This document shows, in pieces, positions 1-64,000 of a stretch of 64,000 nucleotides of DNA (its first letter is position 1; every line of letters begins with the position of its first letter). Made by a program: the position numbers and the translations under genes. The notes under the pieces were generated by a model, which had not been told where the DNA came from, searched no databases, and saw only the letters and a list, made by a program, of their open reading frames with translations. This stretch comes from Ureibacillus massiliensis 4400831 = CIP 108448 = CCUG 49529 (lineage in GTDB: Bacteria > Bacillota > Bacilli > Bacillales_A > Planococcaceae), in NCBI RefSeq assembly GCF_000772965.1, contig NZ_JPVQ01000004.1, positions 62,001 to 126,000 on the forward strand, written 5' to 3'.

Positions 1-342
1 TTAACCAATGAGGATATTTATAAGGCAAATGATTGGTTTAAAAAGTATGGCGTCTGGACAGTCTTCTTCTGTCGTTTCATCCCGCTAATTCGAAGTTTAA
101 TTTCCCTTCCTGCCGGTATGTCCAATATGAACTTTTGGGTGTTTTTACTATTAACTACAATCGGAACGTTTATTTGGAATGTTATCTTGATTTACTTAGG
201 AACTCAGGTAGGGGAAAACTGGGATACTATTGTTGAATACATGGATACTTATTCAAATATTGCCTATGCTTTATTAGCAATATTATTTATACTGTTTGTG
301 ATTTGGATTATCCGTAGAAAATCAAAAAAAAATAAAAAGTAA
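1..342 (+). CDS. DedA family membrane protein (5' end outside window)
   Basis: The frame is open from base 1, so this is the C-terminal 113 residues of a longer gene; the ATG at 118 is internal. The visible part carries the DedA/SNARE-associated signature: F-x-R-F-I-P-x-I-R about residues 26-34 followed by the Pro-Ala-Gly-Met segment. It ends with two hydrophobic spans and a basic Lys/Arg-rich tail. DedA proteins are polytopic inner-membrane proteins; several bacterial members act in undecaprenyl-phosphate or phospholipid flipping and membrane potential upkeep. Which of these applies cannot be told from this fragment. Confidence 0.85.
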   Translation, partial: LTNEDIYKANDWFKKYGVWTVFFCRFIPLIRSLISLPAGMSNMNFWVFLLLTTIGTFIWNVILIYLGTQVGENWDTIVEYMDTYSNIAYALLAILFILFVIWIIRRKSKKNKK

Positions 343-372
343 GAAGGAGCCTATCAAACTCCTTCTTTTTTA
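341..372. terminator. Bidirectional intrinsic terminator
   Basis: AAGAAGGAG (341-349) pairs with CTCCTTCTT (359-367) and runs into T on the plus strand. It lies between the convergent DedA gene and the MFS gene and can serve both. Confidence 0.75.
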
Positions 373-1578
373 TGCAAGCTTTTCTACTTTATCTTTAGGT
401 AAAAGGAAAGCAACTATTAATATTAGCGGTAGGAACGATATAATTTTCATCGTCGTATCGATGCCGATGTTATCTAAAAGAAAACCGATGATTACACCAC
501 CAATTGCACCCATACCAAAAGCAAAACCAGTCGTTAAACCAGCCATCGTTCCAATTTTCGTTGGTACTAATTCTTGTGCATAGATGACCGTAACAGAGAA
601 GCTAATCATAATCAGAGTCCCTATAATAATCAAAACAACAGGAACTAGCCATAATGGCATGTAGGGAAGAATAAGACAAAATGGCATAGGCACAACTACT
701 GAAAGTAATATGACATTTTTACGTCCTATACGGTCTGAAAGAGATCCTCCGAAAAAGGTACCAACAACCCCGAAAGCCATAAAGATAAATATTAAGACTT
801 GTCCAAATTGTAAAGTTAGACCATAGTGATCCATTAAATAAAAGACGTAGAAGCTTGTTATATTTGTTGTATAAAAAGAGCGTGCAAAAATAATTATTAA
901 TAATAAAATAATTGCAAAACTAACTTGTTTTTTCGTTAACGGTGGTAAAGAGGAAATGAGTATTTTTTTCTTTTTCTGAGATGTTCTTTCTGCCTCTAAC
1001 TGTCGAATATACCATCGAGAAATTTTTAATAAAATGGCAATTCCGATAGCAGCTAACAATAAGACAATAGCAGCACCATGTTGACCTAAAGAATCTAAAA
1101 CAAATGCACTAATTAACGGAGCAAGTGCTTGTCCAGAATTTCCTCCGACCTGATAAATGGATTGAGATAATCCTCTTTTATTTCCTGCGGCCATAAATGA
1201 TACACGAGAACCTTCAGGATGGAATATGGCAGAACCAAATCCTAAAAAGACAACAGCAATAATAATCATCCAATATTGCCCAGATAAAACAAGCATAAGA
1301 ATTCCCACAAAGGCACTCATCATGCCAATAGGAAGTGCATAGGGCATCGGTTTTTTATCACTTACAAAACCAATAACAGGCTGCAGTGCAGATGAAACCA
1401 TGTTTAAAACAAAGGTAATAACCCCGAGCTGGGTAAATGATAATCCTAAATCCCTTTCAAAAATAGGGAACATTGCTGGTACAACAGATTGCATCGTATC
1501 GTTTATCAAATGGGCTACACCAATCGCTATCATAATAGGATAAATTGGATTGTTTTGAGTAGCTTGTTTCTCGCTCAT
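370..1578 (-). CDS. MFS transporter, fosmidomycin-resistance (Fsr) type
   Basis: About 402 residues with some 12 hydrophobic segments. The N-terminal half (AHLINDTMQSVVPAMFPIF, then a G-x-x-S-D-K loop) and the HPEGSR motif after TM4 match the Fsr/FsmR branch of the major facilitator superfamily, which exports small drugs and other compounds. The substrate here is unknown. I chose ATG 1578, because GAAGG lies about 9 bases upstream. The GTG at 1587 that would extend the frame sits on top of that ribosome binding site. It is a single gene, divergent from nothing and followed by a shared terminator. Confidence 0.8.
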   Translation of the reverse strand: MSEKQATQNNPIYPIMIAIGVAHLINDTMQSVVPAMFPIFERDLGLSFTQLGVITFVLNMVSSALQPVIGFVSDKKPMPYALPIGMMSAFVGILMLVLSGQYWMIIIAVVFLGFGSAIFHPEGSRVSFMAAGNKRGLSQSIYQVGGNSGQALAPLISAFVLDSLGQHGAAIVLLLAAIGIAILLKISRWYIRQLEAERTSQKKKKILISSLPPLTKKQVSFAIILLLIIIFARSFYTTNITSFYVFYLMDHYGLTLQFGQVLIFIFMAFGVVGTFFGGSLSDRIGRKNVILLSVVVPMPFCLILPYMPLWLVPVVLIIIGTLIMISFSVTVIYAQELVPTKIGTMAGLTTGFAFGMGAIGGVIIGFLLDNIGIDTTMKIISFLPLILIVAFLLPKDKVEKLA

Positions 1579-1659
1579 TAATCTCACACCTTCTCGTCAC
1601 TTGGATGATAGCTACTATTATAAACTTTTTCCTGTAAATTGGAAAAGTTTTGATTTTTG

Positions 1660-1692
1660 ATACAAAAAAAAGATGCTGTTGAGAACAGCATC
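1660..1692 (-). terminator. Intrinsic terminator of the ndh operon
   Basis: On the minus strand GGATGCTGTT and AACAGCATC form a tight hairpin followed by a run of eight T, directly after the NADH dehydrogenase stop codon. Confidence 0.85.
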
Positions 1693-1711
1693 CTATTTAA
1701 GAATAGTAAGA

Positions 1712-2896
1712 TTAATATGCTAAGCCGTATAGAGCTTTAATGTGTGATAAATAACGAACATGACTTGCTTCTTTCATTAATGAAGCAGGAAGTCCCTTTA
1801 ATGGAATGTTGTTTTTACCAACTGTTGCAACACCATCTTTACGACCAAGACTTGCTAGAGTACCAGAGTTGATCGGTGCAAATTCTTTCAGTTTTTGACC
1901 TCTAATAGATGCGAAAATATTGTATCCACAGAATTCACCCATTTGCCATGCCATTTGAGCAGTTGGTGGATATAATGGACGACCGCCACCTTCTGGAAGG
2001 ATAACAGAAGCATCACCAACAACATAAACATCAGGATGAGAAACAGATTGTAAATAGTGGTTTACAATTGCTTTTCCGCGGTCACATTCTAGACCAGATT
2101 CTTGTACAAATGGAAGGGCAGCAACGCCTCCAGTCCATACGAATGTGTTTGCAGTAATTGTTGAACCATCTTTTAATGAAATCACGTTACCCTCAACACC
2201 TGTAACAGGAAGACCTGTTAAGAATTCAACACCACGAGCAGATAATGATTTAGTAGCGCGCTCGATTAAATCATCTGGTAATACAGGAAGGATTTTTGGA
2301 CCAGCTTCAACAAGTTTAATTTGAATATCAGCAGTATCAACACCGTGTTTTTCCGCAATTTTTGGAAGGTTATCAACGATTTCACCAACAAGCTCAACAC
2401 CTGTTAAACCGCCGCCACCAATAACGATTGTTCCGTCTGCTTGATCTTTTGATTTTGCAAATTTTTCGATATGACTTTCGATATGACTATAAATTCTGTT
2501 AGCATCGTCAACAGATTTTAATACCATACTGTTTTCTTCTAAGCCTGGAATACCAAAGTATCCTGTTTGACTTCCAAGTGCAACAACAAGTGTATCGTAT
2601 TCAATAACTGAACCATTTGCAAAGTGTACTTCTTTGTTTGCAACAGAGAAAGACTTTACTTCTTGAACTAAAACGTTAATATCTTTTCCTTTGAATAGCT
2701 TTTCAAGAGGGAAAGAAATTGCTTTCTCCGCAATTGTTCCACCTGCAAGACGATGTAATTCAGTAATAAGCTGATGAGTTGGATATTTATTTACAACAGT
2801 AATTTTCGCTTCATCTTTACTTAAGTATTTACGTAATGTTTGAGCAGTTAATAGACCGCCATAACCAGCACCTAAGATGACGATTTCTTTTGACAT
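1712..2896 (-). CDS. ndh: Type II NADH dehydrogenase (NDH-2)
   Basis: 394 residues. It has an N-terminal FAD-binding Rossmann motif (G-A-G-Y-G-G-L, residues 9-15) and a second nucleotide-binding motif (G-G-G-G-L-T-G-V-E) near residue 160. The conserved GDAS segment is near residue 295, followed by PPTAQMAWQMGE. It oxidises NADH and passes electrons to menaquinone at the inner face of the membrane without pumping protons. A GGAGG site precedes the ATG. It is the second gene of a yjlC-ndh operon as in B. subtilis, where the operon is under Rex control; a Rex-like site lies upstream of yjlC here. Confidence 0.92.
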   Translation of the reverse strand: MSKEIVILGAGYGGLLTAQTLRKYLSKDEAKITVVNKYPTHQLITELHRLAGGTIAEKAISFPLEKLFKGKDINVLVQEVKSFSVANKEVHFANGSVIEYDTLVVALGSQTGYFGIPGLEENSMVLKSVDDANRIYSHIESHIEKFAKSKDQADGTIVIGGGGLTGVELVGEIVDNLPKIAEKHGVDTADIQIKLVEAGPKILPVLPDDLIERATKSLSARGVEFLTGLPVTGVEGNVISLKDGSTITANTFVWTGGVAALPFVQESGLECDRGKAIVNHYLQSVSHPDVYVVGDASVILPEGGGRPLYPPTAQMAWQMGEFCGYNIFASIRGQKLKEFAPINSGTLASLGRKDGVATVGKNNIPLKGLPASLMKEASHVRYLSHIKALYGLAY

Positions 2897-2944
2897 TATT
2901 TATCCTCCGTCCTTGAATTAATAATTTATCTAAACGAGCATTAT

Positions 2945-3364
2945 TTATTGATTTTTACGTTCTGCAGAAACTTCTACGAAAGCATTAACAAAACGTAATA
3001 CTTTTTGTACTTCTGGATCTTTTAATAGTTTTAACATGCCGAATAATCCTATTGATTCATTTGAAACCTCAGCACGATCTTTTGCTTCGATAGCTGTTAC
3101 TGCTACATTTTTAACAGCGCTAATAACAGGTTCTGTAACTTCTTTAATACTATTTACAGTATCACTTTTTAATACTTCATCGGTTGAAACCAATTGAGCA
3201 AAGTCATATGCTTTTGTTAAAAGAGTAACAACTTCAGTCAATTTAGGTAGCTGCTCCACTAATGTTGTAAGCGACTGTTGAACTTCAGGTTTTAATAATT
3301 GATCAAGTAAATCTTGTGGGCTTGCAGTTGTGCTTTGAGCTTGATTCACCAATTCTTCTGACAT
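2945..3364 (-). CDS. yjlC: DUF1641 family protein YjlC
   Basis: 139 residues, largely helical and hydrophilic, with the DUF1641 core (LLKDPEVQKVLRFVNAF) near the C terminus. It lies 48 bases upstream of ndh on the same strand, the same pairing as B. subtilis yjlC-ndh. The molecular role is unknown; DUF1641 proteins often travel with redox enzymes, which suggests a link to NDH-2. ATG 3364 is preferred over the in-frame TTG at 3370, because AAAGGAG lies 8 bases before the ATG but only 2 before the TTG. Confidence 0.85.
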   Translation of the reverse strand: MSEELVNQAQSTTASPQDLLDQLLKPEVQQSLTTLVEQLPKLTEVVTLLTKAYDFAQLVSTDEVLKSDTVNSIKEVTEPVISAVKNVAVTAIEAKDRAEVSNESIGLFGMLKLLKDPEVQKVLRFVNAFVEVSAERKNQ

Positions 3365-3370
3365 TTCCAA

Positions 3371-3760
3371 TTCTCCTTTACATTTTGCTTTTTTACCTTT
3401 TTACAAATCTAGATTAGAAAGTTTGAAAATACATTCACAAATAGTCACACAAACGAAAAAATCCAACTAGACCCTATAAATTAAAAACATTTGTTTACCA
3501 ATATCATCATAATATAAATATTTATTAAATCAATCTGATAGTAGGAAAATGTAACAATAGAAACTTACTCATTAGCCTATGTAAAAATAAATGAGCGTTT
3601 TTATTACAAAAATGTTGAGAATTTCTGAATTTTGTGTGCCATATAATGAAATTATACGACTTATTTCTATTAATTTCTAATAAATATTTATTGAATTTAA
3701 CTAATAAATGATAATATCTCACTAATTGATAATTTAGACCCTTAAATAGTACAAGCGAAA
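3371..3760. other. AT-rich intergenic region
   Basis: 390 bases between yjlC and bpsB. Besides the yjlC ribosome binding site and Rex-like site, I see only AT-rich DNA, including a perfect 14-bp palindrome AATAAATATTTATT at 3679-3692. The 65-codon open frame on the minus strand (3525-3722) has no ribosome binding site and no protein-like composition. No clear terminator for bpsB was found. Confidence 0.5.
3423..3440 (-). promoter_or_regulatory. Candidate Rex operator upstream of yjlC-ndh
   Basis: On the minus strand the sequence TTGTGAATGTATTTTCAA matches the Rex palindrome TTGTGAA-N4-TTCACAA at 12 of 14 defined positions. It sits about 60 bases before the yjlC start. Rex is an NADH/NAD+-sensing repressor known to control ndh in Firmicutes. 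Motif match and context are good; binding is inferred. Confidence 0.6.
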
Positions 3761-4315
3761 CTAATTAATATCTTGATGTTGGAAACCTCGTTTAAACTGT
3801 TCTGAATAATTTGTAGCTTCTATTAATGCTCTTTCTTCGGTTGGGATTCTTACAGAAAGCATAAGAAAATTTAGTAAAGTAAACAAAATTGCAGTAAAGT
3901 AAGCATTAAACATTAACGGTAGTACTAAAATTTCAGAACAAACCACTAAATAATTTGGGTGACGCATGAAAAGGTAAGGACCTTTTTTGACAATATTAGC
4001 TCCAGGCAAAATAATAATTTTAGTATTCCAAAATATTCCTAAAGACATCAAACACCATATTCGCATCAATTGAACAAAGATAAATAATGTAAATAAATAA
4101 GGGAAAATCAAAGAAATTTCTTTATCAAATAAAACAACTTCGATTATTAGACTTAGAAAAAATGATACATGCAGAGCAATCATATAAGGATAATGAGAAG
4201 AACCCGCCTCAAACGCACCTTTGGAAAGCATGATTCTTTCATTTTTCCTTGCTACCATTAATTCAATTAGCCTCTGTAAAATGACAATGGTTAAAATAAT
4301 ACTAAATAGAATCAA
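3761..4315 (-). CDS. bpsB: Isoprenylcysteine carboxyl methyltransferase-like pyrone O-methyltransferase BpsB
   Basis: About 184 residues with four to five hydrophobic segments. The C-terminal ICMT-type motif runs G-P-Y-x-x-x-R-H-P-N-Y (about residues 115-130) and ends at a conserved Glu-Glu-Arg. In B. subtilis the homologous YpbQ/BpsB methylates alkylpyrones made by BpsA. I prefer the TTG at 4315, because GGAGG lies 8 bases upstream and the TTG overlaps the bpsA stop as TTGA. The ATG at 4330 has no ribosome binding site before it. Expression is therefore probably coupled to bpsA. Confidence 0.85.
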   Translation of the reverse strand: MILFSIILTIVILQRLIELMVARKNERIMLSKGAFEAGSSHYPYMIALHVSFFLSLIIEVVLFDKEISLIFPYLFTLFIFVQLMRIWCLMSLGIFWNTKIIILPGANIVKKGPYLFMRHPNYLVVCSEILVLPLMFNAYFTAILFTLLNFLMLSVRIPTEERALIEATNYSEQFKRGFQHQDIN

Positions 4316-5400
4316 TTTGAATTCCTCCATTGAAGTAAAACTGCTTCACCGCTGAACCCAGGTCCAAGTGCAACCATTAATCCATAATCGTTTTGTGCCC
4401 TATTGTTTAACATGAATTGCTCGAGTACATATAAAACTGTTGGAGAGGACATATTTCCATGTTGTTTTAATACATTACGAGATATTTCCGTATGGTGCTC
4501 TGTTAAATTTAATGTACTTTCATATGCTTTCAGAACCTTCTTGCCACCAGGATGAGCAATAAAATGGGCTAATTGATTATAGGGGATATCATTTTCCTTT
4601 AAAAAATCATGAATAAACGGTCCAAGCCATTTTTCGATAATTGAAGGAATGTCCTTAGAAAAAATGACATGTAATCCATCGTCTTTAAAATCCCAACCCA
4701 TAACATCTAACGAATTTGGCATCCATTTTGAAGCGGTATTTATAATATAAGGAATAGATTTATTGGTAGGTAAGTTTACTTCATCACCGCATACAAGTGC
4801 ACAAGCAACGCCATCTGAGAATAATGACGTACCGACTAAATTGCTTTTAGAATAATCGTTCTTTTGAAATGTTAAGCTACACAATTCTACGCAAACCACA
4901 AGAGCTTTTTTAGTAGGGTGGGCGAGACAATAGTCGAAAGCTCTACTAATACCAGCAGCTCCTCCCGCGCATCCTAATCCCCAGATAGGAATTCTTTTTA
5001 TACGATCGGAAAATTTTAAATGATTCATAACGCGAGCATCGATACTTGGCGTTGAAATTCCAGAACTGCTTACAAAGAAAAATGCATCGATTTCTGAAGG
5101 GTCTATAGGTGTCTCAAAAAACTTTAAATTATTGAGACATTTTTTAATAACATCAACGGTATAAATTGTTGCCAATTCGATATATAAATCGTTGCGTTCT
5201 TCAAATGTATGTTCATTTTTGTACCATTCCATCGGTACACAAAATTGACGTCTCTCTATATCTCCGTTTTTAAATACTTTTAGTAATCGATCAAGATTAT
5301 TGTATTTATGTTGAAATAGTTCTTTTATTAATTGTTCAACATTTGATTGCTCAATTGTATAGGGAGGCTCGTATGTACTTACGGAAGCAATTTTTGGCAT
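4312..5400 (-). CDS. bpsA: Type III polyketide synthase (alkylpyrone synthase) BpsA
   Basis: 362 residues, the normal size for chalcone/stilbene synthase-family enzymes. The catalytic triad is visible: Cys in G-L-G-C-A-G-G-A-A-G (about residue 145), His in F-I-A-H-P-G-G-K, and Asn in G-N-M-S-S-P-T. Such enzymes condense a long-chain acyl-CoA with malonyl-CoA to give triketide pyrones. The bpsAB arrangement with overlapping genes matches B. subtilis. ATG 5400 is preferred over TTG 5409, because AAAGGGG lies 10 bases before the ATG and only 1 base before the TTG. Confidence 0.9.
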   Translation of the reverse strand: MPKIASVSTYEPPYTIEQSNVEQLIKELFQHKYNNLDRLLKVFKNGDIERRQFCVPMEWYKNEHTFEERNDLYIELATIYTVDVIKKCLNNLKFFETPIDPSEIDAFFFVSSSGISTPSIDARVMNHLKFSDRIKRIPIWGLGCAGGAAGISRAFDYCLAHPTKKALVVCVELCSLTFQKNDYSKSNLVGTSLFSDGVACALVCGDEVNLPTNKSIPYIINTASKWMPNSLDVMGWDFKDDGLHVIFSKDIPSIIEKWLGPFIHDFLKENDIPYNQLAHFIAHPGGKKVLKAYESTLNLTEHHTEISRNVLKQHGNMSSPTVLYVLEQFMLNNRAQNDYGLMVALGPGFSGEAVLLQWRNSN

Positions 5401-5409
5401 AAAAAACAA

Positions 5410-5709
5410 TCCCCTTTTTATTGCATAGTTTCCCCGTGAACTAAATGAAATATGCAGAAATGGAATTAGACCGCCTGAATGTTATATCAATATATCAATG
5501 ATTTTCTTTATATCACTATAGTAAAAATATTTTTATTGACAAAAAAGTGTAATGAAACAAGGTTTTCACTGTATTAATAGGGAAAATTTAAAATTACAAA
5601 AGAATGCAAATAAAATAAAATATGGATATTGTGTGACGAAGAAATTAAGAATATAATAATATTGTACTTTTGGAAATAAAAGTATATTAAAACAGGGGGT
5701 GTTTTTATA
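5410..5709. other. Divergent intergenic region between bpsA and the CuA lipoprotein gene
   Basis: 300 bases of AT-rich DNA separating divergent transcripts. It holds the plus-strand promoter listed at 5629-5657. I could not place a convincing minus-strand promoter for bpsA. The minus-strand open frame at 5574-5924 runs against the lipoprotein gene and is a shadow. Confidence 0.5.
5629..5657 (+). promoter_or_regulatory. SigA-type promoter for the CuA lipoprotein operon
   Basis: TTGTGT (5629-5634), 17-base spacer, perfect TATAAT (5652-5657), about 50 bases before the lipoprotein start. A GGGGGTG ribosome binding site follows. Confidence 0.6.
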
Positions 5710-6522
5710 ATGAAGAGAAGACTAACAATTATTGCGTCGTTATTTGCAGCGATGATGGTAATGGCTGCTTGTAACGGAGATGACAGTGAAGCAACAACGG
5801 AGGAACAAACTGAGCAAACAGCTGAATCTTCCATCATTATTTCTGGTGATGTTGTTTCAGAGCAATTAGGTTGTGTACTAAACAGTCGTTTTACAGCGGG
5901 GGATAAAATTGTATTTCGTAACAATGTTGTTGACGGTATTTCAGGGGAGCAAGTAACGGATGCAAAAGTACAACTTCATTTATCAACAGGGGAAGTTCTC
6001 GATATGGCATATGGGCAACATGGCGATGATATGTTCTGGGTAGTCGCATATCCAGTAACAGCTGATACGCCAACTGGCCAACTTGATTATAAAGTGACAG
6101 CTGAATTTAATGGTAAAACAGCTGAGTGGACACCGTTCAATGTAGCACCTTCAAAATTACAAATCGTGTCTGAAACAGTTGCTACTTCTGGACCAGGACC
6201 AGAGGAACCAGCCGAGGAAGAGGTTGACTTATCAACTGTAGAAACAAATCAAAATGTACAAATAGTAGGAAAAAACTTTGAGTTAAACGGTCCAAATGGT
6301 GAAAAAACATTTTATGTGAAAGCAGGGCAAGAAGTAACACTTTCATTAAAAAATGAGGAAGGATTCCATGGCCTTGCAATTGCAGACCTTGACGTCCAAT
6401 TGGATCAAGAAGGTGAAGTTAAGTTCACACCTGAAACACCAGGTGAATATGAGATTGCTTGTAGTGTATTCTGTGGTGCTGGACATGGAGATATGACAGC
6501 GAAATTAGTAGTAGTAGAATGA
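5710..6522 (+). CDS. Secreted lipoprotein with a CuA-type cupredoxin domain
   Basis: 270 residues. The signal peptide ends at a lipobox with Cys21. An Ig-like beta domain (about 45-155) precedes a cupredoxin domain (about 185-270). The C terminus carries the CuA ligand set of cytochrome oxidase subunit II: His220, Cys251, Cys255, His259 and Met262 (C-S-V-F-C-G-A-G-H-G-D-M). The residue that donates a backbone carbonyl in COX2 (Glu) is Val here. The protein lacks the COX2 membrane hairpin and is not near any oxidase gene. It forms a two-gene unit with the next lipoprotein 18 bases downstream. A role as an outer-surface electron or copper carrier is inference. Confidence 0.8.
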   Translation: MKRRLTIIASLFAAMMVMAACNGDDSEATTEEQTEQTAESSIIISGDVVSEQLGCVLNSRFTAGDKIVFRNNVVDGISGEQVTDAKVQLHLSTGEVLDMAYGQHGDDMFWVVAYPVTADTPTGQLDYKVTAEFNGKTAEWTPFNVAPSKLQIVSETVATSGPGPEEPAEEEVDLSTVETNQNVQIVGKNFELNGPNGEKTFYVKAGQEVTLSLKNEEGFHGLAIADLDVQLDQEGEVKFTPETPGEYEIACSVFCGAGHGDMTAKLVVVE

Positions 6523-6540
6523 TAGAACGGGTGAAATTGA

Positions 6541-8034
6541 ATGAAATTCCCATACTATAAAACGTGGCTACTTATGTTTAGTTTGGCAAGCTTGCTAGTT
6601 TTAGCTGCCTGCTCAGATGAAAAAAACGAAACAACAACAGAATCAGAAAATATAACTCAAAGTACAGAAACACTAGAATTGTTAAAAAATAATATTAAAC
6701 TTTCAGCAGAACGCGGTTTTGTTCGTGATGAAATCCAATTTGAAGTTACAGAATTACAACCGAATAAAGAAGCTGAATTAACGTGGAATTCTATCGATGG
6801 TAGCTGGATTGTTGAAGATTTATATTCAGTTGTAGGTCCAGAGTTTATAGAAAAAGAGATTGTACTAACGTCCGGAAAATCTGATGCTAATGGAAATTGG
6901 TCAGGATCATTTATCATACCAGAAGGTTTTGGTGGCGATTTTACCATTTGGGTAAAGCAAGAGGGTAAAAAGGTTGGTCAGGTAGGCTATACAGTGGATC
7001 CATCATTTGTTATGGAACCAACTAGCGGACCAGTTGGAACAGAGATCACCATTAAAATGGAGGGTCTTGGCTGGAGTACGTATATGCGAAACTGGCAGCT
7101 AACCTATGATAATAAATATACGGGCTTAATAACGGGTATTTCCACAAATGGTACAGCTGAAGCAAAAATTCGAGCAGCCGGACAGCCAGGAAAACACGCA
7201 ATTCGCCTACGTACTGGTTATTTAGGTATGCAGTATATTAATTATTTACAATCCCCATATCCTGATAAACCAGCACCGGATTTTATGTTTGAAGTAACTG
7301 AAGGAGTAGCAGACACAATCGAAAATCATGTCGAGGAAACGCCCGTGGCTGCAGATGGTGGAGTGGTTATGCCTAAACTTCAAAATAAAGAGGGAGTGGC
7401 TGTGGATTTAAGTACTACGGAAGGTGTAGTCGGTTCACCTGTTACATTGACTGCTTCGGGTTTACCAGCAGAAAAGACTGTGGAGTTAATTTTCAACACA
7501 ATGCGCGGTAGCCGTGTAAGTGGAAATGGTTTTGGAGAGGAAACAACGTCACTTGGCTCAGCCCAAATTGATGTGGAAGGGAATTTAACATATGACTTTG
7601 CTGTCCCAGATGATTTAGGGGGAATTCCTCATAGAATCGATTTAGTAGTCGATGGTGAAGTATATGGTCAAACTTACTTACGTATTTTACCTTCAATAGT
7701 GAGTATGGAGCCGAAATCTGGGCCAGTCGGTACTTCGATTACGATTACCATTAAAGGTGGTGGTTGGACCGAGTTCGATAATGCCTATTATTTAACATAT
7801 GACAATGCTTATACAGGTTATCTATGTGCCTTTAATAGTGCGGGAGATCTTACATTTGACGTGATAGCAACTGGGGAGCCAGGTTATCATTTAATCGATT
7901 TATATCCAGGTGTTTATAAACAGGAAATAAAAGATACAGATATGACGTTAATTCCACAGTTAACTTATTCAACAGATCATCCAGGGTCAGCAATGCCAGC
8001 AATTCGTATGGCATTTGAGGTGACGGAGGAATAA
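6541..8034 (+). CDS. Lipoprotein with duplicated Ig/IPT-like domains
   Basis: 497 residues with a lipobox Cys24 (V-L-A-A-C). The mature part is an internal duplication of roughly 210 residues. Each copy has a beta-rich domain, then a segment beginning MEPxSGPVGTxITI and ending G-x-G-W. An LTYDNxYTG motif follows, then G-x-P-G-x-H, and each copy closes with FEVTE (copies about 50-265 and 285-497). The MEPxSGPVGT start resembles IPT/TIG immunoglobulin-like domains. I do not recognise a named family. It is cotranscribed with the CuA lipoprotein, so the two probably work together outside the membrane. Confidence 0.75.
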   Translation: MKFPYYKTWLLMFSLASLLVLAACSDEKNETTTESENITQSTETLELLKNNIKLSAERGFVRDEIQFEVTELQPNKEAELTWNSIDGSWIVEDLYSVVGPEFIEKEIVLTSGKSDANGNWSGSFIIPEGFGGDFTIWVKQEGKKVGQVGYTVDPSFVMEPTSGPVGTEITIKMEGLGWSTYMRNWQLTYDNKYTGLITGISTNGTAEAKIRAAGQPGKHAIRLRTGYLGMQYINYLQSPYPDKPAPDFMFEVTEGVADTIENHVEETPVAADGGVVMPKLQNKEGVAVDLSTTEGVVGSPVTLTASGLPAEKTVELIFNTMRGSRVSGNGFGEETTSLGSAQIDVEGNLTYDFAVPDDLGGIPHRIDLVVDGEVYGQTYLRILPSIVSMEPKSGPVGTSITITIKGGGWTEFDNAYYLTYDNAYTGYLCAFNSAGDLTFDVIATGEPGYHLIDLYPGVYKQEIKDTDMTLIPQLTYSTDHPGSAMPAIRMAFEVTEE

Positions 8035-8037
8035 TAT

Positions 8038-8083
8038 AAAAAGCTGTTCTGAAAGTGTTGATCCGACCCAGAACAGCTTTTTG
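8038..8083 (+). terminator. Intrinsic terminator after the lipoprotein pair
   Basis: AAAAGCTGTTCTG and CAGAACAGCTTTTT form a 12-13 bp stem closed by a 17-base loop, directly after the second lipoprotein gene. Confidence 0.85.
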
Positions 8084-8143
8084 CTATTTCACATTAGCTT
8101 ATTTAATAGAAATACTTTTTTTACTCGTTGTAAAATATCCCTT

Positions 8144-8809
8144 TTATTTATCTGTACTTGTATTATTTAGCTTAAACGTTTTTAAAAGTAATTCTAGGTA
8201 ATGTAAAAAATAATCAATACAGTCTTTTACAAGCTCTGAAGATGTATGGAAATCTTCTGTATTGTGATAGTAAAGATAATCGTTTTTTAATACTTCAAGC
8301 AACTTTTTGGAAAAAAGATGCATATTTGTAGCGTGAAATTGCTCAAGACACGCATTTAAATTGGAGAAGAGTATAACATCCTCAGCTTCGGGATGTTCAA
8401 TTATCGCGATTTCCTTAATTAACACTTCAAGCGCTTTAATGTACCCAAAAAATGCGATATCTTCGTGATCTAACAATTCAGCATTAATCGATTGCATATA
8501 TAAATTTTGAAACTTTTTAGATGTATTTTTTACAAGTGCATTTTCATTGAAACTATATTTTGGGATAGACATAATAAACTTTTCTTTCGAATGATCGCGC
8601 AAATCGTTCAAAATAAAATAATCTCTTTTACAAGAGGGACATGTTAAAGATAATGCATATACTTTATACGTATTGTTTTCAAAATAATACGTATTTTGAA
8701 CAGTTGGATGAATATCTAAATTACAATGAGGACATTTGTTTAAGATTATGTATTCCTGATTGTCGAATTCGTATTGAGTTTTCATCAATTTCTTTTCATT
8801 ATTTTGCAT
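8144..8809 (-). CDS. Hypothetical zinc-ribbon protein
   Basis: 221 residues. Two C-x-x-C pairs (Cys26/29 and Cys57/60) near the N terminus look like a zinc ribbon. The rest (about 85-221) is predicted helical and Leu/His-rich, with a segment (GYIKALEVLIKEIAI) that recalls DUF4145-type proteins. I do not recognise it firmly. AAAGGAG lies 12 bases before the ATG, a slightly long spacing. No operon partner; flanked by a lipoprotein terminator and a MerR gene. Confidence 0.6.
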   Translation of the reverse strand: MQNNEKKLMKTQYEFDNQEYIILNKCPHCNLDIHPTVQNTYYFENNTYKVYALSLTCPSCKRDYFILNDLRDHSKEKFIMSIPKYSFNENALVKNTSKKFQNLYMQSINAELLDHEDIAFFGYIKALEVLIKEIAIIEHPEAEDVILFSNLNACLEQFHATNMHLFSKKLLEVLKNDYLYYHNTEDFHTSSELVKDCIDYFLHYLELLLKTFKLNNTSTDK

Positions 8810-8938
8810 TGTTGAAGGTTTCTCCTTTATAAAGACCTATAATTGATGGTGAATTTAACGACTCAGGTAATTTCACTTTTATGTTTTCCAATATACAAAA
8901 AATCATTCGAGCAGTAAGTGGAATAATATAATGGATAC

Positions 8939-8971
8939 GAGAAAAACATGGTAGGATACAGTCCTACCATG
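8939..8971 (-). terminator. Intrinsic terminator of the MerR gene
   Basis: CATGGTAGGA and TCCTACCATG form a perfect 10-bp stem with a 5-base loop, followed by T5 on the minus strand. Confidence 0.85.
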
Positions 8972-8980
8972 CTTTGAAAA

Positions 8981-9403
8981 TTAATTTTTCTGAGTGAAAA
9001 TAACAATGGCATCTCGTAAAAATTCAGTTCCGCCTTTAGTTGCCTTATCGTAATATGCTTTAAATCGTTCATCAGAGACATACATTTCTGCCAGTCCAAC
9101 GTGAGCTTCTTCCGAATAAGAAGGCCAAGTATATATTAGCCATTGTTTATGTTTAGCAGCTAACGCTTGAGCTATTGGAGAAGCTGGATCACCGGTTTCA
9201 AAAGCAGTTGGAAGTAATTCGAGAATTTCTTCACCGAGCTTCGTAAATGCTTCGTAATCCTCTTTTGACATATTTTTAAATTTGTTATTGGATTTTTCTA
9301 CAGCTTCCTCTCCATATTTCTGGCGAATCTCCTCCCCATATTGTTTTTCATTGTCTTCTATTAATTTATCTTTAAATGCCTCAAATTTTTCATTATTTGA
9401 CAT
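8981..9403 (-). CDS. Possible internal translation product: free TipAS domain
   Basis: Inside the MerR gene an in-frame ATG (residue 114) is preceded by AAAAGGAG at 8-base spacing, as good as the site of the full gene. Translation from here would yield about 140 residues, exactly the TipAS drug-binding domain without the DNA-binding half. Streptomyces tipA is known to make such a short form (TipAS) from an internal start. That it happens here is inference from the site. Confidence 0.45.
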   Translation of the reverse strand: MSNNEKFEAFKDKLIEDNEKQYGEEIRQKYGEEAVEKSNNKFKNMSKEDYEAFTKLGEEILELLPTAFETGDPASPIAQALAAKHKQWLIYTWPSYSEEAHVGLAEMYVSDERFKAYYDKATKGGTEFLRDAIVIFTQKN

Positions 9404-9742
9404 GACTAACTCTCCTTTTTCATGAGCGATTGTTTTTTCAACCACCCCAATAAGTTTATCCAGTCGAGATCTTTTTTGAATGAGCTCACGGAGATGTGAT
9501 TGTAATGCTTTAGATTTATCAAAATTAGGATCATTCATTATAGAAGTAATCGTTTCTAAATCAACATCTAATTCTCTAAAAAACAGTATTTGTTGTAATC
9601 GATCTACTTCCTGCTGACCATAAATTCTATATCCAGCACTACTAATTCTTGTCGGTTTAAGTAAATTAATTTCATCATAATAGCGTAATGTTCGTGCACT
9701 AACATTCGCTAGTTTTGCTAATTTACTAATTGTGTACTCCAT
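8981..9742 (-). CDS. MerR family regulator with TipAS drug-binding domain (TipA/Mta type)
   Basis: 253 residues. An N-terminal winged MerR helix-turn-helix (Y-T-I-S-K-L-A-K-L-A-N-V-S, then R-T-L-R-Y-Y-D) is followed by a coiled-coil dimer helix (about 75-110) and a C-terminal TipAS fold (about 125-245). Family members bind drugs or peptides and activate efflux genes as well as their own promoter. ATG 9742 has AGGAGG 8 bases upstream; the longer frame to 9769 runs through that site. A second well-placed start occurs at 9403 (see separate entry). No efflux gene is adjacent, so the target is unknown. Confidence 0.85.
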   Translation of the reverse strand: MEYTISKLAKLANVSARTLRYYDEINLLKPTRISSAGYRIYGQQEVDRLQQILFFRELDVDLETITSIMNDPNFDKSKALQSHLRELIQKRSRLDKLIGVVEKTIAHEKGELVMSNNEKFEAFKDKLIEDNEKQYGEEIRQKYGEEAVEKSNNKFKNMSKEDYEAFTKLGEEILELLPTAFETGDPASPIAQALAAKHKQWLIYTWPSYSEEAHVGLAEMYVSDERFKAYYDKATKGGTEFLRDAIVIFTQKN

Positions 9743-9764
9743 AAAAAATCCCTCCTGTGATTTC

Positions 9765-9795
9765 ATCATAAAGGTTTACGTAACGAGAAGGTCAA
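9765..9795 (-). promoter_or_regulatory. MerR-type promoter with 19-bp spacer
   Basis: On the minus strand TTGACC (9795-9790), a 19-base spacer and TATGAT (9770-9765) precede the MerR gene. The overlong 19-bp spacer is the hallmark of promoters that MerR proteins activate by DNA distortion. The spacer contains the palindrome TTACGTAA near its centre. This suggests autoregulation. Confidence 0.6.
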
Positions 9796-10223
9796 TATAT
9801 AAATTGGATTTTTTTATTTGTTTCATTTGTAGAATGGATAGATCGGCGAATTTTTTCTATAGAAAAAAGAGTTGTATGAGTAGACCATATCATGCTGTAA
9901 CTAAACATAAAAATTGCGAGTGGACAAAACTGTTAGTGAATGGACTAAAAACATGAGTGGGTGGACAAAATGTGGCGTTGACTGGACAAAATGCTTACGT
10001 GAACGGACAAAACCTTTCCATAATGGACAAAACTCGCTTGCAACTGGACAAAACGTACTCCTAACTGGACAAAACCAATGCGTTACTAACAAAAGAACTA
10101 ATAACTCAAAAATTAAATACAAATGAAGCTTAAAATATGATAGAATCTTTACTTTAACTGGATTAATATTAGAACATAATAAAATGAATAACAAACGATA
10201 TTTAAAATATAAGAGGGTATAAA
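9770..10223. other. Divergent intergenic region holding a periodic repeat array
   Basis: 454 bases between the divergent MerR and GntR genes. It contains the MerR promoter, the repeat array listed separately, and about 130 AT-rich bases upstream of the GntR gene. Open frames over the array on both strands only translate the repeats (for example Trp-Thr-Lys every seven residues) and change register when the period slips from 21 to 20, so I do not accept them as genes. Confidence 0.6.
9921..10094 (+). repeat. Array of 20-21 bp spaced TGGACAAAA motifs
   Basis: The 9-mer TGGACAAAA or a one-base variant starts at 9921, 9941, 9962, 9983, 10004, 10024, 10045 and 10066. A decayed ninth copy (CTAACAAAA) starts near 10086. 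The period is 20-21 bases, two helical turns. The 11-12 bases between motifs differ in every unit. It is not a CRISPR: both repeat and spacer are too short and no cas genes are near. The function is unknown; a protein-binding array or a dispersed intergenic repeat are both possible. Confidence 0.85.
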
Positions 10224-10856
10224 ATGGATAACAGAAGGCTACAAGTAAAACAACCAAAGTACATGAAGATTGCTGCTGATATTGCGTCAAAAATTGTTGA
10301 TAAAAAGTATGTAATTGGCGAAAAAATTTATGCAAGATCATCCCTTGCAAGTCAATATGGTGTGTCTTCTGAAACGGCAAGAAGAGCTATTGCAGTGCTG
10401 CAGGATTTAGAAATTGTAGAGGCGACAAAGGGTAGCGGCGTCATGATAAAATCTTCGGAAAAGGCTGCTCAATTTGTCCATCAATTTTTGGATGTACAAT
10501 CGATACAACAAATTCAGATGGAAATGTTAGAAAGTATAAAGAGACAGCGAGATGAGTTAGCTTACTTACAGGAAACAACGGAGCAATTAGTGAGTAGGAC
10601 AGAGAGATTCCGATCAGTGAATCCATTTGTACCGTTTCAGATTGAAATTTTAGAAAGTTCTCCATATATTTCCCAAACAATTGGAAGCATCAATTTTTGG
10701 CAAAATACAATGGCGACAATTGTTGGGATAAGAAGAGAAAGTGAGCTTATTTTATCACCAGGTCCATATGCAACAATTGAAAAAAATGACATTATCTACT
10801 TTATTGGAAACGATGAAAGTATAGACAGAGTAGAGAAATTTTTATACCCAATTTAA
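10224..10856 (+). CDS. GntR-type regulator with RCK_C domain (BusR-like, candidate c-di-AMP sensor)
   Basis: 210 residues. Residues about 10-75 form a GntR winged helix (I-A-x-x-I-A-S-K-I, then S-S-x-x-A-R-R-A-I-A-V-L), followed by a coiled-coil stretch (about 90-120). The C-terminal RCK_C/TrkA-C domain spans about 130-210 and contains the G-x-R-R-E and E-K-N-D-I-I-Y-F-I-G segments. This order is that of BusR of Streptococcus and Lactococcus, a repressor that binds c-di-AMP and controls a betaine transporter. Here the next operon is a glycine betaine ABC transporter, which supports the same role. RBS AGAGGGT. It has its own terminator. Confidence 0.8.
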   Translation: MDNRRLQVKQPKYMKIAADIASKIVDKKYVIGEKIYARSSLASQYGVSSETARRAIAVLQDLEIVEATKGSGVMIKSSEKAAQFVHQFLDVQSIQQIQMEMLESIKRQRDELAYLQETTEQLVSRTERFRSVNPFVPFQIEILESSPYISQTIGSINFWQNTMATIVGIRRESELILSPGPYATIEKNDIIYFIGNDESIDRVEKFLYPI

Positions 10857-10902
10857 AAGGTCTACAGATACTAAAGCACCAGTATCTGTAGACCTTTTTT
10901 AT
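10855..10902 (+). terminator. Intrinsic terminator of the GntR-RCK_C gene
   Basis: AAAAGGTCTACAGATACT pairs perfectly with AGTATCTGTAGACCTTTT, an 18-bp stem with an 8-base loop and a T run. Confidence 0.9.
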
Positions 10903-10947
10903 TTATGAATCTTTAATGCTATTTAGATGGATTCATAAATTGGAAAT

Positions 10948-10994
10948 TTGACACAAGTAACAACTCTTTGTTACGATTAGGTTGTCACTTTGTT
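10948..10994 (+). promoter_or_regulatory. opuA promoter with operator palindrome
   Basis: TTGACA (10948-10953), an 18-base spacer and TACGAT (10972-10977) form a promoter. A perfect inverted repeat GTAACAA-CTCT-TTGTTAC (10957-10974) fills the spacer. The 7-mer CTTTGTT occurs at 10966 and again at 10988, 22 bases apart. A related arm pair GTAACAAC/GTTGTCAC spans 10957-10988. The layout fits repression by the adjacent BusR-like protein. Confidence 0.6.
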
Positions 10995-11040
10995 GTAATC
11001 TAAATGAAATATTTATAGAAATATAGGAAAGGAGAATGGT

Positions 11041-12249
11041 ATGGAGAAAATAAAAGTCGAAAATGTAACAAAAGTTTTCGGGAAACATATCAATAGTGCG
11101 TTAAAGCTCGTACAACAAAACAAGAGTAAGACAGAAATTTTAAAGCAAACCGGCGCAACAATAGGTGTGTATAATGCGAATTTCACCGTCAACGAAGGGG
11201 AAATATTCGTTATTATGGGACTTTCAGGAAGTGGTAAGTCAACGTTAGTTCGTCTCCTTAATCGCCTCATTGAACCAACAAGTGGAAACATCTACATAGA
11301 TGGTGAAAACATCTCCAAAATGAATAAACAGCAGCTTATAAAAGTTCGACGCGAAAAAATGAGTATGGTGTTTCAAAACTTTGGTTTATTCCCACAAAGA
11401 ACAGTACTTGCCAACACAGAGTTCGGATTAGAAGTGCGCGGTATTACTAAAGAAGAACGTAGATTGAAAGCAGAAAAGGCTTTAGACAACGCAGGGCTAT
11501 TAGAATACAAAGATCAATATCCTAAACAATTATCAGGTGGGATGCAACAACGTGTTGGTCTTGCAAGGGCATTAGCGAACGACCCTGACATTTTACTAAT
11601 GGATGAAGCTTTTTCTGCGCTCGATCCACTAATTCGAAAAGACATGCAAGATGAATTACTAGATTTACAACAAAAGATGAAAAAGACAATCATATTTATC
11701 ACCCATGATTTAAATGAAGCATTGCGAATTGGTGATCGCATTGCGTTAATGAAGGACGGAGAAATTATTCAAATTGGTACAGGAGAAGATATATTAACAA
11801 ACCCTGCCAATGATTATGTAAAAACATTCTTAGAGGATGTAGACCGTTCAAAAGTGTTAACAGTTGAAAATGCGATGATTCGTCCAATTTCTGTAAACAT
11901 TGAAATCGATGGTCCGAAAGTGGCATTACAAAGAATGAGAGAAGAAGAAGTCAGTGTATTGTTGGCTGTTAATAAAAAACGTGAATTCCAGGGTTATATT
12001 ACTGCTGACGATGCATTAGAAGCATCTAAACAAGGGGAAAAAGGTGTTGTCAACTTCTTAAGAAAGGACATGCCGGTTGTTCCACCAGATATGCTTATTC
12101 AGGATGTACTAGGAATCATCTCGGATTCTCCAACACCTCTTGCGGTTGTGCAAGACGAAAAGTTAGTTGGAGTGTTAATAAGAGGCGTTGTCATCGAGAC
12201 CCTCGCGGCAAGTCACGAGGAGGTGACAGAGAATGAATCAGTTTCTTGA
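11041..12249 (+). CDS. opuAA: Glycine betaine/proline betaine ABC transporter ATPase (OpuAA/ProV)
   Basis: 402 residues. Walker [10 protein letters not shown] near residue 62, signature [10 protein letters not shown], Walker B I-L-L-M-D-E-A. Two C-terminal CBS motifs (about 280-390) are usual for osmoregulated OpuA/ProV subunits. It energises uptake of compatible solutes under osmotic stress. It starts the three-gene opuA operon with a GGAGA site and overlaps the permease gene by 17 bases. Confidence 0.92.
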
Positions 12250-13084
12250 TAACATTCCGACACTGCCAGTATCAGATGCAGTGGAATATGTAATGGAAAT
12301 ACTAACAGATTCATTAGCATCGTTATTTGACTTTGTTCAAAAATGGGGTCAAAATTCGATGGATTCGATAACGGATATGCTTTTAGCTATCCCGGCAATT
12401 ATCTTTATCTTAATTGTAGCGATTATTGCTTTCTTTGCTAGTAAGAAAAAATTTGGGCTAGCAATATTCTCAATCGTTGGATTGTATTTTATATACAATC
12501 AGGGATTATGGGATGAACTGATGAATACCATCACGTTAGTACTTTTTGCTAGTGTTATTGCGATCATTATTGGTATTCCATTAGGTATTTTAATGTCTAA
12601 AAGCTCAATTGCTGAAGCAATCCTTAAACCGGTATTGGACTTTATGCAAACAATGCCTGGGTTTGTGTATTTAATCCCAGCGGTTGCTTTCTTTGGAATC
12701 GGTGTCGTACCAGGGGTATTTGCATCAGTAATCTTTGCATTACCACCAACCGTTCGATTTACCAACCTAGGTATAAAACAAGTACCAAGAGAATTGGTTG
12801 AAGCAGCAGACTCGTACGGAAGTACTGGTAGACAAAAACTATTTAAAGTTGAATTGCCTTTGGCTAAATCAACAATTATGGCAGGGGTTAACCAAACGGT
12901 ACTTCTTTCATTATCAATGGTTGTTATTGCATCCATGATTGGTGCGCCAGGTTTAGGTAGAGAGGTTTTATCTGCTTTGCAACGAGCTCAAGTAGGTAAT
13001 GGCTTTGTAGCAGGATTAAGCTTAGTTATATTAGCCATTATAATTGACCGTTTAACGCAAAGCTTTAATAAAAAACAAGGTTAG
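12233..13084 (+). CDS. opuAB: Glycine betaine ABC transporter permease (OpuAB/ProW)
   Basis: 283 residues with about seven membrane segments. The permease coupling motif ([20 protein letters not shown]) lies near residues 183-202. It forms the membrane pore of the OpuA importer. GGAGGTGA lies just before the ATG, within the end of opuAA, so the two are translationally linked. Confidence 0.92.
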
Positions 13085-13097
13085 AAAGGGAGATTGG

Positions 13098-14003
13098 ATG
13101 AATTTTAAAAAATTTAAAATGTTAGGTTTAACATTAGGTTTAGGGGCAATGCTTGCAGCTTGTGGTTCTGAAAGCGCAACTCCAGCTAATGAAGGAGAAA
13201 CAAATAACAACACGGAAACAACAACAGAATCTAAAGAAATTAACTTAGCTTATGTAGAATGGGATACAGAAATTGCTTCTACACATGTTGTAGCAGAGGT
13301 GTTAGAAGGTATCGGTTATGATGTAACAGTAACACCACTAGATAATGCGATTATGTGGGAAGCGGTAGCATCTGGTGAAGCAGATGCAATGGTAGCTGGT
13401 TGGTTACCAGGTACACATGCTGCCCAATATGAACAATATAAAGATAGTTTAGTAGAATTAGGCGTAAATCTTGAGGGTGCAAAAATTGGTTTAGTAGTTC
13501 CGACTTATATGGAAGCAAACTCAATTGAAGATTTAACAGATGAAGCGAATATGACAATTACAGGTATTGAAGCAGGTGCAGGTGTAATGTCTGCAACGGA
13601 AAATGCAATTGCCGAATATGAAAACCTAGCGGATTGGGAACTGCTGCCATCTTCTTCAGGTGCAATGACAGTTGCATTAGATCAAGCGATTAAAAATGAA
13701 GAAGAAGTTATTGTAACAGGCTGGTCTCCACACTGGAAATTTGCTTCTTATGACTTAAAGTATTTAGAAGATCCAAAAGGTGTATTTGGTGGGGCAGAAA
13801 CGATTAATACATTTGCTCGTCAAGGGTTAGAAGAAGACATGCCTGAAGCATTTAAAGTATTAGATGCATTCCAATGGACAAGTGCTGATATTGAAGAAGT
13901 AATGCTAGAAATTCATGATGGCGCAGATCCAGAAGAAGCTGCAGCGAAATGGGTTGAAGAAAACCCAGATAAAGTTGCTGAATGGACAAAAGATGTAGAA
14001 TAA
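13098..14003 (+). CDS. opuAC: Glycine betaine-binding lipoprotein (OpuAC/ProX)
   Basis: 301 residues. A signal peptide with lipobox L-A-A-C (Cys22) and an acidic Thr/Glu linker precede an OpuAC-fold binding domain. Tryptophans in Y-V-E-W-D, A-I-M-W-E, V-A-G-W-L-P and V-T-G-W-S-P-H-W are in positions typical of the aromatic cage that holds the betaine trimethylammonium group. It delivers substrate to OpuAB at the outer membrane face. Third gene of the operon, 13 bases after opuAB. Confidence 0.92.
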   Translation: MNFKKFKMLGLTLGLGAMLAACGSESATPANEGETNNNTETTTESKEINLAYVEWDTEIASTHVVAEVLEGIGYDVTVTPLDNAIMWEAVASGEADAMVAGWLPGTHAAQYEQYKDSLVELGVNLEGAKIGLVVPTYMEANSIEDLTDEANMTITGIEAGAGVMSATENAIAEYENLADWELLPSSSGAMTVALDQAIKNEEEVIVTGWSPHWKFASYDLKYLEDPKGVFGGAETINTFARQGLEEDMPEAFKVLDAFQWTSADIEEVMLEIHDGADPEEAAAKWVEENPDKVAEWTKDVE

Positions 14004-14008
14004 TTAAT

Positions 14009-14051
14009 AAAGGAGACGAAGGGGCATACATTCCTTTGTCTCCTTTTTTAA
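14009..14051 (+). terminator. Intrinsic terminator of the opuA operon
   Basis: AAAGGAGACGAAGG pairs with CCTTTGTCTCCTTT (one G-T pair), followed by T. Confidence 0.85.
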
Positions 14052-14054
14052 GCA

Positions 14055-14507
14055 TTATTGATTTTTAAGAACATCATATCCGACCACAGTCCAAATGCCA
14101 CCTTCTTCTTGACGGATAAGGCGTTTTAAATAGACCATACTAATGTTAGTGTCCTCATCGTTCACTTCAACTAAAGCAATCTCAATATTACTATAGCTCA
14201 ATTTTAAATTCTCTTGTTCGATAGGATAATCTCCAATGATTCCTTCAGGAAATAAGTGTAGACTAGTAAATACTTGCGCTGTAAATAGTGGATCAAGTCT
14301 CCAAGGAGAATGGCCTTCATCAACACTTTTTTGAATATTCTCTTCTATTTTAAGATCAACCTTAATTTCGACTTGAGGTTTCATTTCATAGTCATTTGCG
14401 TGAACGGGAAAAATAATATGATGGAACCCAACTACTGTTTCTAATTCATAAGTTAATTCATTTGATTCCAGATATGCAGGTATTGAATATTCATTAATAA
14501 TGTCCAT
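14055..14507 (-). CDS. Hypothetical protein
   Basis: 150 residues, acidic, no signal peptide or membrane segment. It is rich in alternating hydrophobic residues that suggest beta strands. The C terminus reads GGIWTVVGYDVLKN, which recalls the last strand of NTF2-like or DUF4440-like folds, but I cannot assign a family. GGAGG lies 8 bases before the ATG, so translation is credible. Convergent with opuA and without a partner gene. Confidence 0.65.
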   Translation of the reverse strand: MDIINEYSIPAYLESNELTYELETVVGFHHIIFPVHANDYEMKPQVEIKVDLKIEENIQKSVDEGHSPWRLDPLFTAQVFTSLHLFPEGIIGDYPIEQENLKLSYSNIEIALVEVNDEDTNISMVYLKRLIRQEEGGIWTVVGYDVLKNQ

Positions 14508-14674
14508 TCATAAAACCTCCGTATATTAGGTGTATTGAGACATCAACGTTATTATTTACAATAATTAATAATTTATTAATTTTATTAAAAAAATTTCATC
14601 AAAGTTCTAATGATGGTATTAATAAATATAGTATGCTTTTACAATAGACAGCAAGGAAGTATTCTTTCTACCTC

Positions 14675-14692
14675 AGGATATAGAGATATCCT
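14675..14692. promoter_or_regulatory. Inverted repeat upstream of the NERD-like gene
   Basis: Perfect 7-bp arms AGGATAT and ATATCCT separated by AGAG, about 70 bases before the TTG start at 14763. It could be an operator or part of the 5' leader. No regulator can be named. Confidence 0.35.
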
Positions 14693-14762
14693 TTCATACA
14701 TAGAAAACATTTCCTTATTTTGATAAAATAAAAGCTAAAGTATAGTTCTAGGGGGGACTTGA

Positions 14763-15392
14763 TTGATAGTCTGGATACTTTTATTAATACTCATAGTTGG
14801 AATTTTTATAGCCTATTCCATATATAAATTTGAAGATAGTCAATTTAGTAATATGACAGGGTACTCTTTTTTGGATATATGGAAAGATAAAACGGTTAGA
14901 CATACATATAAAGTTGTAAGCACGTTAAGGAAGGCGTCAGGAGATTTTAAGATTTTAACAAATCTACATATTCCAGTTAGCACGAATAAGGAGAAGATAA
15001 TTGATATTGTTTTTTTACATGAATCAGGCATATATTTAATAAATATTTCAAAAGAAGATGGATGGGTGTATGGAAGAGAGACTGATAATGAGTGGACGAT
15101 CGCTACTTATGGTGATAAAAAGGAAGCAGTGAAGAATCCTTTAACTGACCATCAAAATATCATTGCAGTTTTTTCTAAGATCTTTCCACAGATTCAAGAA
15201 GAATCGATATATTCCTTAGCTGTTTTTTCAGAGAATAGCTCTTTTAAAATGATTGAATTATATTCTAAAAATGTAGATGTTTTAAAACTAAGTGAACTCA
15301 AAAATTACTGGGACCATAAAGATAGTACAATCACTAAAACTGAGATTGAAACAATTGCTCAAAGCCTTAGTAAGTTAATTAAACAAATATAA
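14763..15392 (+). CDS. Membrane-anchored NERD-like protein with altered active site
   Basis: 209 residues from a TTG start preceded by AGGGGGG at 6-base spacing. Residues 2-20 form a membrane anchor. The region about 60-140 follows the NERD (nuclease-related) pattern: a hydrophobic strand with Asp (I-I-D-I-V-F-L), G-I-Y-L-I-N-I-S, G-W-V-Y-G, and K-N-P-L-x-x-H-Q-N. In nuclease-like members the second strand ends E-x-K; here it is N-I-S, so catalysis is doubtful. It stands alone before a hairpin terminator. Function unknown. Confidence 0.6.
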   Translation: MIVWILLLILIVGIFIAYSIYKFEDSQFSNMTGYSFLDIWKDKTVRHTYKVVSTLRKASGDFKILTNLHIPVSTNKEKIIDIVFLHESGIYLINISKEDGWVYGRETDNEWTIATYGDKKEAVKNPLTDHQNIIAVFSKIFPQIQEESIYSLAVFSENSSFKMIELYSKNVDVLKLSELKNYWDHKDSTITKTEIETIAQSLSKLIKQI

Positions 15393-15402
15393 ACTATTTA
15401 TT

Positions 15403-15427
15403 AGAGTCATTTCTTATGACTCTTTTG
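15403..15427 (+). terminator. Probable intrinsic terminator
   Basis: AGAGTCAT and ATGACTCT form an 8-bp stem with a 5-base loop, then TTTTGTTG. Confidence 0.65.
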
Positions 15428-15504
15428 TTGTGTAAGGGAGTTTATTTATACAAAAATGTTAGAATGTTATGATACAACAAATGAAAGAAGAAGGAGAAAC
15501 CAAC

Positions 15505-16344
15505 ATGGCGAAACTTTCTAAAAGAGAATCCAGTATTTCTTATATGAAGGAAAATGAAAAACTATTTCAATGCCCAATATGTAAAACGAATATGCAGGTT
15601 CAAGAGAATGGAAACATTACTTGTGAACAAAAGCATTCGTTCGATATAGCGAAACAAGGGTATGTAAACTTTATGACAAAAGCGATTCATTCAATGTATA
15701 GCAAAGAGTTATTTCAGTCTCGTTATGAAATTATTCAAAGTGGACTATACAATCCTGTACATGAAAAAATCGCGAATCTAATAGATTTTGGTGTACAATC
15801 AATACTAGACACCGGTTGTGGTGAGGGAACACACTTGGCAAAAATTTGTGAAAAGCTACATCCACAGGTAGTATCCCTTGGCATTGATATATCAAAAGAA
15901 GGAATCTTTACAGCGGCTAAACATTATGAGCGTCATATTTGGTGTGTTGGAGATTTAGCAAATAGCCCATTTCAGGCACAATCGATTGATTATATTTTAA
16001 ATTTCCTATCTCCAGCTAATTACACTGATTTTAAAAGAATATTAAAGCCAAATGGAAAGGTTATCAAAGTGGTGCCACAAGCAAGTTACTTACAGCAGTT
16101 AAGAGAGCAGGCATTTGCCAAATCAGAAAAAGAGCAATATTCGAATGAACAAACGGTTTCATTATTTAAAGATCAATTTTCAAAAGTTTATATAGAACGA
16201 ATCATATATGACCAACCGTTAGAACATCACTTACTACCGAAACTTCTGGAAATGACTCCATTAGGTTGGCATATAGAAAATAATGAAGACGTAGCAATAA
16301 ATGAAATTACCATTGATTTAGATATATTAGTTGGTGAATTCTAA
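15505..16344 (+). CDS. 23S rRNA (guanine-N1)-methyltransferase, RlmA family
   Basis: 279 residues. An N-terminal zinc-binding motif (C-P-I-C, then C-E-Q-K-H-S-F-D) leads into G-Y-V-N-F, as in RlmA/TlrB. A SAM-binding Rossmann motif (I-L-D-T-G-C-G-E-G-T-H) follows near residue 95. These enzymes methylate N1 of G745 or G748 in 23S rRNA; the choice of base cannot be read here. I use ATG 15505, which has GAAGGAG at proper spacing; the upstream ATG at 15469 lacks a site. Confidence 0.85.
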   Translation: MAKLSKRESSISYMKENEKLFQCPICKTNMQVQENGNITCEQKHSFDIAKQGYVNFMTKAIHSMYSKELFQSRYEIIQSGLYNPVHEKIANLIDFGVQSILDTGCGEGTHLAKICEKLHPQVVSLGIDISKEGIFTAAKHYERHIWCVGDLANSPFQAQSIDYILNFLSPANYTDFKRILKPNGKVIKVVPQASYLQQLREQAFAKSEKEQYSNEQTVSLFKDQFSKVYIERIIYDQPLEHHLLPKLLEMTPLGWHIENNEDVAINEITIDLDILVGEF

Positions 16345-16420
16345 AAACAAAATTGAATCATCTATATGTAATGGATTACAATAATGGTATGACAAATAGA
16401 AATAAGGTAGGAGACATTCC

Positions 16421-17020
16421 GTGTTATATAATTTAGGTGCAAATCTTGTAAACGCTTTTTTAACAATAAATGGAGCAAAGGCAAAAGTGTATGGAAAAGA
16501 AAATTTGCCAAAAGATGAGGGCTTTATAGTAGCATGTACTCATAACGGTTATGTGGATATTTTAAACTTAGGTGTATCTATATATCCTCGTCCAGTTCAT
16601 TTCATGGCTAAAAAACAATTATTCGATATGAAAGTATTAGGACCTTTAGTAAAAAATTTAAATGCATTTCCTGTTGATCGTGAGAATCCAGGACCAAGTG
16701 TTATTAAAATACCACGACAATTAATTAAAGAAGGTAAGATTGTAGGTATTTTCCCAAGTGGAACAAGATCGACGGAAAATACGGAACTAAAGCAAGGTGC
16801 TATCACTATCGCGCAACTATCAAAGGGGAAAATTGTGCCTGCTGCCTATATAGGTCCGCGTAATGTAAAAGAAGTATTAAAACGAAAAAAAGGATATTTA
16901 ATTTATGGAGAACCTTTTACTGTTGAGGCAGGCAAAGAAGGTAGAGAGGCAGCAACACAGCATCTAGAAAATGAGTTAAATCGCCTTATCGGGGTTTTAG
17001 AAGAATTGAAAAAGAAATAA
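16421..17020 (+). CDS. plsC: 1-acyl-sn-glycerol-3-phosphate acyltransferase
   Basis: 199 residues from a GTG start with TAGGAG upstream. The acyltransferase motif H-x4-D reads H-N-G-Y-V-D, and the substrate-binding motif reads F-P-S-G-T-R-S. It adds the second acyl chain to lysophosphatidate to make phosphatidic acid, at the inner membrane face. It is short but complete for the PlsC family. Single gene with its own terminator. Confidence 0.88.
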   Translation: MLYNLGANLVNAFLTINGAKAKVYGKENLPKDEGFIVACTHNGYVDILNLGVSIYPRPVHFMAKKQLFDMKVLGPLVKNLNAFPVDRENPGPSVIKIPRQLIKEGKIVGIFPSGTRSTENTELKQGAITIAQLSKGKIVPAAYIGPRNVKEVLKRKKGYLIYGEPFTVEAGKEGREAATQHLENELNRLIGVLEELKKK

Positions 17021-17032
17021 GTATTGGTCCAT

Positions 17033-17062
17033 ACACTCTCCAACAATTCGGAGAGTGTTTTC
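17033..17062 (+). terminator. Intrinsic terminator after plsC
   Basis: ACACTCTCC and GGAGAGTGT pair perfectly and are followed by TTTTCTTT. Confidence 0.85.
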
Positions 17063-17093
17063 TTTAGAATATCGTTAAAGAGGTGAATAGAAA

Positions 17094-17555
17094 TTGATGA
17101 GAGTTTTGTTTGTATGTTTAGGAAATATATGTCGTTCACCAATGGCGGAGGCTGTTATGCGTGATTTAGTTGAAAACAATGGATTGAGCGACGAAATTAC
17201 AGTTGATTCTGCTGCCACAAGCGGATGGCACGTTGGGGAAGCGCCGCATAAAGGGACTCTGTCCAAGTTGAAGGAGTATCAAATATCAACCACTGGAATT
17301 AAAGCGCGTCAGCTACAGGAAAGTGATTTTGAACAATTTGACTACATAATAGGAATGGATTCGAGTAATGTCCGTAATATTCGTGAAATGCTAGGTCAAC
17401 CTGATCATCCTAAAATATTCCGATTTTTAGATTTAACTCCACACAAAAAAGATGTACCAGACCCATACTATACAGGTGATTTTCAAGAAACGTATGATTT
17501 GGTTAAAGAAGGCTGCGAAGTTTTATTAAAGAAGATAATGAAAGAAATGAATTAG
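17094..17555 (+). CDS. Low molecular weight protein tyrosine phosphatase
   Basis: 153 residues. The P-loop C-L-G-N-I-C-R-S (Cys8, Arg14) and the general-acid motif D-P-Y-Y near residue 122 are intact. Such enzymes dephosphorylate tyrosine or arginine residues; the sequence looks closer to B. subtilis YfkJ than YwlE, but this is impressionistic. The start could be TTG 17094 (AGAGGTG, 8-base spacing) or ATG 17097. Confidence 0.9.
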   Translation: MMRVLFVCLGNICRSPMAEAVMRDLVENNGLSDEITVDSAATSGWHVGEAPHKGTLSKLKEYQISTTGIKARQLQESDFEQFDYIIGMDSSNVRNIREMLGQPDHPKIFRFLDLTPHKKDVPDPYYTGDFQETYDLVKEGCEVLLKKIMKEMN

Positions 17556-17716
17556 CTGGCTATTTAAATCTTTTGAGTTTGCCTACAATCTGGAAGTAAA
17601 TTATTAACTTTTTCTTCTTACTGAAATTGGTGTATAATATTACAGTCTCAAATACTTAATGATTAGGTACAAGTTACCTTGCTTTATATCTATAAAACTG
17701 AAAGAGAGTGAATCCA

Positions 17717-18436
17717 ATGGGTCGTAAATGGAATAACATTAAAGACAAAAAGGCTGAAAAAGATAAAAATACCAGTCGAATCTATGCAAAATTTGGTGTT
17801 GAAATATATGTAGCTGCTAAAAAGGGTGAACCAGATCCTGAATCGAACGCTGCATTAAAATTTGTTTTAGAACGTGCTAAAACATATAACGTACCAAAAC
17901 ATATTATTGATAAAGCAATCGATAAAGCAAAAGGTGCCGGTGGTGAAGATTATAACGAATTGCGCTATGAAGGATTTGGTGTGGGTGGATCAATGGTGAT
18001 CGTTGATGCATTGACAAATAACGTAAATCGTACGGCTTCCGATGTACGCGCGGCATTTGGGAAAAACGGTGGCAACATGGGTGTAAGTGGATCTGTTACT
18101 TATATGTTTGATTCTACAGCTGTATTCGGGGTTGAAGGTAAATCTGCTGATGAAGTAATAGAAATACTATTAGAAGCAGATGTTGATGCACGTGATGTAT
18201 TTGAAGAAGAAGAAGTAACAATCGTTTATGCTGAACCAGATCAATTCCACGCTGCTCAAGAAGCTTTTAAAGCAGCAGGCATTACAGAATTTACTGTTGC
18301 GGAACTTACAATGCTTCCACAAACAGAAGTAAAATTAACTGGCGAAGATAAAGTGAAGTTCGAAAAAATGATTGATGCATTAGAAGATTTAGATGATGTG
18401 CAACGTGTCTATCACAATGCGGATTTAGAAGATTAA
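17717..18436 (+). CDS. YebC/TACO1 family protein (YebC2/YeeI type)
   Basis: 239 residues starting [12 protein letters not shown], the conserved N terminus of the YeeI/YeeN branch. G-E-P-D-P-E-S-N and a hydrophobic C-terminal domain follow. YebC2 proteins were long listed as transcription regulators; recent work places them at the ribosome, relieving stalls at proline-rich stretches. ATG 17717 has an AGAGAGTG site; the GTG at 17708 overlaps it. A TATAAT box at 17633-17638 may be its promoter. Confidence 0.88.
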
Positions 18437-18464
18437 TTCATAGATATAATTAACCATAGCTAGA

Positions 18465-18498
18465 TAAAATCCAGTGGCTTAAGCTGCTGGATTTTTAA
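18465..18498 (+). terminator. Intrinsic terminator after yebC2
   Basis: AAATCCAG and CTGGATTT pair around an inner GCTTAAGC palindrome, followed by TT and A. Confidence 0.8.
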
Positions 18499-18511
18499 AT
18501 GGAGGAAAGTC

Positions 18512-19807
18512 GTGGAAACGGTACTGGCATTACTTATATTTCTTGTTACATTATTTTTTGTTATCGTTCAACCGCGCAACCTTTCGATTGGATGGTCTGC
18601 GTGTATAGGAGCAACGATTGCGTTAATTTTAGGCATTGTAACATTTTCAGATGTACTAGAAGTTACTGAAATCGTGTGGAATGCCACACTATCCTTTATA
18701 GGGATTATCATTATTTCCCTTATATTAGATGAAATTGGATTTTTTGAATGGGCTGCGCTGCATATGGCGAGGACTGCAAAAGGTAGCGGGATCCGAATGT
18801 TTATCTATATTACAATATTAGGTGCAATCGTCTCGGCCTTTTTTGCAAATGATGGCGCTGCTCTAATTCTAACGCCGATTGTTTTATCAATGGTGCGCAA
18901 TCTTAACTTTTCAGAAAAAATGATACTACCTTTTATAATGGCAAGTGGATTTATAGCAGATACCACTTCATTACCCCTTGTAATTAGCAACTTGGTAAAT
19001 ATTGTTTCTGCTGATTTCTTTGGAATTACATTTTTGGAATACGCCATTGTCATGATTGTGCCTAATTTTTTCTCCTTGTTAGCAAGTATTATTGTACTCT
19101 TTATCTATTTTAGAAAATCAATACCGCGCAACTATGGGGTAGAACAAATAAAGGAACCTGCTAAAGCGATAAAAGATGAGAAACTCTTTAAAATTTCATG
19201 GATTGTTTTATCACTATTATTAGTTGGTTTCCTTACAAGTGAATTTTTCAATATCCCAGTTTCCTTCATATTATGTGGTATTGCATCAATCTTCCTAATA
19301 CTTTCAAATTATAGTGAAGCAGTAAATACGAGACGTGTTATAAAAGGTGCTCCTTGGAGTATTGTTTTTTTCTCGATTGGAATGTATGTGGTCGTTTATG
19401 GTCTTCAAAATGTAGGATTAACATCTCTACTTGCAAATGTTTTGCAATGGGGTGTTGATAGAGGGTTACTAATAAGTACAATTATTACTGGTTTTACTGC
19501 AGCGTTTTTATCATCTGTTATGAATAACTTGCCAACAGTCATGATTAATGCAATAGCAATAGCTGAAACGAATGCATCAGGTGTAGTAAAGGAAGCCCTT
19601 ATATACGCAAATGTTATAGGATCCGATTTAGGACCAAAAATTACACCGATAGGCTCTTTGGCTACTTTGCTTTGGTTACATGTATTAACGCATAAAGGAA
19701 TTAAAATATCTTGGGGAACTTATTTTAAAGTAGGAATCATTTTAACAATACCAACTTTAATTGTCACATTGTTTAGTTTATATATTTGGCTATTAATCAT
19801 TGATTAG
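18512..19807 (+). CDS. ArsB-family anion permease
   Basis: 431 residues, 11-12 membrane segments, GTG start with TGGAGGA upstream. The [13 protein letters not shown] motif in the first half and N[15 protein letters not shown] in the second are typical of ArsB of the ion transporter superfamily. Close relatives export arsenite by proton exchange. No arsR or arsC is adjacent, so an arsenic role is not shown by context. It resembles B. subtilis YdfA in standing alone. Confidence 0.85.
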
Positions 19808-19977
19808 CTTAAAAGGCGTGGTGGAGAAATATCCCTGCGCTTTTTTCTGTTTAAAAAAGAAAATATTGTAAAAAATTAGGTATTTATAGTAGAATCTATC
19901 AAAATATGATTGTGTAAAAGGAAATTTATTGTAATAATGATATTAATCAAAAATAATATTTTAAAGAGGTGAGTATA

Positions 19978-21720
19978 TTGAAATATGTTCGTACTATAAG
20001 AGGAAAACTCTTATTATTCTCACTAACGTTGCTACTTGTTCCAAGCATAATTATTGGATCTGTAAGCTACTATCAAGCAAAAAACAGCATGGATGAGCTG
20101 GGTGAATCTATTATCAAAAACAGCGTGGAATCTTCATTACAACTAATTGAAAATGTTAATAAGCAGGTTGAAAGTGGAACGATTACTCTTGAAGAAGGTA
20201 AGGAACAAGTTAAAGAGACACTCATTGGTAAAATGAATGCAGATGGAACTCGTGAAATTAGCTATCCTGGAGACCTTGGTGAAAACGGTTACATTTATAT
20301 TTTAGGCCATGATGGAACACTACTTGGACATCCTACAAGAGAAGGTGATAATTTATGGAATGATCAAGACAGTTCTGGTCAATATTTTATTCGCGAGGTT
20401 AAGAATCAGGCGCTTAATGGTGGCGGCTTTACATACTATGAATTCGAATTGCCTGGTCAAGATGTGGTGGCACCAAAGCTCATTTATTCGAAATTAGATC
20501 CCAATTGGGACTGGATCATCGCTTCCGGAACCTATAATCAAGATTTCAATGCTCCTGCATTCGGGTTATTACAGGTGATCATTATTACAATAGCTGTCGC
20601 GATTGTGTTTGGTATTTTATTAACATTCGTATTCTCTAGACATTTGGCAAAACCATTAAAAAAACTATCTGAACGTGTTTCTGAGGTTGCGAAAGGAAAT
20701 TTAACAGTTGAAATTAAAGAGATGCAACGAAAAGATGAAGTAGGGACACTTAACAATGGTTTTAGTCATATGGTAGATCAATTAAAAAATGTAATTTCAG
20801 GAGTTGAATCAACGATAACAGAAATACAAAGCACATCAAGTAATTTGACGGCCGTTGCAGAGGAAACAACAGCCTACGGTGAAAACATTGTAAGTGCTGT
20901 TACAGAAGTAGCTAAAGGTGCCTCACAACAAGCATCTGACGCAGAAGAAACGAATAAAACGACCATTGAATTAGCAAATGAGATTGAAGTTCTTAGTAGT
21001 AAGAATGCTTCAGTATTAGAATCATCCAATCTAATGCGGAAATCCAATGAGCTAGGAATGCGAAATTTAGCAGTATTAAAAGAACGTTCTAATGAGTCCT
21101 ATCAGGTAATAACTACTGTTCAATCTGTTTTTGAAAGCTTAATTATAAAGGTAAAGGAGATAGAAGGAATAGTAGGAACAATCAATGATATTTCAGATCA
21201 AACTAATTTATTAGCATTAAATGCATCGATTGAAGCTGCTAGAGCTGGCGAGCATGGAAAAGGATTTGCAATTGTAGCTGAAGAAGTAAGGAAACTAGCG
21301 GATCAAACGAGTGAAGCGACAGAGTTAGTACGAAATACACTTAGAGGAATTGTGAATGAAACAACCATCGTGACAGAAGAAATGTCAAAGACAAATATAA
21401 TTGTACAGGATCAAAACAAATCGGTTGCTGAAACAGAAAGCTCATTTAAAGAAATTGATACAGCAGTTGAAAATATTATCAGTACTATTGAGGCTGTATC
21501 GGAAAGTGTACAGCTATTAAATGAATCGAAAAATATAGTAATTAATTCAATCGAAAGTATTACAAAAATAAGCGAAAATAATGCCGCGACTGCTGAAGAA
21601 GTAACAGCATCGGTTGAGGAACAACAAAAGGCGATACAGCTTGTAACGGAAGCATCAAATGACCTTTCTCTTGAAATAACCGCTCTTCAAGAAACTATAA
21701 GTCAATTTACCGTAAAATAA
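19978..21720 (+). CDS. Methyl-accepting chemotaxis protein with Cache sensor
   Basis: 580 residues. TM1 (about 10-30), an extracellular single-Cache domain (about 35-185, [10 protein letters not shown] and D-W-I-I-A-S-G-T-Y), TM2 (about 193-215), HAMP (about 215-270) and a cytoplasmic signalling hairpin ([17 protein letters not shown]). It passes ligand signals to CheA/CheW. I prefer TTG 19978, 6 bases after AGAGGTG; the GTG at 19969 lies inside that site. The ligand is unknown. Confidence 0.9.
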
Positions 21721-21728
21721 AATTTTTG

Positions 21729-21758
21729 CCTCTCGAAAAAATTTTCGAGAGGTTTTTG
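21729..21758 (+). terminator. Intrinsic terminator after the chemoreceptor gene
   Basis: CCTCTCGAAAA pairs with TTTTCGAGAGG, followed by T5. Confidence 0.9.
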
Positions 21759-21860
21759 TTATTAATAGTTGGCACTTTTGTTAATATATAGTCGTATATG
21801 GTTTTAATAACATCGTTTTGGTAAAAAATACAAAAGAATAGAGAGAGGAGTGAAACTAAG

Positions 21861-22940
21861 ATGACAAAGAAAGTATGGTTTCAAGTTGGAGTAGGACTAT
21901 TAATTTCATTATTAGTTATAAAATACACACTTGAAATCCATTGGATATTTAACCCGTTATTTATCATTTTACAAACAATTTTTATACCGTTACTTATAGG
22001 AGGAGTACTTTACTACATCACAGAGCCATTACAAAGACTTCTTGAAAAAAAGGGAATGCCAAGATGGGGAAGCATTATTACAATTGTTTTAGTTTTACTA
22101 GGATTGTTAACAGGGTTAGCACTATTAATCATGAATCCAGTATCAAACCAAATTAATAATTTAGCGAAGAATGCACCTTATATTGGTGACAAGATCATGG
22201 AGGCGACAGATTTTGTCATAAATAATAAAGAAAATTTACCTCCACAAGCTGCAGAGTTTATTGATACGATTTCCAACTCAATACAAGATATTGCCGTTGC
22301 AGGAAGTCAAATGATTGTCTCATTTATTAGCGGGGCAGTTTCAGCTACATTTACTCTTATTTTAATCCCGTTTTTCTTTATATTTATGTTAAAGGATCAC
22401 GAAAAATTTGCACCACAAATTTATAATCTTTTTACAGGTGAAAGACGCACGTGGATTAAAGATACGTTAGCAGACATCGATACAGTTTTAAGAAATTATG
22501 TACAGGGACAAGTTCTAATTAGTGCAATTCTAGCAGTGTCCATCTATATTGGATATCTATTTATTGGACTACAGTATTCATTATTACTTGCTATATTCGC
22601 ATTCTTTATGAACATGATTCCGTTTATTGGCCCGTGGATTTCTTTGGCGCCGGCTATTGTAGTAGCACTTATCCAGGATCCGATTTTAGTTGTATGGGTT
22701 TGTGTAATTACGCTTGTGGCACAACAAGTAGAAAGCAATTTAATTACTCCGAATATCATGGGTGAGAAATTGAATATCCATCCATTAACGGTTATCTCAA
22801 TTGTTCTAGCAGCAGGAAATATTGGTGGATTTATTGCAATTATTATCGCGATTCCTACTTATGCTGTTATTAAGGCTATCGTTAGAAATATTTATGAGGA
22901 ACGTAAGCAAATTAAAGAAGCAGCAACAAAATCAATTTAG
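21861..22940 (+). CDS. AI-2E family transporter
   Basis: 359 residues with the AI-2E exporter layout. An N-terminal membrane pair is followed by a long loop (about 100-150), then a cluster of C-terminal membrane segments with the P-F-I-G-P-W and E-x-x-x-I-T-P-N-I-M-G motifs. Members include Na+/H+ antiporters and the E. coli AI-2 exporter; the substrate here is unknown. RBS GAGAGGAG before ATG. A wobble-containing terminator follows. Confidence 0.85.
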   Translation: MTKKVWFQVGVGLLISLLVIKYTLEIHWIFNPLFIILQTIFIPLLIGGVLYYITEPLQRLLEKKGMPRWGSIITIVLVLLGLLTGLALLIMNPVSNQINNLAKNAPYIGDKIMEATDFVINNKENLPPQAAEFIDTISNSIQDIAVAGSQMIVSFISGAVSATFTLILIPFFFIFMLKDHEKFAPQIYNLFTGERRTWIKDTLADIDTVLRNYVQGQVLISAILAVSIYIGYLFIGLQYSLLLAIFAFFMNMIPFIGPWISLAPAIVVALIQDPILVVWVCVITLVAQQVESNLITPNIMGEKLNIHPLTVISIVLAAGNIGGFIAIIIAIPTYAVIKAIVRNIYEERKQIKEAATKSI

Positions 22941-22952
22941 TCCTGAAAAAAT

Positions 22953-22986
22953 ACAGTATACCAATAAAGGTGTGCTGTTTTTCTTT
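22953..22986 (+). terminator. Intrinsic terminator with G-U pairs and an alternative arm
   Basis: ACAGTATACC (22953-22962) pairs with GGTGTGCTGT (22969-22978) through two G-U pairs, followed by TTTTCTTT. A perfect competing arm GGTATACTGT lies at 22994-23003. It ends the AI-2E gene; see findings for the three-arm arrangement. Confidence 0.65.
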
Positions 22987-23046
22987 CTATTAAGGTATAC
23001 TGTTTGAAGGATTAAGTCGAAAGTTAGATAAAAAGGAGTTCTAAAT

Positions 23047-23502
23047 ATGTTATCATTTGAACAAAAGAAGAAAGTGATTGAGTCATTTTCTGAGCTTTCT
23101 AAAAAAGAAATTTCATTAAATCGTTTGAATTTCCACTTTAATGAGAGTCTTTATGAAAAAACAATTGTTGTTGAAAAGCTTCATCCAAATGGGAATGGCT
23201 TTGTATTTGTTGGTGATTTAGGCAAATATGAAGATGAGTCAAATGAAAAGGGTCTAGTGAATATACGTGAATACGACGAAGCGAAACTTCGTGAAATTAT
23301 TGAAGACGCAATTTTTTATTTGTCTTCGGATCATGAGCAGCCAATTGTTGAAGAGTGGATTTCAAAAAATGGGACAATCCTTACATTAGCCCATGAAAAA
23401 AGAAATTGGAATATTTATTATCATGAAAATTTAGAAGAAAGCTTTGGAACGAAGGAAGCTGCAATCACATACTTACATGAAGAAGGATTTAGAAAGAAAT
23501 AG
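23047..23502 (+). CDS. Hypothetical protein
   Basis: 151 residues, acidic, soluble, no signal peptide. N-terminal helix followed by a mixed region with several aromatic residues (EWISKNGTILTLAHEKRNWN). AAAGGAG lies 8 bases before the ATG. I do not recognise a family. A 47-codon membrane peptide gene follows 15 bases downstream and may be cotranscribed. Confidence 0.65.
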   Translation: MLSFEQKKKVIESFSELSKKEISLNRLNFHFNESLYEKTIVVEKLHPNGNGFVFVGDLGKYEDESNEKGLVNIREYDEAKLREIIEDAIFYLSSDHEQPIVEEWISKNGTILTLAHEKRNWNIYYHENLEESFGTKEAAITYLHEEGFRKK

Positions 23503-23517
23503 TAGAGGGGATTTAGC

Positions 23518-23661
23518 ATGAGTGGTAAAAAGGCGGCAACTACTGTAGTAGTAATCGTATTATTAGTTTGTATAGCAATATTTGTAGCATTTCAATATTT
23601 TTTCTCAAATTTTGAACCAACGAATAATATAGAAGAATCTTCTACTCAAATTTCGAAATAA
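23518..23661 (+). CDS. Small single-span membrane protein (47 aa)
   Basis: A 47-residue frame with GAGGGG at good spacing before the ATG. Residues about 3-28 form a basic start (SGKK) and one strongly hydrophobic helix, followed by an acidic polar tail (NNIEESSTQISK). It lies between a hypothetical gene and a terminator on the same strand, so it is probably expressed. No family recognised. Confidence 0.6.
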   Translation: MSGKKAATTVVVIVLLVCIAIFVAFQYFFSNFEPTNNIEESSTQISK

Positions 23662-23666
23662 ATATA

Positions 23667-23704
23667 AAAACGATCGACTTGATATAAAAGTCGGTCGTTT
23701 TTTG
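23667..23704. terminator. Bidirectional intrinsic terminator
   Basis: AAAACGATCGACTT and AAGTCGGTCGTTTT form a 14-bp stem (one G-T pair) between the convergent small-protein and pit genes. Confidence 0.85.
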
Positions 23705-23710
23705 TTAGCT

Positions 23711-24727
23711 CTAAAAGAAAATACTTAATATCTCATAAATAATTGCTGCCATAACAGCAGAAATTGGCATTGTTATGATCCAAGTTAAAACAATTTTTCT
23801 TGCGACGCCCCATTTAACACCTTTAACTCTTTGAGCCGAACCAACACCCATAATTGCTGAGGAAATAACATGTGTTGTTGATACAGGTAAATGGATAAGG
23901 GTTGCACTAAAAATAATACTAGCTGAGGCTAAATCGGCAGCAGCCCCATTTACTGGTCGGATCTTCATGATTTTTGTACCGACAGTTTTGATGATTTTAT
24001 AGCCACCGATGGATGTTCCTAGTCCCATTGCGATCGCACATGAAATTCGAACCCAATCTTGAACACTATCATCGGTTTGTATCCCAGCTGCGATTAATGC
24101 CATTGTAATAATCCCCATTGCTTTTTGCGCATCATTCGTACCATGGGTGAAGGATTGGAGTGCAGCGGTAAAGATTTGTAATGTTCTAAAACCTTTATTC
24201 GTTCGATAAAGATTTAAGTTTTTAAACAGTAATTTAAATATACTCATAAAGATAAACCCAACAGCCAGAGCAAGGAAGGGTGAAGCCACTAACCCAATGA
24301 TGATGCTGGTAAATCCTTCATAATTCAATTTATCAAAGCCAGCTGCAGCAACGGCAGCACCGGCAATGGAGCCTATTAATGTATGGGATGAACTAGAAGG
24401 AATACCAAAATACCATGTCAGTAAATTCCAAGTGATGGCCGATAATAAAGCTGCCAAAATAACGATTGTCCCAGTTGTATCATCTGCAGCATTGTTTAAT
24501 GAAAATGGATCTACGATGTCTTTTGCGATTGCCTTTGCAACACCTACAAAAGTAATCGCTCCTAAAAAGTTCATAACCGCTGCTAACAATACTGCAACTC
24601 TTGGTGGAAGAGCACGTGTTGAAACAGAAGTCGCGATTGCATTGGCTGTGTCATGAAAACCGTTAATAAAGTCGAAAGCAAGTGCAAATATTACGACTAA
24701 GATAGTAATGATTAATATTGTATCCAT
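23711..24727 (-). CDS. pit: Low-affinity inorganic phosphate transporter, PiT family
   Basis: 338 residues with about ten membrane segments. Both PiT signature repeats are present: G-F-H-D-T-A-N-A-I-A-T near residue 23 and G-T-N-D-A-Q-K-A-M-G near residue 195. It imports phosphate, usually as a metal-phosphate complex, with protons or Na+. The DUF47 gene lies 10 bases upstream on the same strand, the standard ykaA-pit pair. Confidence 0.92.
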   Translation of the reverse strand: MDTILIITILVVIFALAFDFINGFHDTANAIATSVSTRALPPRVAVLLAAVMNFLGAITFVGVAKAIAKDIVDPFSLNNAADDTTGTIVILAALLSAITWNLLTWYFGIPSSSSHTLIGSIAGAAVAAAGFDKLNYEGFTSIIIGLVASPFLALAVGFIFMSIFKLLFKNLNLYRTNKGFRTLQIFTAALQSFTHGTNDAQKAMGIITMALIAAGIQTDDSVQDWVRISCAIAMGLGTSIGGYKIIKTVGTKIMKIRPVNGAAADLASASIIFSATLIHLPVSTTHVISSAIMGVGSAQRVKGVKWGVARKIVLTWIITMPISAVMAAIIYEILSIFF

Positions 24728-24737
24728 AAAATTCTCC

Positions 24738-25358
24738 CTAAGCGTTTCGCATTATAATCGTTTCGAGAGTATTAGCTACATCTTGACAGTAATCAGCAAT
24801 GTCCTCTAATTGATCATAAATGTCTCTAAACTTGATTAAGCGAATAGGATCTTTCTCTTTAAGGAATAATTGCTTAATAGATGATCGAGATACTTCATCA
24901 CATTCTCTTTCGTAATCCTTTATAAGAATGATATGTTTTCTCATATTGATTAAGTTTTTCTTATTTAGTAACTCAATAGCAGCAACGATTTCGTCAGCAC
25001 TTTTCGTTATATATTCAAGAAAAGTACGCATGGATTCGTCTAGCTCTGTAAATGAGAACATTTCAAAGTGTGCTATACAATGCTCTGCACCATCTAATAC
25101 ATCATCTAGCCTATTAGCAAGGGCTAAAATATCTTCCCTTTCAATAGGTGTCATGAACGACTTGTTTAACATGACAATTAACTCATGGATCAGATTATCA
25201 CCATATGTTTCATATTGCTTCATTTTAATTGAAATTTCTTTTAAATCTGATATAGATTCAAATTTCGCATTATTAGCATAATGAATTGCTTCTCGCATAT
25301 TTTCAGCAATTTTTTGCAATGATATAAAAAATGGATCTTGTTTTCTAGAACTAAACAT
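24738..25358 (-). CDS. ykaA: DUF47 family PhoU-like protein
   Basis: 206 residues, all-helical. Acidic and histidine clusters (L-D-D-V-L-D-G-A-E-H and D-I-A-D-Y-C-Q-D-V-A-N-T-L-E) form the PhoU-like metal-binding bundles. DUF47 proteins are encoded beside PiT transporters and are thought to control their activity. AGGAGG before the ATG. Transcribed with pit. Confidence 0.88.
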   Translation of the reverse strand: MFSSRKQDPFFISLQKIAENMREAIHYANNAKFESISDLKEISIKMKQYETYGDNLIHELIVMLNKSFMTPIEREDILALANRLDDVLDGAEHCIAHFEMFSFTELDESMRTFLEYITKSADEIVAAIELLNKKNLINMRKHIILIKDYERECDEVSRSSIKQLFLKEKDPIRLIKFRDIYDQLEDIADYCQDVANTLETIIMRNA

Positions 25359-25504
25359 GAAATGCCTCCTGTTATACGTAAGATCTTACTTGAAAACCTA
25401 TATAATAATAACAAAATAATTACAAAATCTATACTATAGAACCATTGAAATCTACAAAATTTACATAAATGTAACATTTAAAGACAAATATATTTAATAA
25501 ATAT

Positions 25505-25548
25505 AGGCAAGTATAGATTGAGTGATTTACACCAAAATATACTTGCCT
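25505..25548. repeat. Inverted repeat in the ykaA/methyltransferase gap
   Basis: AGGCAAGTATA (25505-25515) and TATACTTGCCT (25538-25548) are perfect 11-bp arms with a 22-base loop, just past the end of the methyltransferase gene. There is no strong T run, so it is at best a weak terminator. Confidence 0.5.
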
Positions 25549-25574
25549 GAAATTATTATCAATTATATTCGTGT

Positions 25575-26735
25575 CTATTTTAGATATTCCTGTAGTTCAT
25601 TTTCCAAAAATGGTTTCGCTGATAAAAACTGAACAAAACTATGATAACGAGATTGTTGTTCAACTGTAGGTTTCTTACCAGTATAAAAGGCCCGGATTAA
25701 AATGTTTTTAGGGGTATGCTCAATATCAATAAATTCTAAAATTTGTGTTTCATAGCCAACTAAAGACAAAATTTCAGCTCTTATAGAATCCGTAGCAAGT
25801 GAAGCAAATCGTTCTCTTATTAAACCATGCTGTGTCATAATATCTAATGCCGGTGCATCTAATTGACGATTAAGCTCATGTTGACAGCAAGGCACACTAA
25901 GAATAACTTTTGCTCCCCATCTAACAGCCCTTGCAAGAGCCATATCCGTTGCAACATCGCAAGCATGTAAAGTAACCACCATATCAACAGAAGTCTCTGA
26001 ATTATAATCGTTGATGTCTCCGACTAAAAATTCGAGATCCTCGTAATTTAAATCATTGGCAATCTGTCTACATTCTTCGATGACTTCTTTTTTTAAATCA
26101 AGACCAGTAACTTTTATGTTTAATCCCTTTTCAACTTTTAAATAATAATACAGAGCGAAGGTTAAATAGGATTTTCCTGAACCGAAGTCTAAAATTCTTA
26201 CTTGCTTATCTTTTGGAAGGTAGTCTAGACAATCGTGAATAAATTCCAAAAAACGATTTATTTGTTTGAATTTATCAAACTTTTGTTTCTTAACTTTACC
26301 ATCAGTTGTTTGAACACCTAGACGTATTAAAAAAGGATATGGTGTAGCTTCGTCGAGTAAATATTTCTTTTTTCGATTGTGGGATAAATTAACCACCTTA
26401 TCGGGACTTTCCTCACTTTTCCAAAAGACCTTGTTTTTCTTTGATAACTGTATTTGAATTGTCTCATTTGTAAATTGGAAATGTAGTTGTCTAAACCCAT
26501 CTAAAATTTTTTCAAAATGTTCAATAAAGTTTTCTAATATAACATTTTCGTGTTTTAGAATGCGCTCATATTGATATTCAAATTGAATATGATAGACATC
26601 TTTAAGTAATAGTGGTTTTAATTTAATTCTTTTAATTTCATTAGACTTTTGTCTTGGTTGGCTAATTGTGGCGTTTACAAGTTCCTCTTGTAAAACACGT
26701 GTAATAATCTCTTGTTTCATTTGTTCAAATTCCAT
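25575..26735 (-). CDS. SAM-dependent methyltransferase (Methyltransf_32 type)
   Basis: 386 residues. An N-terminal domain (about 1-150) of unknown role precedes a Rossmann methyltransferase fold. Motif I reads I-L-D-F-G-S-G-K-S-Y-L near residue 180. T-L-H-A-C-D-V-A-T-D near residue 255 and V-P-C-C-Q-H follow. The Cys-Asp and C-C-Q-H motifs match the family that includes eukaryotic METTL25-like proteins. The substrate is unknown, perhaps RNA. GGAGG precedes the ATG. Confidence 0.75.
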   Translation of the reverse strand: MEFEQMKQEIITRVLQEELVNATISQPRQKSNEIKRIKLKPLLLKDVYHIQFEYQYERILKHENVILENFIEHFEKILDGFRQLHFQFTNETIQIQLSKKNKVFWKSEESPDKVVNLSHNRKKKYLLDEATPYPFLIRLGVQTTDGKVKKQKFDKFKQINRFLEFIHDCLDYLPKDKQVRILDFGSGKSYLTFALYYYLKVEKGLNIKVTGLDLKKEVIEECRQIANDLNYEDLEFLVGDINDYNSETSVDMVVTLHACDVATDMALARAVRWGAKVILSVPCCQHELNRQLDAPALDIMTQHGLIRERFASLATDSIRAEILSLVGYETQILEFIDIEHTPKNILIRAFYTGKKPTVEQQSRYHSFVQFLSAKPFLENELQEYLK

Positions 26736-26996
26736 TTGATTAACATCCTCCAGAAAGAGTGGTTAAAAATAGTTTATCACAAAAAAGAAAAAATATATTA
26801 TTAGAATCTTTAGAAAATTATAATAACAAATAAATTATTGAGAGAAAACTTTTTTTATTGAATTTTTTAATAATTTTAGTCACAAATTGTTCAAAATGTG
26901 TTAAATTAATAAACAGGATAAGTGTTCTGAAAAATGAAATATACTTCTATACTAGGACGCTAAAATCATTACTTTTGTATTAGAGGGGGAAATAAT

Positions 26997-28502
26997 ATGA
27001 GCGAATTAACATGGCAAGCGATAGCAATCGTTGTCTATATGGCAGCGATGGTATTAATCGGTTGGTATGCTTATAAAAGAACGTCTAGCTTAAACGATTA
27101 TATGTTAGGTGGACGTGGACTTGGACCAGCTGTAACGGCATTAAGTGCTGGAGCAGCAGATATGTCTGGTTGGTTACTGATGGGTTTACCAGGGGCAATT
27201 TATCTATCTGGTATGGTAGAGGCATGGATAGCAATCGGTTTAACGATTGGTGCTTGGTTAAACTATGTTTTAGTTGCACCACGTCTGCGTGTGTATACTC
27301 AAGTTTCAAGTGATTCCATTACTATTCCAAGTTTTTTAGACAATCGTCTTCGTGATAATACAAAATTAATTCGTATTGTTTCAGGAATTATCATTTTAGT
27401 ATTCTTCACATTCTATGTATCATCTGGTATGGTATCTGGCGGTAAGTTCTTCCAAAGTGCATTTGGAATGGATTATTTTACAGGTATGTTAGTGGTTTCT
27501 ATAGTCACAGTTGGTTATACGTTATTTGGTGGTTTCTTAGCTGTAAGTTACACAGACTTCTTACAAGGGTTAATTATGTTCTTAGCATTAATTCTAGTGC
27601 CAATTGTAGGTATCTTTGTAACAGGTGGTCTTGGTGAAACAGTGGCTTCTATTCAAGCTGTTAATCCTGAACATTTAAATCTATTTGCATCTACAGCAAC
27701 AGTTGCTGGTGTAATTTCAGCAGTAGCTTGGGGACTAGGTTATTTTGGACAACCCCATATTATTGTTCGATTTATGGCGATTAAATCTGTTAAAGAAACG
27801 AAACAAGCTCGCCGTATTGGTATAGGCTGGATGATCCTAAGCTTATTTGGTGCTATAGGAACAGCATTAGTTGGTTTAGCTTATTTCCAACAAAATGATA
27901 TGTTAAATTCTGATTTTGATGCTGAAACAATCTTTATCTCAATGGGACAAATTTTATTCCACCCATTCATTGCGGGTATAATGCTTGCTGCTATTTTAGC
28001 TGCAATCATGAGTACAATTGCTTCTCAATTAATCGTTACGTCTTCAGCTTTAGTTGAAGATATTTATAAAGCTCTATTCAATAAAACAGCTTCAGATAAA
28101 CACTATGTAGCAGGTGGACGTATAGCAGTATTAATCGTAGCAATTGTTGCCTTTTTCCTTGCTTTAGATCCTGAGAATTCAATTTTAGATTTAGTTGGAT
28201 TTGCATGGGCTGGATTTGGTGCTGCATTTGGTCCAGTAATACTATTAGCGTTATACTGGAGAAAGCTTACGAATATTGGTGCTTTAGCTGGTATGATCGT
28301 CGGAGCAGTCGTTGCTTACGTATGGGGTACTGTGCCAGCAATTAAAGAAAACTTCTTTGGTTTATACGAAATCGTACCAGGGTTCGTACTTGGTCTTATC
28401 GCAGCTGTTATTGTAAGTTTAATTACTTATAAACCAAATGCTGAGATTGAGAAAGAATTCGATGAAACATTAGCTCTTTTAAAATCTGAAAGAGAAAAGT
28501 AA
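26997..28502 (+). CDS. putP: Sodium/proline symporter
   Basis: 501 residues, 13 membrane segments of the SSS family. The Na+-binding and substrate motifs S-A-G-A-A-D-M-S-G-W-L (near residue 50) and Q-P-H-I-I-V-R-F-M are those of PutP/OpuE. It imports proline with Na+, for nutrition or osmoprotection. The sequence does not separate PutP from OpuE roles. RBS GAGGGGG. Single gene with its own terminator. Confidence 0.88.
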   Translation: MSELTWQAIAIVVYMAAMVLIGWYAYKRTSSLNDYMLGGRGLGPAVTALSAGAADMSGWLLMGLPGAIYLSGMVEAWIAIGLTIGAWLNYVLVAPRLRVYTQVSSDSITIPSFLDNRLRDNTKLIRIVSGIIILVFFTFYVSSGMVSGGKFFQSAFGMDYFTGMLVVSIVTVGYTLFGGFLAVSYTDFLQGLIMFLALILVPIVGIFVTGGLGETVASIQAVNPEHLNLFASTATVAGVISAVAWGLGYFGQPHIIVRFMAIKSVKETKQARRIGIGWMILSLFGAIGTALVGLAYFQQNDMLNSDFDAETIFISMGQILFHPFIAGIMLAAILAAIMSTIASQLIVTSSALVEDIYKALFNKTASDKHYVAGGRIAVLIVAIVAFFLALDPENSILDLVGFAWAGFGAAFGPVILLALYWRKLTNIGALAGMIVGAVVAYVWGTVPAIKENFFGLYEIVPGFVLGLIAAVIVSLITYKPNAEIEKEFDETLALLKSEREK

Positions 28503-28521
28503 TAATTTACCTAAAACTTCT

Positions 28522-28553
28522 TAAAGGCCCGTAACCTAATTGTTACGGGTCTT
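28522..28553 (+). terminator. Intrinsic terminator after putP
   Basis: AAAGGCCCGTAAC pairs with GTTACGGGTCTTT around a 6-base loop. Confidence 0.85.
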
Positions 28554-28621
28554 TATTTATCGGTAAAAGGATATAATAAAGAAGTGGAATACTATTAACT
28601 CTTAATGTTGGAGGAAAATTT

Positions 28622-29911
28622 GTGAGTAATATGAAAGAGATAGAAGTATTAATTGAAAAAGGAATATTAGTGGGTGTAAATTTACAAAACGAAAGTAATT
28701 TTCAATATTCTATGGAAGAGTTAGCTGATTTAGCGGAAGCCCTTGATGTTCAAGTTGTCGGAACCATTACACAGAATTTAGAACGGGTTACACCATCCCA
28801 TTATGTAGGTACAGGAAAAATTGAAGAGATAAAAAGTTTATATGATGAGACGAATGCAAATCTTGTTATATTTAATGACGAACTGTCACCTTCACAGATT
28901 CGCAATTTAGAACACGATCTTGATTGTAAAGTGATAGATCGAACGATGTTAATTCTTGATATATTTGAGAGACGTGCTAAAACAAGTGAAGCGAAATTAC
29001 AAGTTCAACTCGCTCAACTACAATACATGCTACCCAGATTAGTTGGATTACATGCATCTCTATCTCGTCAAGGTGGCGGTACTGGTGGAGGATTCAGAAA
29101 CCGTGGTGCAGGGGAAACGAAACTTGAATTAGACCGCCGAAAAATTGAGGATCAAATAAGTAAGCTGAAAAATGAATTAGAAAATATTAAGGATCAACGA
29201 GAAACACAAAGGAAGAAACGTCGTAAAAATCAAGTGCCAGTAGTATCGTTAGTTGGTTATACAAACGCTGGAAAGTCGACAATCATGAACCAATTACTAT
29301 TTAAAATGGGACAGCAAGAAAATAAACAAGTATTTGAAAAGGATATGTTATTTGCTACATTAGAAACATCAGTTCGTAATATTGAACTAAGTGATAATAA
29401 GTCATTTTTACTAACGGATACGGTTGGTTTTGTTAGTAAATTACCACATCATCTCGTTAGAGCTTTTAGATCAACGCTAGAGGAAGCAAAAGATGCAGAT
29501 TTATTATTACATGTTGTAGATGTATCGAATGAACAATATCAGTTCATGATGGACATTACGAATCAAACACTAAAGGAAATTGGTGTAGTAGATGTTCCTA
29601 CAATTTATGTGTATAACAAGTCTGATAGAGCCGATGTGTCTTATCCATTAATAAGTGGTAATAATATTTGGTTATCAGCAAAAGAAGACGTTGGATTAGA
29701 CGAGTTAATCGAAATGATACGATTAAGAATTTTTGATGACTATATAAAATGTAAAATGCTAATCCCATTTGACCGCGGAGACATTGTATCCTATCTGAAT
29801 CAAAATGCCTCAATTTTCACTACTGAATATGAAGAAAATGGCACATTGATTTCATTAGAATTGAAGGAAGCAGATTATAAAAAGTTTGAGCAATATGCAA
29901 TAATAAAGTAG
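28622..29911 (+). CDS. hflX: Ribosome-associated GTPase HflX
   Basis: 429 residues from a GTG start with TGGAGG upstream. The N-terminal HflX domain includes S-R-Q-G-G-G-T-G-G-G and G-A-G-E-T-K-L-E-L-D-R-R. The G domain has G-Y-T-N-A-G-K-S-T (G1), D-T-V-G-F (G3) and N-K-S-D (G4). HflX splits stalled or hibernating 70S ribosomes after heat or antibiotic stress. Single gene. Confidence 0.93.
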   Translation: MSNMKEIEVLIEKGILVGVNLQNESNFQYSMEELADLAEALDVQVVGTITQNLERVTPSHYVGTGKIEEIKSLYDETNANLVIFNDELSPSQIRNLEHDLDCKVIDRTMLILDIFERRAKTSEAKLQVQLAQLQYMLPRLVGLHASLSRQGGGTGGGFRNRGAGETKLELDRRKIEDQISKLKNELENIKDQRETQRKKRRKNQVPVVSLVGYTNAGKSTIMNQLLFKMGQQENKQVFEKDMLFATLETSVRNIELSDNKSFLLTDTVGFVSKLPHHLVRAFRSTLEEAKDADLLLHVVDVSNEQYQFMMDITNQTLKEIGVVDVPTIYVYNKSDRADVSYPLISGNNIWLSAKEDVGLDELIEMIRLRIFDDYIKCKMLIPFDRGDIVSYLNQNASIFTTEYEENGTLISLELKEADYKKFEQYAIIK

Positions 29912-30053
29912 AAATTATTTCAATACTTTCAGCCTATGTCATAAAGTTTATATTTTACAATATAATGGCGATATGGGAAAAAACCGTCTCCGCATTATAT
30001 TTCCTAATTATTAGAACCATCGATATAAAGATGGGTTGAAAGGATTGAAAGTG

Positions 30054-30941
30054 ATGAAAAAGTGGTCGACATTATTGCTGGCGTGCTTATTTGCTTTATT
30101 ATTAACAGCATGCAACAGCACAGCAACACCTGTTGAAAATACAACTGAAGAAAATGACAGTGAAAATACAAATGAAGGAACTCCAGAGTCTACAGAAGAG
30201 GAATCTAGTGTTTCTGATTTAACATTGGAAGAGGTTTTTGAAAAAGCAATAGAAAGACAAAATGAAATCACAAGTTTATCAGCTGAAGTGAAAATGGATC
30301 AAACCATCAAAAGTGGCGGTGTAGAAACTGCTGGCAATAGCGATATGGTAATGGACATGACTATCGATCCAATGACGATGTATGCAAAAGGTGCCTCAAT
30401 GACAGTAGATCCAGCTACTGGGGAAGATATAAAGTTAGGTTATGAAATGTATATGGTTGAAGATGGATTCTATATGTATGATGATATGTCGCAGGCTTGG
30501 ATGCTAATGCCGATTGACAATTATGAGGATATGCTGGGGCAGGCTGCAAATCAAGCTGATGCTTCTCAACAATTAGAGATGTTACAGTCCTTTGTCGAGG
30601 ACTTTACTTTTGAACAAAATGACACGCAATTCATTTTATCCTTAGATGCATCAGGTGAAAAATTTACTGACTTCATCTACGATCAAATTGCAAGTACTGG
30701 TGTTGTTGGATCTGAAGAAGAAGTTGCAGCTATTCAAATTAATGATTTAAGCTATGTTCTTATTATCAATAAAGAAACATTTGACACAGAAGAGATTACA
30801 ATGGTTATGGATTTAGCAGATTCAGAAGCGCAGGAGTCTGTACTAATGAATACATCAATGGTTTTCTCTAATATAAATGGAATCGATTCAATTGAAGTAC
30901 CTCAAGAAGTAATCGATACTGCAACGGAACTAACATTTTAA
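30054..30941 (+). CDS. DUF6612-like lipoprotein
   Basis: 295 residues. The signal peptide ends in a lipobox L-L-T-A-C, then an acidic Glu/Thr/Asn linker (about 22-60). The mature domain (LEEVFEKAIERQNEITSLSAEVKMDQ..., then paired beta strands) resembles the LolA/LppX-like fold of DUF6612 lipoproteins. These may bind lipids; the role is unknown. I use ATG 30054, with AAAGGA upstream at 9 bases. Confidence 0.7.
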   Translation: MKKWSTLLLACLFALLLTACNSTATPVENTTEENDSENTNEGTPESTEEESSVSDLTLEEVFEKAIERQNEITSLSAEVKMDQTIKSGGVETAGNSDMVMDMTIDPMTMYAKGASMTVDPATGEDIKLGYEMYMVEDGFYMYDDMSQAWMLMPIDNYEDMLGQAANQADASQQLEMLQSFVEDFTFEQNDTQFILSLDASGEKFTDFIYDQIASTGVVGSEEEVAAIQINDLSYVLIINKETFDTEEITMVMDLADSEAQESVLMNTSMVFSNINGIDSIEVPQEVIDTATELTF

Positions 30942-30963
30942 TAGCTTGAAGAAATAAAAATGT

Positions 30964-30999
30964 AAAGATGACTTCTTATTTATGGAGTCATCTTTTTTT
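30964..30999 (+). terminator. Intrinsic terminator
   Basis: AAGATGACT and AGTCATCTT pair around a 12-base loop, followed by T5. Confidence 0.85.
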
Positions 31000-31106
31000 G
31001 TGGGCATTAACATCATTTAATTTTTACATAGAATTAATAAGGAAATTTAAATATTAACTTGATTTAAATAGTAAATAAAAACTGTGTGAAAATAGTCATA
31101 TCTATT

Positions 31107-31121
31107 TGATTATCATTCTCA
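31107..31121 (+). promoter_or_regulatory. Fur box upstream of the yclN promoter
   Basis: TGATTATCATTCTCA matches the B. subtilis 7-1-7 Fur box TGATAATnATTATCA at 12 of 14 defined positions. It lies just upstream of the -35 element. Confidence 0.75.
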
Positions 31122-31129
31122 AGTACGTA

Positions 31130-31158
31130 TTGATTTTTGTGAAATTTGTGATTATAAT
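31130..31158 (+). promoter_or_regulatory. SigA promoter of yclNOP
   Basis: TTGATT (31130-31135), 17-base spacer, perfect TATAAT (31153-31158), bracketed by two Fur boxes. Confidence 0.7.
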
Positions 31159-31175
31159 GAAGAAAGTACTCGAGT

Positions 31176-31190
31176 TGAGAATCATTTTCA
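31176..31190 (+). promoter_or_regulatory. Second Fur box, downstream of the yclN promoter
   Basis: TGAGAATCATTTTCA differs from the Fur consensus at two of 14 defined positions and sits near the transcription start. Confidence 0.75.
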
Positions 31191-31227
31191 TTAAACTCAA
31201 AAGATTAAATAGAATATGGGGATAAAA

Positions 31228-32184
31228 ATGAGACTGTGGATGTTAATTATCGCAGCAATCATCCTATCGATTATTTCGCTATTTATTGGTGCGATTGATA
31301 TAAAGCCGACTGATTTACTTGATTGGGAATCACAAGAGACTCAAATCTTTTTAATTAGTCGTGTACCACGCTTACTAGCGATTATATTAGCAGGCGCTGG
31401 GATGAGTATTGCGGGTTTAATAATGCAAAGCTTAAGTCGGAACAAATTTGTTTCTCCAACTACAGCAGGGACTTTAGACGCTGCTAAGTTAGGGATTCTC
31501 ATTTCGATGTTATTTTTCACAAATGTAACCTATACACAGCAAGTAATTTTTAGCTTTGCCTTTGCACTATTAGGTACATTTCTATTCATGCAGATTTTAG
31601 ATCGCATTAAATTTAAAGATGTTATTTTTGTGCCGTTGATTGGGATTATGTATGGTAACATATTATCTTCCGTTACCACGTTCTTTGCTTATGAAGCAGA
31701 TTTACTACAAAATATCTCATCTTGGTTGATGGGGAGTTTTACATTGATTATCGCAGGGCGATATGAATTATTGTATCTCAGTGTACCAGCCATCATTTTA
31801 GCTTATTTATATGCGAACAAATTTACTGTAGCAGGTATGGGTGAGGATTTTGCGAAAAATTTAGGGCTAAGTTATAAATTTGTTTTAAATATTGGCCTTG
31901 TTTTAGTTGCAATCATCGCTACAACCGTAGTACTTACAGTAGGTGTTATTCCATTTTTAGGACTAATTGTACCTAATATTGTATCTCTTTATTTAGGGGA
32001 TAATTTAAGAAAGACGATACCGCATACAGCTGTATTAGGTATTGTGTTCCTATTAATTTGTGACATTATAGGTCGTGTGGTTATTTATCCATATGAGATA
32101 CCTGTAAATGTGACAGTCGCAGTTATTGGCAGTGCGATCTTCTTAATCATGTTATTTAGGGGGAGAGCATATGCGAAAAAATAG
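31228..32184 (+). CDS. yclN: Petrobactin-type siderophore ABC transporter permease
   Basis: 318 residues, FecCD-family permease with about nine membrane segments. The stretch S-R-N-K-F-V-S-P-T-T-A-G-T is very close to B. subtilis YclN as I remember it. With YclO it forms the pore that imports a ferric siderophore, in B. subtilis petrobactin. I prefer ATG 31228, since GGGGAT lies before it and nothing before ATG 31216. The start overlaps no other gene; the 3' end overlaps yclO by 14 bases. Confidence 0.85.
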   Translation: MRLWMLIIAAIILSIISLFIGAIDIKPTDLLDWESQETQIFLISRVPRLLAIILAGAGMSIAGLIMQSLSRNKFVSPTTAGTLDAAKLGILISMLFFTNVTYTQQVIFSFAFALLGTFLFMQILDRIKFKDVIFVPLIGIMYGNILSSVTTFFAYEADLLQNISSWLMGSFTLIIAGRYELLYLSVPAIILAYLYANKFTVAGMGEDFAKNLGLSYKFVLNIGLVLVAIIATTVVLTVGVIPFLGLIVPNIVSLYLGDNLRKTIPHTAVLGIVFLLICDIIGRVVIYPYEIPVNVTVAVIGSAIFLIMLFRGRAYAKK

Positions 32185-33127
32185 TATAAAACTTATCATT
32201 CTAGCGGTAGTGGCAATTCTTTGTATTTTGTTATATGGCTTTTATGATATAAAAGGTGGATTCGATTACGCCTTCCCACGTCGTATGATGCGTGTAGGTG
32301 CAATGATCGTTACAGGCTTTGCGATTGCATATTCAACAGTTGTGTTCCAAACGATTACACATAATCGTATTTTAACGCCTTCTGTAATGGGACTTGACTC
32401 TATGTATGAAGTAGTTCAAACGTTAATATACTTCTTAGCGGGGTCATTATCAATTTGGGTGTTAAATCAATATTTAAACTTCACAGCTTCCATTGTCGCA
32501 ATGGTGTTGTTTGCACTTATTCTTTACCGATTCCTGTTTAGAGCGGATAAACACCCAATTTACTTACTATTACTAATTGGGATGGTTATAGGTACTTTAC
32601 TAGGAAGCTTGGTTACATTCTTACAAGTGCTGATTGACCCTGTAGAATATCTAAGCTTACAAAATCGATTATTTGCAAGTTTTTCTAATATTAAAGTCGA
32701 GCTTTTATATATAGCAACAGCAATATTATTACTTGCCTTTCTTTATGGTTATCGTATTTTGGGGCAGCTGGATGTTATGTCACTTGGTCGAGAAAATGCG
32801 ATGAATCTAGGTATTAACTACGATAAACTTGTGTTGAATGTTTTAATTCTTTCATCAGTACTTATTGCTACATCAACAGCTTTAGTAGGTCCGATTACAT
32901 TTTTCGGATTAATCGTAGCTAATCTTTCATATCAGTTCTTTAGTACTTATAAGCATTCAATACTTATTTTGGGATCCGGTTTAATGAGTGTAATCGCATT
33001 AGTCGGTGGTCAATTTATCGTGGAGCATTTATTTGAAATGCGAACTACATTGAGTGTTATTATTAACTTTGTTGGTGGTATTTACTTTATCTATTTATTA
33101 TTAAAGGAAAGTAGGGCAGCAGGATGA
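32171..33127 (+). CDS. yclO: Petrobactin-type siderophore ABC transporter permease, second subunit
   Basis: 318 residues, FecCD permease. The N-terminal R-R-M-M-R-V-G-A-M and the T-P-S-V-M-G-L-D-S-M-Y-E segments match the YclO branch. Membrane partner of YclN. It overlaps yclN by 14 bases and yclP by 4 (ATGA), consistent with a tightly coupled operon. Confidence 0.85.
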   Translation: MRKNSIKLIILAVVAILCILLYGFYDIKGGFDYAFPRRMMRVGAMIVTGFAIAYSTVVFQTITHNRILTPSVMGLDSMYEVVQTLIYFLAGSLSIWVLNQYLNFTASIVAMVLFALILYRFLFRADKHPIYLLLLIGMVIGTLLGSLVTFLQVLIDPVEYLSLQNRLFASFSNIKVELLYIATAILLLAFLYGYRILGQLDVMSLGRENAMNLGINYDKLVLNVLILSSVLIATSTALVGPITFFGLIVANLSYQFFSTYKHSILILGSGLMSVIALVGGQFIVEHLFEMRTTLSVIINFVGGIYFIYLLLKESRAAG

Positions 33128-33888
33128 TTGAAATCAAAGGTTTAACAAAGAATTTTGGTAACAAGCCTGTTGTAGAAGATGTTTCCGTTACGATTCAACC
33201 AGGATCTATTACATCCTTTATTGGTCCTAATGGTGCTGGTAAGTCAACACTATTATCAATGGTTAGTCGATTACTAGATGCAGATACAGGCGAAGTATTA
33301 CTTGATAAAAATAATGTCAAACAGTGGAAATCTAATGAATTTGCTAAACGCGTATCGATTTTAAAGCAGGCGAATTACATAAACGTACGACTTACAGTGC
33401 GTGAATTAGTTTCTTTTGGACGTTATCCTTATTCAAAAGGTCGTTTAACACCTGAGGATGAACAATTTATCGAACAAGCAATTGATTATATGAATCTAGC
33501 AGAAATGCAGGATAAGTATTTAGATGAGCTTTCTGGCGGGCAAAAGCAACGGGCATTTATTGCAATGGTGATTGCCCAAGATACAGATTATGTGCTTTTA
33601 GACGAACCTTTAAACAATTTAGATATGAAACATTCTGTTCAAATAATGAAAATTCTTCGTAAGCTCGTTGATGAGTTAGGCAAAACAGTTGTGATTGTAT
33701 TGCATGATATTAACTTTGCGAGCGTCTACTCTGACTATATTGTTGCACTAAAGAACGGTAAAGTCGTAAAGAGCGGAGCAACGAAAGAAATTATCAATTC
33801 AGATGCACTTCGTGAAATATATGATATGCATATCCCAGTTCAAGAGCAAAACGGATGTCGTATTTGCGTATATTTTAACTCACATTAG
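33124..33888 (+). CDS. yclP: Siderophore ABC transporter ATPase
   Basis: 254 residues. Walker A G-P-N-G-A-G-K-S-T near residue 35, signature L-S-G-G-Q-K-Q-R-A-F, Walker B Y-V-L-L-D-E-P and the switch His in V-L-H-D-I. It powers the YclNO importer. Followed by a strong terminator before yclQ. Confidence 0.9.
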   Translation: MIEIKGLTKNFGNKPVVEDVSVTIQPGSITSFIGPNGAGKSTLLSMVSRLLDADTGEVLLDKNNVKQWKSNEFAKRVSILKQANYINVRLTVRELVSFGRYPYSKGRLTPEDEQFIEQAIDYMNLAEMQDKYLDELSGGQKQRAFIAMVIAQDTDYVLLDEPLNNLDMKHSVQIMKILRKLVDELGKTVVIVLHDINFASVYSDYIVALKNGKVVKSGATKEIINSDALREIYDMHIPVQEQNGCRICVYFNSH

Positions 33889-33898
33889 GTAAGAAATT

Positions 33899-33947
33899 AA
33901 TGATTTAGAAAACTATTGTTCACAATATTTTCTAAATCATTTTTTTA
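33899..33947 (+). terminator. Intrinsic terminator between yclP and yclQ
   Basis: TGATTTAGAAAA and TTTTCTAAATCA form a 12-bp stem followed by a long T run. It separates yclNOP from the binding-protein gene. Confidence 0.85.
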
Positions 33948-33980
33948 AGGAAAAAAGGAAAAAAATATTGAAAAAAGGTA

Positions 33981-34033
33981 TTGACGATATATTTTAAGAT
34001 GATATAATTTCAATTAGTTGATAACGATTCTCA
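33981..34033 (+). promoter_or_regulatory. yclQ promoter with Fur box
   Basis: TTGACG (33981-33986), 16-base spacer, TATAAT (34003-34008). A Fur box TGATAACGATTCTCA (34019-34033) follows, with further Fur-like sequence (CATTATCATTA) overlapping its end. This gives the binding protein its own iron-regulated transcript. Confidence 0.75.
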
Positions 34034-34069
34034 TTATCATTAATAAAAGGAACAGGAGAGAAATAAAGA

Positions 34070-35095
34070 ATGAAAAATTTTAAATTACTAACTTTAATGT
34101 TGGCAATGTTAGTATTCGTGCTAGCTGCATGTAATTCTAACAATGAATCAACTGATTCAAATACTAGCTCAGAAGCTGAGCCATCAAACGAAACAGAAAC
34201 AACTCAAGAAGGATATCCATTAACTATCTCATCTACAATTTCTCAAAGTGAGTCTGAAGAAGCTGGCACAATTTTATTTGAAGATGTTACTCTTGAAAAA
34301 ATGCCAGAAAAAATTGTTGTATTTGATTACGGTTTCTTAGACACACTTGACACTCTTGGAGTAGAAGGAATTGTTGGGGTTCCACAAGATTCTCAATTAC
34401 CAGAACACTTAACAAAATATAGCAGTGATGATTATGTAAACGTTGGTACATTAAAAGAACCATTATTCGAAGATATCGCTGAAATTCAACCAGATGTAAT
34501 TTTCATCTCTGGCCGTCAGTCAGTATTCTATGAGCAATTAAAAGAAATTACACCAAATGTAATCTTTGTTGGTGCAACACAAGATGACTACTGGAACACA
34601 TTCTTAAAATCAGTAGATATCGCAGGTCAAATTTTTGGTAAAGAAGCTGAAGCACAAGAACATGTTGCTGAAATCGAAGCTGCAATCGAAGAAATAAAAG
34701 AACTTTCTGGTCAATTCGATAATACTTTAGTAACAATGTATAATGAAGGTAAATTATCAGGTTTCTCAACAAATTCACGTTATGGTTACATTTATGATAT
34801 TTATGGATTTGTTCCAGTAACTGAGGATATTGAATCTTCTTCTCACGGTTCAAACTTTGGTTTTGAAGCAATTTTAGAGTTTAACCCACAAGTATTATTC
34901 GTTATTGACCGTACAGCTGCTATTGGTGATGTATCAAATATTGAATCAGATATGGAAAATGACATCGTTAAACAAACAACAGCATATAAGGACAATCGAA
35001 TTGTTTACTTAGATGGTCCACTTTGGTACTTAGGTGGGGGCGGCTTACAATCTGAGCTTGCTAAAATCCAAGAAATTCTTAACGAATTAAAATAA
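34070..35095 (+). CDS. yclQ: Siderophore-binding lipoprotein (YclQ-like)
   Basis: 341 residues. Signal peptide with lipobox L-A-A-C, a Ser/Thr/Glu linker, then a two-lobe periplasmic-binding fold of the FhuD/siderophore class. It contains V-V-F-D-Y-G, Q-P-D-V-I-F-I-S-G-R and a C-terminal W-Y-L-G-G-G-G segment. It captures the ferric siderophore for YclNOP. Gene order N-O-P-Q matches B. subtilis, but here Q has a separate promoter. Confidence 0.9.
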   Translation: MKNFKLLTLMLAMLVFVLAACNSNNESTDSNTSSEAEPSNETETTQEGYPLTISSTISQSESEEAGTILFEDVTLEKMPEKIVVFDYGFLDTLDTLGVEGIVGVPQDSQLPEHLTKYSSDDYVNVGTLKEPLFEDIAEIQPDVIFISGRQSVFYEQLKEITPNVIFVGATQDDYWNTFLKSVDIAGQIFGKEAEAQEHVAEIEAAIEEIKELSGQFDNTLVTMYNEGKLSGFSTNSRYGYIYDIYGFVPVTEDIESSSHGSNFGFEAILEFNPQVLFVIDRTAAIGDVSNIESDMENDIVKQTTAYKDNRIVYLDGPLWYLGGGGLQSELAKIQEILNELK

Positions 35096-35105
35096 TTAAA
35101 TGATC

Positions 35106-35135
35106 AAGCTGTCCATATTATGGGCAGCTTTTTCT
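35106..35135 (+). terminator. Intrinsic terminator after yclQ
   Basis: AAGCTGTCC pairs with GGGCAGCTT (one G-T pair), followed by TTTC. Confidence 0.75.
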
Positions 35136-35157
35136 AAAGATAGGAAAGATTTTATGT

Positions 35158-35202
35158 TTATCGGCATAAACCTTAGAGTAATGATAAAAGAGGAGCCGAT
35201 AA
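35158..35202. promoter_or_regulatory. Inverted repeat ahead of hmoA
   Basis: TTATCGGC (35158-35165) and GCCGATAA (35195-35202) are perfect 8-bp arms with 29 bases between, ending about 26 bases before the hmoA ATG. It could be an operator or a leader hairpin. It is not a good Fur box. Confidence 0.4.
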
Positions 35203-35228
35203 GGATACAATGAAGGAGGAAATAAAAA

Positions 35229-35561
35229 ATGTTTGTTCAAATTCGAAAATGGACGGTAACAGAAGGAAATTCAGACAAGATTTTAGATCGTTTTAAAAAG
35301 AAACCAGGTCAAGGCCCATCTTTGATTGAGCAAAGAGAAGGTTTTATTAGCCGTGAACTACTTGTGAAGAATGTACGCCGTGGAGAAGAAGAAGTATTAA
35401 TGATCATTCGTTGGGAGTCTGAAGAGGCTTGGAAGGCTTGGGAAAAGAGTCCGGAGCATATCGCAGGGCACAAAGAACAAATTAAAGAGCATGGCGGTAA
35501 ACCACCAAAACCAGAGTTTGTAATTAATATGGAACATGGGAATTACACAGTTGTAGAATAA
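35229..35561 (+). CDS. hmoA: Heme-degrading monooxygenase HmoA
   Basis: 110 residues, antibiotic-biosynthesis-monooxygenase (ABM) fold. The start MFVQIRKWTV and the K-N-V-R-R-G-E-E-E-V segment closely follow B. subtilis HmoA. R-W-E-S-E-E-A-W and S-P-E-H-I-A-G-H-K hold the Trp and His expected near the heme. It opens heme to release iron. Its place right after the siderophore operon fits iron acquisition. Confidence 0.88.
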   Translation: MFVQIRKWTVTEGNSDKILDRFKKKPGQGPSLIEQREGFISRELLVKNVRRGEEEVLMIIRWESEEAWKAWEKSPEHIAGHKEQIKEHGGKPPKPEFVINMEHGNYTVVE

Positions 35562-35562
35562 G

Positions 35563-35594
35563 TTAAAGCGTCCTTATAATAGGGCGTTTTTTTA
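35563..35594 (+). terminator. Intrinsic terminator after hmoA
   Basis: AAGCGTCCT pairs with AGGGCGTTT (two G-T pairs), then T5. Confidence 0.75.
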
Positions 35595-35650
35595 TGTGAT
35601 TTAAAATAAAGAAAAATTAGCAGCCGAGCGATGAAAAGATCCACGAAAAA

Positions 35651-35707
35651 CCCTTCACTAACATGAAAACCCTTCACTAACATGAAAACCCTTCACTAAC
35701 ATGAAAA
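35651..35707 (+). repeat. Three perfect tandem 19-bp repeats
   Basis: The 19-base unit CCCTTCACTAACATGAAAA occurs three times head to tail. Decayed partial units flank it (GATGAAAAGATCCACGAAAA before, CGCTTCAAAAG after). It lies in the gap between the hmoA terminator and the ZIP gene promoter. Function unknown. Confidence 0.9.
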
Positions 35708-35756
35708 CGCTTCAAAAGTTTTCCTTGTACATAATATATAACCCAAACTAAAAAAG

Positions 35757-35786
35757 TTGCACATAGGAAACATTTAAGTATATAAT
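35757..35786 (+). promoter_or_regulatory. SigA promoter for the ZIP transporter gene
   Basis: TTGCAC (35757-35762), 18-base spacer, TATAAT (35781-35786), 36 bases before the ATG. Confidence 0.6.
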
Positions 35787-35821
35787 ACTATTATAAAAAT
35801 AAAGAGGGGATTAGAATCCAA

Positions 35822-36640
35822 ATGGACAGTAATGTAATCTTAGCTTTCGGTTTAACGCTTTTCGCAGGTTTGGCTACAGGTGTAGGTGCATTAATTGCAT
35901 TTTTTACATCCAGAACAAATAAAAAGTTCTTGTCAGTTGCATTAGGTTTTTCTGCTGGCGTTATGATTTATGTGTCATTAGTTGAGATATTCGTAAAAGC
36001 AAAAGATTCATTAACAAATGCATTGGGCGATTCACAAGGCTATTGGATGACAATTGTAGGCTTTTTCGGAGGGATGGTATTTATAGCATTAATAGACCGT
36101 TTTATTCCAAAGAACAAAAATCCCCATGAAGTAAAAACAGTAGAAGATGTTCAAGCAGCAGAAAAAAATACAACAGCAATAGATCATGATAAATTGATGA
36201 AAATGGGCTTATTTACTGCATTAGCAATTGCCATTCATAACTTCCCAGAAGGAATTGCTACATTTATGTCTGCTATCCAAGATCCAAATGTAGGGATAGC
36301 AATTGCGATAGCTGTTGCTATTCATAATATTCCAGAAGGGATTGCCGTGGCGATTCCAATCTATTATGCAACTGGAATAAGAAAGAAGGCCTTTAAGTTA
36401 TCTTTTCTTTCAGGATTAGCAGAGCCAGTAGGAGCATTTTTAGCATATTTAATCCTAATGCCATTTTTAAATGATGTGCTTTTTGGTATTATTTTTGCCG
36501 CAGTCGCAGGGATAATGGTCTTTATTTCTCTTGACGAACTTTTACCAGCAGCAAAAAAATACGATGAAACCCATTTATCGATTTATGGTGTTGTCGGTGG
36601 TATGGCAGTAATGGCCATTAGTTTAGTGCTATTAACTTAA
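35822..36640 (+). CDS. ZIP family divalent metal transporter (ZupT-like)
   Basis: 272 residues with eight membrane segments. The two ZIP metal motifs are present: H-N-F-P-E-G-I-A-T near residue 139 and H-N-I-P-E-G-I-A-V near residue 168. A cytoplasmic loop follows TM3 (about 95-120). It imports zinc and possibly iron or manganese. No Zur-like operator was recognised upstream. Single gene. Confidence 0.88.
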   Translation: MDSNVILAFGLTLFAGLATGVGALIAFFTSRTNKKFLSVALGFSAGVMIYVSLVEIFVKAKDSLTNALGDSQGYWMTIVGFFGGMVFIALIDRFIPKNKNPHEVKTVEDVQAAEKNTTAIDHDKLMKMGLFTALAIAIHNFPEGIATFMSAIQDPNVGIAIAIAVAIHNIPEGIAVAIPIYYATGIRKKAFKLSFLSGLAEPVGAFLAYLILMPFLNDVLFGIIFAAVAGIMVFISLDELLPAAKKYDETHLSIYGVVGGMAVMAISLVLLT

Positions 36641-36643
36641 AAT

Positions 36644-36691
36644 AAAAAGGTGATTCACTACAGTCTTAGACACTGTTTGAATCACCTTTTT
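36644..36691. terminator. Bidirectional intrinsic terminator
   Basis: AAAAAGGTGATTCA pairs with TGAATCACCTTTTT around a 20-base loop, between the convergent ZIP and thrB genes. Confidence 0.9.
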
Positions 36692-36693
36692 AG

Positions 36694-37608
36694 CTATTGA
36701 GTAAGAACTGAGGCTTCAGAAACAGTTACCCCTGTTTGATCTGCTTTTGTTAATAATACTTGATGTGACGGGAAAAGCTTTTCCATTTTTGTAACAAAAC
36801 GTTGCCCTATTGAAGTAGGAATCATAGAAATCATGGTTGGTCCAGCACCACTTAAAGCAGTGCCATATGCGCCATGCTCTTTTGCCATTTGTATAATCTC
36901 ATAATAATCTGGTATTAATTGAGCTCGAAAAGGTTCATGGAATTTATCAGCTTCCATATAACGACCGATACGTACATAATCTTTTGCAATTAATGCAGCA
37001 GCAAGCATATTGGCATTTGCACTCGCAGTAACAGCATATGGTCGTTCAAAATGCTCTGGTAATACACTTCTTGCTTCAGATGTTTTTAATTCAACCTGAG
37101 GAATGAAAACAACAAAAGAAGTATCTAAATCAGTAACGTGGATTGTATCAACAATTCCATCTTTGTCCATTGAAGAAATAGTTAGACCACCTAAGACAGA
37201 AGCTGTTGCATTATCCGGGTGTCCCTCAATTTGAGAAGAAATGTTGCATTTATCCTGCTTGGATAAGTTTAATCCACATACTATGTTTGCCAATTCAATT
37301 CCTGCTACAATCGCAGATGCACTACTACCTAATCCGCGTGCAAAGGGAAGCTCACTCGTCATTTCAATTTTGCAAGGTGGCAATTCCTTATTAAAGCGTG
37401 CAGCAGTTTCATGAGCAATCTGATAAATTAAATGATCTTCTATTTCAAATTCCTTCGGTAAACCTTCAGAAACATGTATAATTTCCCATTTATCTGATAG
37501 CGACACTGTTAAATGTAAATATAGAGACAAACTAAGTCCAATCGAGTCAAATCCAGGTCCTAAATTAGCAGTGCTTCCTGGGACAGTAATTTGCCATTTT
37601 TTTATCAT
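36694..37608 (-). CDS. thrB: Homoserine kinase
   Basis: 304 residues, GHMP kinase. Motif 1 [16 protein letters not shown] and the ATP loop [12 protein letters not shown] are intact. It phosphorylates homoserine for ThrC. Its ATG overlaps the thrC stop codon (ATGA), so the genes are coupled. Confidence 0.93.
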
Positions 37609-38657
37609 AGAATTCCCTCAATATATTTTCTGATGTCTTCTTCACTATTTTTTAAAGATACTAAATCGATTGTAGAAACTTTCATTGCTGTATCAGGGTC
37701 TTTTAATCCGTTACCAGTAAACACAGTTACAACGCGGCTACCTTTTTTGATTTTCCCATTTTCAACAGATTTGATAACACCTGCAAGAGAAGCTGCAGAA
37801 CCTGGTTCTACAAATATACCTTCGGAGCTAGCGATTAATTTGTACGCAGCTAAAATTTCATTATCTGTAACTGAATCAATAATACCACCTGACTCATCTC
37901 GGGCTGCTTCTGCATATTGCCAGCTTGCTGGGTTACCGATACGGATAGCAGTTGCAACTGTTTCAGGATTAGCAATTGGCTCGCCATTTACAATCGCAGC
38001 TGCTCCTTCTGCTTCAAATCCATACATTTTAGGTAAACCAGTATTTTTTGCTTCATTATATTCTTTGAAGCCTTTCCAGTAAGCAGTAATATTCCCTGCA
38101 TTCCCGACTGGAATACATAAATAATCTGGAGCAGAGCCTAAACCATCAACAATTTCGAAAGCAGCTGTTTTTTGGCCCTCAATACGATAAGGGTTTACGG
38201 AGTTGACAAGAGTAACGGCTGTAGTTTCACTTACTTCACGAACGATTTTTAAAGCATCATCAAAGTTGCCATCAATTTCTATAATTTTAGCGCCATACAT
38301 ACAAGCTTGAGCTAATTTACCGAGTGCTACTTTTCCTTTTGGAATAACAACAATGGATTCAATGCCAGCACGTGCAGCATAGGCACTTGCAGCAGCTGAT
38401 GTATTTCCTGTAGAGGCACAAATAACACATTTTGTTCCCTCTTCAACAGCTTTTGCAACAGCAAAAACCATACCGCGGTCTTTAAATGAACCAGTAGGAT
38501 TTAAACCTTCGTATTTACCATATAACTCAATGCCTAATTGCTTAGACAGATTAACTAAATGAATTAATGGAGTGTTCCCTTCGTTTAATGTTAAAGAAGG
38601 TGTTTTCTCTGTAACGGGTAAAAATTCTTTATATTCTTCAATAAGACCTCTCCACAT
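37605..38657 (-). CDS. thrC: Threonine synthase
   Basis: 350 residues, PLP-dependent fold type II. The PLP lysine lies in [11 protein letters not shown] near residue 60, and the phosphate loop reads G-N-A-G-N. The start [20 protein letters not shown] is typical of Bacillus ThrC. It converts phosphohomoserine to threonine. Unlike B. subtilis, no hom gene precedes it. AAGGAG lies 8 bases before the ATG. Confidence 0.93.
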
Positions 38658-38711
38658 AACATGATCTCCTTTTGTTCTCTTAAGATGAACAGTTGTTTGT
38701 ATATAAGAGAC

Positions 38712-38741
38712 ATTTTAACGCAACACAATAGTACATTTCAA
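38712..38741 (-). promoter_or_regulatory. SigA promoter of thrCB
   Basis: On the minus strand TTGAAA (38741-38736), an 18-base spacer and TAAAAT (38717-38712), about 55 bases before the thrC start. Confidence 0.55.
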
Positions 38742-38996
38742 TAGAATTTACTAAATTAACACAAACTATATAAGTTTAAATTAAACGATCTCAAAAGTTT
38801 CATACATTCTGGAGAAATATTGGCTGAATTCCTGCTATGTCATCTTAAGTTTCCATTTCAAATACAGCCGTAAAAGCTTTATTTGAGTATAAGTGGGAAA
38901 AGAAATAATGTTTTCACCAAAAAAATTTAAAAAAAATAAAAATTTCTCTTGTAAGTTTCTCAAATTATAGTTATTTTTAATATGTGTTAATACAAA

Positions 38997-39006
38997 TGTA
39001 AAGACA
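38997..39006 (+). promoter_or_regulatory. Candidate NiaR operator at niaP
   Basis: TGTAAAGACA is close to the NiaR core TGTCTWGACA, and is followed by GGTG as in known NiaR half-sites. It overlaps the leader 10 bases before the niaP ATG. NiaR represses niacin uptake in B. subtilis relatives. The left half is imperfect. Confidence 0.4.
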
Positions 39007-39015
39007 GGTGATTAG

Positions 39016-40260
39016 ATGGGTAATATCACAATGGAGACAAGCGCTAATAATAAAACAATTTCCAGAAACAAATTGTTAGGCGTTGCGGGTGTTGGATGGA
39101 TGTTTGATGCAATGGATGTAGGGATTTTGTCTTTTGTTATTGCAGCACTCGCAGCAGATTGGGGATTAAACAGTAGCCAAATGGGGTGGATTGGAAGTAT
39201 TAACTCAATTGGCATGGCAGTAGGGGCACTTGTATTTGGTGTATTTGCAGATAAGGTTGGACGGAAAACGATTTTCATATGGACGCTTGTTATTTTTTCA
39301 GTAGCTAGTGGATTGTCTGCCTTAACAACCACTTTTGTTGCATTTCTCATTTTACGTTTTTTTGTTGGTATGGGATTAGGTGGAGAACTTCCAGTAGCAT
39401 CTACTTTAGTTTCTGAAAGTGTTGAAGCAAAAGAACGAGGAAGAGTAGTCGTTTTATTAGAAAGCTTTTGGGCAGCAGGGTGGTTAATCGCAGCAGTTAT
39501 ATCTTATTTTGTTATTCCAGCTGATTTTTGGCCAATTGAAGGTTGGCGTGTTGCCCTTTTACTTACGGCAATTCCTGCTTTTTATGCCCTGTATATTCGT
39601 TTGCATTTACCTGACTCCCCACAGTTTACAGCAAGGCCAGAAGCGAAAAAGAGAAGTATTTTACAAAACATGGCTGGGATTTGGGAAAAAAAATATGCAA
39701 AAGCAACCATCATGCTATGGATTCTTTGGTTTGTCGTAGTATTTTCTTATTACGGAATGTTCCTATGGTTACCTAGTGTAATGGTTAATAAAGGCTTTAG
39801 TTTAATTTCAAGTTTCGGATATGTATTGATTATGACTCTTGCTCAGCTTCCAGGATATTTCTCAGCTGCATGGTTTATTGAAAAATTAGGTAGAAAGTTT
39901 GTGCTTGTAACTTATTTACTAGGTACTGCTGGAAGTGCATTAGTTTTTGGGAATGCCGAAACAATTGAAGTACTACTTATTTCTGGCATACTTTTATCCT
40001 TCTTTAATCTAGGTGCTTGGGGAGCGCTTTACGCATATACGCCTGAACAGTACCCGTTAATTATAAGAGGTACAGGATCTGGAATGGCGGCAGCAGTTGG
40101 GCGAGTTGGAGGAATCTTTGGTCCTTTATTAGTTGGGAGCTTGTTAACTGCTGGATATGATTTCGGTTTAATCTTTATGATCTTCTGTATCTCGATTGTC
40201 ATTGGTGTAATAGCAGTTATATTCTTAGGAAAAGAAACAATGCAAACAGAGCTTGAATAA
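39016..40260 (+). CDS. niaP: Niacin transporter NiaP (MFS)
   Basis: 414 residues, 12 membrane segments. The start N-K-L-L-G-V-A-G-V-G-W-M-F-D-A-M-D-V-G and the segments R-F-F-V-G-M-G-L-G-G-E-L-P and L-G-A-W-G-A-L-Y-A-Y-T-P-E-Q-Y-P are those of B. subtilis NiaP (YceI). It ends in K-E-T-x-Q-T-E-L-E like that protein. It imports nicotinate or nicotinamide for NAD synthesis. AGGTGA precedes the ATG. Confidence 0.88.
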   Translation: MGNITMETSANNKTISRNKLLGVAGVGWMFDAMDVGILSFVIAALAADWGLNSSQMGWIGSINSIGMAVGALVFGVFADKVGRKTIFIWTLVIFSVASGLSALTTTFVAFLILRFFVGMGLGGELPVASTLVSESVEAKERGRVVVLLESFWAAGWLIAAVISYFVIPADFWPIEGWRVALLLTAIPAFYALYIRLHLPDSPQFTARPEAKKRSILQNMAGIWEKKYAKATIMLWILWFVVVFSYYGMFLWLPSVMVNKGFSLISSFGYVLIMTLAQLPGYFSAAWFIEKLGRKFVLVTYLLGTAGSALVFGNAETIEVLLISGILLSFFNLGAWGALYAYTPEQYPLIIRGTGSGMAAAVGRVGGIFGPLLVGSLLTAGYDFGLIFMIFCISIVIGVIAVIFLGKETMQTELE

Positions 40261-40271
40261 TAGAAAAAGTG

Positions 40272-40312
40272 AAAATGACTCAAAAGTGAACCAAACTTTT
40301 GAGTCATTTTTT
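40272..40312 (+). terminator. Intrinsic terminator after niaP
   Basis: AAAATGACTCAAAAGT pairs with ACTTTTGAGTCATTTT around a 7-base loop, with six T. The group II intron begins 3 bases later. Confidence 0.9.
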
Positions 40313-40314
40313 AT

Positions 40315-42207
40315 GTGCGCCCGGCATGGGCTATAACTTGGTGGTGAAAGTCCACTACAGGCTTGGCAGTAGGAACTGTTAGCTAATGGCAAGGGTGTCC
40401 ACCGTGAGGTGGAATCTGAAGGAAGCCGGAGGCAAAATCCCGAACTGACGGACAGAAACTATATAGAAGGCTGAATTGGGATGGACGAGTTTGCATAACA
40501 AAACGAAGTCCAATACTGCACGAATCCCATACAGTAAATATAGCAGTTACATGGGAGGAAGGTTATAGCTCTTACCCGGGGAGGTCTCACGAGGGTTATT
40601 TATTTAACAATTAAACTAGTGATAGTTCGATGAATCGTGAGAAGTCAGCAGACGTCATAGTAGTCTCCCTTTCGGGTGATGAAGGACTGAACAATCTTAA
40701 ATCTTGGAAAACAAGGAGGTATAGATATTCCGCATAACCGCAGAAAACATCGTGGTAAAGACCGAAAGATGGCTACCTATGGAGAGATAAGTTGGAAACG
40801 AAAGGGTAAATAGGAGCGCGTAGGAATACTAATATGGATATGAAAGAACAGGATGGTATCAATATCAATTTAATTGATAAAGTTATTGCAAATAATAATC
40901 TTTGGAGAGCTTATAAGAAAGTAAAAGCAAACAATGGTGCACCAGGGATTGATGGAATTACAGTAGTACAATTAAAGTCACACATGAAGAAATATTTTGA
41001 ACCTCTCAAAAAGAAGTTGAAAGATGGAACTTATCAACCTCAACCAGTTAAAAGAGTTGCCATACCCAAACCGGACGGTTCTAAAAGATATTTAGGAATA
41101 CCAAGCGTTTTAGATAGAGTCGTCCAACAAGCTATTCTTCAAGTGATTGAACCCATTATAGACCCACACTTTTCAGAACATAGTTTTGGATTTCGGAAAG
41201 GCAGAAATGCCCACCAAGCAATTATATTAGCTGAAAAATATTACGAGGAAGGTTACCGCGTAGTAGTGGACTGTGACTTAAAAAGTTACTTTGATACAAT
41301 TCATCATCAAAGACTAAGAGCATATTTAGAAGAATTCATATCAGACAAAATTGTCTTAAAATTAATATGGAAATTCTTGCGTTCAGGGATCCTAGACCGG
41401 GACATCTATATTGAAACCAAAGAAGGTGCTCCGCAAGGTGGACCACTGTCTCCTATATTAGCAAATGTTTATCTAAACAAATTAGATAGAGAGTTAGAGA
41501 AAAGAGAGCATCGTTTTATTAGATACGCGGATGACTTTGTCATTTACGTGAAAAGTAAACGTGCTGGAGAGAGAGTTATGGAAAGTGTCTCAAAGTTCAT
41601 TGAACAAGACTTACAACTCGTCATTAACCAAAACAAAAGTAAGGTATGCGGGGCAACAACTTCTACTTTTCTTGGGTTTAACATTCAAAATCTTATGGGA
41701 AAGTTGGATGCCGACCAAGTAAGTCGGCCAAACAACGATTCAAAGACAAGTTAAAGAAAAGTACAAGTCGGAAAATGAATGGAAATTTTGAAGAAATAGT
41801 CAAGAAAATTAATCAAATCACAACTGGATGGATTAATTATTATGGGATTTCAAGAATGAAGAAATTCATTATTGAGACACAGAAATGGCTTAACCATCGG
41901 TTAAGGCAACTTATATGGAAAAGATGGAAGAAACCAAAGACTAAATATAAGATGCTTCGTAAATATGGAGTAAATCATGATGACGCAATGAAATTAGCTA
42001 ATTCCCGAAAGGGATATTGGAGACTTTCACGAAGTGAAATTCTTCAACGTGCAATAACAAAAGAAAAGCTCACAAAGTGGAGACTAAAAGATATCTCCTT
42101 ACTTTATGAGCAACGATACTTAAAAGGTTGAACCGCCGTATACGGAACCGTACGTACGGTGGTGTGAGAGGTCGACTACTCAAATAATGAATAGTCACCT
42201 ACTCGAT
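40315..42207 (+). mobile_element. Group II intron (probably class IIC)
   Basis: The 5' end GTGCGCCCGGCATGGG at 40315 is a group II intron start. About 500 bases of structured RNA precede an RT gene. After it comes a domain V-like hairpin (about 42130-42164, CCGCCGTA pairing TACGGTGG with an inner TACGG/CCGTA helix). A domain VI stem follows and ends ...CTACTCGAT at about 42207 (3' end uncertain by 1-2 bases). Insertion directly behind the T run of an intrinsic terminator, a length near 1.9 kb and an RT without an HNH domain all fit class IIC. Confidence 0.85.
40834..42131 (+). pseudogene. ltrA: Group II intron reverse transcriptase/maturase, frameshifted
   Basis: The first frame (40834-41754) has RT domains with the catalytic Y-A-D-D near residue 233 and the motif E-G-A-P-Q-G-G-P-L-S-P. 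Near 41700 the family sequence continues in another frame (VGCRPSKSAKQRFKDKLKKS). It runs through the maturase X domain (G-W-I-N-Y-Y) to the stop at 42131. One base is missing in the A run 41700-41702; restoring an A rejoins the frames. Both parts are otherwise intact, so the loss is recent, or a sequencing error. No endonuclease domain follows. Confidence 0.88.
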
Positions 42208-42415
42208 TTCCGAAAATATTGAAATCTATGCAAATTCACCCACCCTATGCCTATTTTAGATAATACTTATCTAATTTTGTCGAAATTTCGAACATTTCAC
42301 TTTAGCTTATGAAAGATTTTTCAGAAAACTCATTGTATTTAATTTTTATTAGTGTTAACCTATCATTTATCAAATATATACTATTAACATGTCTAAGGGA
42401 GGTTTGGAAGCTAAC

Positions 42416-43276
42416 ATGAATATCATTGAAACTATAAAAAAACGATATATTCGACTATCTAGAGGTCAGCGTAAAGTTGCTCAATTTGTTGTTGATAACC
42501 CAAATATAGTAGCTACTCATATAGCTTCCGAGGTGGGACAACTAATTGGTGTAAGTGAATCAACAGTTATCCGTTTTTGTTATGCCATGGAATTGTCAGG
42601 TTATCACGAGCTACAAGAGAAGCTAAGAAATGATTTGTTCAATGGGATATCTTCAAAAGGAGAACAAAAAGTTGTCGTTTCCAAAAAGCAAAGTAATTTC
42701 ATTAAAGAGATTATGAATGAGGATGTATCAAATATTCTAAATACGATTGAATTAATTGATCCTCAACAATTTGAATTGGCTACACAGCTTTTACATGAGT
42801 CCCAGTTCGTATACGTACTTGGTTTTAGACAATCAGCACCAGCTGCAAATTTTATGACAAGTACATTAAAAAACTTAAGGAAACATGTAAAGCAGATTCA
42901 ACATGAAATGGAAGATATTGTACAGCAATTAAGTAATATAGATAAAGATTCTGTATTAGTCATTGTGGCTGTTGATCACGTGCTAGAAGATGTCCTAACG
43001 ATTGCTAATTTAGCAAAAAATAAAAAGGCGAAAGTTATTGCACTTACAAATTCCACTTTATCACCAATTCGTGATTATGCTGATGCTATGTTTACAATTA
43101 ATATGCAAAAGCAAATATCTATTGAAACATCTACATCATTATGTTCACTAATTAACGCTTTAATTGAAGGTATGATTTCTAATAATCGAAAGCAATACAT
43201 GACATTCCAAAAGTCAAATGAACAAATTGAAAGTAGTTTTTCGTATATTGAATCTAGTATCAGATCAACATGTTAA
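42416..43276 (+). CDS. RpiR/MurR family transcriptional regulator
   Basis: 286 residues. The N-terminal helix-turn-helix (I-G-V-S-E-S-T-V-I-R-F-C near residues 44-55) is followed by a SIS sugar-phosphate domain (about 125-255, V-Y-V-L-G-F-R-Q-S). Such regulators sense phosphosugars and control sugar or amino sugar genes. The start is unclear: ATG 42416 has a GGGAGG site at a long distance, ATG 42389 has none. No sugar operon is adjacent, so the target is unknown. Confidence 0.82.
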   Translation: MNIIETIKKRYIRLSRGQRKVAQFVVDNPNIVATHIASEVGQLIGVSESTVIRFCYAMELSGYHELQEKLRNDLFNGISSKGEQKVVVSKKQSNFIKEIMNEDVSNILNTIELIDPQQFELATQLLHESQFVYVLGFRQSAPAANFMTSTLKNLRKHVKQIQHEMEDIVQQLSNIDKDSVLVIVAVDHVLEDVLTIANLAKNKKAKVIALTNSTLSPIRDYADAMFTINMQKQISIETSTSLCSLINALIEGMISNNRKQYMTFQKSNEQIESSFSYIESSIRSTC

Positions 43277-43429
43277 TATTAAATGAAAAAGCGTATACGT
43301 AAATTGCGGGGGCATTTACGTATGCGCTTTATTTTGTGAATTGGAAATGTAGTTCTATTTTTCTAATTTCTAAATAGTTGTGTTAAAATAAATTCGAATT
43401 ATGAACAAATATTAGGAGGACTTTGGTTA

Positions 43430-44356
43430 ATGAGCAAAGTATTAGTTTTCGGTCATAAAAATCCAGATACAGATACAATAACATCAGCAATAGTTTATGC
43501 ATATTTAAAACAACAGCTTGGCGCTGATGCAGAAGCAGTACGTTTAGGTGAAGTGAACAGTGAAACACAATTTGCATTAAATAAATTTGGCTTTGAAGCT
43601 CCAAGATTAATCGATAATGTTGCAAATGAAGCAAAAGAAGTAATTTTAGTTGACCATAATGAACGTCAACAATCTGCAAATGGCATTGAAGAAGTGAAAG
43701 TAACAGAAGTAATTGATCACCATCGAATTGCTAACTTTGAAACATCAGATCCACTATATTTCCGTGCGGAGCCAGTTGGATGTACTGCAACGATTTTAAA
43801 TAAACTATTCAAAGAAAATAATGTAGAAATACCAGCGAATATTGCAGGGCTAATGTTCTCAGCAATTGTATCTGATACGTTATTATTCAAATCTCCAACA
43901 TGTACTGAGCAAGATATTCAGGCAGGAAAAGAACTAGCTGAAAAGGCTGGCATTAATGCGGAAGAATATGGTTTAGCTATGCTAAAAGCAGGTGCAGATC
44001 TTTCTGATAAAGCGTTAGAAGATTTACTTTCTTTAGATGCGAAGGAATTTACATTTGGTAATGTCAAATCTGTTGTAGCTCAAGTAAATGCGGTGGATGT
44101 AAACGATGTATTAAATCGTAAAGAAGAATTAGTAAGTCTTTTAAATAATAAAGTTGAACAAAATGGTTTGAATTTATATTTCTTCATCGTTACGGACATT
44201 TTAAATAATGATTCAGTCGTTGTTGTGGCAGGTAGTGCTTCAGAAGATGCAGCAAAAGCATTTGGAAAAGAATTAAATGATCATGTAATTGAATTACCTG
44301 GTGTTGTATCTCGTAAAAAACAAGTTGTACCAGTGCTAACAGACGCTTTAAAATAA
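43430..44356 (+). CDS. ppaC: Manganese-dependent inorganic pyrophosphatase
   Basis: 308 residues, DHH phosphoesterase family II. Metal ligands lie in G-H-K-N-P-D-T-D-T (His8, Asp12, Asp14), V-D-H-N-E and I-D-H-H-R. It hydrolyses pyrophosphate with Mn2+. TAGGAGGA precedes the ATG. Single gene. Confidence 0.95.
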
Positions 44357-44359
44357 TAT

Positions 44360-44390
44360 AAAGGTGTCGCTTTAAGGGCGACACCTTTTT
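44360..44390. terminator. Bidirectional intrinsic terminator
   Basis: AAGGTGTCGC pairs with GCGACACCTT between the convergent ppaC and oxidoreductase genes. Confidence 0.88.
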
Positions 44391-45766
44391 CATTTCAAAT
44401 CTAATGGATATACTGCAGGTCCCTCAATAACATTTCCATTTTTATCGAATCTTGATCCGTGACATGGACAATCCCATGTTTCATCCCCTTCATTCCATCG
44501 TGTTTTACAGCCTAAATGAGTGCATTTAGGTGCATCAATTCTAGTTAAATACCCCTCGGCTAAATTAGAAGTCATAAATCCGATTAAATTGAACATGCGT
44601 AACATAGTAATACCAAATTGATTTCGGGATGGATGATAAATCTCTTCCGCTGGGTGTTTTACCTTTGTAATAGCACTTGAAATGATTTCACCAGCAACAA
44701 GGGAATTCGATAATCCCCACTTGCGATAGCCTGTTGCAATATAGATGTTCGATTCATTTGCAGTAATTGGCCCAACATAAGGTATCGAGTCAGCGGTATC
44801 CGGATCTTGAGCACTCCAATGAAATTCAGGTTTAGGTAAATCAAATTTTGACATGACCTCATTTTCTAACGTGTCATAATATAATTGTGTATCTTCAACA
44901 GTACCAGCCTTATGAGAACTACCTCCATAAATAAAATAAGGCTGATTGTTAATAAGGGCAGTTCGGATTGTTCGGGAAGGACTATCAACAGATAAATATT
45001 GTCCTTTCAATAGTTCCGTATTTTTAGTTGCAGTTAAGTAAGAACGTTCAATCGAAAGTTTAGCAATTTGCAAACCTTTAATGGCTTCAATCGGATAATG
45101 TGTTGCAAGTACAAGATGATTAAATGATACTTCAAGCTCATCTTCTGTATAAATAGTATTATTGTCTGGCACTACCTTTGTGACTCTGGTATTTGAATAA
45201 AGATTTGCGCCTTCTTTTAATGCGAGTTTCGCAAAATGTAGTGTGAAATTTGTAGGATGAATTTGAGATGTATTTTCGATTTTGATTGCAGTGTTAATAT
45301 CAAAAGGAAGCTCCGTTTCCAATGTTTCAAGCCCTGGGATATTGAGTAATTTATATGCTTCTAGCTCATCCTGAAGTTTCTGTTTTCCTTGATCAGTAGT
45401 TGAATATAAATAGGAATCTACTTTTTGGAATATATCACTATTTACACTTTGTAATGCGGAATCAATGGCTTTTTGGTTAGCATCAAAGTAGGTTCTTGCT
45501 TCTTCTTCAGAAAATGATTTTAATAATTTTGCAAAGATTGCATCATGCTGAGGTGTTAACTTACCAGTTGAGTGACCTGTTGTAGCAATTGCTACAGAAG
45601 AGTTTGCTTCAAGAAGCACCACATTAACACCTTTTTTTGCAAGTAAATAGGCAGTATAGACACCCGTTAATCCTCCACCCACAATACAAACATCGCAATT
45701 GAGAGAAGTAGATAGTTTATTTAAAGATAATGGTTCAATTCCACTTAGCCAAAGAGAGTTTTGCAT
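44390..45766 (-). CDS. FAD-dependent oxidoreductase with C-terminal Rieske domain (YhfW-like)
   Basis: 458 residues. An N-terminal FAD-binding DAO fold ([11 protein letters not shown] near residue 30) carries the T-T-G-H-S-T-G-K-L motif. At the C terminus a Rieske [2Fe-2S] centre has both ligand pairs (C-T-H and C-P-C-H). B. subtilis YhfW has this same fusion; the substrate is unknown, perhaps an amine or amino acid. I use ATG 45766, 6 bases after GGAGG; 18 further codons upstream lack a site. Confidence 0.85.
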
Positions 45767-45994
45767 AAATTGCCTCCAATATATATTCTTTTTAGAAGTA
45801 TTGGAAAATGTTGAGTACATTATTCAATGTTGTGTATAAGAACTCACTTTTAAAGAGAAAGAAAAATTAAATTAAATGCCAAAGTATCATCTATTTAAAA
45901 CTATTTTGGTAGCATAAATATATTTAGATGAGCACTTTTATTGAACTATAGTAAGTGAATTCCGTAGAATAAGAAAAAAAGGAGAAGTGACCCT

Positions 45995-46702
45995 ATGAAA
46001 GTAGAAGTTTGGTCAGATTACGTTTGTCCTTTTTGTTATATTGGAAAACGTCAATTAGAAAAAGCATTAAAAGATACAGGTTATGAAGGTCAAATTGAAG
46101 TTGAATATAAAAGCTTTCTATTAGATCCTACAACACCAATAGATGCGGATGAGTCCGTATATTCTTCGTTAGCAAAAAAATTTGGAGTATCCGTAGATGA
46201 AGCTAAAAATATGACGAAAAACGTTGCGAACCGTGCGAAAGAGGTAGGTCTCGAATACGATTTTGATATTATGAAAACAGCGAATACAGTAGCTGCACAT
46301 AGATTAGCTAAGTGGGCAGATACAAAGGGAAAAGGTTCTGAAATGAGCGAACGTCTATTACAGGCCTATTTTTCAGAGGGTCAGGCAATTGGTAAACGAG
46401 ATGTGTTACTAAAGCTAGTTGAAGAGCTTGGTTTAGATACGAAGGAAGCAACCGACATATTAGAAGGTGAGCAGTACGCTAAAGATGTAGAACAAGATAT
46501 TATAGAAGCACAAACACTAGGTGTAAGAGGGGTACCATTTTTTGTATTTGATAATAAATACGGTATTTCAGGTGCTCAACCTCAACCAGTATTTGAAAAA
46601 ACGATTGAAAAAGTAGCTAGTGAGGCCGGTTTAAAGCCGAAGTTAAAAATGGTTGGTAATGATAACGGTGCTATTTGTACAGACGATCATTGTGATTTTT
46701 AA
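45995..46702 (+). CDS. DsbA family oxidoreductase, FrnE type
   Basis: 235 residues. Thioredoxin fold with an inserted helical domain and the catalytic C-P-F-C (Cys11, Cys14). The cis-Pro loop is G-V-R-G-V-P-F-F-V-F. A second redox motif C-T-D-D-H-C (Cys228, Cys233) sits at the very end, as the C-x4-C of Deinococcus FrnE. No signal peptide, so it acts in the cytoplasm. It may repair or isomerise disulfides under oxidative stress. Confidence 0.85.
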   Translation: MKVEVWSDYVCPFCYIGKRQLEKALKDTGYEGQIEVEYKSFLLDPTTPIDADESVYSSLAKKFGVSVDEAKNMTKNVANRAKEVGLEYDFDIMKTANTVAAHRLAKWADTKGKGSEMSERLLQAYFSEGQAIGKRDVLLKLVEELGLDTKEATDILEGEQYAKDVEQDIIEAQTLGVRGVPFFVFDNKYGISGAQPQPVFEKTIEKVASEAGLKPKLKMVGNDNGAICTDDHCDF

Positions 46703-46704
46703 CT

Positions 46705-46796
46705 AAAAAATCCCCCATGAAAATGAACTGCTCCCCAATTGTTAGATGGTCTAACTTTAAGGGGTCACTTCAAAATTTCGTTGGGGGATTTATTTT
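46705..46796 (+). terminator. Terminator-like stem with a palindromic insert
   Basis: AAATCCCCCA (46708-46717) and TGGGGGATTT (46782-46791) form an outer stem followed by an AT-rich T run. The loop is occupied by a 49-bp palindromic element (46724-46772, separate entry). Confidence 0.6.
46724..46772. repeat. 49-bp palindromic element resembling fused IS3-family ends
   Basis: The element starts TGAACTGCTCCCC and ends GGGGTCACTTCA, with a central GTTAGA-TGG-TCTAAC hairpin. Each arm resembles terminal repeats of IS3/IS150-group elements (TGAACTGnnCCCC...GTTAGAC). It is flanked on both sides by AAA, which could be a 3-bp target duplication though the sequence is simple. It may be a solo or mini element. 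Confidence 0.5.
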
Positions 46797-46893
46797 ATTT
46801 AATGCATTGTACAGATACAAGGTGTTATTATGTAGGAATTTAAATGTCGAAATGAATATTTTCATGACATTTCTCATAAATTGTAGATAAACC

Positions 46894-47418
46894 CTATAGA
46901 GGGTAAATTTCCAAATCGATGTAAACGTCTACATTTTCACCGATTAAAAAACTACCAGATTCTAAAATTTTATTATAGCGTAAATTAAAATCATATCGAT
47001 TTATTGAAGAGTTAGCAGTAAAACCATAAGTATCCTGCCCCCAAGGATTCTTAACTTGCCCAGTACATTCAACAAAAAAAGTTGTAGGTTTTGTAATATC
47101 TTTTATTGTCAAATCTCCAATAAGGTTAAATGTAGAGTCTGTTAATCTTTCAATTTTTGATGAGTTGAATTTTATTTTTGGAAAACGATCTGCATCAAAA
47201 AAGTCTGCAGAAATTAAATGTTTATCTCGGCTTTGATCACTTGTCGATAAACTTGGAACATCGATATCAAAAGATATAAATACATCTTCTAAGCTTTCAA
47301 TAGACTTTGTTTTAATGATGGCTGAGTAAGAACCAAAAACACCATTAACATTTGCAATACCCATATGTTTTACCGTAAATGAAATTGCTGAATGAGGAAA
47401 ATCGATTGCATAATCCAT
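46894..47418 (-). CDS. YceI family protein
   Basis: 174 residues, an all-beta YceI-like lipocalin barrel (HSAISFTVKHMGIANVNGVF at the start, then F-P-K-I-K-F and G-D-L-T-I-K-D-I-T-K-P). It has no signal peptide, so unlike E. coli YceI it is cytoplasmic. Family members bind isoprenoids or quinones. TGGAGGTG precedes the ATG. It is divergent from an HxlR regulator that may control it. Confidence 0.88.
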   Translation of the reverse strand: MDYAIDFPHSAISFTVKHMGIANVNGVFGSYSAIIKTKSIESLEDVFISFDIDVPSLSTSDQSRDKHLISADFFDADRFPKIKFNSSKIERLTDSTFNLIGDLTIKDITKPTTFFVECTGQVKNPWGQDTYGFTANSSINRYDFNLRYNKILESGSFLIGENVDVYIDLEIYPL

Positions 47419-47603
47419 GAATTTGACACCTCCAATCGAATTCTCTTGTTACCTAATAATATCTTAACAAGGAAAAATATACAATAATAGTAAATATCCA
47501 AGAATTAAGTTACTTTTCGTAGCTAAATTTTAAATGGTACACTAAAAAACAGGACGATAAGAGTGAGTCTACTTTCTAAAATTAAATCTAGAGGTGTTAT
47601 ATC

Positions 47604-47912
47604 ATGAAAGAGGTATGTATATGTCCACGTTTTTCAAAAGCTATGGACTTGTTAGGAAAGCGTTGGACTACTTTAATATTGTATCAATTATTGGAAGGTC
47701 CTCAAAGATTTAACGAAATTGAATCCTCTTTACCAATTAGTGGCCGGCTGTTGTCAGAACGCTTAAAAGAATTAGAAAAAGAAAATATTGTTGAGCGAAA
47801 AGTATATTCAGAAGTACCTATTAGGGTGGAATATTCCTTAACGGATAAGGGGAAAGCACTTGAAGGAGCAATTCGAGAAGTAGAAAAATGGTCAAAAATA
47901 TGGATAAATTAA
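47604..47912 (+). CDS. HxlR family transcriptional regulator
   Basis: 102 residues, winged helix (L-G-K-R-W-T-T-L-I-L-Y-Q-L-L, then S-E-R-L-K-E-L-E). N-terminal cysteines (Cys5 and Cys7, C-I-C-P-R-F) sit where the redox-sensing Cys6 of B. subtilis YodB lies. It may sense quinones, aldehydes or oxidants by thiol modification. Its divergent neighbour yceI is the obvious candidate target. AGAGGTG before the ATG. Confidence 0.88.
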   Translation: MKEVCICPRFSKAMDLLGKRWTTLILYQLLEGPQRFNEIESSLPISGRLLSERLKELEKENIVERKVYSEVPIRVEYSLTDKGKALEGAIREVEKWSKIWIN

Positions 47913-47987
47913 AGTGTATAGCCACTTGCCAAAAAGCTTTCAATTTCCCATACTAAGTATGTACGTTTAGTAGAAAGGATTTTCAAT

Positions 47988-48899
47988 ATGACTATACAAA
48001 AGTGGGCTAATGATTTGGCTCAATTAATGAATCCAAAAAATATTAAGACAAATGAGTTATTAAAGAAATATACGATGACAAAACTTGGCGGGGCAGCAGA
48101 TGTGTTTGTAATGCCTGAAACAGAAGAAGAAGCCAGTGCTATTGTAAAATATGCCTATGATCATCATATACCGCTATTAATGCTTGGAAATGGTTCAAAT
48201 ATGGTTGTTCGAGATGGTGGTGTAAGAGGGATTGTCATCACATTTTCAAAATTAAATGAAATTCGAGTGGATGGAAACCAAATATATGCTCAAAGCGGAG
48301 CTTTAATAAAAGATGTTTCAAAGATAGCAGCGAATGAAAGCTTAACGGGCTTCGAATTTGCTTGTGGGATTCCAGGCTCCGTTGGTGGAGCAATGGCGAT
48401 GAATGCAGGAGCTTATGGCGGGGAAATCAAAGATATCATCGTATCATCAACTGTGTTAACAAAAGAAGGAAAAATAATCGTACTATCAAAAGAAGAGCTC
48501 GATTTACGCTATCGACACAGCATCATAACTCAAGAAGGTTATTTTGTTCTTTCTTCAATTTTTGAGCTTAAAAAGGGAAATAAGGAAGAAATTGATGCAA
48601 AAATTGCAGATTTAACATATAAACGAGAATCAAAACAACCTTTAGAATACCCATCAGCCGGTAGTGTATTTAAACGTCCCCCTGGCTATTTCGCCGGAAA
48701 GCTCATTCAAGACAGTGGATTACAGGGCAAGGGAGTCGGTGATGCCGAAGTCTCTCTAAAGCATGCGGGATTCATTATTAATAAAGGGAATGCAACAGCA
48801 ACAGATTATATAAATACGATTAAAATGGTTCAAAAGGAAGTAAAAGAAAAATTTGGTGTTGAATTAGAGCTAGAAGTTAAAATTGTTGGTGAAGACTAG
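47988..48899 (+). CDS. murB: UDP-N-acetylenolpyruvoylglucosamine reductase
   Basis: 303 residues, MurB type II. FAD-binding G-N-G-S-N-M-V-V-R-D and C-G-I-P-G-S-V-G-G-A-M-A-M-N-A-G-A-Y-G-G are intact. The catalytic Ser lies in Y-P-S-A-G-S-V-F-K. It makes UDP-MurNAc for peptidoglycan. It stands apart from other mur genes. Confidence 0.95.
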   Translation: MTIQKWANDLAQLMNPKNIKTNELLKKYTMTKLGGAADVFVMPETEEEASAIVKYAYDHHIPLLMLGNGSNMVVRDGGVRGIVITFSKLNEIRVDGNQIYAQSGALIKDVSKIAANESLTGFEFACGIPGSVGGAMAMNAGAYGGEIKDIIVSSTVLTKEGKIIVLSKEELDLRYRHSIITQEGYFVLSSIFELKKGNKEEIDAKIADLTYKRESKQPLEYPSAGSVFKRPPGYFAGKLIQDSGLQGKGVGDAEVSLKHAGFIINKGNATATDYINTIKMVQKEVKEKFGVELELEVKIVGED

Positions 48900-48907
48900 T
48901 ATGTTAA

Positions 48908-48941
48908 AAAGCGCCTTTCGTGTAAGCGAGGGCGCTTTAAA
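48908..48941 (+). terminator. Probable terminator after murB
   Basis: AAAGCGCC and GGCGCTTT pair, extended by TCG/CGA, but only TTTAAA follows, so it may be leaky. Confidence 0.55.
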
Positions 48942-48977
48942 TACATATAGGAAAATTGATTACATAAGGAGTTTAAA

Positions 48978-49757
48978 ATGAAGTTTATTTCGTGGAATGT
49001 AAATGGTATTAGAGCTTGTTTAACGAAAGGTTTTCTAGATTACTTTAATGAAGTTGATGCGGATTTTTTCTGTATACAAGAAACAAAGTGTCAGGATGGA
49101 CAAGTACAGCTTGAACTTGATGGATATCATCAGTTTTGGAATTATGCTCAAAAAAAAGGGTATTCAGGAACAGCTATTTTCACAAAACATCAACCAAATC
49201 ATGTAAAATATGGCGTGGGGGATGAGGAAGAGGAGCAGGAAGGACGTATCATTACATTAGAATATAATGACTTTTATTTGGTAAATGTGTATACACCTAA
49301 CTCTCAAAGAGATTTAGCGAGATTGCCCTATCGATTAAATTGGGAAGAGAAATTAGCGAATTATTTAATCAGCTTAAATCAACAGAAACCAGTCGTCTAT
49401 TGTGGTGATTTAAATGTTGCACATGAAGAAATAGATTTGAAAAATGCTAAAGCGAATATGGGGAACTCAGGTTTTACAGTAGAAGAAAGAGAAAAAATGA
49501 GCCGATTATTATCATCGGGATTTGTCGATTCATTTCGTTATTTAAATCCAACTAAAACAGATTCATATACGTGGTGGTCCTATATGAATAAAGTAAGAGA
49601 GCGAAATATTGGATGGAGAATTGATTATTATATTGTCTCTGAGCAATTAAAAGACCAAATTGAGGAAGTGGATATACATTCGAATATTTACGGTAGCGAT
49701 CATTGTCCAATTCTTTTAAAATTAGATTTAAATAATAGGAAATTAAATAATAATTAA
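48978..49757 (+). CDS. exoA: Exodeoxyribonuclease III
   Basis: 259 residues, Mg2+-dependent AP endonuclease fold. It has S-W-N-V-N-G-I-R, C-I-Q-E-T-K (Glu metal ligand), G-D-L-N-V-A-H and G-S-D-H-C-P. It cuts at abasic sites and degrades 3' ends in base excision repair. AAGGAG precedes the ATG. Confidence 0.94.
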   Translation: MKFISWNVNGIRACLTKGFLDYFNEVDADFFCIQETKCQDGQVQLELDGYHQFWNYAQKKGYSGTAIFTKHQPNHVKYGVGDEEEEQEGRIITLEYNDFYLVNVYTPNSQRDLARLPYRLNWEEKLANYLISLNQQKPVVYCGDLNVAHEEIDLKNAKANMGNSGFTVEEREKMSRLLSSGFVDSFRYLNPTKTDSYTWWSYMNKVRERNIGWRIDYYIVSEQLKDQIEEVDIHSNIYGSDHCPILLKLDLNNRKLNNN

Positions 49758-49830
49758 ATGAAATACGTTTAATTCGAATCGTAAAAAACGATATTTAAAA
49801 TGTTATTGCCTACGAGAGGTGGTCAAAAGA

Positions 49831-52218
49831 ATGTCAACGGAAGCTATAAAGAAGAAAAAACCGAAAAGAATTATAGATTGGATAATTTGGGCAGTTGGTA
49901 TATTAATTATATTAGGTGGTCTAATTGTAGTTGGGATACATTTTTATGTTGCAAGCTCATTACCTAAAATTGAAGGCGACGTCGTTGTAGAAATATTGGA
50001 TGAGGATGTAACTGTGACACGTGATGGTCATGGTGTTCCACATATATCTGCTAAGACAGAAGCCGATTTATATCGCGCGCAAGGATATGTACAAGCCCAA
50101 GACAGACTATTTCAAATGGATTTAGCAAGAAGACAAGCTAGTGGAACACTTGCAGAAGTCGTTGGAGAAACAGCAATTGAGTCTGATAAGTTATTCCGTA
50201 CATTTAGCTTAAGAAATGCAGCTGAAAAGTCTTGGGAAACATATGATGATGAAACGAAACAAATTCTAGAATGGTTTGCAGAAGGTGTAAATGCTTATAT
50301 CAATGAAGGGAAATTAACTTATGAGTTTGCACTACTTGGATATAAACCAGAAGAATGGACACCAATAGATTCGCTAACCATTGGGAAATACATGGCCTAT
50401 GATTTAGGTGGGACTTGGAAATTGCAGGCATTTAATCATTGGGCTATGCAAAACCTAACTGAAGAAGAAGCGAAGGAACTGTTAGTAAAATATCCTGAAG
50501 GTGCACCATCCATTATTGAAGCAAATTTAAATAATTCTGTAAAAGTAGCTGGAGAATTTAATACAGAGTTATTACCAAATGAATTTAATGGTAGTAACAA
50601 CTGGGTTATATCTGGTGAAAAAACTGAAACAGGGAAGCCTTTACTAGCAAATGACCCTCATCTTAGTCTAGGCACTCCCTCTATCTGGTATGAAATGCAT
50701 TTACAGTCACCTGAACAAAATGTTAGTGGAGTAATTTTTGCAGGCGTTCCAGGTATTATTTTAGGTCATAACGAATCTATTGCTTGGGGAGTTACGAATG
50801 TCGGTCCAGATGTTCAAGATTTATATATTGAAATCCCAAACCCAGAAAATCCAACTCAATTCAAGTATGACGGAAAATGGGAAGATGCAGAAGTTCGAAA
50901 TGAACCGATTAAAGTTAAAAATGGAGAAACAATTGATTTTGAAGTTGTTGTAACAAGACATGGCCCGGTTATATCGGATTATATGTTTGGAGAAGAAACA
51001 CCAGATGCTGTTTTCTCTATGCAATGGACAGCGTTAGAGCCAACCCATGAATTTCGTGCAATCTTAGGTTTTAACAAAGCTACAAACTGGGATGAGTTTG
51101 AAGAAGCTTTAGAGGACTTTAAAGCACCAGCGCAAAACTTTGTATTTGCATCAACCGACGGAACTATTGCATATAAGGCAGTAGGAAATATACCGATTCG
51201 TAAGTCTGGGGAAGGGGAATTACCTGTACCTGGAGATTCATCTGAATATGGATGGGAAGGATATATTCCATTTGATGAATTACCTTCTGTCATTAATCCT
51301 GAGGAAGGTTATATTGTTACTGCTAATAACGAAGTAATAGGAGAAGAATATCCATACCATATTGCAAACTATTGGGCGCCACCATATCGTTATGAAAGAA
51401 TCGTTGAATTGATAGAATCTGTTGATGGGTCAGAAACAAAGTTAACTTCAAATGACATGAAAGCAATTCAATCAGATAAAAAAAATTTTTATGCAGAAGA
51501 ATTTTTACCTCATATTCTTGAAACATTAAAGAAAATGGATACAGAAGGTAAGTATGAAGAAATCATTACACTTCTTGAAGAATGGGAAATGTTTGATAAT
51601 AAGGATGAGGCAGCACCATTAGTATTTAATCTACTGATGGATAATGTGCAGAAAACATTATACGATGGTAAACTGCCAGAAGATATCTATGAGTTGATGC
51701 CAGCAAAATATCAAGTGACTGATCAACTATTAAGAGATGCGTATGCAGGAAATCCAGGTGTGTGGGTTACAGAAGCTGGTGGAATCGATCAAGTTATATT
51801 TGATTCATTTGAAATAACAATAACGGATATAAAATCAAAATATGGAACAAAAGCTTCAAAATGGACATGGGGTAGCTATAATAAGCTAACATTTGATCAT
51901 CCCTTATCTGCTGCATCCGATTTTCTTGCACAATATATCAATCCAAGTAAACAATCAGTTGGTGGCTCTAGAATTACTGTACAAGCTGCAGGTAATGATG
52001 GGCAAGGGAATGTGAACCATGGTGCGTCATGGAGATTCGTTGTTGATTTAAATGATTTATCTCACTCCTTCCAATTGGTTGCTCCTGGTCAGAGTGGTCA
52101 TGTTAAATCGAAATGGTATGATGATCAAAGTGCAGATTGGGTTTATGGTCGATACCATCAAACGAATATTGATGGGAACTTAATTAAAACCTATGAATTA
52201 ATATTGAAATCACAGTGA
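49831..52218 (+). CDS. Membrane-anchored penicillin acylase family hydrolase
   Basis: 795 residues. A basic start and one membrane helix (about 16-38) anchor the protein outside the cell. The Ntn-hydrolase nucleophile is Ser255 in F-N-G-S-N-N-W, where autocleavage separates alpha and beta chains. It hydrolyses side-chain amides of beta-lactams or N-acyl homoserine lactones in known members; the natural substrate here is unknown. ATG 49831 has AGAGGTGG upstream; the GTG at 49819 overlaps that site. Single gene. Confidence 0.87.
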   Translation: MSTEAIKKKKPKRIIDWIIWAVGILIILGGLIVVGIHFYVASSLPKIEGDVVVEILDEDVTVTRDGHGVPHISAKTEADLYRAQGYVQAQDRLFQMDLARRQASGTLAEVVGETAIESDKLFRTFSLRNAAEKSWETYDDETKQILEWFAEGVNAYINEGKLTYEFALLGYKPEEWTPIDSLTIGKYMAYDLGGTWKLQAFNHWAMQNLTEEEAKELLVKYPEGAPSIIEANLNNSVKVAGEFNTELLPNEFNGSNNWVISGEKTETGKPLLANDPHLSLGTPSIWYEMHLQSPEQNVSGVIFAGVPGIILGHNESIAWGVTNVGPDVQDLYIEIPNPENPTQFKYDGKWEDAEVRNEPIKVKNGETIDFEVVVTRHGPVISDYMFGEETPDAVFSMQWTALEPTHEFRAILGFNKATNWDEFEEALEDFKAPAQNFVFASTDGTIAYKAVGNIPIRKSGEGELPVPGDSSEYGWEGYIPFDELPSVINPEEGYIVTANNEVIGEEYPYHIANYWAPPYRYERIVELIESVDGSETKLTSNDMKAIQSDKKNFYAEEFLPHILETLKKMDTEGKYEEIITLLEEWEMFDNKDEAAPLVFNLLMDNVQKTLYDGKLPEDIYELMPAKYQVTDQLLRDAYAGNPGVWVTEAGGIDQVIFDSFEITITDIKSKYGTKASKWTWGSYNKLTFDHPLSAASDFLAQYINPSKQSVGGSRITVQAAGNDGQGNVNHGASWRFVVDLNDLSHSFQLVAPGQSGHVKSKWYDDQSADWVYGRYHQTNIDGNLIKTYELILKSQ

Positions 52219-52333
52219 AATCAAATGTTTACTAATTGATGCATTATTTATTTCGATTTTCCATTGTAATAATTGATTATTCGTTTTATGATTAATTCAC
52301 TAGAAATATTATTTATGGAGCGATTTTTCAATT

Positions 52334-52615
52334 ATGACAGAGCCAATTTTAGTCAATGTAACCGAAGAAATAGTTCATGGTCTTGTTAGATTTTTATTAT
52401 TCGGTCCAGAATATCAAACATTTTGTCATTGCGAAAAATGTGAGATGGAAATAGCAGCTTACACGCTGAATAGATTACCATCAAACTATGTGTCAACGGC
52501 TGAAGCAAGAGAAGAAGTGTATAATAAGCTGAATAATCCGATATACATTAGCTTGTTAAATAAGGAAATCATAAGAGCCATTTATGCAGTTGGAAAAAGT
52601 CAGAATCATTCCTAA
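52334..52615 (+). CDS. ComFB family protein
   Basis: 93 residues. The late-competence ComFB domain is recognisable (N-V-T-E-E-I-V, F-C-H-C-E-K-C-E-M-E-I, A-L/Y-N-R-L-P-S-N-Y-V). The C-x-C-x-x-C cluster could bind zinc. Recent work describes ComFB proteins as cyclic dinucleotide receptors in cyanobacteria and Bacillus. Here it is outside a comF operon. TGGAGCG upstream. Confidence 0.8.
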   Translation: MTEPILVNVTEEIVHGLVRFLLFGPEYQTFCHCEKCEMEIAAYTLNRLPSNYVSTAEAREEVYNKLNNPIYISLLNKEIIRAIYAVGKSQNHS

Positions 52616-52651
52616 CCTAAGATGGTTTAATTAATATAAAGTGATATATGG

Positions 52652-52690
52652 GGGGTGTTCAGAAAATAATAATTTCTGGGCACCCTTTGT
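52652..52690 (+). terminator. Probable terminator after comFB
   Basis: GGGTGTTCAGAAA pairs with TTTCTGGGCACCC (one G-T pair), followed by TTTG. Confidence 0.65.
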
Positions 52691-52830
52691 ATGTTGTTAT
52701 TAAAATTTTTAATATGAGTGAACAACAGATTATTAGCGAATATCAATAATGGATATGTCGTGAAATATTACCTTTTTACGTAAGGTTGTAGTAAACTTAA
52801 AAGTAAGATTTTGAAAGTGAGGGGTCGTTT

Positions 52831-53241
52831 ATGCCAACACCTAGTATGGAGGACCATATCGAACAAATTTATTTACTAATAGAAAATAAAGGATATGCGC
52901 GGGTGTCTGACATAGCAGAAGCATTATCAGTTTTACCTTCCTCAGTTACAAAAATGGTCCAAAAGTTAGATAAAGATGGCTATTTAGTATACGAAAAATA
53001 TAGAGGGTTAACACTTACATCAAAAGGGGAAAGACTAGGTAAACGACTAGTAAAGAGGCATGAACTACTCGAACAATTTCTTCGTTTAATTGGTGTGGAT
53101 GAAGAACTTATATATGCGGATGTTGAAGGTATTGAACATCATTTGAGCTGGAATTCTATAGACAGAATTGCTGATCTAGTACAACTATTAGAAGAAGATG
53201 CTGAGTTAGTAAAAAAGCTTGAAGAGATGAAAGCTCAATAA
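52831..53241 (+). CDS. mntR: Manganese transport regulator MntR
   Basis: 136 residues, DtxR family. All six B. subtilis MntR metal ligands are conserved in place: Asp8, Glu11, His77, Glu99, Glu102 and His103. The winged helix reads [10 protein letters not shown], then [10 protein letters not shown]. With Mn2+ it represses Mn uptake and activates efflux genes. It lies 28 bases before cvfB. Confidence 0.95.
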
Positions 53242-53269
53242 CTTGTTTAAGAGGAGAAGGAAATAACAC

Positions 53270-54124
53270 ATGTTAGAACTAAAATCAGGTGAAGTTGTCG
53301 AACTTACTGTATTAGAAGAACAGGATTCACGTTTTATGTTAACAAATGGCGAATTAGAAATTCCATTAAATCGTTCGGAAGTCCAACAACCTCTTCAAAG
53401 AGGAGATCGTATTAAGGTATTTCTATTTGCAGATCGTCGAGGAAACCTACAAGCAACAACTGCCCTACCGAAGATAACGCAAGGCGAGTATGGTTGGGCA
53501 CGTGTGATAAAGGTATCTAAAGAAGGTGCATATGTAGATATAGGCTCGACACGTGAGGTTTTAATCAAATCAGAGGACTTGCCACCTTTAAATAATCTGT
53601 GGCCAGAAGTAGGCGATGAGCTTTATACAACGTTGCGAATCGATCGTAATGGTGATTTATTTGGACGTTTAATTACAGAAGAGAAAGTTAATGAACTGTA
53701 CGAAGGTGCAGTAGGGGATTTGCATAATAAAAATATAAAAGCTAGACCCTATCGTTTATTACCAGTAGGTTCTTTCCTACTTGGAATAGATAATCCTTAT
53801 CGTATTTTTGTGCATAATTCGGAAATGGAATCCGAACCAAGATTAGGTCAAGAAGTGACGATTCGAGTGATCGATGTGAAGGAAGATGGATCATTAAATG
53901 GTTCAATGCTACCTAGAAAACACGAAAGACTTAGTTCAGATGCAGAACAGATATTAGAGTATTTAAATAGTGTGGGTGGAAAAATGCCTTTTAGTGACAA
54001 ATCCACGCCAGAAGAAATATTAGAAATGTTTAAAATGAGTAAAGGCGCCTTCAAACGTGCACTTGGATCATTAATGAAGGCTGGAAAAATACAACAAAAG
54101 GATGGCTGGACAGAGCTCCAGTAA
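53270..54124 (+). CDS. cvfB: S1-domain RNA-binding protein CvfB
   Basis: 284 residues. Three S1-like beta-barrel repeats (about 1-65, 70-140, 150-220; G-E-Y-G-W-A-R-V marks the second) are followed by a C-terminal winged helix (F-K-M-S-K-G-A-F-K-R-A-L-G). CvfB (B. subtilis YitL) binds RNA and affects virulence gene expression in Staphylococcus. AGAGGAGAAGG before the ATG. Probably cotranscribed with mntR. Confidence 0.9.
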   Translation: MLELKSGEVVELTVLEEQDSRFMLTNGELEIPLNRSEVQQPLQRGDRIKVFLFADRRGNLQATTALPKITQGEYGWARVIKVSKEGAYVDIGSTREVLIKSEDLPPLNNLWPEVGDELYTTLRIDRNGDLFGRLITEEKVNELYEGAVGDLHNKNIKARPYRLLPVGSFLLGIDNPYRIFVHNSEMESEPRLGQEVTIRVIDVKEDGSLNGSMLPRKHERLSSDAEQILEYLNSVGGKMPFSDKSTPEEILEMFKMSKGAFKRALGSLMKAGKIQQKDGWTELQ

Positions 54125-54193
54125 TAGTTGATGCAAATTAATTAAACTCCTGTTTTTAGTATGGTATATTTTAGGCAAAGGGGGAGAAGTAAA

Positions 54194-54475
54194 ATGGAAT
54201 TTACTTTGAATGAATTAAGTCCACAGCATTTTGCTTTTGAGTACAAAAAAGATGGAGAAAAGTTAGCTGAGATTGAGTGGGTTCAAAAAGAGAACGTCAT
54301 GGTCATGAACCATACGTATGTATCTGATGTTTTAAGAGGCCAAGGGGTAGCCAAAAAATTATTAGATCAAGCTGCAAGCTACGCAAGAGAGAACGGTTAT
54401 AAGATGGAAGCTGTATGTTCTTATGTAGTGGCGGCATTTGATAAAAGTAATGAATATGATGATATAAAAGCATAA
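54194..54475 (+). CDS. Small GNAT-type N-acetyltransferase (YjdJ-like)
   Basis: 93 residues. It matches the short GNAT family with a Y-V-S-D-V-L-R-G-Q-G-V-A-K-K-L acetyl-CoA loop and a C-terminal C-S-Y-V. Substrates are unknown. ATG 54194 has GGGGGAG at about 8 bases; the longer frame from 54161 has no site. Confidence 0.85.
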   Translation: MEFTLNELSPQHFAFEYKKDGEKLAEIEWVQKENVMVMNHTYVSDVLRGQGVAKKLLDQAASYARENGYKMEAVCSYVVAAFDKSNEYDDIKA

Positions 54476-54518
54476 AAAAGGTGTAGATAATGGATAAATT
54501 CATTATCTACACCTTTTT
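54475..54518 (+). terminator. Intrinsic terminator after the GNAT gene
   Basis: AAAAAGGTGTAGATAATG pairs perfectly with CATTATCTACACCTTTTT, an 18-bp stem. Confidence 0.92.
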
Positions 54519-54597
54519 AAATAGTATGGGATTATATTGAAATATTGATTTATAAAGTAGTATGAATTTTAGCGTAATTATTAGATGAATATCCAAT

Positions 54598-54699
54598 TTA
54601 AATTTGAATAAAAAAATAAATTAGAACTGTTAGTAATAATGCTCCAACCAAAAATGAGGATACTTCTTTCCAATCATAAAATATTTCTCGATCTCTCAT
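54598..54699 (-). CDS. Small membrane protein (33 aa)
   Basis: A 33-codon minus-strand frame with GGAGAGGG before its ATG. The peptide starts M-R-D-R-E-I-F-Y-D-W-K-E and continues into one hydrophobic helix (about 16-31). It lies alone in a 430-base gap between two plus-strand genes. The polar-then-membrane pattern is protein-like, but I know no family. Confidence 0.5.
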   Translation of the reverse strand: MRDREIFYDWKEVSSFLVGALLLTVLIYFFIQI

Positions 54700-54903
54700 G
54701 AAGTTCAGCCCTCTCCATATAAAAAATTTGATACTTATATATTATTAAAGGCAATGGAAATATATTACCAAAATGGAAAGATAGATTGGAAAAATCGTTC
54801 GAGGTATTTTTACATAGTTTATCGTGCAATTGTCGAAATTGAACAAGTATATTTTTTTATAAAAGGGAAAAAGTAAAGTATCAGATCGTTTGGAGGGATT
54901 AAA

Positions 54904-55206
54904 TTGGCAAAATTGAAAGGTAAAGGTGTAGTTTTAGCAGCTTTTGTCGCAGGTGTAGCATCCTTCTTAAGTAAAAAAGACAACCGCGTAAAAACAATGA
55001 ATATGATTAATTCGATTAAAGATAAGGCAGGAGCTAAATTGAATCTTCAGAAATCAGGTGCAACTGGTACAGGTGATACACTCAAAGAATTAGCGGAAAC
55101 AGCAGCAAGTGTAAGCGATACAAACATTAGAGGGAATAATTTTATAGGTGAAGGTGGAGGACAAACAGCACTTGCCTATTATAATGAAAGTCAACAAAAG
55201 CAATAA
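54904..55206 (+). CDS. Hypothetical small protein with N-terminal hydrophobic segment
   Basis: 100 residues from a TTG start 7 bases after TGGAGGG. Residues 5-22 (G-K-G-V-V-L-A-A-F-V-A-G-V-A-S-F-L) are hydrophobic. The rest is polar and Gly/Ala-rich, ending in TALAYYNESQQKQ. It recalls YtxH-like general stress proteins only in outline. Family not recognised. Confidence 0.65.
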   Translation: MAKLKGKGVVLAAFVAGVASFLSKKDNRVKTMNMINSIKDKAGAKLNLQKSGATGTGDTLKELAETAASVSDTNIRGNNFIGEGGGQTALAYYNESQQKQ

Positions 55207-55207
55207 T

Positions 55208-55244
55208 AAAAACCTCGATAACTTAATTAGTTGTCGAGGTTTTA
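55208..55244. terminator. Bidirectional intrinsic terminator
   Basis: AAAACCTCGATAACT pairs with AGTTGTCGAGGTTTT (one mismatch-free stem with a G-T pair), between convergent genes. Confidence 0.88.
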
Positions 55245-55279
55245 TTTCTGCTTGCTATTAAGAAAAAAATGTAACAGAG

Positions 55280-56800
55280 TTAAGCTTTAGCAACTTCTTT
55301 TTTCATTGTTTTGTTTTTAGCAAGGTTTACATGCCATGATAAAGCTTCCTCTAAAATATGAGGAGTTTGCGCATTACCAGTTGCTTCAACTGCGCGGTTA
55401 TAGTAATCACGTAATTGCTCTTTATAATCAGGGTGTGCACAGTTTTCGATAATTAATGCAGCACGTTCTTTTGGAGCAAGTCCGCGTAAGTCAGCAATAC
55501 CTTGTTCAGTTACGATTACGTCTACATCGTGCTCTGTATGATCTACGTGAGATACCATAGGTACGATTGACGAAATAGCGCCACCTTTAGCATATGATTT
55601 CGTTACGAAGATACCAAGACGAGCGTTACGAGCAAAGTCCCCAGATCCACCGATACCGTTCATCATTTTTGTACCACTAACATGCGTTGAGTTTACGTTT
55701 CCATAAATATCTAGCTCAAGAGCAGTGTTGATAGAAATTAACCCGAGACGACGGATTACTTCTGGATGATTCGAAATTTCTTGTGGACGTAATACTAATT
55801 TGTCAGCATACTTCTCAAGGTTTCCGTATACTTTTTTCTGTAATTCTTCTGATATAGTAATAGATGTAGCAGAAGCATAGCTTACTTTACCAGCATCAAT
55901 TAAGTTAAATACTGCGTCTTGAAGAACTTCTGAGGCTACGATCAAATCTTCAAATTCAGAATCTGCAAATCCATCAAGTACAGCGTTTGCAACAGAACCA
56001 ACACCTGATTGTAAAGGCATTAATTTGTTCGTTAAGCGTCCAGCTTTAATTTCAGAACGGAAGAAATCTAGTAAGATGTTTGCCATGTCCTGAGTTTCTT
56101 CGTCTGGAGGAACGATTAATGAAGGAGCATCTGGCTCTTCAGAAACAACGATCGCTTTAATTTTAGCTGGATCAACTTTAATTCCGATTTCTCCAATGCG
56201 TTGTGTTGCATCAGTTAATGGAATTGGTCCACGTTGTCCTTGTGCTTCTGGTACATAAATATCATGAAGACCAATTAAGCTTTCAGGATGTGCGATATTT
56301 AATTCAACAATAATATTTTCTGCATATTGAGCGAAGATCGGTGAGTTACCAACTGATGTTGTTGGGATAATTAAACCATCTTCAGTAATTGCAGCAGCTT
56401 CAATAATTAAATATTGGATTGGTCCGATAATTCCTTGGCGTACTAATTCAGCATTGTGAGAAAGATGAGCGTCTACATATAAAACATCGCCAGAGTTAAT
56501 TTGGTTACGAATCATTGGGTCTGCGATGAAAGGTCCGCGTTTGCGAATTGCACCAGCTTCAGCTAGATACTTGTCCACTTCAGGGCCAAGTGAAGCACCA
56601 GTATAAACATCAATTTTAAACTCTTCATTTTTAGCGCGTTCAACTAATGCCATAGGAACAACTTTTGCATCTCCAGCACGAGTGAATCCACTCATACCAA
56701 CTACAGCGCCATTGCTAATAAGTGCGGCAGCTTCTTCTGCAGATACAACTTTATCGACTAATTGTTTTAAACCTAGACGTTTTTCGACTCTTGGATCCAT
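55280..56800 (-). CDS. Succinyl-CoA:acetate CoA-transferase / acetyl-CoA hydrolase
   Basis: 506 residues, class I CoA-transferase of the YgfH/AarC/Cat1 group. The catalytic Glu is probably that in V-A-S-E-V-L-Q-D near residue 292; G-S-G-D-F-A-R-N-A and T-E-Q-G-I-A-D-L-R-G-L follow. It moves CoA between succinate and acetate, linking acetate use or overflow to the TCA cycle. GGGGAGG before the ATG. A LytTR regulator gene lies upstream on the same strand beyond a terminator; direct repeats lie between. Confidence 0.9.
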   Translation of the reverse strand: MDPRVEKRLGLKQLVDKVVSAEEAAALISNGAVVGMSGFTRAGDAKVVPMALVERAKNEEFKIDVYTGASLGPEVDKYLAEAGAIRKRGPFIADPMIRNQINSGDVLYVDAHLSHNAELVRQGIIGPIQYLIIEAAAITEDGLIIPTTSVGNSPIFAQYAENIIVELNIAHPESLIGLHDIYVPEAQGQRGPIPLTDATQRIGEIGIKVDPAKIKAIVVSEEPDAPSLIVPPDEETQDMANILLDFFRSEIKAGRLTNKLMPLQSGVGSVANAVLDGFADSEFEDLIVASEVLQDAVFNLIDAGKVSYASATSITISEELQKKVYGNLEKYADKLVLRPQEISNHPEVIRRLGLISINTALELDIYGNVNSTHVSGTKMMNGIGGSGDFARNARLGIFVTKSYAKGGAISSIVPMVSHVDHTEHDVDVIVTEQGIADLRGLAPKERAALIIENCAHPDYKEQLRDYYNRAVEATGNAQTPHILEEALSWHVNLAKNKTMKKEVAKA

Positions 56801-56935
56801 TAAAAATCCTCCCCTTAAATATAAAAAAATAGTCTCTACATTATATCAAGTTACTACTTAATATAATTCTTATACACTAATATTAGCACCAAAATGTCAC
56901 AAAATCTTCAACAAATTTATGAAAGTGCTTAATTT

Positions 56936-56976
56936 GCGTATGAACGAGAAAAAATACGTAAAAACGAAGAAAAATA
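56936..56976 (-). promoter_or_regulatory. Direct repeats upstream of the CoA-transferase gene
   Basis: Two 21-base segments starting at 56936 and 56956 agree at 16 of 21 positions (core ACGTAAAAACGA/GCGTATGAACGA on the plus strand). Paired direct repeats about 20-21 bp apart are the usual form of LytTR binding sites, and a LytTR gene is next door. They lie about 140-175 bases before the start codon. Confidence 0.4.
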
Positions 56977-57009
56977 AGAAAACCATCTCTGTTCTTTATC
57001 AAATAAAAA

Positions 57010-57054
57010 ACAAAAAAATAAAAAAACGACCATTATTATATAGTACAATGGTCG
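57010..57054 (-). terminator. Intrinsic terminator of the LytTR gene
   Basis: On the minus strand CGACCATT and AATGGTCG form a stem followed by TTTTTTT and further T. Confidence 0.85.
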
Positions 57055-57079
57055 ATTTGGGTAGAAAAACAATTTTAAA

Positions 57080-57730
57080 TTAAAAGCCTAATGATCTACG
57101 GAAGTAACTTGCATATCTTTGGCTGACAGGAATTCTAGTTCCGTCTTTCATCACTAACAAGAAAGTGGAATGAGAGTCTGGTTGGATTTCTTCTATAAAA
57201 TCAATGTTTACAATGTAAGAACGATGACATCTAATAAAAGAATCAGGAGCTAAGAAAAGTTCTAGGTCACTTAAGTTAAGTCTATGGTAGCCTTCGCGAT
57301 TCATCGTTTTCACAAACGTTTTTCTTAATTGTGTTTCAAGGTATATTACTTGATTGTGTTTAATAGGATACCAACAGTCATCAATTTTTATCGTAATATA
57401 GTTTGTTAAAAATGGAGATGGCTTTTGAGGAGAAATAGCTATGATTGCTCCTTTCGTTTCACCTTCTTCAACAAGAGGAATACTCATTCCGTAGTATGGT
57501 ACTCCAAATACATCAGGTTCAATGTATGAACTGATTTTTTGTCCATATGTAAGAGCTTTATGTGCAGCAGAACCTTCTTTAATAGGATCTCCAGGTTTAA
57601 TTTTTAAATCAACCTTTTTACTTGGCTGATAGTATAGATACTCATTGGTATCAGAAATTGCAATTGATGTATCCTCTGGGAAGAAATCTTTTATAATATT
57701 CATGATTTCTTCAATTTGCTTTGGATCCAA
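57080..57730 (-). CDS. LytTR family DNA-binding regulator with PAS-like sensor
   Basis: 216 residues. The N-terminal part (about 1-115) looks like a PAS/GAF-type sensor domain with I-A-I-S-D-T-N-E-Y-L and G-V-P-Y-Y-G-M-S-I-P-L-V. The C-terminal LytTR domain (about 115-216) contains V-I-Y-L-E-T, C-H-R-S-Y-I-V-N and I-P-V-S-Q-R-Y. No response-regulator receiver domain is present. The start TTG 57730 lies 6 bases after GAGGTG; the GTG at 57739 overlaps that site. It may control the CoA-transferase gene; ligand unknown. Confidence 0.82.
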   Translation of the reverse strand: MDPKQIEEIMNIIKDFFPEDTSIAISDTNEYLYYQPSKKVDLKIKPGDPIKEGSAAHKALTYGQKISSYIEPDVFGVPYYGMSIPLVEEGETKGAIIAISPQKPSPFLTNYITIKIDDCWYPIKHNQVIYLETQLRKTFVKTMNREGYHRLNLSDLELFLAPDSFIRCHRSYIVNIDFIEEIQPDSHSTFLLVMKDGTRIPVSQRYASYFRRSLGF

Positions 57731-58247
57731 TAGTAACACCTCTTCATTAGCTTAGTATGTATAGTATATATTAATTTTACTACATATTAAACTAATTGAA
57801 ATAGAGAAGATTGAGGAATAATTTAGGATTTTTTGAACAATTCAAAAAAAACTATTGATAAAATGAGTATTTAAAGATAACATCGATGTAATAATTTTAC
57901 AAATGCGTAAAATATAATATTATACTGTAAAACAAATATTAATCGTATACAATGGAGTATGCAAAGTATATCTCATTCTATACCAATCTTTAAAATTGAG
58001 TTGAAAAAAAATCGCAAATTATGGTAATATTCACTGTAGTTATAAAATAATTACTTTATACATATTTATACGAATAAAAACATTAAGTTTTTGCATATCA
58101 TAACCAAAATTTAAGATAAAAATATCAATTTATGTATAGGATGATACAATATTCATATAAAGCATATAATTCTTATTGTAAAAAAATAAAATGTGATTTT
58201 TCAAATAATTTATGCAAATTGCATTCTGAAGAAAGATGGGGTAATTT
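57731..58247. other. Long AT-rich intergenic region
   Basis: About 510 bases between the divergent LytTR and AraC genes, very AT-rich. I see no convincing gene, RNA or terminator. The plus-strand frame 58132-58383 overlaps the AraC gene and looks like a chance frame. Promoters for both genes must lie here but I cannot place them with confidence. Confidence 0.5.
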
Positions 58248-59039
58248 ATGCAGCATCAACATTCAATATCAGAAACCATTTCTAAAAGATACTTTCAAGA
58301 AATTGATGGTATTAATCAATATAGTGGGATTGAGGACTTTTTCAATATTGAATCAAAGCTGTTGTTTGAAATCTTTCACTTAGAGGCGGCGAAGGCAAAG
58401 AAATCTTTGCATGAAATCATTGATATCCTATCGATTCGATTTGGAAAACAAGTGATTAAAATTGTCCGTGGTTATTTTGTCATACTGTCATCAATTGTTG
58501 CTAGAAAATTATTAGATAATCAAGTCCCTTCAAAAAAGGCGTTTGCATTTAATCTAGCTTGCTCAGATATGATAGAAAACAAAATGAAAGATGCTGAATT
58601 TCTACAATTTGCAGACGAGTTAATTGAGTTTTATGTAGATTTTATTGCAGATCGCAAACAACCAACTTTCAAACACCAAACTGTGAATAAAGTAATCATG
58701 TACATAAATGATGAACTAGAAAATGATTTAACAGTTGAAAGTATAGCGAATAAATTTCATATAAGCACAAGTCATTTGTCACGTATTTTTAGAGAACATG
58801 TTGGAATTACACTGGTAGAATATTTAAATGTTAGACGAGTAGAAGAGTCGCAGTATTACTTAAGACATACAAATAAAAGCATTACTTCGATTTCTGAACA
58901 ATTTCATTTCTGTAATCAAAGTTACTTTACTCGCATATTCAAAAAATATACTGGTGTTACACCGAAACATTTTAGAGATGAATTACATCATGAGTTTTAT
59001 CGATTTGAAATTAATGATTTGGAACATGAAAATGTTTAA
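58248..59039 (+). CDS. AraC family transcriptional regulator
   Basis: 263 residues. The C-terminal AraC/XylS domain (about 155-255) has two helix-turn-helix units (L-T-V-E-S-I-A-N-K-F-H-I-S and S-I-T-S-I-S-E-Q-F-H-F-C-N-Q-S-Y-F) and the Y-T-G-V-T-P signature. The N-terminal half is helical and unassigned. The start has only a weak GATGGGG site. The target is unknown. Confidence 0.85.
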   Translation: MQHQHSISETISKRYFQEIDGINQYSGIEDFFNIESKLLFEIFHLEAAKAKKSLHEIIDILSIRFGKQVIKIVRGYFVILSSIVARKLLDNQVPSKKAFAFNLACSDMIENKMKDAEFLQFADELIEFYVDFIADRKQPTFKHQTVNKVIMYINDELENDLTVESIANKFHISTSHLSRIFREHVGITLVEYLNVRRVEESQYYLRHTNKSITSISEQFHFCNQSYFTRIFKKYTGVTPKHFRDELHHEFYRFEINDLEHENV

Positions 59040-59104
59040 GAATACGGAACGTGGCTACTGCAGGAAATGGATATTTTAGTATCTTTCATTGAAGCGCCTG
59101 CTAT

Positions 59105-59134
59105 TTGATAATCCTAGCTTAAGTACTGTATACT
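59105..59134 (+). promoter_or_regulatory. SigA promoter of the yidC gene
   Basis: TTGATA (59105-59110), 18-base spacer, TATACT (59129-59134), 34 bases before the ATG. Confidence 0.6.
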
Positions 59135-59167
59135 TCAACATAGTAAAAACATATAGTAGGTGGAAAA

Positions 59168-59929
59168 ATGAAAAAAATATTGCTATTTTCTATGCTAGGC
59201 GTCCTGTTGTTCATATTAACTGGATGTCAGTCTGTAGAAAATCAAGAAGGATTTTTTTATAACATATTTGTAAAACCGATGGATTTCCTTATTGATTATC
59301 TTGGAGGACTATTTGGGGGTAGTTATGGGTTAGCAATTATCGCAATAACGGTTGCTATTCGTTTAATTTTGATGCCGCCCATGTTAAAAAATTACCGTAA
59401 ACAAGCTTTAATGAAATCTAAAATGGATATCGTAAAGCCAAAAATGGACGAACTTCAAGACCGAATGAAAAAGGCGACAACGAAAGAAGAGCAAATGGCT
59501 GTTCAGCAAGAAATGATTGCTCTTTATCGTGATAATGGTATTAATCCGTTAAATATGGGTTGCTTACCGATTATTATTCAAATGCCAATTATTATGGGAC
59601 TGTACTTTGCAATTTCCCATTCGGAAGATGTGAAATCTCACGAGTTTTTATGGTTTAATTTAGGGGAATCTGATATTTTAATGACAGCGATTGCTGGTAT
59701 CGTATACTTCCTACAAGCACAAGTATCATTATGGACAGTGCCTGAAGCGCAAAAAGCTCAAATGAAAATGATGGTATATATTTCGCCAATCATGATTGTT
59801 ATCATTTCACTTTCTTCAATGGCAGCTCTTCCGCTATACTGGTCGGTGAGTGGTTTAATATTAATTATTCAAACATACATTGGTAGAAAATTTTATTCTG
59901 ACCATCCTGAAATAGTAGATAAAAAATAA
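59168..59929 (+). CDS. yidC: Membrane protein insertase YidC/Oxa1 (YqjG/SpoIIIJ type)
   Basis: 253 residues. Signal peptide with lipobox L-T-G-C (Cys20), as in Gram-positive YidC lipoproteins. Five membrane segments follow; the conserved Arg in the groove is in A-I-R-L-I-L-M-P. A cytoplasmic coiled-coil loop (about 80-115) follows. It inserts membrane proteins alone or with SecYEG. It is not beside rnpA/rpmH, so it is likely the second paralogue. I saw no MifM-type sensor frame upstream. Confidence 0.92.
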   Translation: MKKILLFSMLGVLLFILTGCQSVENQEGFFYNIFVKPMDFLIDYLGGLFGGSYGLAIIAITVAIRLILMPPMLKNYRKQALMKSKMDIVKPKMDELQDRMKKATTKEEQMAVQQEMIALYRDNGINPLNMGCLPIIIQMPIIMGLYFAISHSEDVKSHEFLWFNLGESDILMTAIAGIVYFLQAQVSLWTVPEAQKAQMKMMVYISPIMIVIISLSSMAALPLYWSVSGLILIIQTYIGRKFYSDHPEIVDKK

Positions 59930-59962
59930 GGAAAATCGAGGAGCCCGACTCCTCGATTTTCT
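59930..59962 (+). terminator. Intrinsic terminator after yidC
   Basis: GAAAATCGAGGAG pairs with CTCCTCGATTTTC around a 5-base loop. Confidence 0.9.
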
Positions 59963-60059
59963 TATTTATAAAATACTTTTCTTTAAAAAATAGTACAGTC
60001 AAAAAAGTAAAACAGTGCTAAAATAAAACAGTACAGAAATAGAAAGTGAGAAAGTCTAT

Positions 60060-60944
60060 ATGAAAAAATCTCAAGCATCAAATAAGACAAAATACATACT
60101 AATTTCAGTAATAACAGTTATAGCCTTAGCTGTAGCAATTGGTTTTATCGTCTTCTTTTCGAACAATTCTACACAGAATAATCCTGTCGAACAACAGAAT
60201 CAGAAACATATAGAATCTAACGAGCCTGAAGAAAGTACAGAACAGGAAGAGTCGATTGAAAATTCGGAAGCCGATAAAGAAGAGGGATTAGAAAGTACAC
60301 CTGATGAAGAGGAAAAGACGAATGAAGAAGAAACACAAAATGAAACTCCTCCAGCCGCAGAAGAAAAAGATGATAAGGTAACTAAAGAGAATGGTTATAT
60401 TGTTGGACAAATGTTACCAACTGAGCCAACTTATGTAGATGGCGTATTAATTGCAAACAAAAAGTATCCTTTACCCCAAAATTACAATCCAGGGGAAAAT
60501 GTTGAAGCTCGAGCTGCTTTTGAGGAAATGGCTCAGGCAGCACGTAAGGAAGGAATTGAATTAACTGCTTTTAGTACATTTCGTTCTTTTGAATACCAAC
60601 AATCTCTTTATAAAAGATATGTAGACCGTGACGGTAAAGACAATGCAGATCGTTATAGTGCCCGTCCTGGTTACTCAGAACATCAAACAGGTTTAGCGTT
60701 CGATATTGGTGAAGTTGGGAAAGAAGATTTATGGTTAACAAGTGAATTTGGAGAGTCGACAGCAGGAAAATGGTTAGTTAACAATGCGCATAATTACGGA
60801 TTTATTCTTCGTTATCCTAAAGGAAAAGAAGAAATAACGGGATACATGTATGAATCATGGCATTTCCGCTATCTAGGTGTTCCATTAGCAACTGATGTTA
60901 AAAATTCTGGTGTAACATTAGAAGAATATTTAGGAATTCAATAA
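60060..60944 (+). CDS. Membrane-anchored D-alanyl-D-alanine carboxypeptidase, VanY family
   Basis: 294 residues. An N-terminal anchor helix (about 12-32) and a long acidic Glu/Asn-rich linker (about 40-110) precede the peptidase_M15B domain. Zinc ligands and catalytic Glu lie in S-E-H-Q-T-G-L-A-F-D and E-S-W-H-F-R-Y. It trims the terminal D-Ala of peptidoglycan stems outside the membrane. VanY-type genes are also found without vancomycin resistance (B. subtilis YodJ). Single gene. Confidence 0.88.
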   Translation: MKKSQASNKTKYILISVITVIALAVAIGFIVFFSNNSTQNNPVEQQNQKHIESNEPEESTEQEESIENSEADKEEGLESTPDEEEKTNEEETQNETPPAAEEKDDKVTKENGYIVGQMLPTEPTYVDGVLIANKKYPLPQNYNPGENVEARAAFEEMAQAARKEGIELTAFSTFRSFEYQQSLYKRYVDRDGKDNADRYSARPGYSEHQTGLAFDIGEVGKEDLWLTSEFGESTAGKWLVNNAHNYGFILRYPKGKEEITGYMYESWHFRYLGVPLATDVKNSGVTLEEYLGIQ

Positions 60945-60947
60945 TAT

Positions 60948-60985
60948 AAAAGGACTGTTTAAAATAAAATTTAAACAGTCCTTTT
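60948..60985. terminator. Bidirectional intrinsic terminator
   Basis: AAAAGGACTGTTTAAA pairs perfectly with TTTAAACAGTCCTTTT, between convergent genes. Confidence 0.9.
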
Positions 60986-61016
60986 ATGATTTGTAACACT
61001 TAAATATTTAAACTGG

Positions 61017-62471
61017 TTATAATATCGGTGTTAAAAGTCGAGAAACGGATTCTTTAATTTTAATCATATTTGATCGATTATTATATTGCTCTAACGTCAA
61101 CTCAGTACAATCAAATATATCTTTTTCAAAAACTTCCGCTAACTCATGTGAAATAGTTCGATTAAAAATAAACGCATTTACTTCAAAATTTAGACTAAAG
61201 CTTCGAACATCAATGTTTGCTGTACCAACAGTTGATGCCTCATCATCAATCACAATCGTTTTAGCATGTATAAATCCTTTTTCATAAATATAAACTCTTG
61301 CGCCTGCTTTAAGTAGTTCTCCTATATAGGAATACGTTGCCCAATAAACAAACATATGATCAGGTTTGTTCGGGATCATAATGCGAACATCGATACCAGA
61401 TAAGGCAGCTATTTCAATTGCATTTAAGAAACTACTATCAGGTATAAAATATGGAGTTTGAATATAAATATAACGCTTTGCACTCATTAATAATTTTAAA
61501 TAGCCATTTTTTATTGATGGCCAATCATTATCTGGACCACTTGATACAATTTGAATCGCAACATCCCCTTTTTTAGGAATTGCAGGGAAATATTTTTCAG
61601 AGTAATCGATACTGTTATTGCTCGCTTGGTTCCAGTCTAGTAGAAATCTTGTTTGTAACGGGTGAACTGAACTTCCTTCTAGACGTAAATGGGTGTCCCG
61701 CCAATATCCGAACTTTTTATTTAATCCCAAATACTCATCCCCAACATTAAAGCCACCTATATAGCCAATACGGCCATCGATAATAACAATTTTACGATGG
61801 TTTCGGAAATTCAAACGAGGATTAAAAAGTGGAAGGATGGATGGGAAGAACACTTCAACCTCTCCACCTAGCTCTATTAAGTCTTTAAAACGCCATTTTT
61901 TAATACCGCGTGAGCCCATTTCGTCATACAAAATTCTTACCTTTACACCTTGATTGGCTTTCTTTTTTAGAGCATCGAGAATACGTTGTCCTAAATTATC
62001 AAGTTTAAAAATATAATATTGGATATGGATATGGTCCTTTGCTGCCATTATATCTTCAATTAAGGCTTCGAATTTTTCTGTTCCATCATTAAATATTTGT
62101 ACATGATTATCCTGTGTTAAGACAGAGTTACTAGTTTTTAAATTCATATGTATAAGACTTTTATAATCTTCCACATATTCTTGATGTAGTTCGAGTTTAT
62201 CTTCTTCGATAGCTTGTATTTGGTAGCTTATTAGATTATCAATCCCAATATCTTTTTGGCCATCCCATCGGAATAAATGTTTTTTTCGTAATTGCCTTCC
62301 CAGCAATAAATATAAAACGAATCCGAGGAAAGGTAAGAAGAAAAGGACGAGTATCCAGGCCCAAGCAGAAGAAGCATCCTTCCTTTCCAGGAAAATCACG
62401 GTAATCGCAAATACAAGGTTTAAAATAAATAAAATTGGAAGAAATACATAAGGATTAAAGAGGATACTCAT
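61017..62471 (-). CDS. cls: Cardiolipin synthase
   Basis: 484 residues. Two N-terminal membrane segments (about 5-60) are followed by two phospholipase D motifs. H-R-K-I-V-I-I-D-G-R is near residue 225, and H-A-K-T-I-V-I-D-D-E near residue 400. It joins two phosphatidylglycerols to cardiolipin at the membrane. The ribosome binding site (AGGTGC) is weak. Confidence 0.93.
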   Translation of the reverse strand: MSILFNPYVFLPILFILNLVFAITVIFLERKDASSAWAWILVLFFLPFLGFVLYLLLGRQLRKKHLFRWDGQKDIGIDNLISYQIQAIEEDKLELHQEYVEDYKSLIHMNLKTSNSVLTQDNHVQIFNDGTEKFEALIEDIMAAKDHIHIQYYIFKLDNLGQRILDALKKKANQGVKVRILYDEMGSRGIKKWRFKDLIELGGEVEVFFPSILPLFNPRLNFRNHRKIVIIDGRIGYIGGFNVGDEYLGLNKKFGYWRDTHLRLEGSSVHPLQTRFLLDWNQASNNSIDYSEKYFPAIPKKGDVAIQIVSSGPDNDWPSIKNGYLKLLMSAKRYIYIQTPYFIPDSSFLNAIEIAALSGIDVRIMIPNKPDHMFVYWATYSYIGELLKAGARVYIYEKGFIHAKTIVIDDEASTVGTANIDVRSFSLNFEVNAFIFNRTISHELAEVFEKDIFDCTELTLEQYNNRSNMIKIKESVSRLLTPIL

Positions 62472-62562
62472 AAGATTGCACCTACTTTATCAATATTAAG
62501 TTTTTATAACTTTTATTAAATTCTAGAAAGGCGGAAAATCAAGTAGTCACTATACAATAATA

Positions 62563-63372
62563 CTAAACATATTGTTCAGTAACAAAGTAAATTTCGGAGA
62601 AGTCAAGATTTATCAATTTTTGTTGATTGATAAAGAACTTGATAACACCACTGTCTCCCCACATTATATTCTGTTCATCATTTGAAACAATCTGTAATAA
62701 TAGTGTATCAAATCTTCTTAAAAAAGGTGAATTTTTACGAGTATCAATTTGAAGAAAATATGGGTATCCCCCGACCTTATGTTCTGCCCCTAAAAAATCT
62801 TGAATGTAAACATCTTCAAGCGATCGACCGTCTTCAAGCTCAAAAGAAAAATCGCTTAGGGGCTTAGTGAGGAACTTTTCTATTCGATAATCCATTGCCG
62901 ATACTGGTTCTAGTTTATGAGTAAAGGATAACTTCATTTCACTTAAAATAGGAAAATCAGTTGAAAATATGTTCATTAAAGGAAAACTTTGAACCAACAT
63001 TCCTTCCGACAAGATTTTTGAAAAATAACGAACTTTGAAATAATGCTGGAAAATATGTTCATCGACATCTATTTTATTATGAAATAAAATCGGCGAGATA
63101 AAAAACTGTAGAATTCCACTATTCGGAAAAGGTGGATCAAGACGTAATTGAGCAAAGTTAATTTGTGCTAGAAAATACATTCCGTTACCTTCCATATCTT
63201 TTGGATATGCATGATTTAGTGGTAGATAAGGTAAGCCAGAAAATTTACTATCGTGTAAGGATGATACACTTAATGATGGGTTTATCCTTACGGAATCAAG
63301 CAAAGAAGGTTCTAGCTGTGATCTGATTCTTTCGAGCTGTATAGGTAAATCTAAATGTTTCGACATGTTCAT
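62563..63372 (-). CDS. DUF1963 family protein (YwqG-like)
   Basis: 269 residues, soluble. D-S-K-F-S-G-L-P-Y-L-P, then F-L-A-Q-I-N-F-A-Q-L, and later H-K-V-G-G-Y-P-Y-F-L-Q are the DUF1963 core motifs. W-G-D-S-G-V-I-K-F-F-I is near the C terminus. The function of the family is unknown. GGAGG lies 10 bases before ATG 63372. Confidence 0.85.
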   Translation of the reverse strand: MNMSKHLDLPIQLERIRSQLEPSLLDSVRINPSLSVSSLHDSKFSGLPYLPLNHAYPKDMEGNGMYFLAQINFAQLRLDPPFPNSGILQFFISPILFHNKIDVDEHIFQHYFKVRYFSKILSEGMLVQSFPLMNIFSTDFPILSEMKLSFTHKLEPVSAMDYRIEKFLTKPLSDFSFELEDGRSLEDVYIQDFLGAEHKVGGYPYFLQIDTRKNSPFLRRFDTLLLQIVSNDEQNIMWGDSGVIKFFINQQKLINLDFSEIYFVTEQYV

Positions 63373-63496
63373 TAAACATTATCCTCCGCTAAAATAAAAT
63401 AACAATAATAAGTGTTCTTATCTCTTTATTTTCCACATATTTCCATTTGTTAAACATATACAAAAAACACGTATAAAAATATAAGTGGCCCTTTGA

Positions 63497-64000
63497 CTAT
63501 TCATGTTCAAATCTTAGAGAATTAGAAGAACGAGTAAATAGGAAAATGAGGATTATTGAAAGTAAGGCAAGAACAATAGATAAGATGTAACCATAGGAAA
63601 TATCAATTTTAAAAAGAGAAGTGAAAAATAATGGGCCAATGATTCTACCTAAGTTGTCCATTGAATAAGATAAACCAGCCCCTGTTGCGTACCTTCCTCC
63701 AGATTCTTTTGTTGTTAAAGATACAACACAAGTTCTTGCTAAGGCATTTCCAGCGGTAAAAATGCATAGTGATAGACCTGCTAAAAATAAATTAGTCGTA
63801 AACACGATCGAAAAAAGCCCGATTGCTGTGATGATTTGTGCCCAGATTAACCACTTTGTTTCGGAACCATCCTTAATTCGTCTTACTAAACCACCCTGAA
63901 TCGCTGCATCAAAAAACCCACTAAACATGAATAACCAGCCTAATTGAAGGGGTGTAATAGCAATTTTTTCAATTTGAAAAAGCTGAAATGTTGCTTCAAC
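63497..64000 (-). CDS. MFS transporter, C-terminal part (5' end outside window)
   Basis: The frame is open through the window edge at 64000, so the ATG at 63928 is internal. 167 residues are visible with four to five membrane segments, a G-G-L-V-R-R-I-K-D loop and a charged tail. It is the C-terminal half of a DHA1-like drug or metabolite exporter. The substrate cannot be told. Confidence 0.8.
   Translation of the reverse strand, partial: VEATFQLFQIEKIAITPLQLGWLFMFSGFFDAAIQGGLVRRIKDGSETKWLIWAQIITAIGLFSIVFTTNLFLAGLSLCIFTAGNALARTCVVSLTTKESGGRYATGAGLSYSMDNLGRIIGPLFFTSLFKIDISYGYILSIVLALLSIILIFLFTRSSNSLRFEHE

What the first reader, a model, noticed from the sequence alone, without database searches (positions are those of the whole stretch)
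10224..14003. BusR-like c-di-AMP sensor candidate beside an OpuA betaine operon
The regulator has the GntR helix, coiled coil and RCK_C order of BusR, which binds c-di-AMP and represses a betaine transporter in Streptococcus and Lactococcus. The next operon here is OpuA. Its promoter carries a perfect palindrome (10957-10974) between -35 and -10, and the 7-mer CTTTGTT repeats 22 bp apart, which suits a bipartite binder. A BusR-type circuit in a Bacillales species would differ from B. subtilis, where I know of no such control of opuA.
Basis: partly seen in the sequence, partly recalled or inferred. Interest (0 to 1): 0.7.

Follow-up and report, generated by a model that had tools for sequence, protein, structure and literature searches.

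The report
BusR repressor controlling betaine uptake
This Bacillus relative appears to carry the same salt-stress switch known from streptococci and lactococci, a repressor thought to read the signal c-di-AMP and to sit on the promoter of a betaine importer, and relatives show that the switch also occurs outside the lactic acid bacteria, with a changed DNA address.

Summary
The regulator at 10224-10856 is a full-length BusR ortholog, aligned to S. agalactiae BusR over 200 residues without a gap, so the coiled-coil 'ruler' keeps its length. Nine of 11 c-di-AMP pocket residues are kept (V158F, H160Q differ). The operon 11041-14003 is OpuA. That is 10957-10988, GTAAC-N22-GTCAC (arms AAGTAACAAC / GTTGTCACTT), over the promoter, with the 22-bp spacing published for BusR. 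Of the 80 best named BusR loci, 51 have opuA and 21 an OpuC-like importer next; all 72 have the site within 2 mismatches of 14, against 0 of 20 opuA promoters without BusR. The genome has one exact copy and a c-di-AMP synthase gene. Planococcaceae and Clostridia form sister BusR clades with half-site GTAACAAC and residues Y36/R54; lactic-type BusR has GTGACC/T with H or K36 and K54. A new member of a known kind; DNA binding, repression and c-di-AMP sensing are inferred, not shown.

The parts
10224..10856 (+). busR ortholog: GntR winged helix, coiled coil, RCK_C; 210 aa
10855..10898 (+). terminator-like hairpin after busR, suggesting that opuA is a separate transcription unit
   Evidence: 18 pairs; consensus match; 4 such sites found in the region, 2.4 expected
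10948..10953 (+). -35-like hexamer TTGACA of the opuA promoter
   Evidence: TTGAC stands just before the left arm in 16 of 18 rows of a hand-picked alignment, not in L208 and the S. agalactiae row
10957..10988 (.). proposed BusR operator GTAAC-N22-GTCAC (extended arms 10955-10964 and 10981-10990)
10972..10977 (+). -10-like hexamer TACGAT inside the operator
   Evidence: similar A+T-rich stretch at this place, by eye
11041..12249 (+). opuAA, ATP-binding subunit with CBS domain
   Evidence: TIGR01186 over cut-off
12233..13084 (+). opuAB, permease
13098..14003 (+). opuAC, glycine-betaine substrate-binding protein
   Evidence: PF04069

Best explanation
The gene at 10224 encodes BusR. As a tetramer held by a coiled coil of fixed length it binds two inverted half-sites 22 bp apart (GTAAC and GTCAC, 10957-10988) that lie across the promoter of opuA, and blocks RNA polymerase. 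Binding is favoured when c-di-AMP fills the RCK_C dimer pocket, which signals enough potassium and osmolyte; when c-di-AMP falls under salt stress, repression is relieved and the OpuA betaine importer is made. Shown here: homology, pocket conservation, operator conservation and its co-occurrence with busR across genomes, and presence of a diadenylate cyclase gene. Inferred: DNA binding, repression and c-di-AMP as co-repressor.
For: phmmer to 7b5t/7b5y (S. agalactiae BusR) E=1e-40 over residues 6-205 without a gap, and to 7wjg (named S. mutans BusR) E=1.7e-45. AF2 model (mean pLDDT 84) has BusR chains as its first 16 PDB matches; RCK_C against c-di-AMP-bound 7b5u: TMt 0.88-0.90, rmsd 0.9-1.0. 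Pocket residues listed in PMC8517857 (section read): 9 of 11 identical. Operator within 2 of 14 mismatches in 51 of 51 named busR-opuA loci (43 exact), 0.0005 per shuffled locus. Not within 2 mismatches in any of 20 opuA promoters without BusR: 19 taken from the 40 family genomes that have an opuAA hit but no busR, plus the own genome's second opuA. S. agalactiae busAA promoter (genome G621, BusR 100% to 7b5t) has AAAGTGAC-N22-GTCACTTT. busR directly upstream of opuAA on the same strand in 58 of 58 family loci fetched, paralogs L062-L064 apart. The 63 of 151 family genomes with busR are the same 63 whose best opuAA is at least 68% identical; the other 40 with an opuAA hit at E<=1e-130 have at most 63% (set equality checked). 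One DAC-domain gene.
Against: His160, which contacts the phosphate in S. agalactiae, is Gln here and in 47 of 53 Planococcaceae rows; position 158 is Phe in all 53, so affinity could be altered. The left half-site reads GTAAC, not the published GAC triplet. The published S. agalactiae promoter has two BusR sites with 22-bp spacing; my strict GAC-N22-GTC scan found one, and found none in the one other streptococcal promoter it could judge (L130); for L131 and L132 it looked at the wrong end of the locus and says nothing. The 14-position pattern was taken from some of the loci it was then counted in, and family loci are related by descent. Full-length Foldseek TM-scores are only 0.36-0.54 because domain orientations differ; the model is a monomer with pTM 0.43. 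No binding or expression data.
Confidence: 0.88

Rival explanations
1. It is a BusR-fold repressor of opuA that no longer senses c-di-AMP and instead responds to ionic strength or another ligand.
For: V158F and H160Q in the pocket; PMC10243994 (passages) reports that L. lactis BusR-DNA binding also responds to ionic strength.
Against: The other nine listed pocket positions are kept; Gln160 is also the residue in 6 of 7 opuA-linked lactic-type loci, and His160 in 27 of 28 clostridial rows that share Phe158; the genome has a diadenylate cyclase gene.
Confidence: 0.09
2. The operator is the reader's 10957-10974 palindrome or the CTTTGTT direct repeat, perhaps bound by a different regulator.
For: The 7-bp arms GTAACAA/TTGTTAC are real in the window, and the inner pair at 8-bp spacing is present within 2 mismatches in 46 of 51 family opuA loci.
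Against: The inner pair is exact in 0 of 51 and within 2 mismatches in only 2 of 21 clostridial loci, whereas the 22-bp pair is within 2 mismatches in 51 of 51 and 21 of 21. The inner arm overlaps the -10, which could explain its partial conservation. The CTTTGTT repeat was not tested for conservation on its own.
Confidence: 0.04
3. OpuA is controlled mainly by a GbsR-type repressor (as OpuAR in Bacillus infantis) and the GntR gene is incidental.
For: OpuAR next to opuA is shown for B. infantis (PMC6207618, passages).
Against: The neighbours tested with Pfam are MerR/TipAS, NERD and two without a hit, none MarR/GbsR-like; the rest of the genome was not searched for GbsR. busR-opuA adjacency in 58 of 58 family loci and the co-occurring operator.
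Confidence: 0.03

Closest known systems
BusR of Streptococcus agalactiae (7B5T, 7B5Y) controlling busAB
   Same: Domain order, gap-free length including the coiled coil, 9 of 11 pocket residues, 22-bp bipartite site AAGTRAC/GTYACTT in the promoter, OpuA-type target
   Different: V158F, H160Q, K36Y, K54R; one half-site GTAAC instead of GTGAC; busR sits directly upstream of opuA here, while in genome G621 the two genes are about 600 kb apart on one contig
   Same: busR-opuA adjacency; strict GTNAC-N22-GTNAC in 5 of 7, a close variant in L102 and L103; site just after TTGACA or TTGACT
   Different: Half-site GTGACCA, GTGACTA or CTGACCA, with H36/K54 in 7 of 7
BusR of Clostridia (28 of L181-L213)
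   Same: Sister clade to the window's; half-site GTAACAAC, 22-bp spacing, Y36/R54
   Different: In 21 of 28 the target is an OpuC/OpuB-like importer, ATPase plus fused permease-binding protein, 35-40% to OpuAA; the other 7 have no such importer following in the same direction
OpuAR (GbsR family) of Bacillus infantis
   Same: A repressor gene next to opuA in a Bacillales species
   Different: Another protein family, relieved by compatible solutes

Membership tests
BusR | GntR winged helix, long coiled-coil helix, C-terminal RCK_C | tested here: met
   PF00392 13-75 and PF02080 139-207 over cut-off; helix 78-132; gap-free alignment to 7b5t
BusR | c-di-AMP pocket residues of RCK_C (list from PMC8517857, section read) | tested here: met
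   9 of 11 listed positions identical; V158F and H160Q differ
BusR | Two inverted half-sites 22 bp apart in the target promoter | tested here: met
   10957-10988; 51 of 51 and 21 of 21 relatives within 2 mismatches
BusR | GAC triplet in both half-sites (as in the four published sites) | tested here: inconclusive
   Right half has it (GTCAC), left half reads GTAAC. In relatives both halves are mostly GTAAC: 36 of 48 opuA and 14 of 20 opuC-like sites within 1 mismatch. A property of the published lactic sites rather than of the protein.
BusR | Target is an OpuA/BusA glycine-betaine ABC importer | tested here: met
   regulation itself not tested
BusR | Host makes c-di-AMP | tested here: met
   one DAC gene over cut-off, G000:C98; gene presence only
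BusR | Tetramer by antiparallel coiled coil | not testable with these tools
   only a monomer model was made
BusR | c-di-AMP binding strengthens operator binding and represses the target | not testable with these tools
   needs gel shift, ITC and reporter
OpuAR / GbsR family | GbsR/MarR-type winged-helix regulator | tested here: not met
   Pfam hits over cut-off are GntR and TrkA_C only

The most novel reading that the evidence does not exclude
Within BusR proper, residues 36 and 54 set the half-site read through one fixed 22-bp ruler: Y36/R54 goes with GTAACAAC (Planococcaceae, Clostridia), H or K36 with K54 goes with GTGACC/T (lactic type), and the one H36/R54 lineage with a site (L104) has the mixed half-site CTGACAAC. 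With the code held constant the circuit has swapped transporters, OpuA in Planococcaceae and an OpuC-like importer in Clostridia, so c-di-AMP represses osmolyte uptake at transcription well beyond lactic acid bacteria. Against it: in a second GntR-RCK_C subfamily S36/K54 proteins (L108, L110, L111, L112, L115) go with CAAC-type sites, so residue 54 cannot be the whole rule there.
Probability: 0.4. Interest if true: 0.5.

Novelty: new member of a known kind. Interest (0 to 1): 0.42.

Why it matters
c-di-AMP control of opuA transcription is worked out in streptococci and lactococci. This extends it, with a specific operator, to the Lysinibacillus/Ureibacillus group and, with another transporter, to Clostridia, and offers a testable link between two recognition residues and the half-site. 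In the open-access library no paper holds both BusR and Lysinibacillus. Six hold BusR and Clostridium; of these I saw passages of three, one of which says that homologs occur in Clostridium (PMC6108528), one names BusR only as an RCK_C receptor (PMC11302148) and one mentions Clostridium for another gene (PMC12542702); the other three I saw as listings. Subscription papers and supplements were not searched.

Tried and rejected
A wider BusR regulon in the same genome: no second exact or 1-mismatch site; 2-mismatch sites equal the reversed-pattern control, 22 and 22. Autoregulation by the same operator: no core within 1 mismatch in 9770-10223; one 1-mismatch core lies inside opuAA at 12196 and is probably chance. 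A sequence-agnostic tally of inverted-repeat spacing showed an excess over a broad range of even spacings, because terminator hairpins and overlapping registers blur it, so I rely. There, at 2 mismatches, other spacings also appear in the 51 opuA loci (8-mer gap 2 in 46, gap 25 in 21, fewer elsewhere) but only one exact match at any other spacing. Six loci that missed the strict core pattern and five have 1-2 mismatches of 14. Of 80 named loci (the best 80 of 158 confirmed), 8 were left out of the operator count because no opu ATPase follows busR in the same direction: L178 (cut by the contig end), L183, L189, L190, L197, L201, L203, L207; in the seven with sequence I saw no convincing site within 700 bp downstream. 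L002-L004 were weak hits to other GntR proteins and were not used as BusR. Of 20 class-level loci fetched, 7 have busR next to opuA; L105 and L107 have opuA about 3 kb away; L104, L108, L112, L114 and L115 have OpuC-like genes nearby; the rest none recognised. L165 is labelled a Pelosinus MAG but is Lysinibacillus-like and was counted with Planococcaceae. Literature one search matched 1,639 papers on loose terms and was uninformative; replace it.
Full report
What is there. ORF 10224-10856 encodes a 210-residue protein with GntR and TrkA_C (RCK_C) domains. It ends in a terminator-like hairpin at 10855-10898. A promoter-like TTGACA-18-TACGAT follows at 10948-10977 (a consensus match; such matches are no more frequent than in shuffles), then opuAA, opuAB and opuAC to 14003. 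The own genome has no other BusR ortholog: its other three hits have E of 6e-5 or weaker.

The protein is BusR. phmmer against solved chains gives 7wjg (E 1.7e-45) and 7b5t/7b5y (E 1e-40) over nearly the whole length, and the 7b5t alignment has no gap between residues 6 and 205. An AlphaFold2 model from 45 window and locus sequences (mean pLDDT 84, pTM 0.43) has BusR chains of S. agalactiae and S. mutans as its first 16 Foldseek matches. Full-length TM-scores are 0.36-0.54, as domain orientations differ; the RCK_C part superposes on c-di-AMP-bound 7b5u at about 1 A.

Pocket. Section 18 of PMC8517857 (read) lists Ile153, Gly154, Asn157, Val158, Trp159, His160, Ala164, Thr165, Ile166, Gly180 and Pro181. 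Numbering coincides here. The window keeps all but Val158 (Phe) and His160 (Gln). Position 160 is Gln in 47 and His in 6 of 53 Planococcaceae rows, His in 27 of 28 clostridial rows, and Gln in 6 of 7 opuA-linked lactic-type rows. The other listed positions are not all fixed in relatives: 154 varies in both groups and 164 is Ala in 33 of 53 Planococcaceae rows. The effect of Gln160 on binding is unknown.

Operator. PMC8517857 section 20 (read) states that BusR needs two half-sites (GAC) 22 bp apart and that spacing changes of +5 or -10 bp prevent recognition. The window has GTAAC at 10957-10961 and GTCAC at 10984-10988, with exactly 22 bp between them. The genome whose BusR is 100% identical to 7b5t carries AAAGTGAC-N22-GTCACTTT upstream of busAA; the window reads CAAGTAAC-N22-GTCACTTT. 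The paper describes two sites in that promoter; my strict scan found one, and none in one other streptococcal promoter, L130.

Conservation and controls. Of 80 named loci (the best 80 of 158), 51 have busR followed by opuA and 21 by an OpuC-like importer; 8 have no opu ATPase following in the same direction and were not counted. GTNACAAC-N16-GTTGTNAC is present within 2 mismatches of 14 in 51 of 51 (43 exact) and 21 of 21 (12 exact). Shuffled regions gave 0.0005 and 0.0002 per locus, and only one exact match occurred at any other spacing from 0 to 30. The pattern was derived from some of these loci, so the spacing comparison and the negative control carry most of the weight. In 20 opuA promoters without BusR (19 of the 40 family genomes with an opuAA hit but no busR, plus the own genome's second opuA) none has the site within 2 mismatches; the best has 3. 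In an alignment of 18 sites that I picked, TTGAC stands just before the left arm in 16, and the right arm ends past the -10, so a bound tetramer would cover the promoter.

Distribution. busR orthologs occur in 63 of 151 family genomes (8 of 19 genera), 85 of 250 in a wider draw with the same family labels, and 33 of 398 class genomes (20 of 145 genera; E up to 1e-15, all subfamilies). Names come: Ureibacillus, Lysinibacillus, Rummeliibacillus, Kurthia, Metasolibacillus, Solibacillus, and Clostridia such as Anaerocolumna and Clostridium. The window's protein groups with Ureibacillus. In the family, the 63 genomes with busR are exactly the 63 with an opuAA at least 68% identical to the window's. 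busR lies directly upstream of opuAA in 58 of 58 family loci fetched.

Phylogeny and code. In a tree of 61 rows (thinned at 82% identity from 111), Planococcaceae and Clostridia join (98/93) apart from the lactic-type clade (99/92); the root is a midpoint for drawing only. All 81 rows of the first two have Y36 and R54; 7 of 7 lactic opuA-linked rows have H36/K54 and 7 of 7 streptococcal rows K36/K54. Mutating K36 or K54 in S. agalactiae BusR impairs DNA binding. Half-sites follow: GTAACAAC in the first group, GTGACC/T in the others. L104 (H36, R54) has CTGACAAC-N16-GTTGTCAG. Against a general rule, S36/K54 proteins of a second subfamily go with CAAC-type sites. That each position reads a given base is an inference from few lineages.

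Mechanism. By analogy with the S. agalactiae structures, c-di-AMP frees the inhibited winged helices and the tetramer clamps the promoter; low c-di-AMP under salt stress lifts repression. The genome has one DAC-domain gene. Binding, repression and the signal remain to be tested.

Novelty. BusR is known, and homologs in Clostridium were mentioned in 2018 (PMC6108528, passage). In Bacillales, opuA control by the unrelated OpuAR is published (PMC6207618, passages), and its held text mentions neither BusR nor GntR. No held paper contains both BusR and Lysinibacillus. Searches were seen as listings apart from the papers named in this report. That B. subtilis lacks BusR is recalled, not tested.

Noticed in passing
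window 9922-10074: Eight copies of GGACaAAA every 20-21 bp lie between the MerR-type gene and busR. Paired TGGACAAAA copies occur across the genome (31 forward, 7 reverse matches against 0 and 0 for the reversed pattern). Function unknown.
   Followed up: partly
L062, L063, L064, L114, L108, L112, L115: A second GntR-RCK_C subfamily has inverted sites CTnnCAAC-N17-GTTG, that is 23 rather than 22 bp between cores, just upstream of its own gene in L062-L064 and near OpuC-like genes in the other four. L104, L110, L111 and L116 have N16, in L110 and L116 more than 2 kb from the regulator; none clear in L109 and L113. Possibly a different ruler length.
   Followed up: partly
G000:C94:38805-39992 (outside the window): The same genome has a second OpuA-type ATPase gene, 54% identical, whose upstream region has no BusR site within 2 mismatches.
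   Followed up: partly
L207:4815-6399: In a Clostridiales MAG, busR is followed by a weakly P-II-like ORF (below Pfam cut-off) and a sodium/hydrogen exchanger family antiporter instead of a betaine importer.
   Followed up: partly
window 8981-9769 (-): MerR regulator with a TipAS antibiotic-recognition domain.
   Followed up: no
window 14763-15392: TTG-start ORF with a NERD (nuclease-related) domain downstream of opuA.
   Followed up: no
L165: A contig labelled as a Pelosinus MAG carries a Lysinibacillus-like busR-opuA locus, probably a binning contaminant.
   Followed up: no
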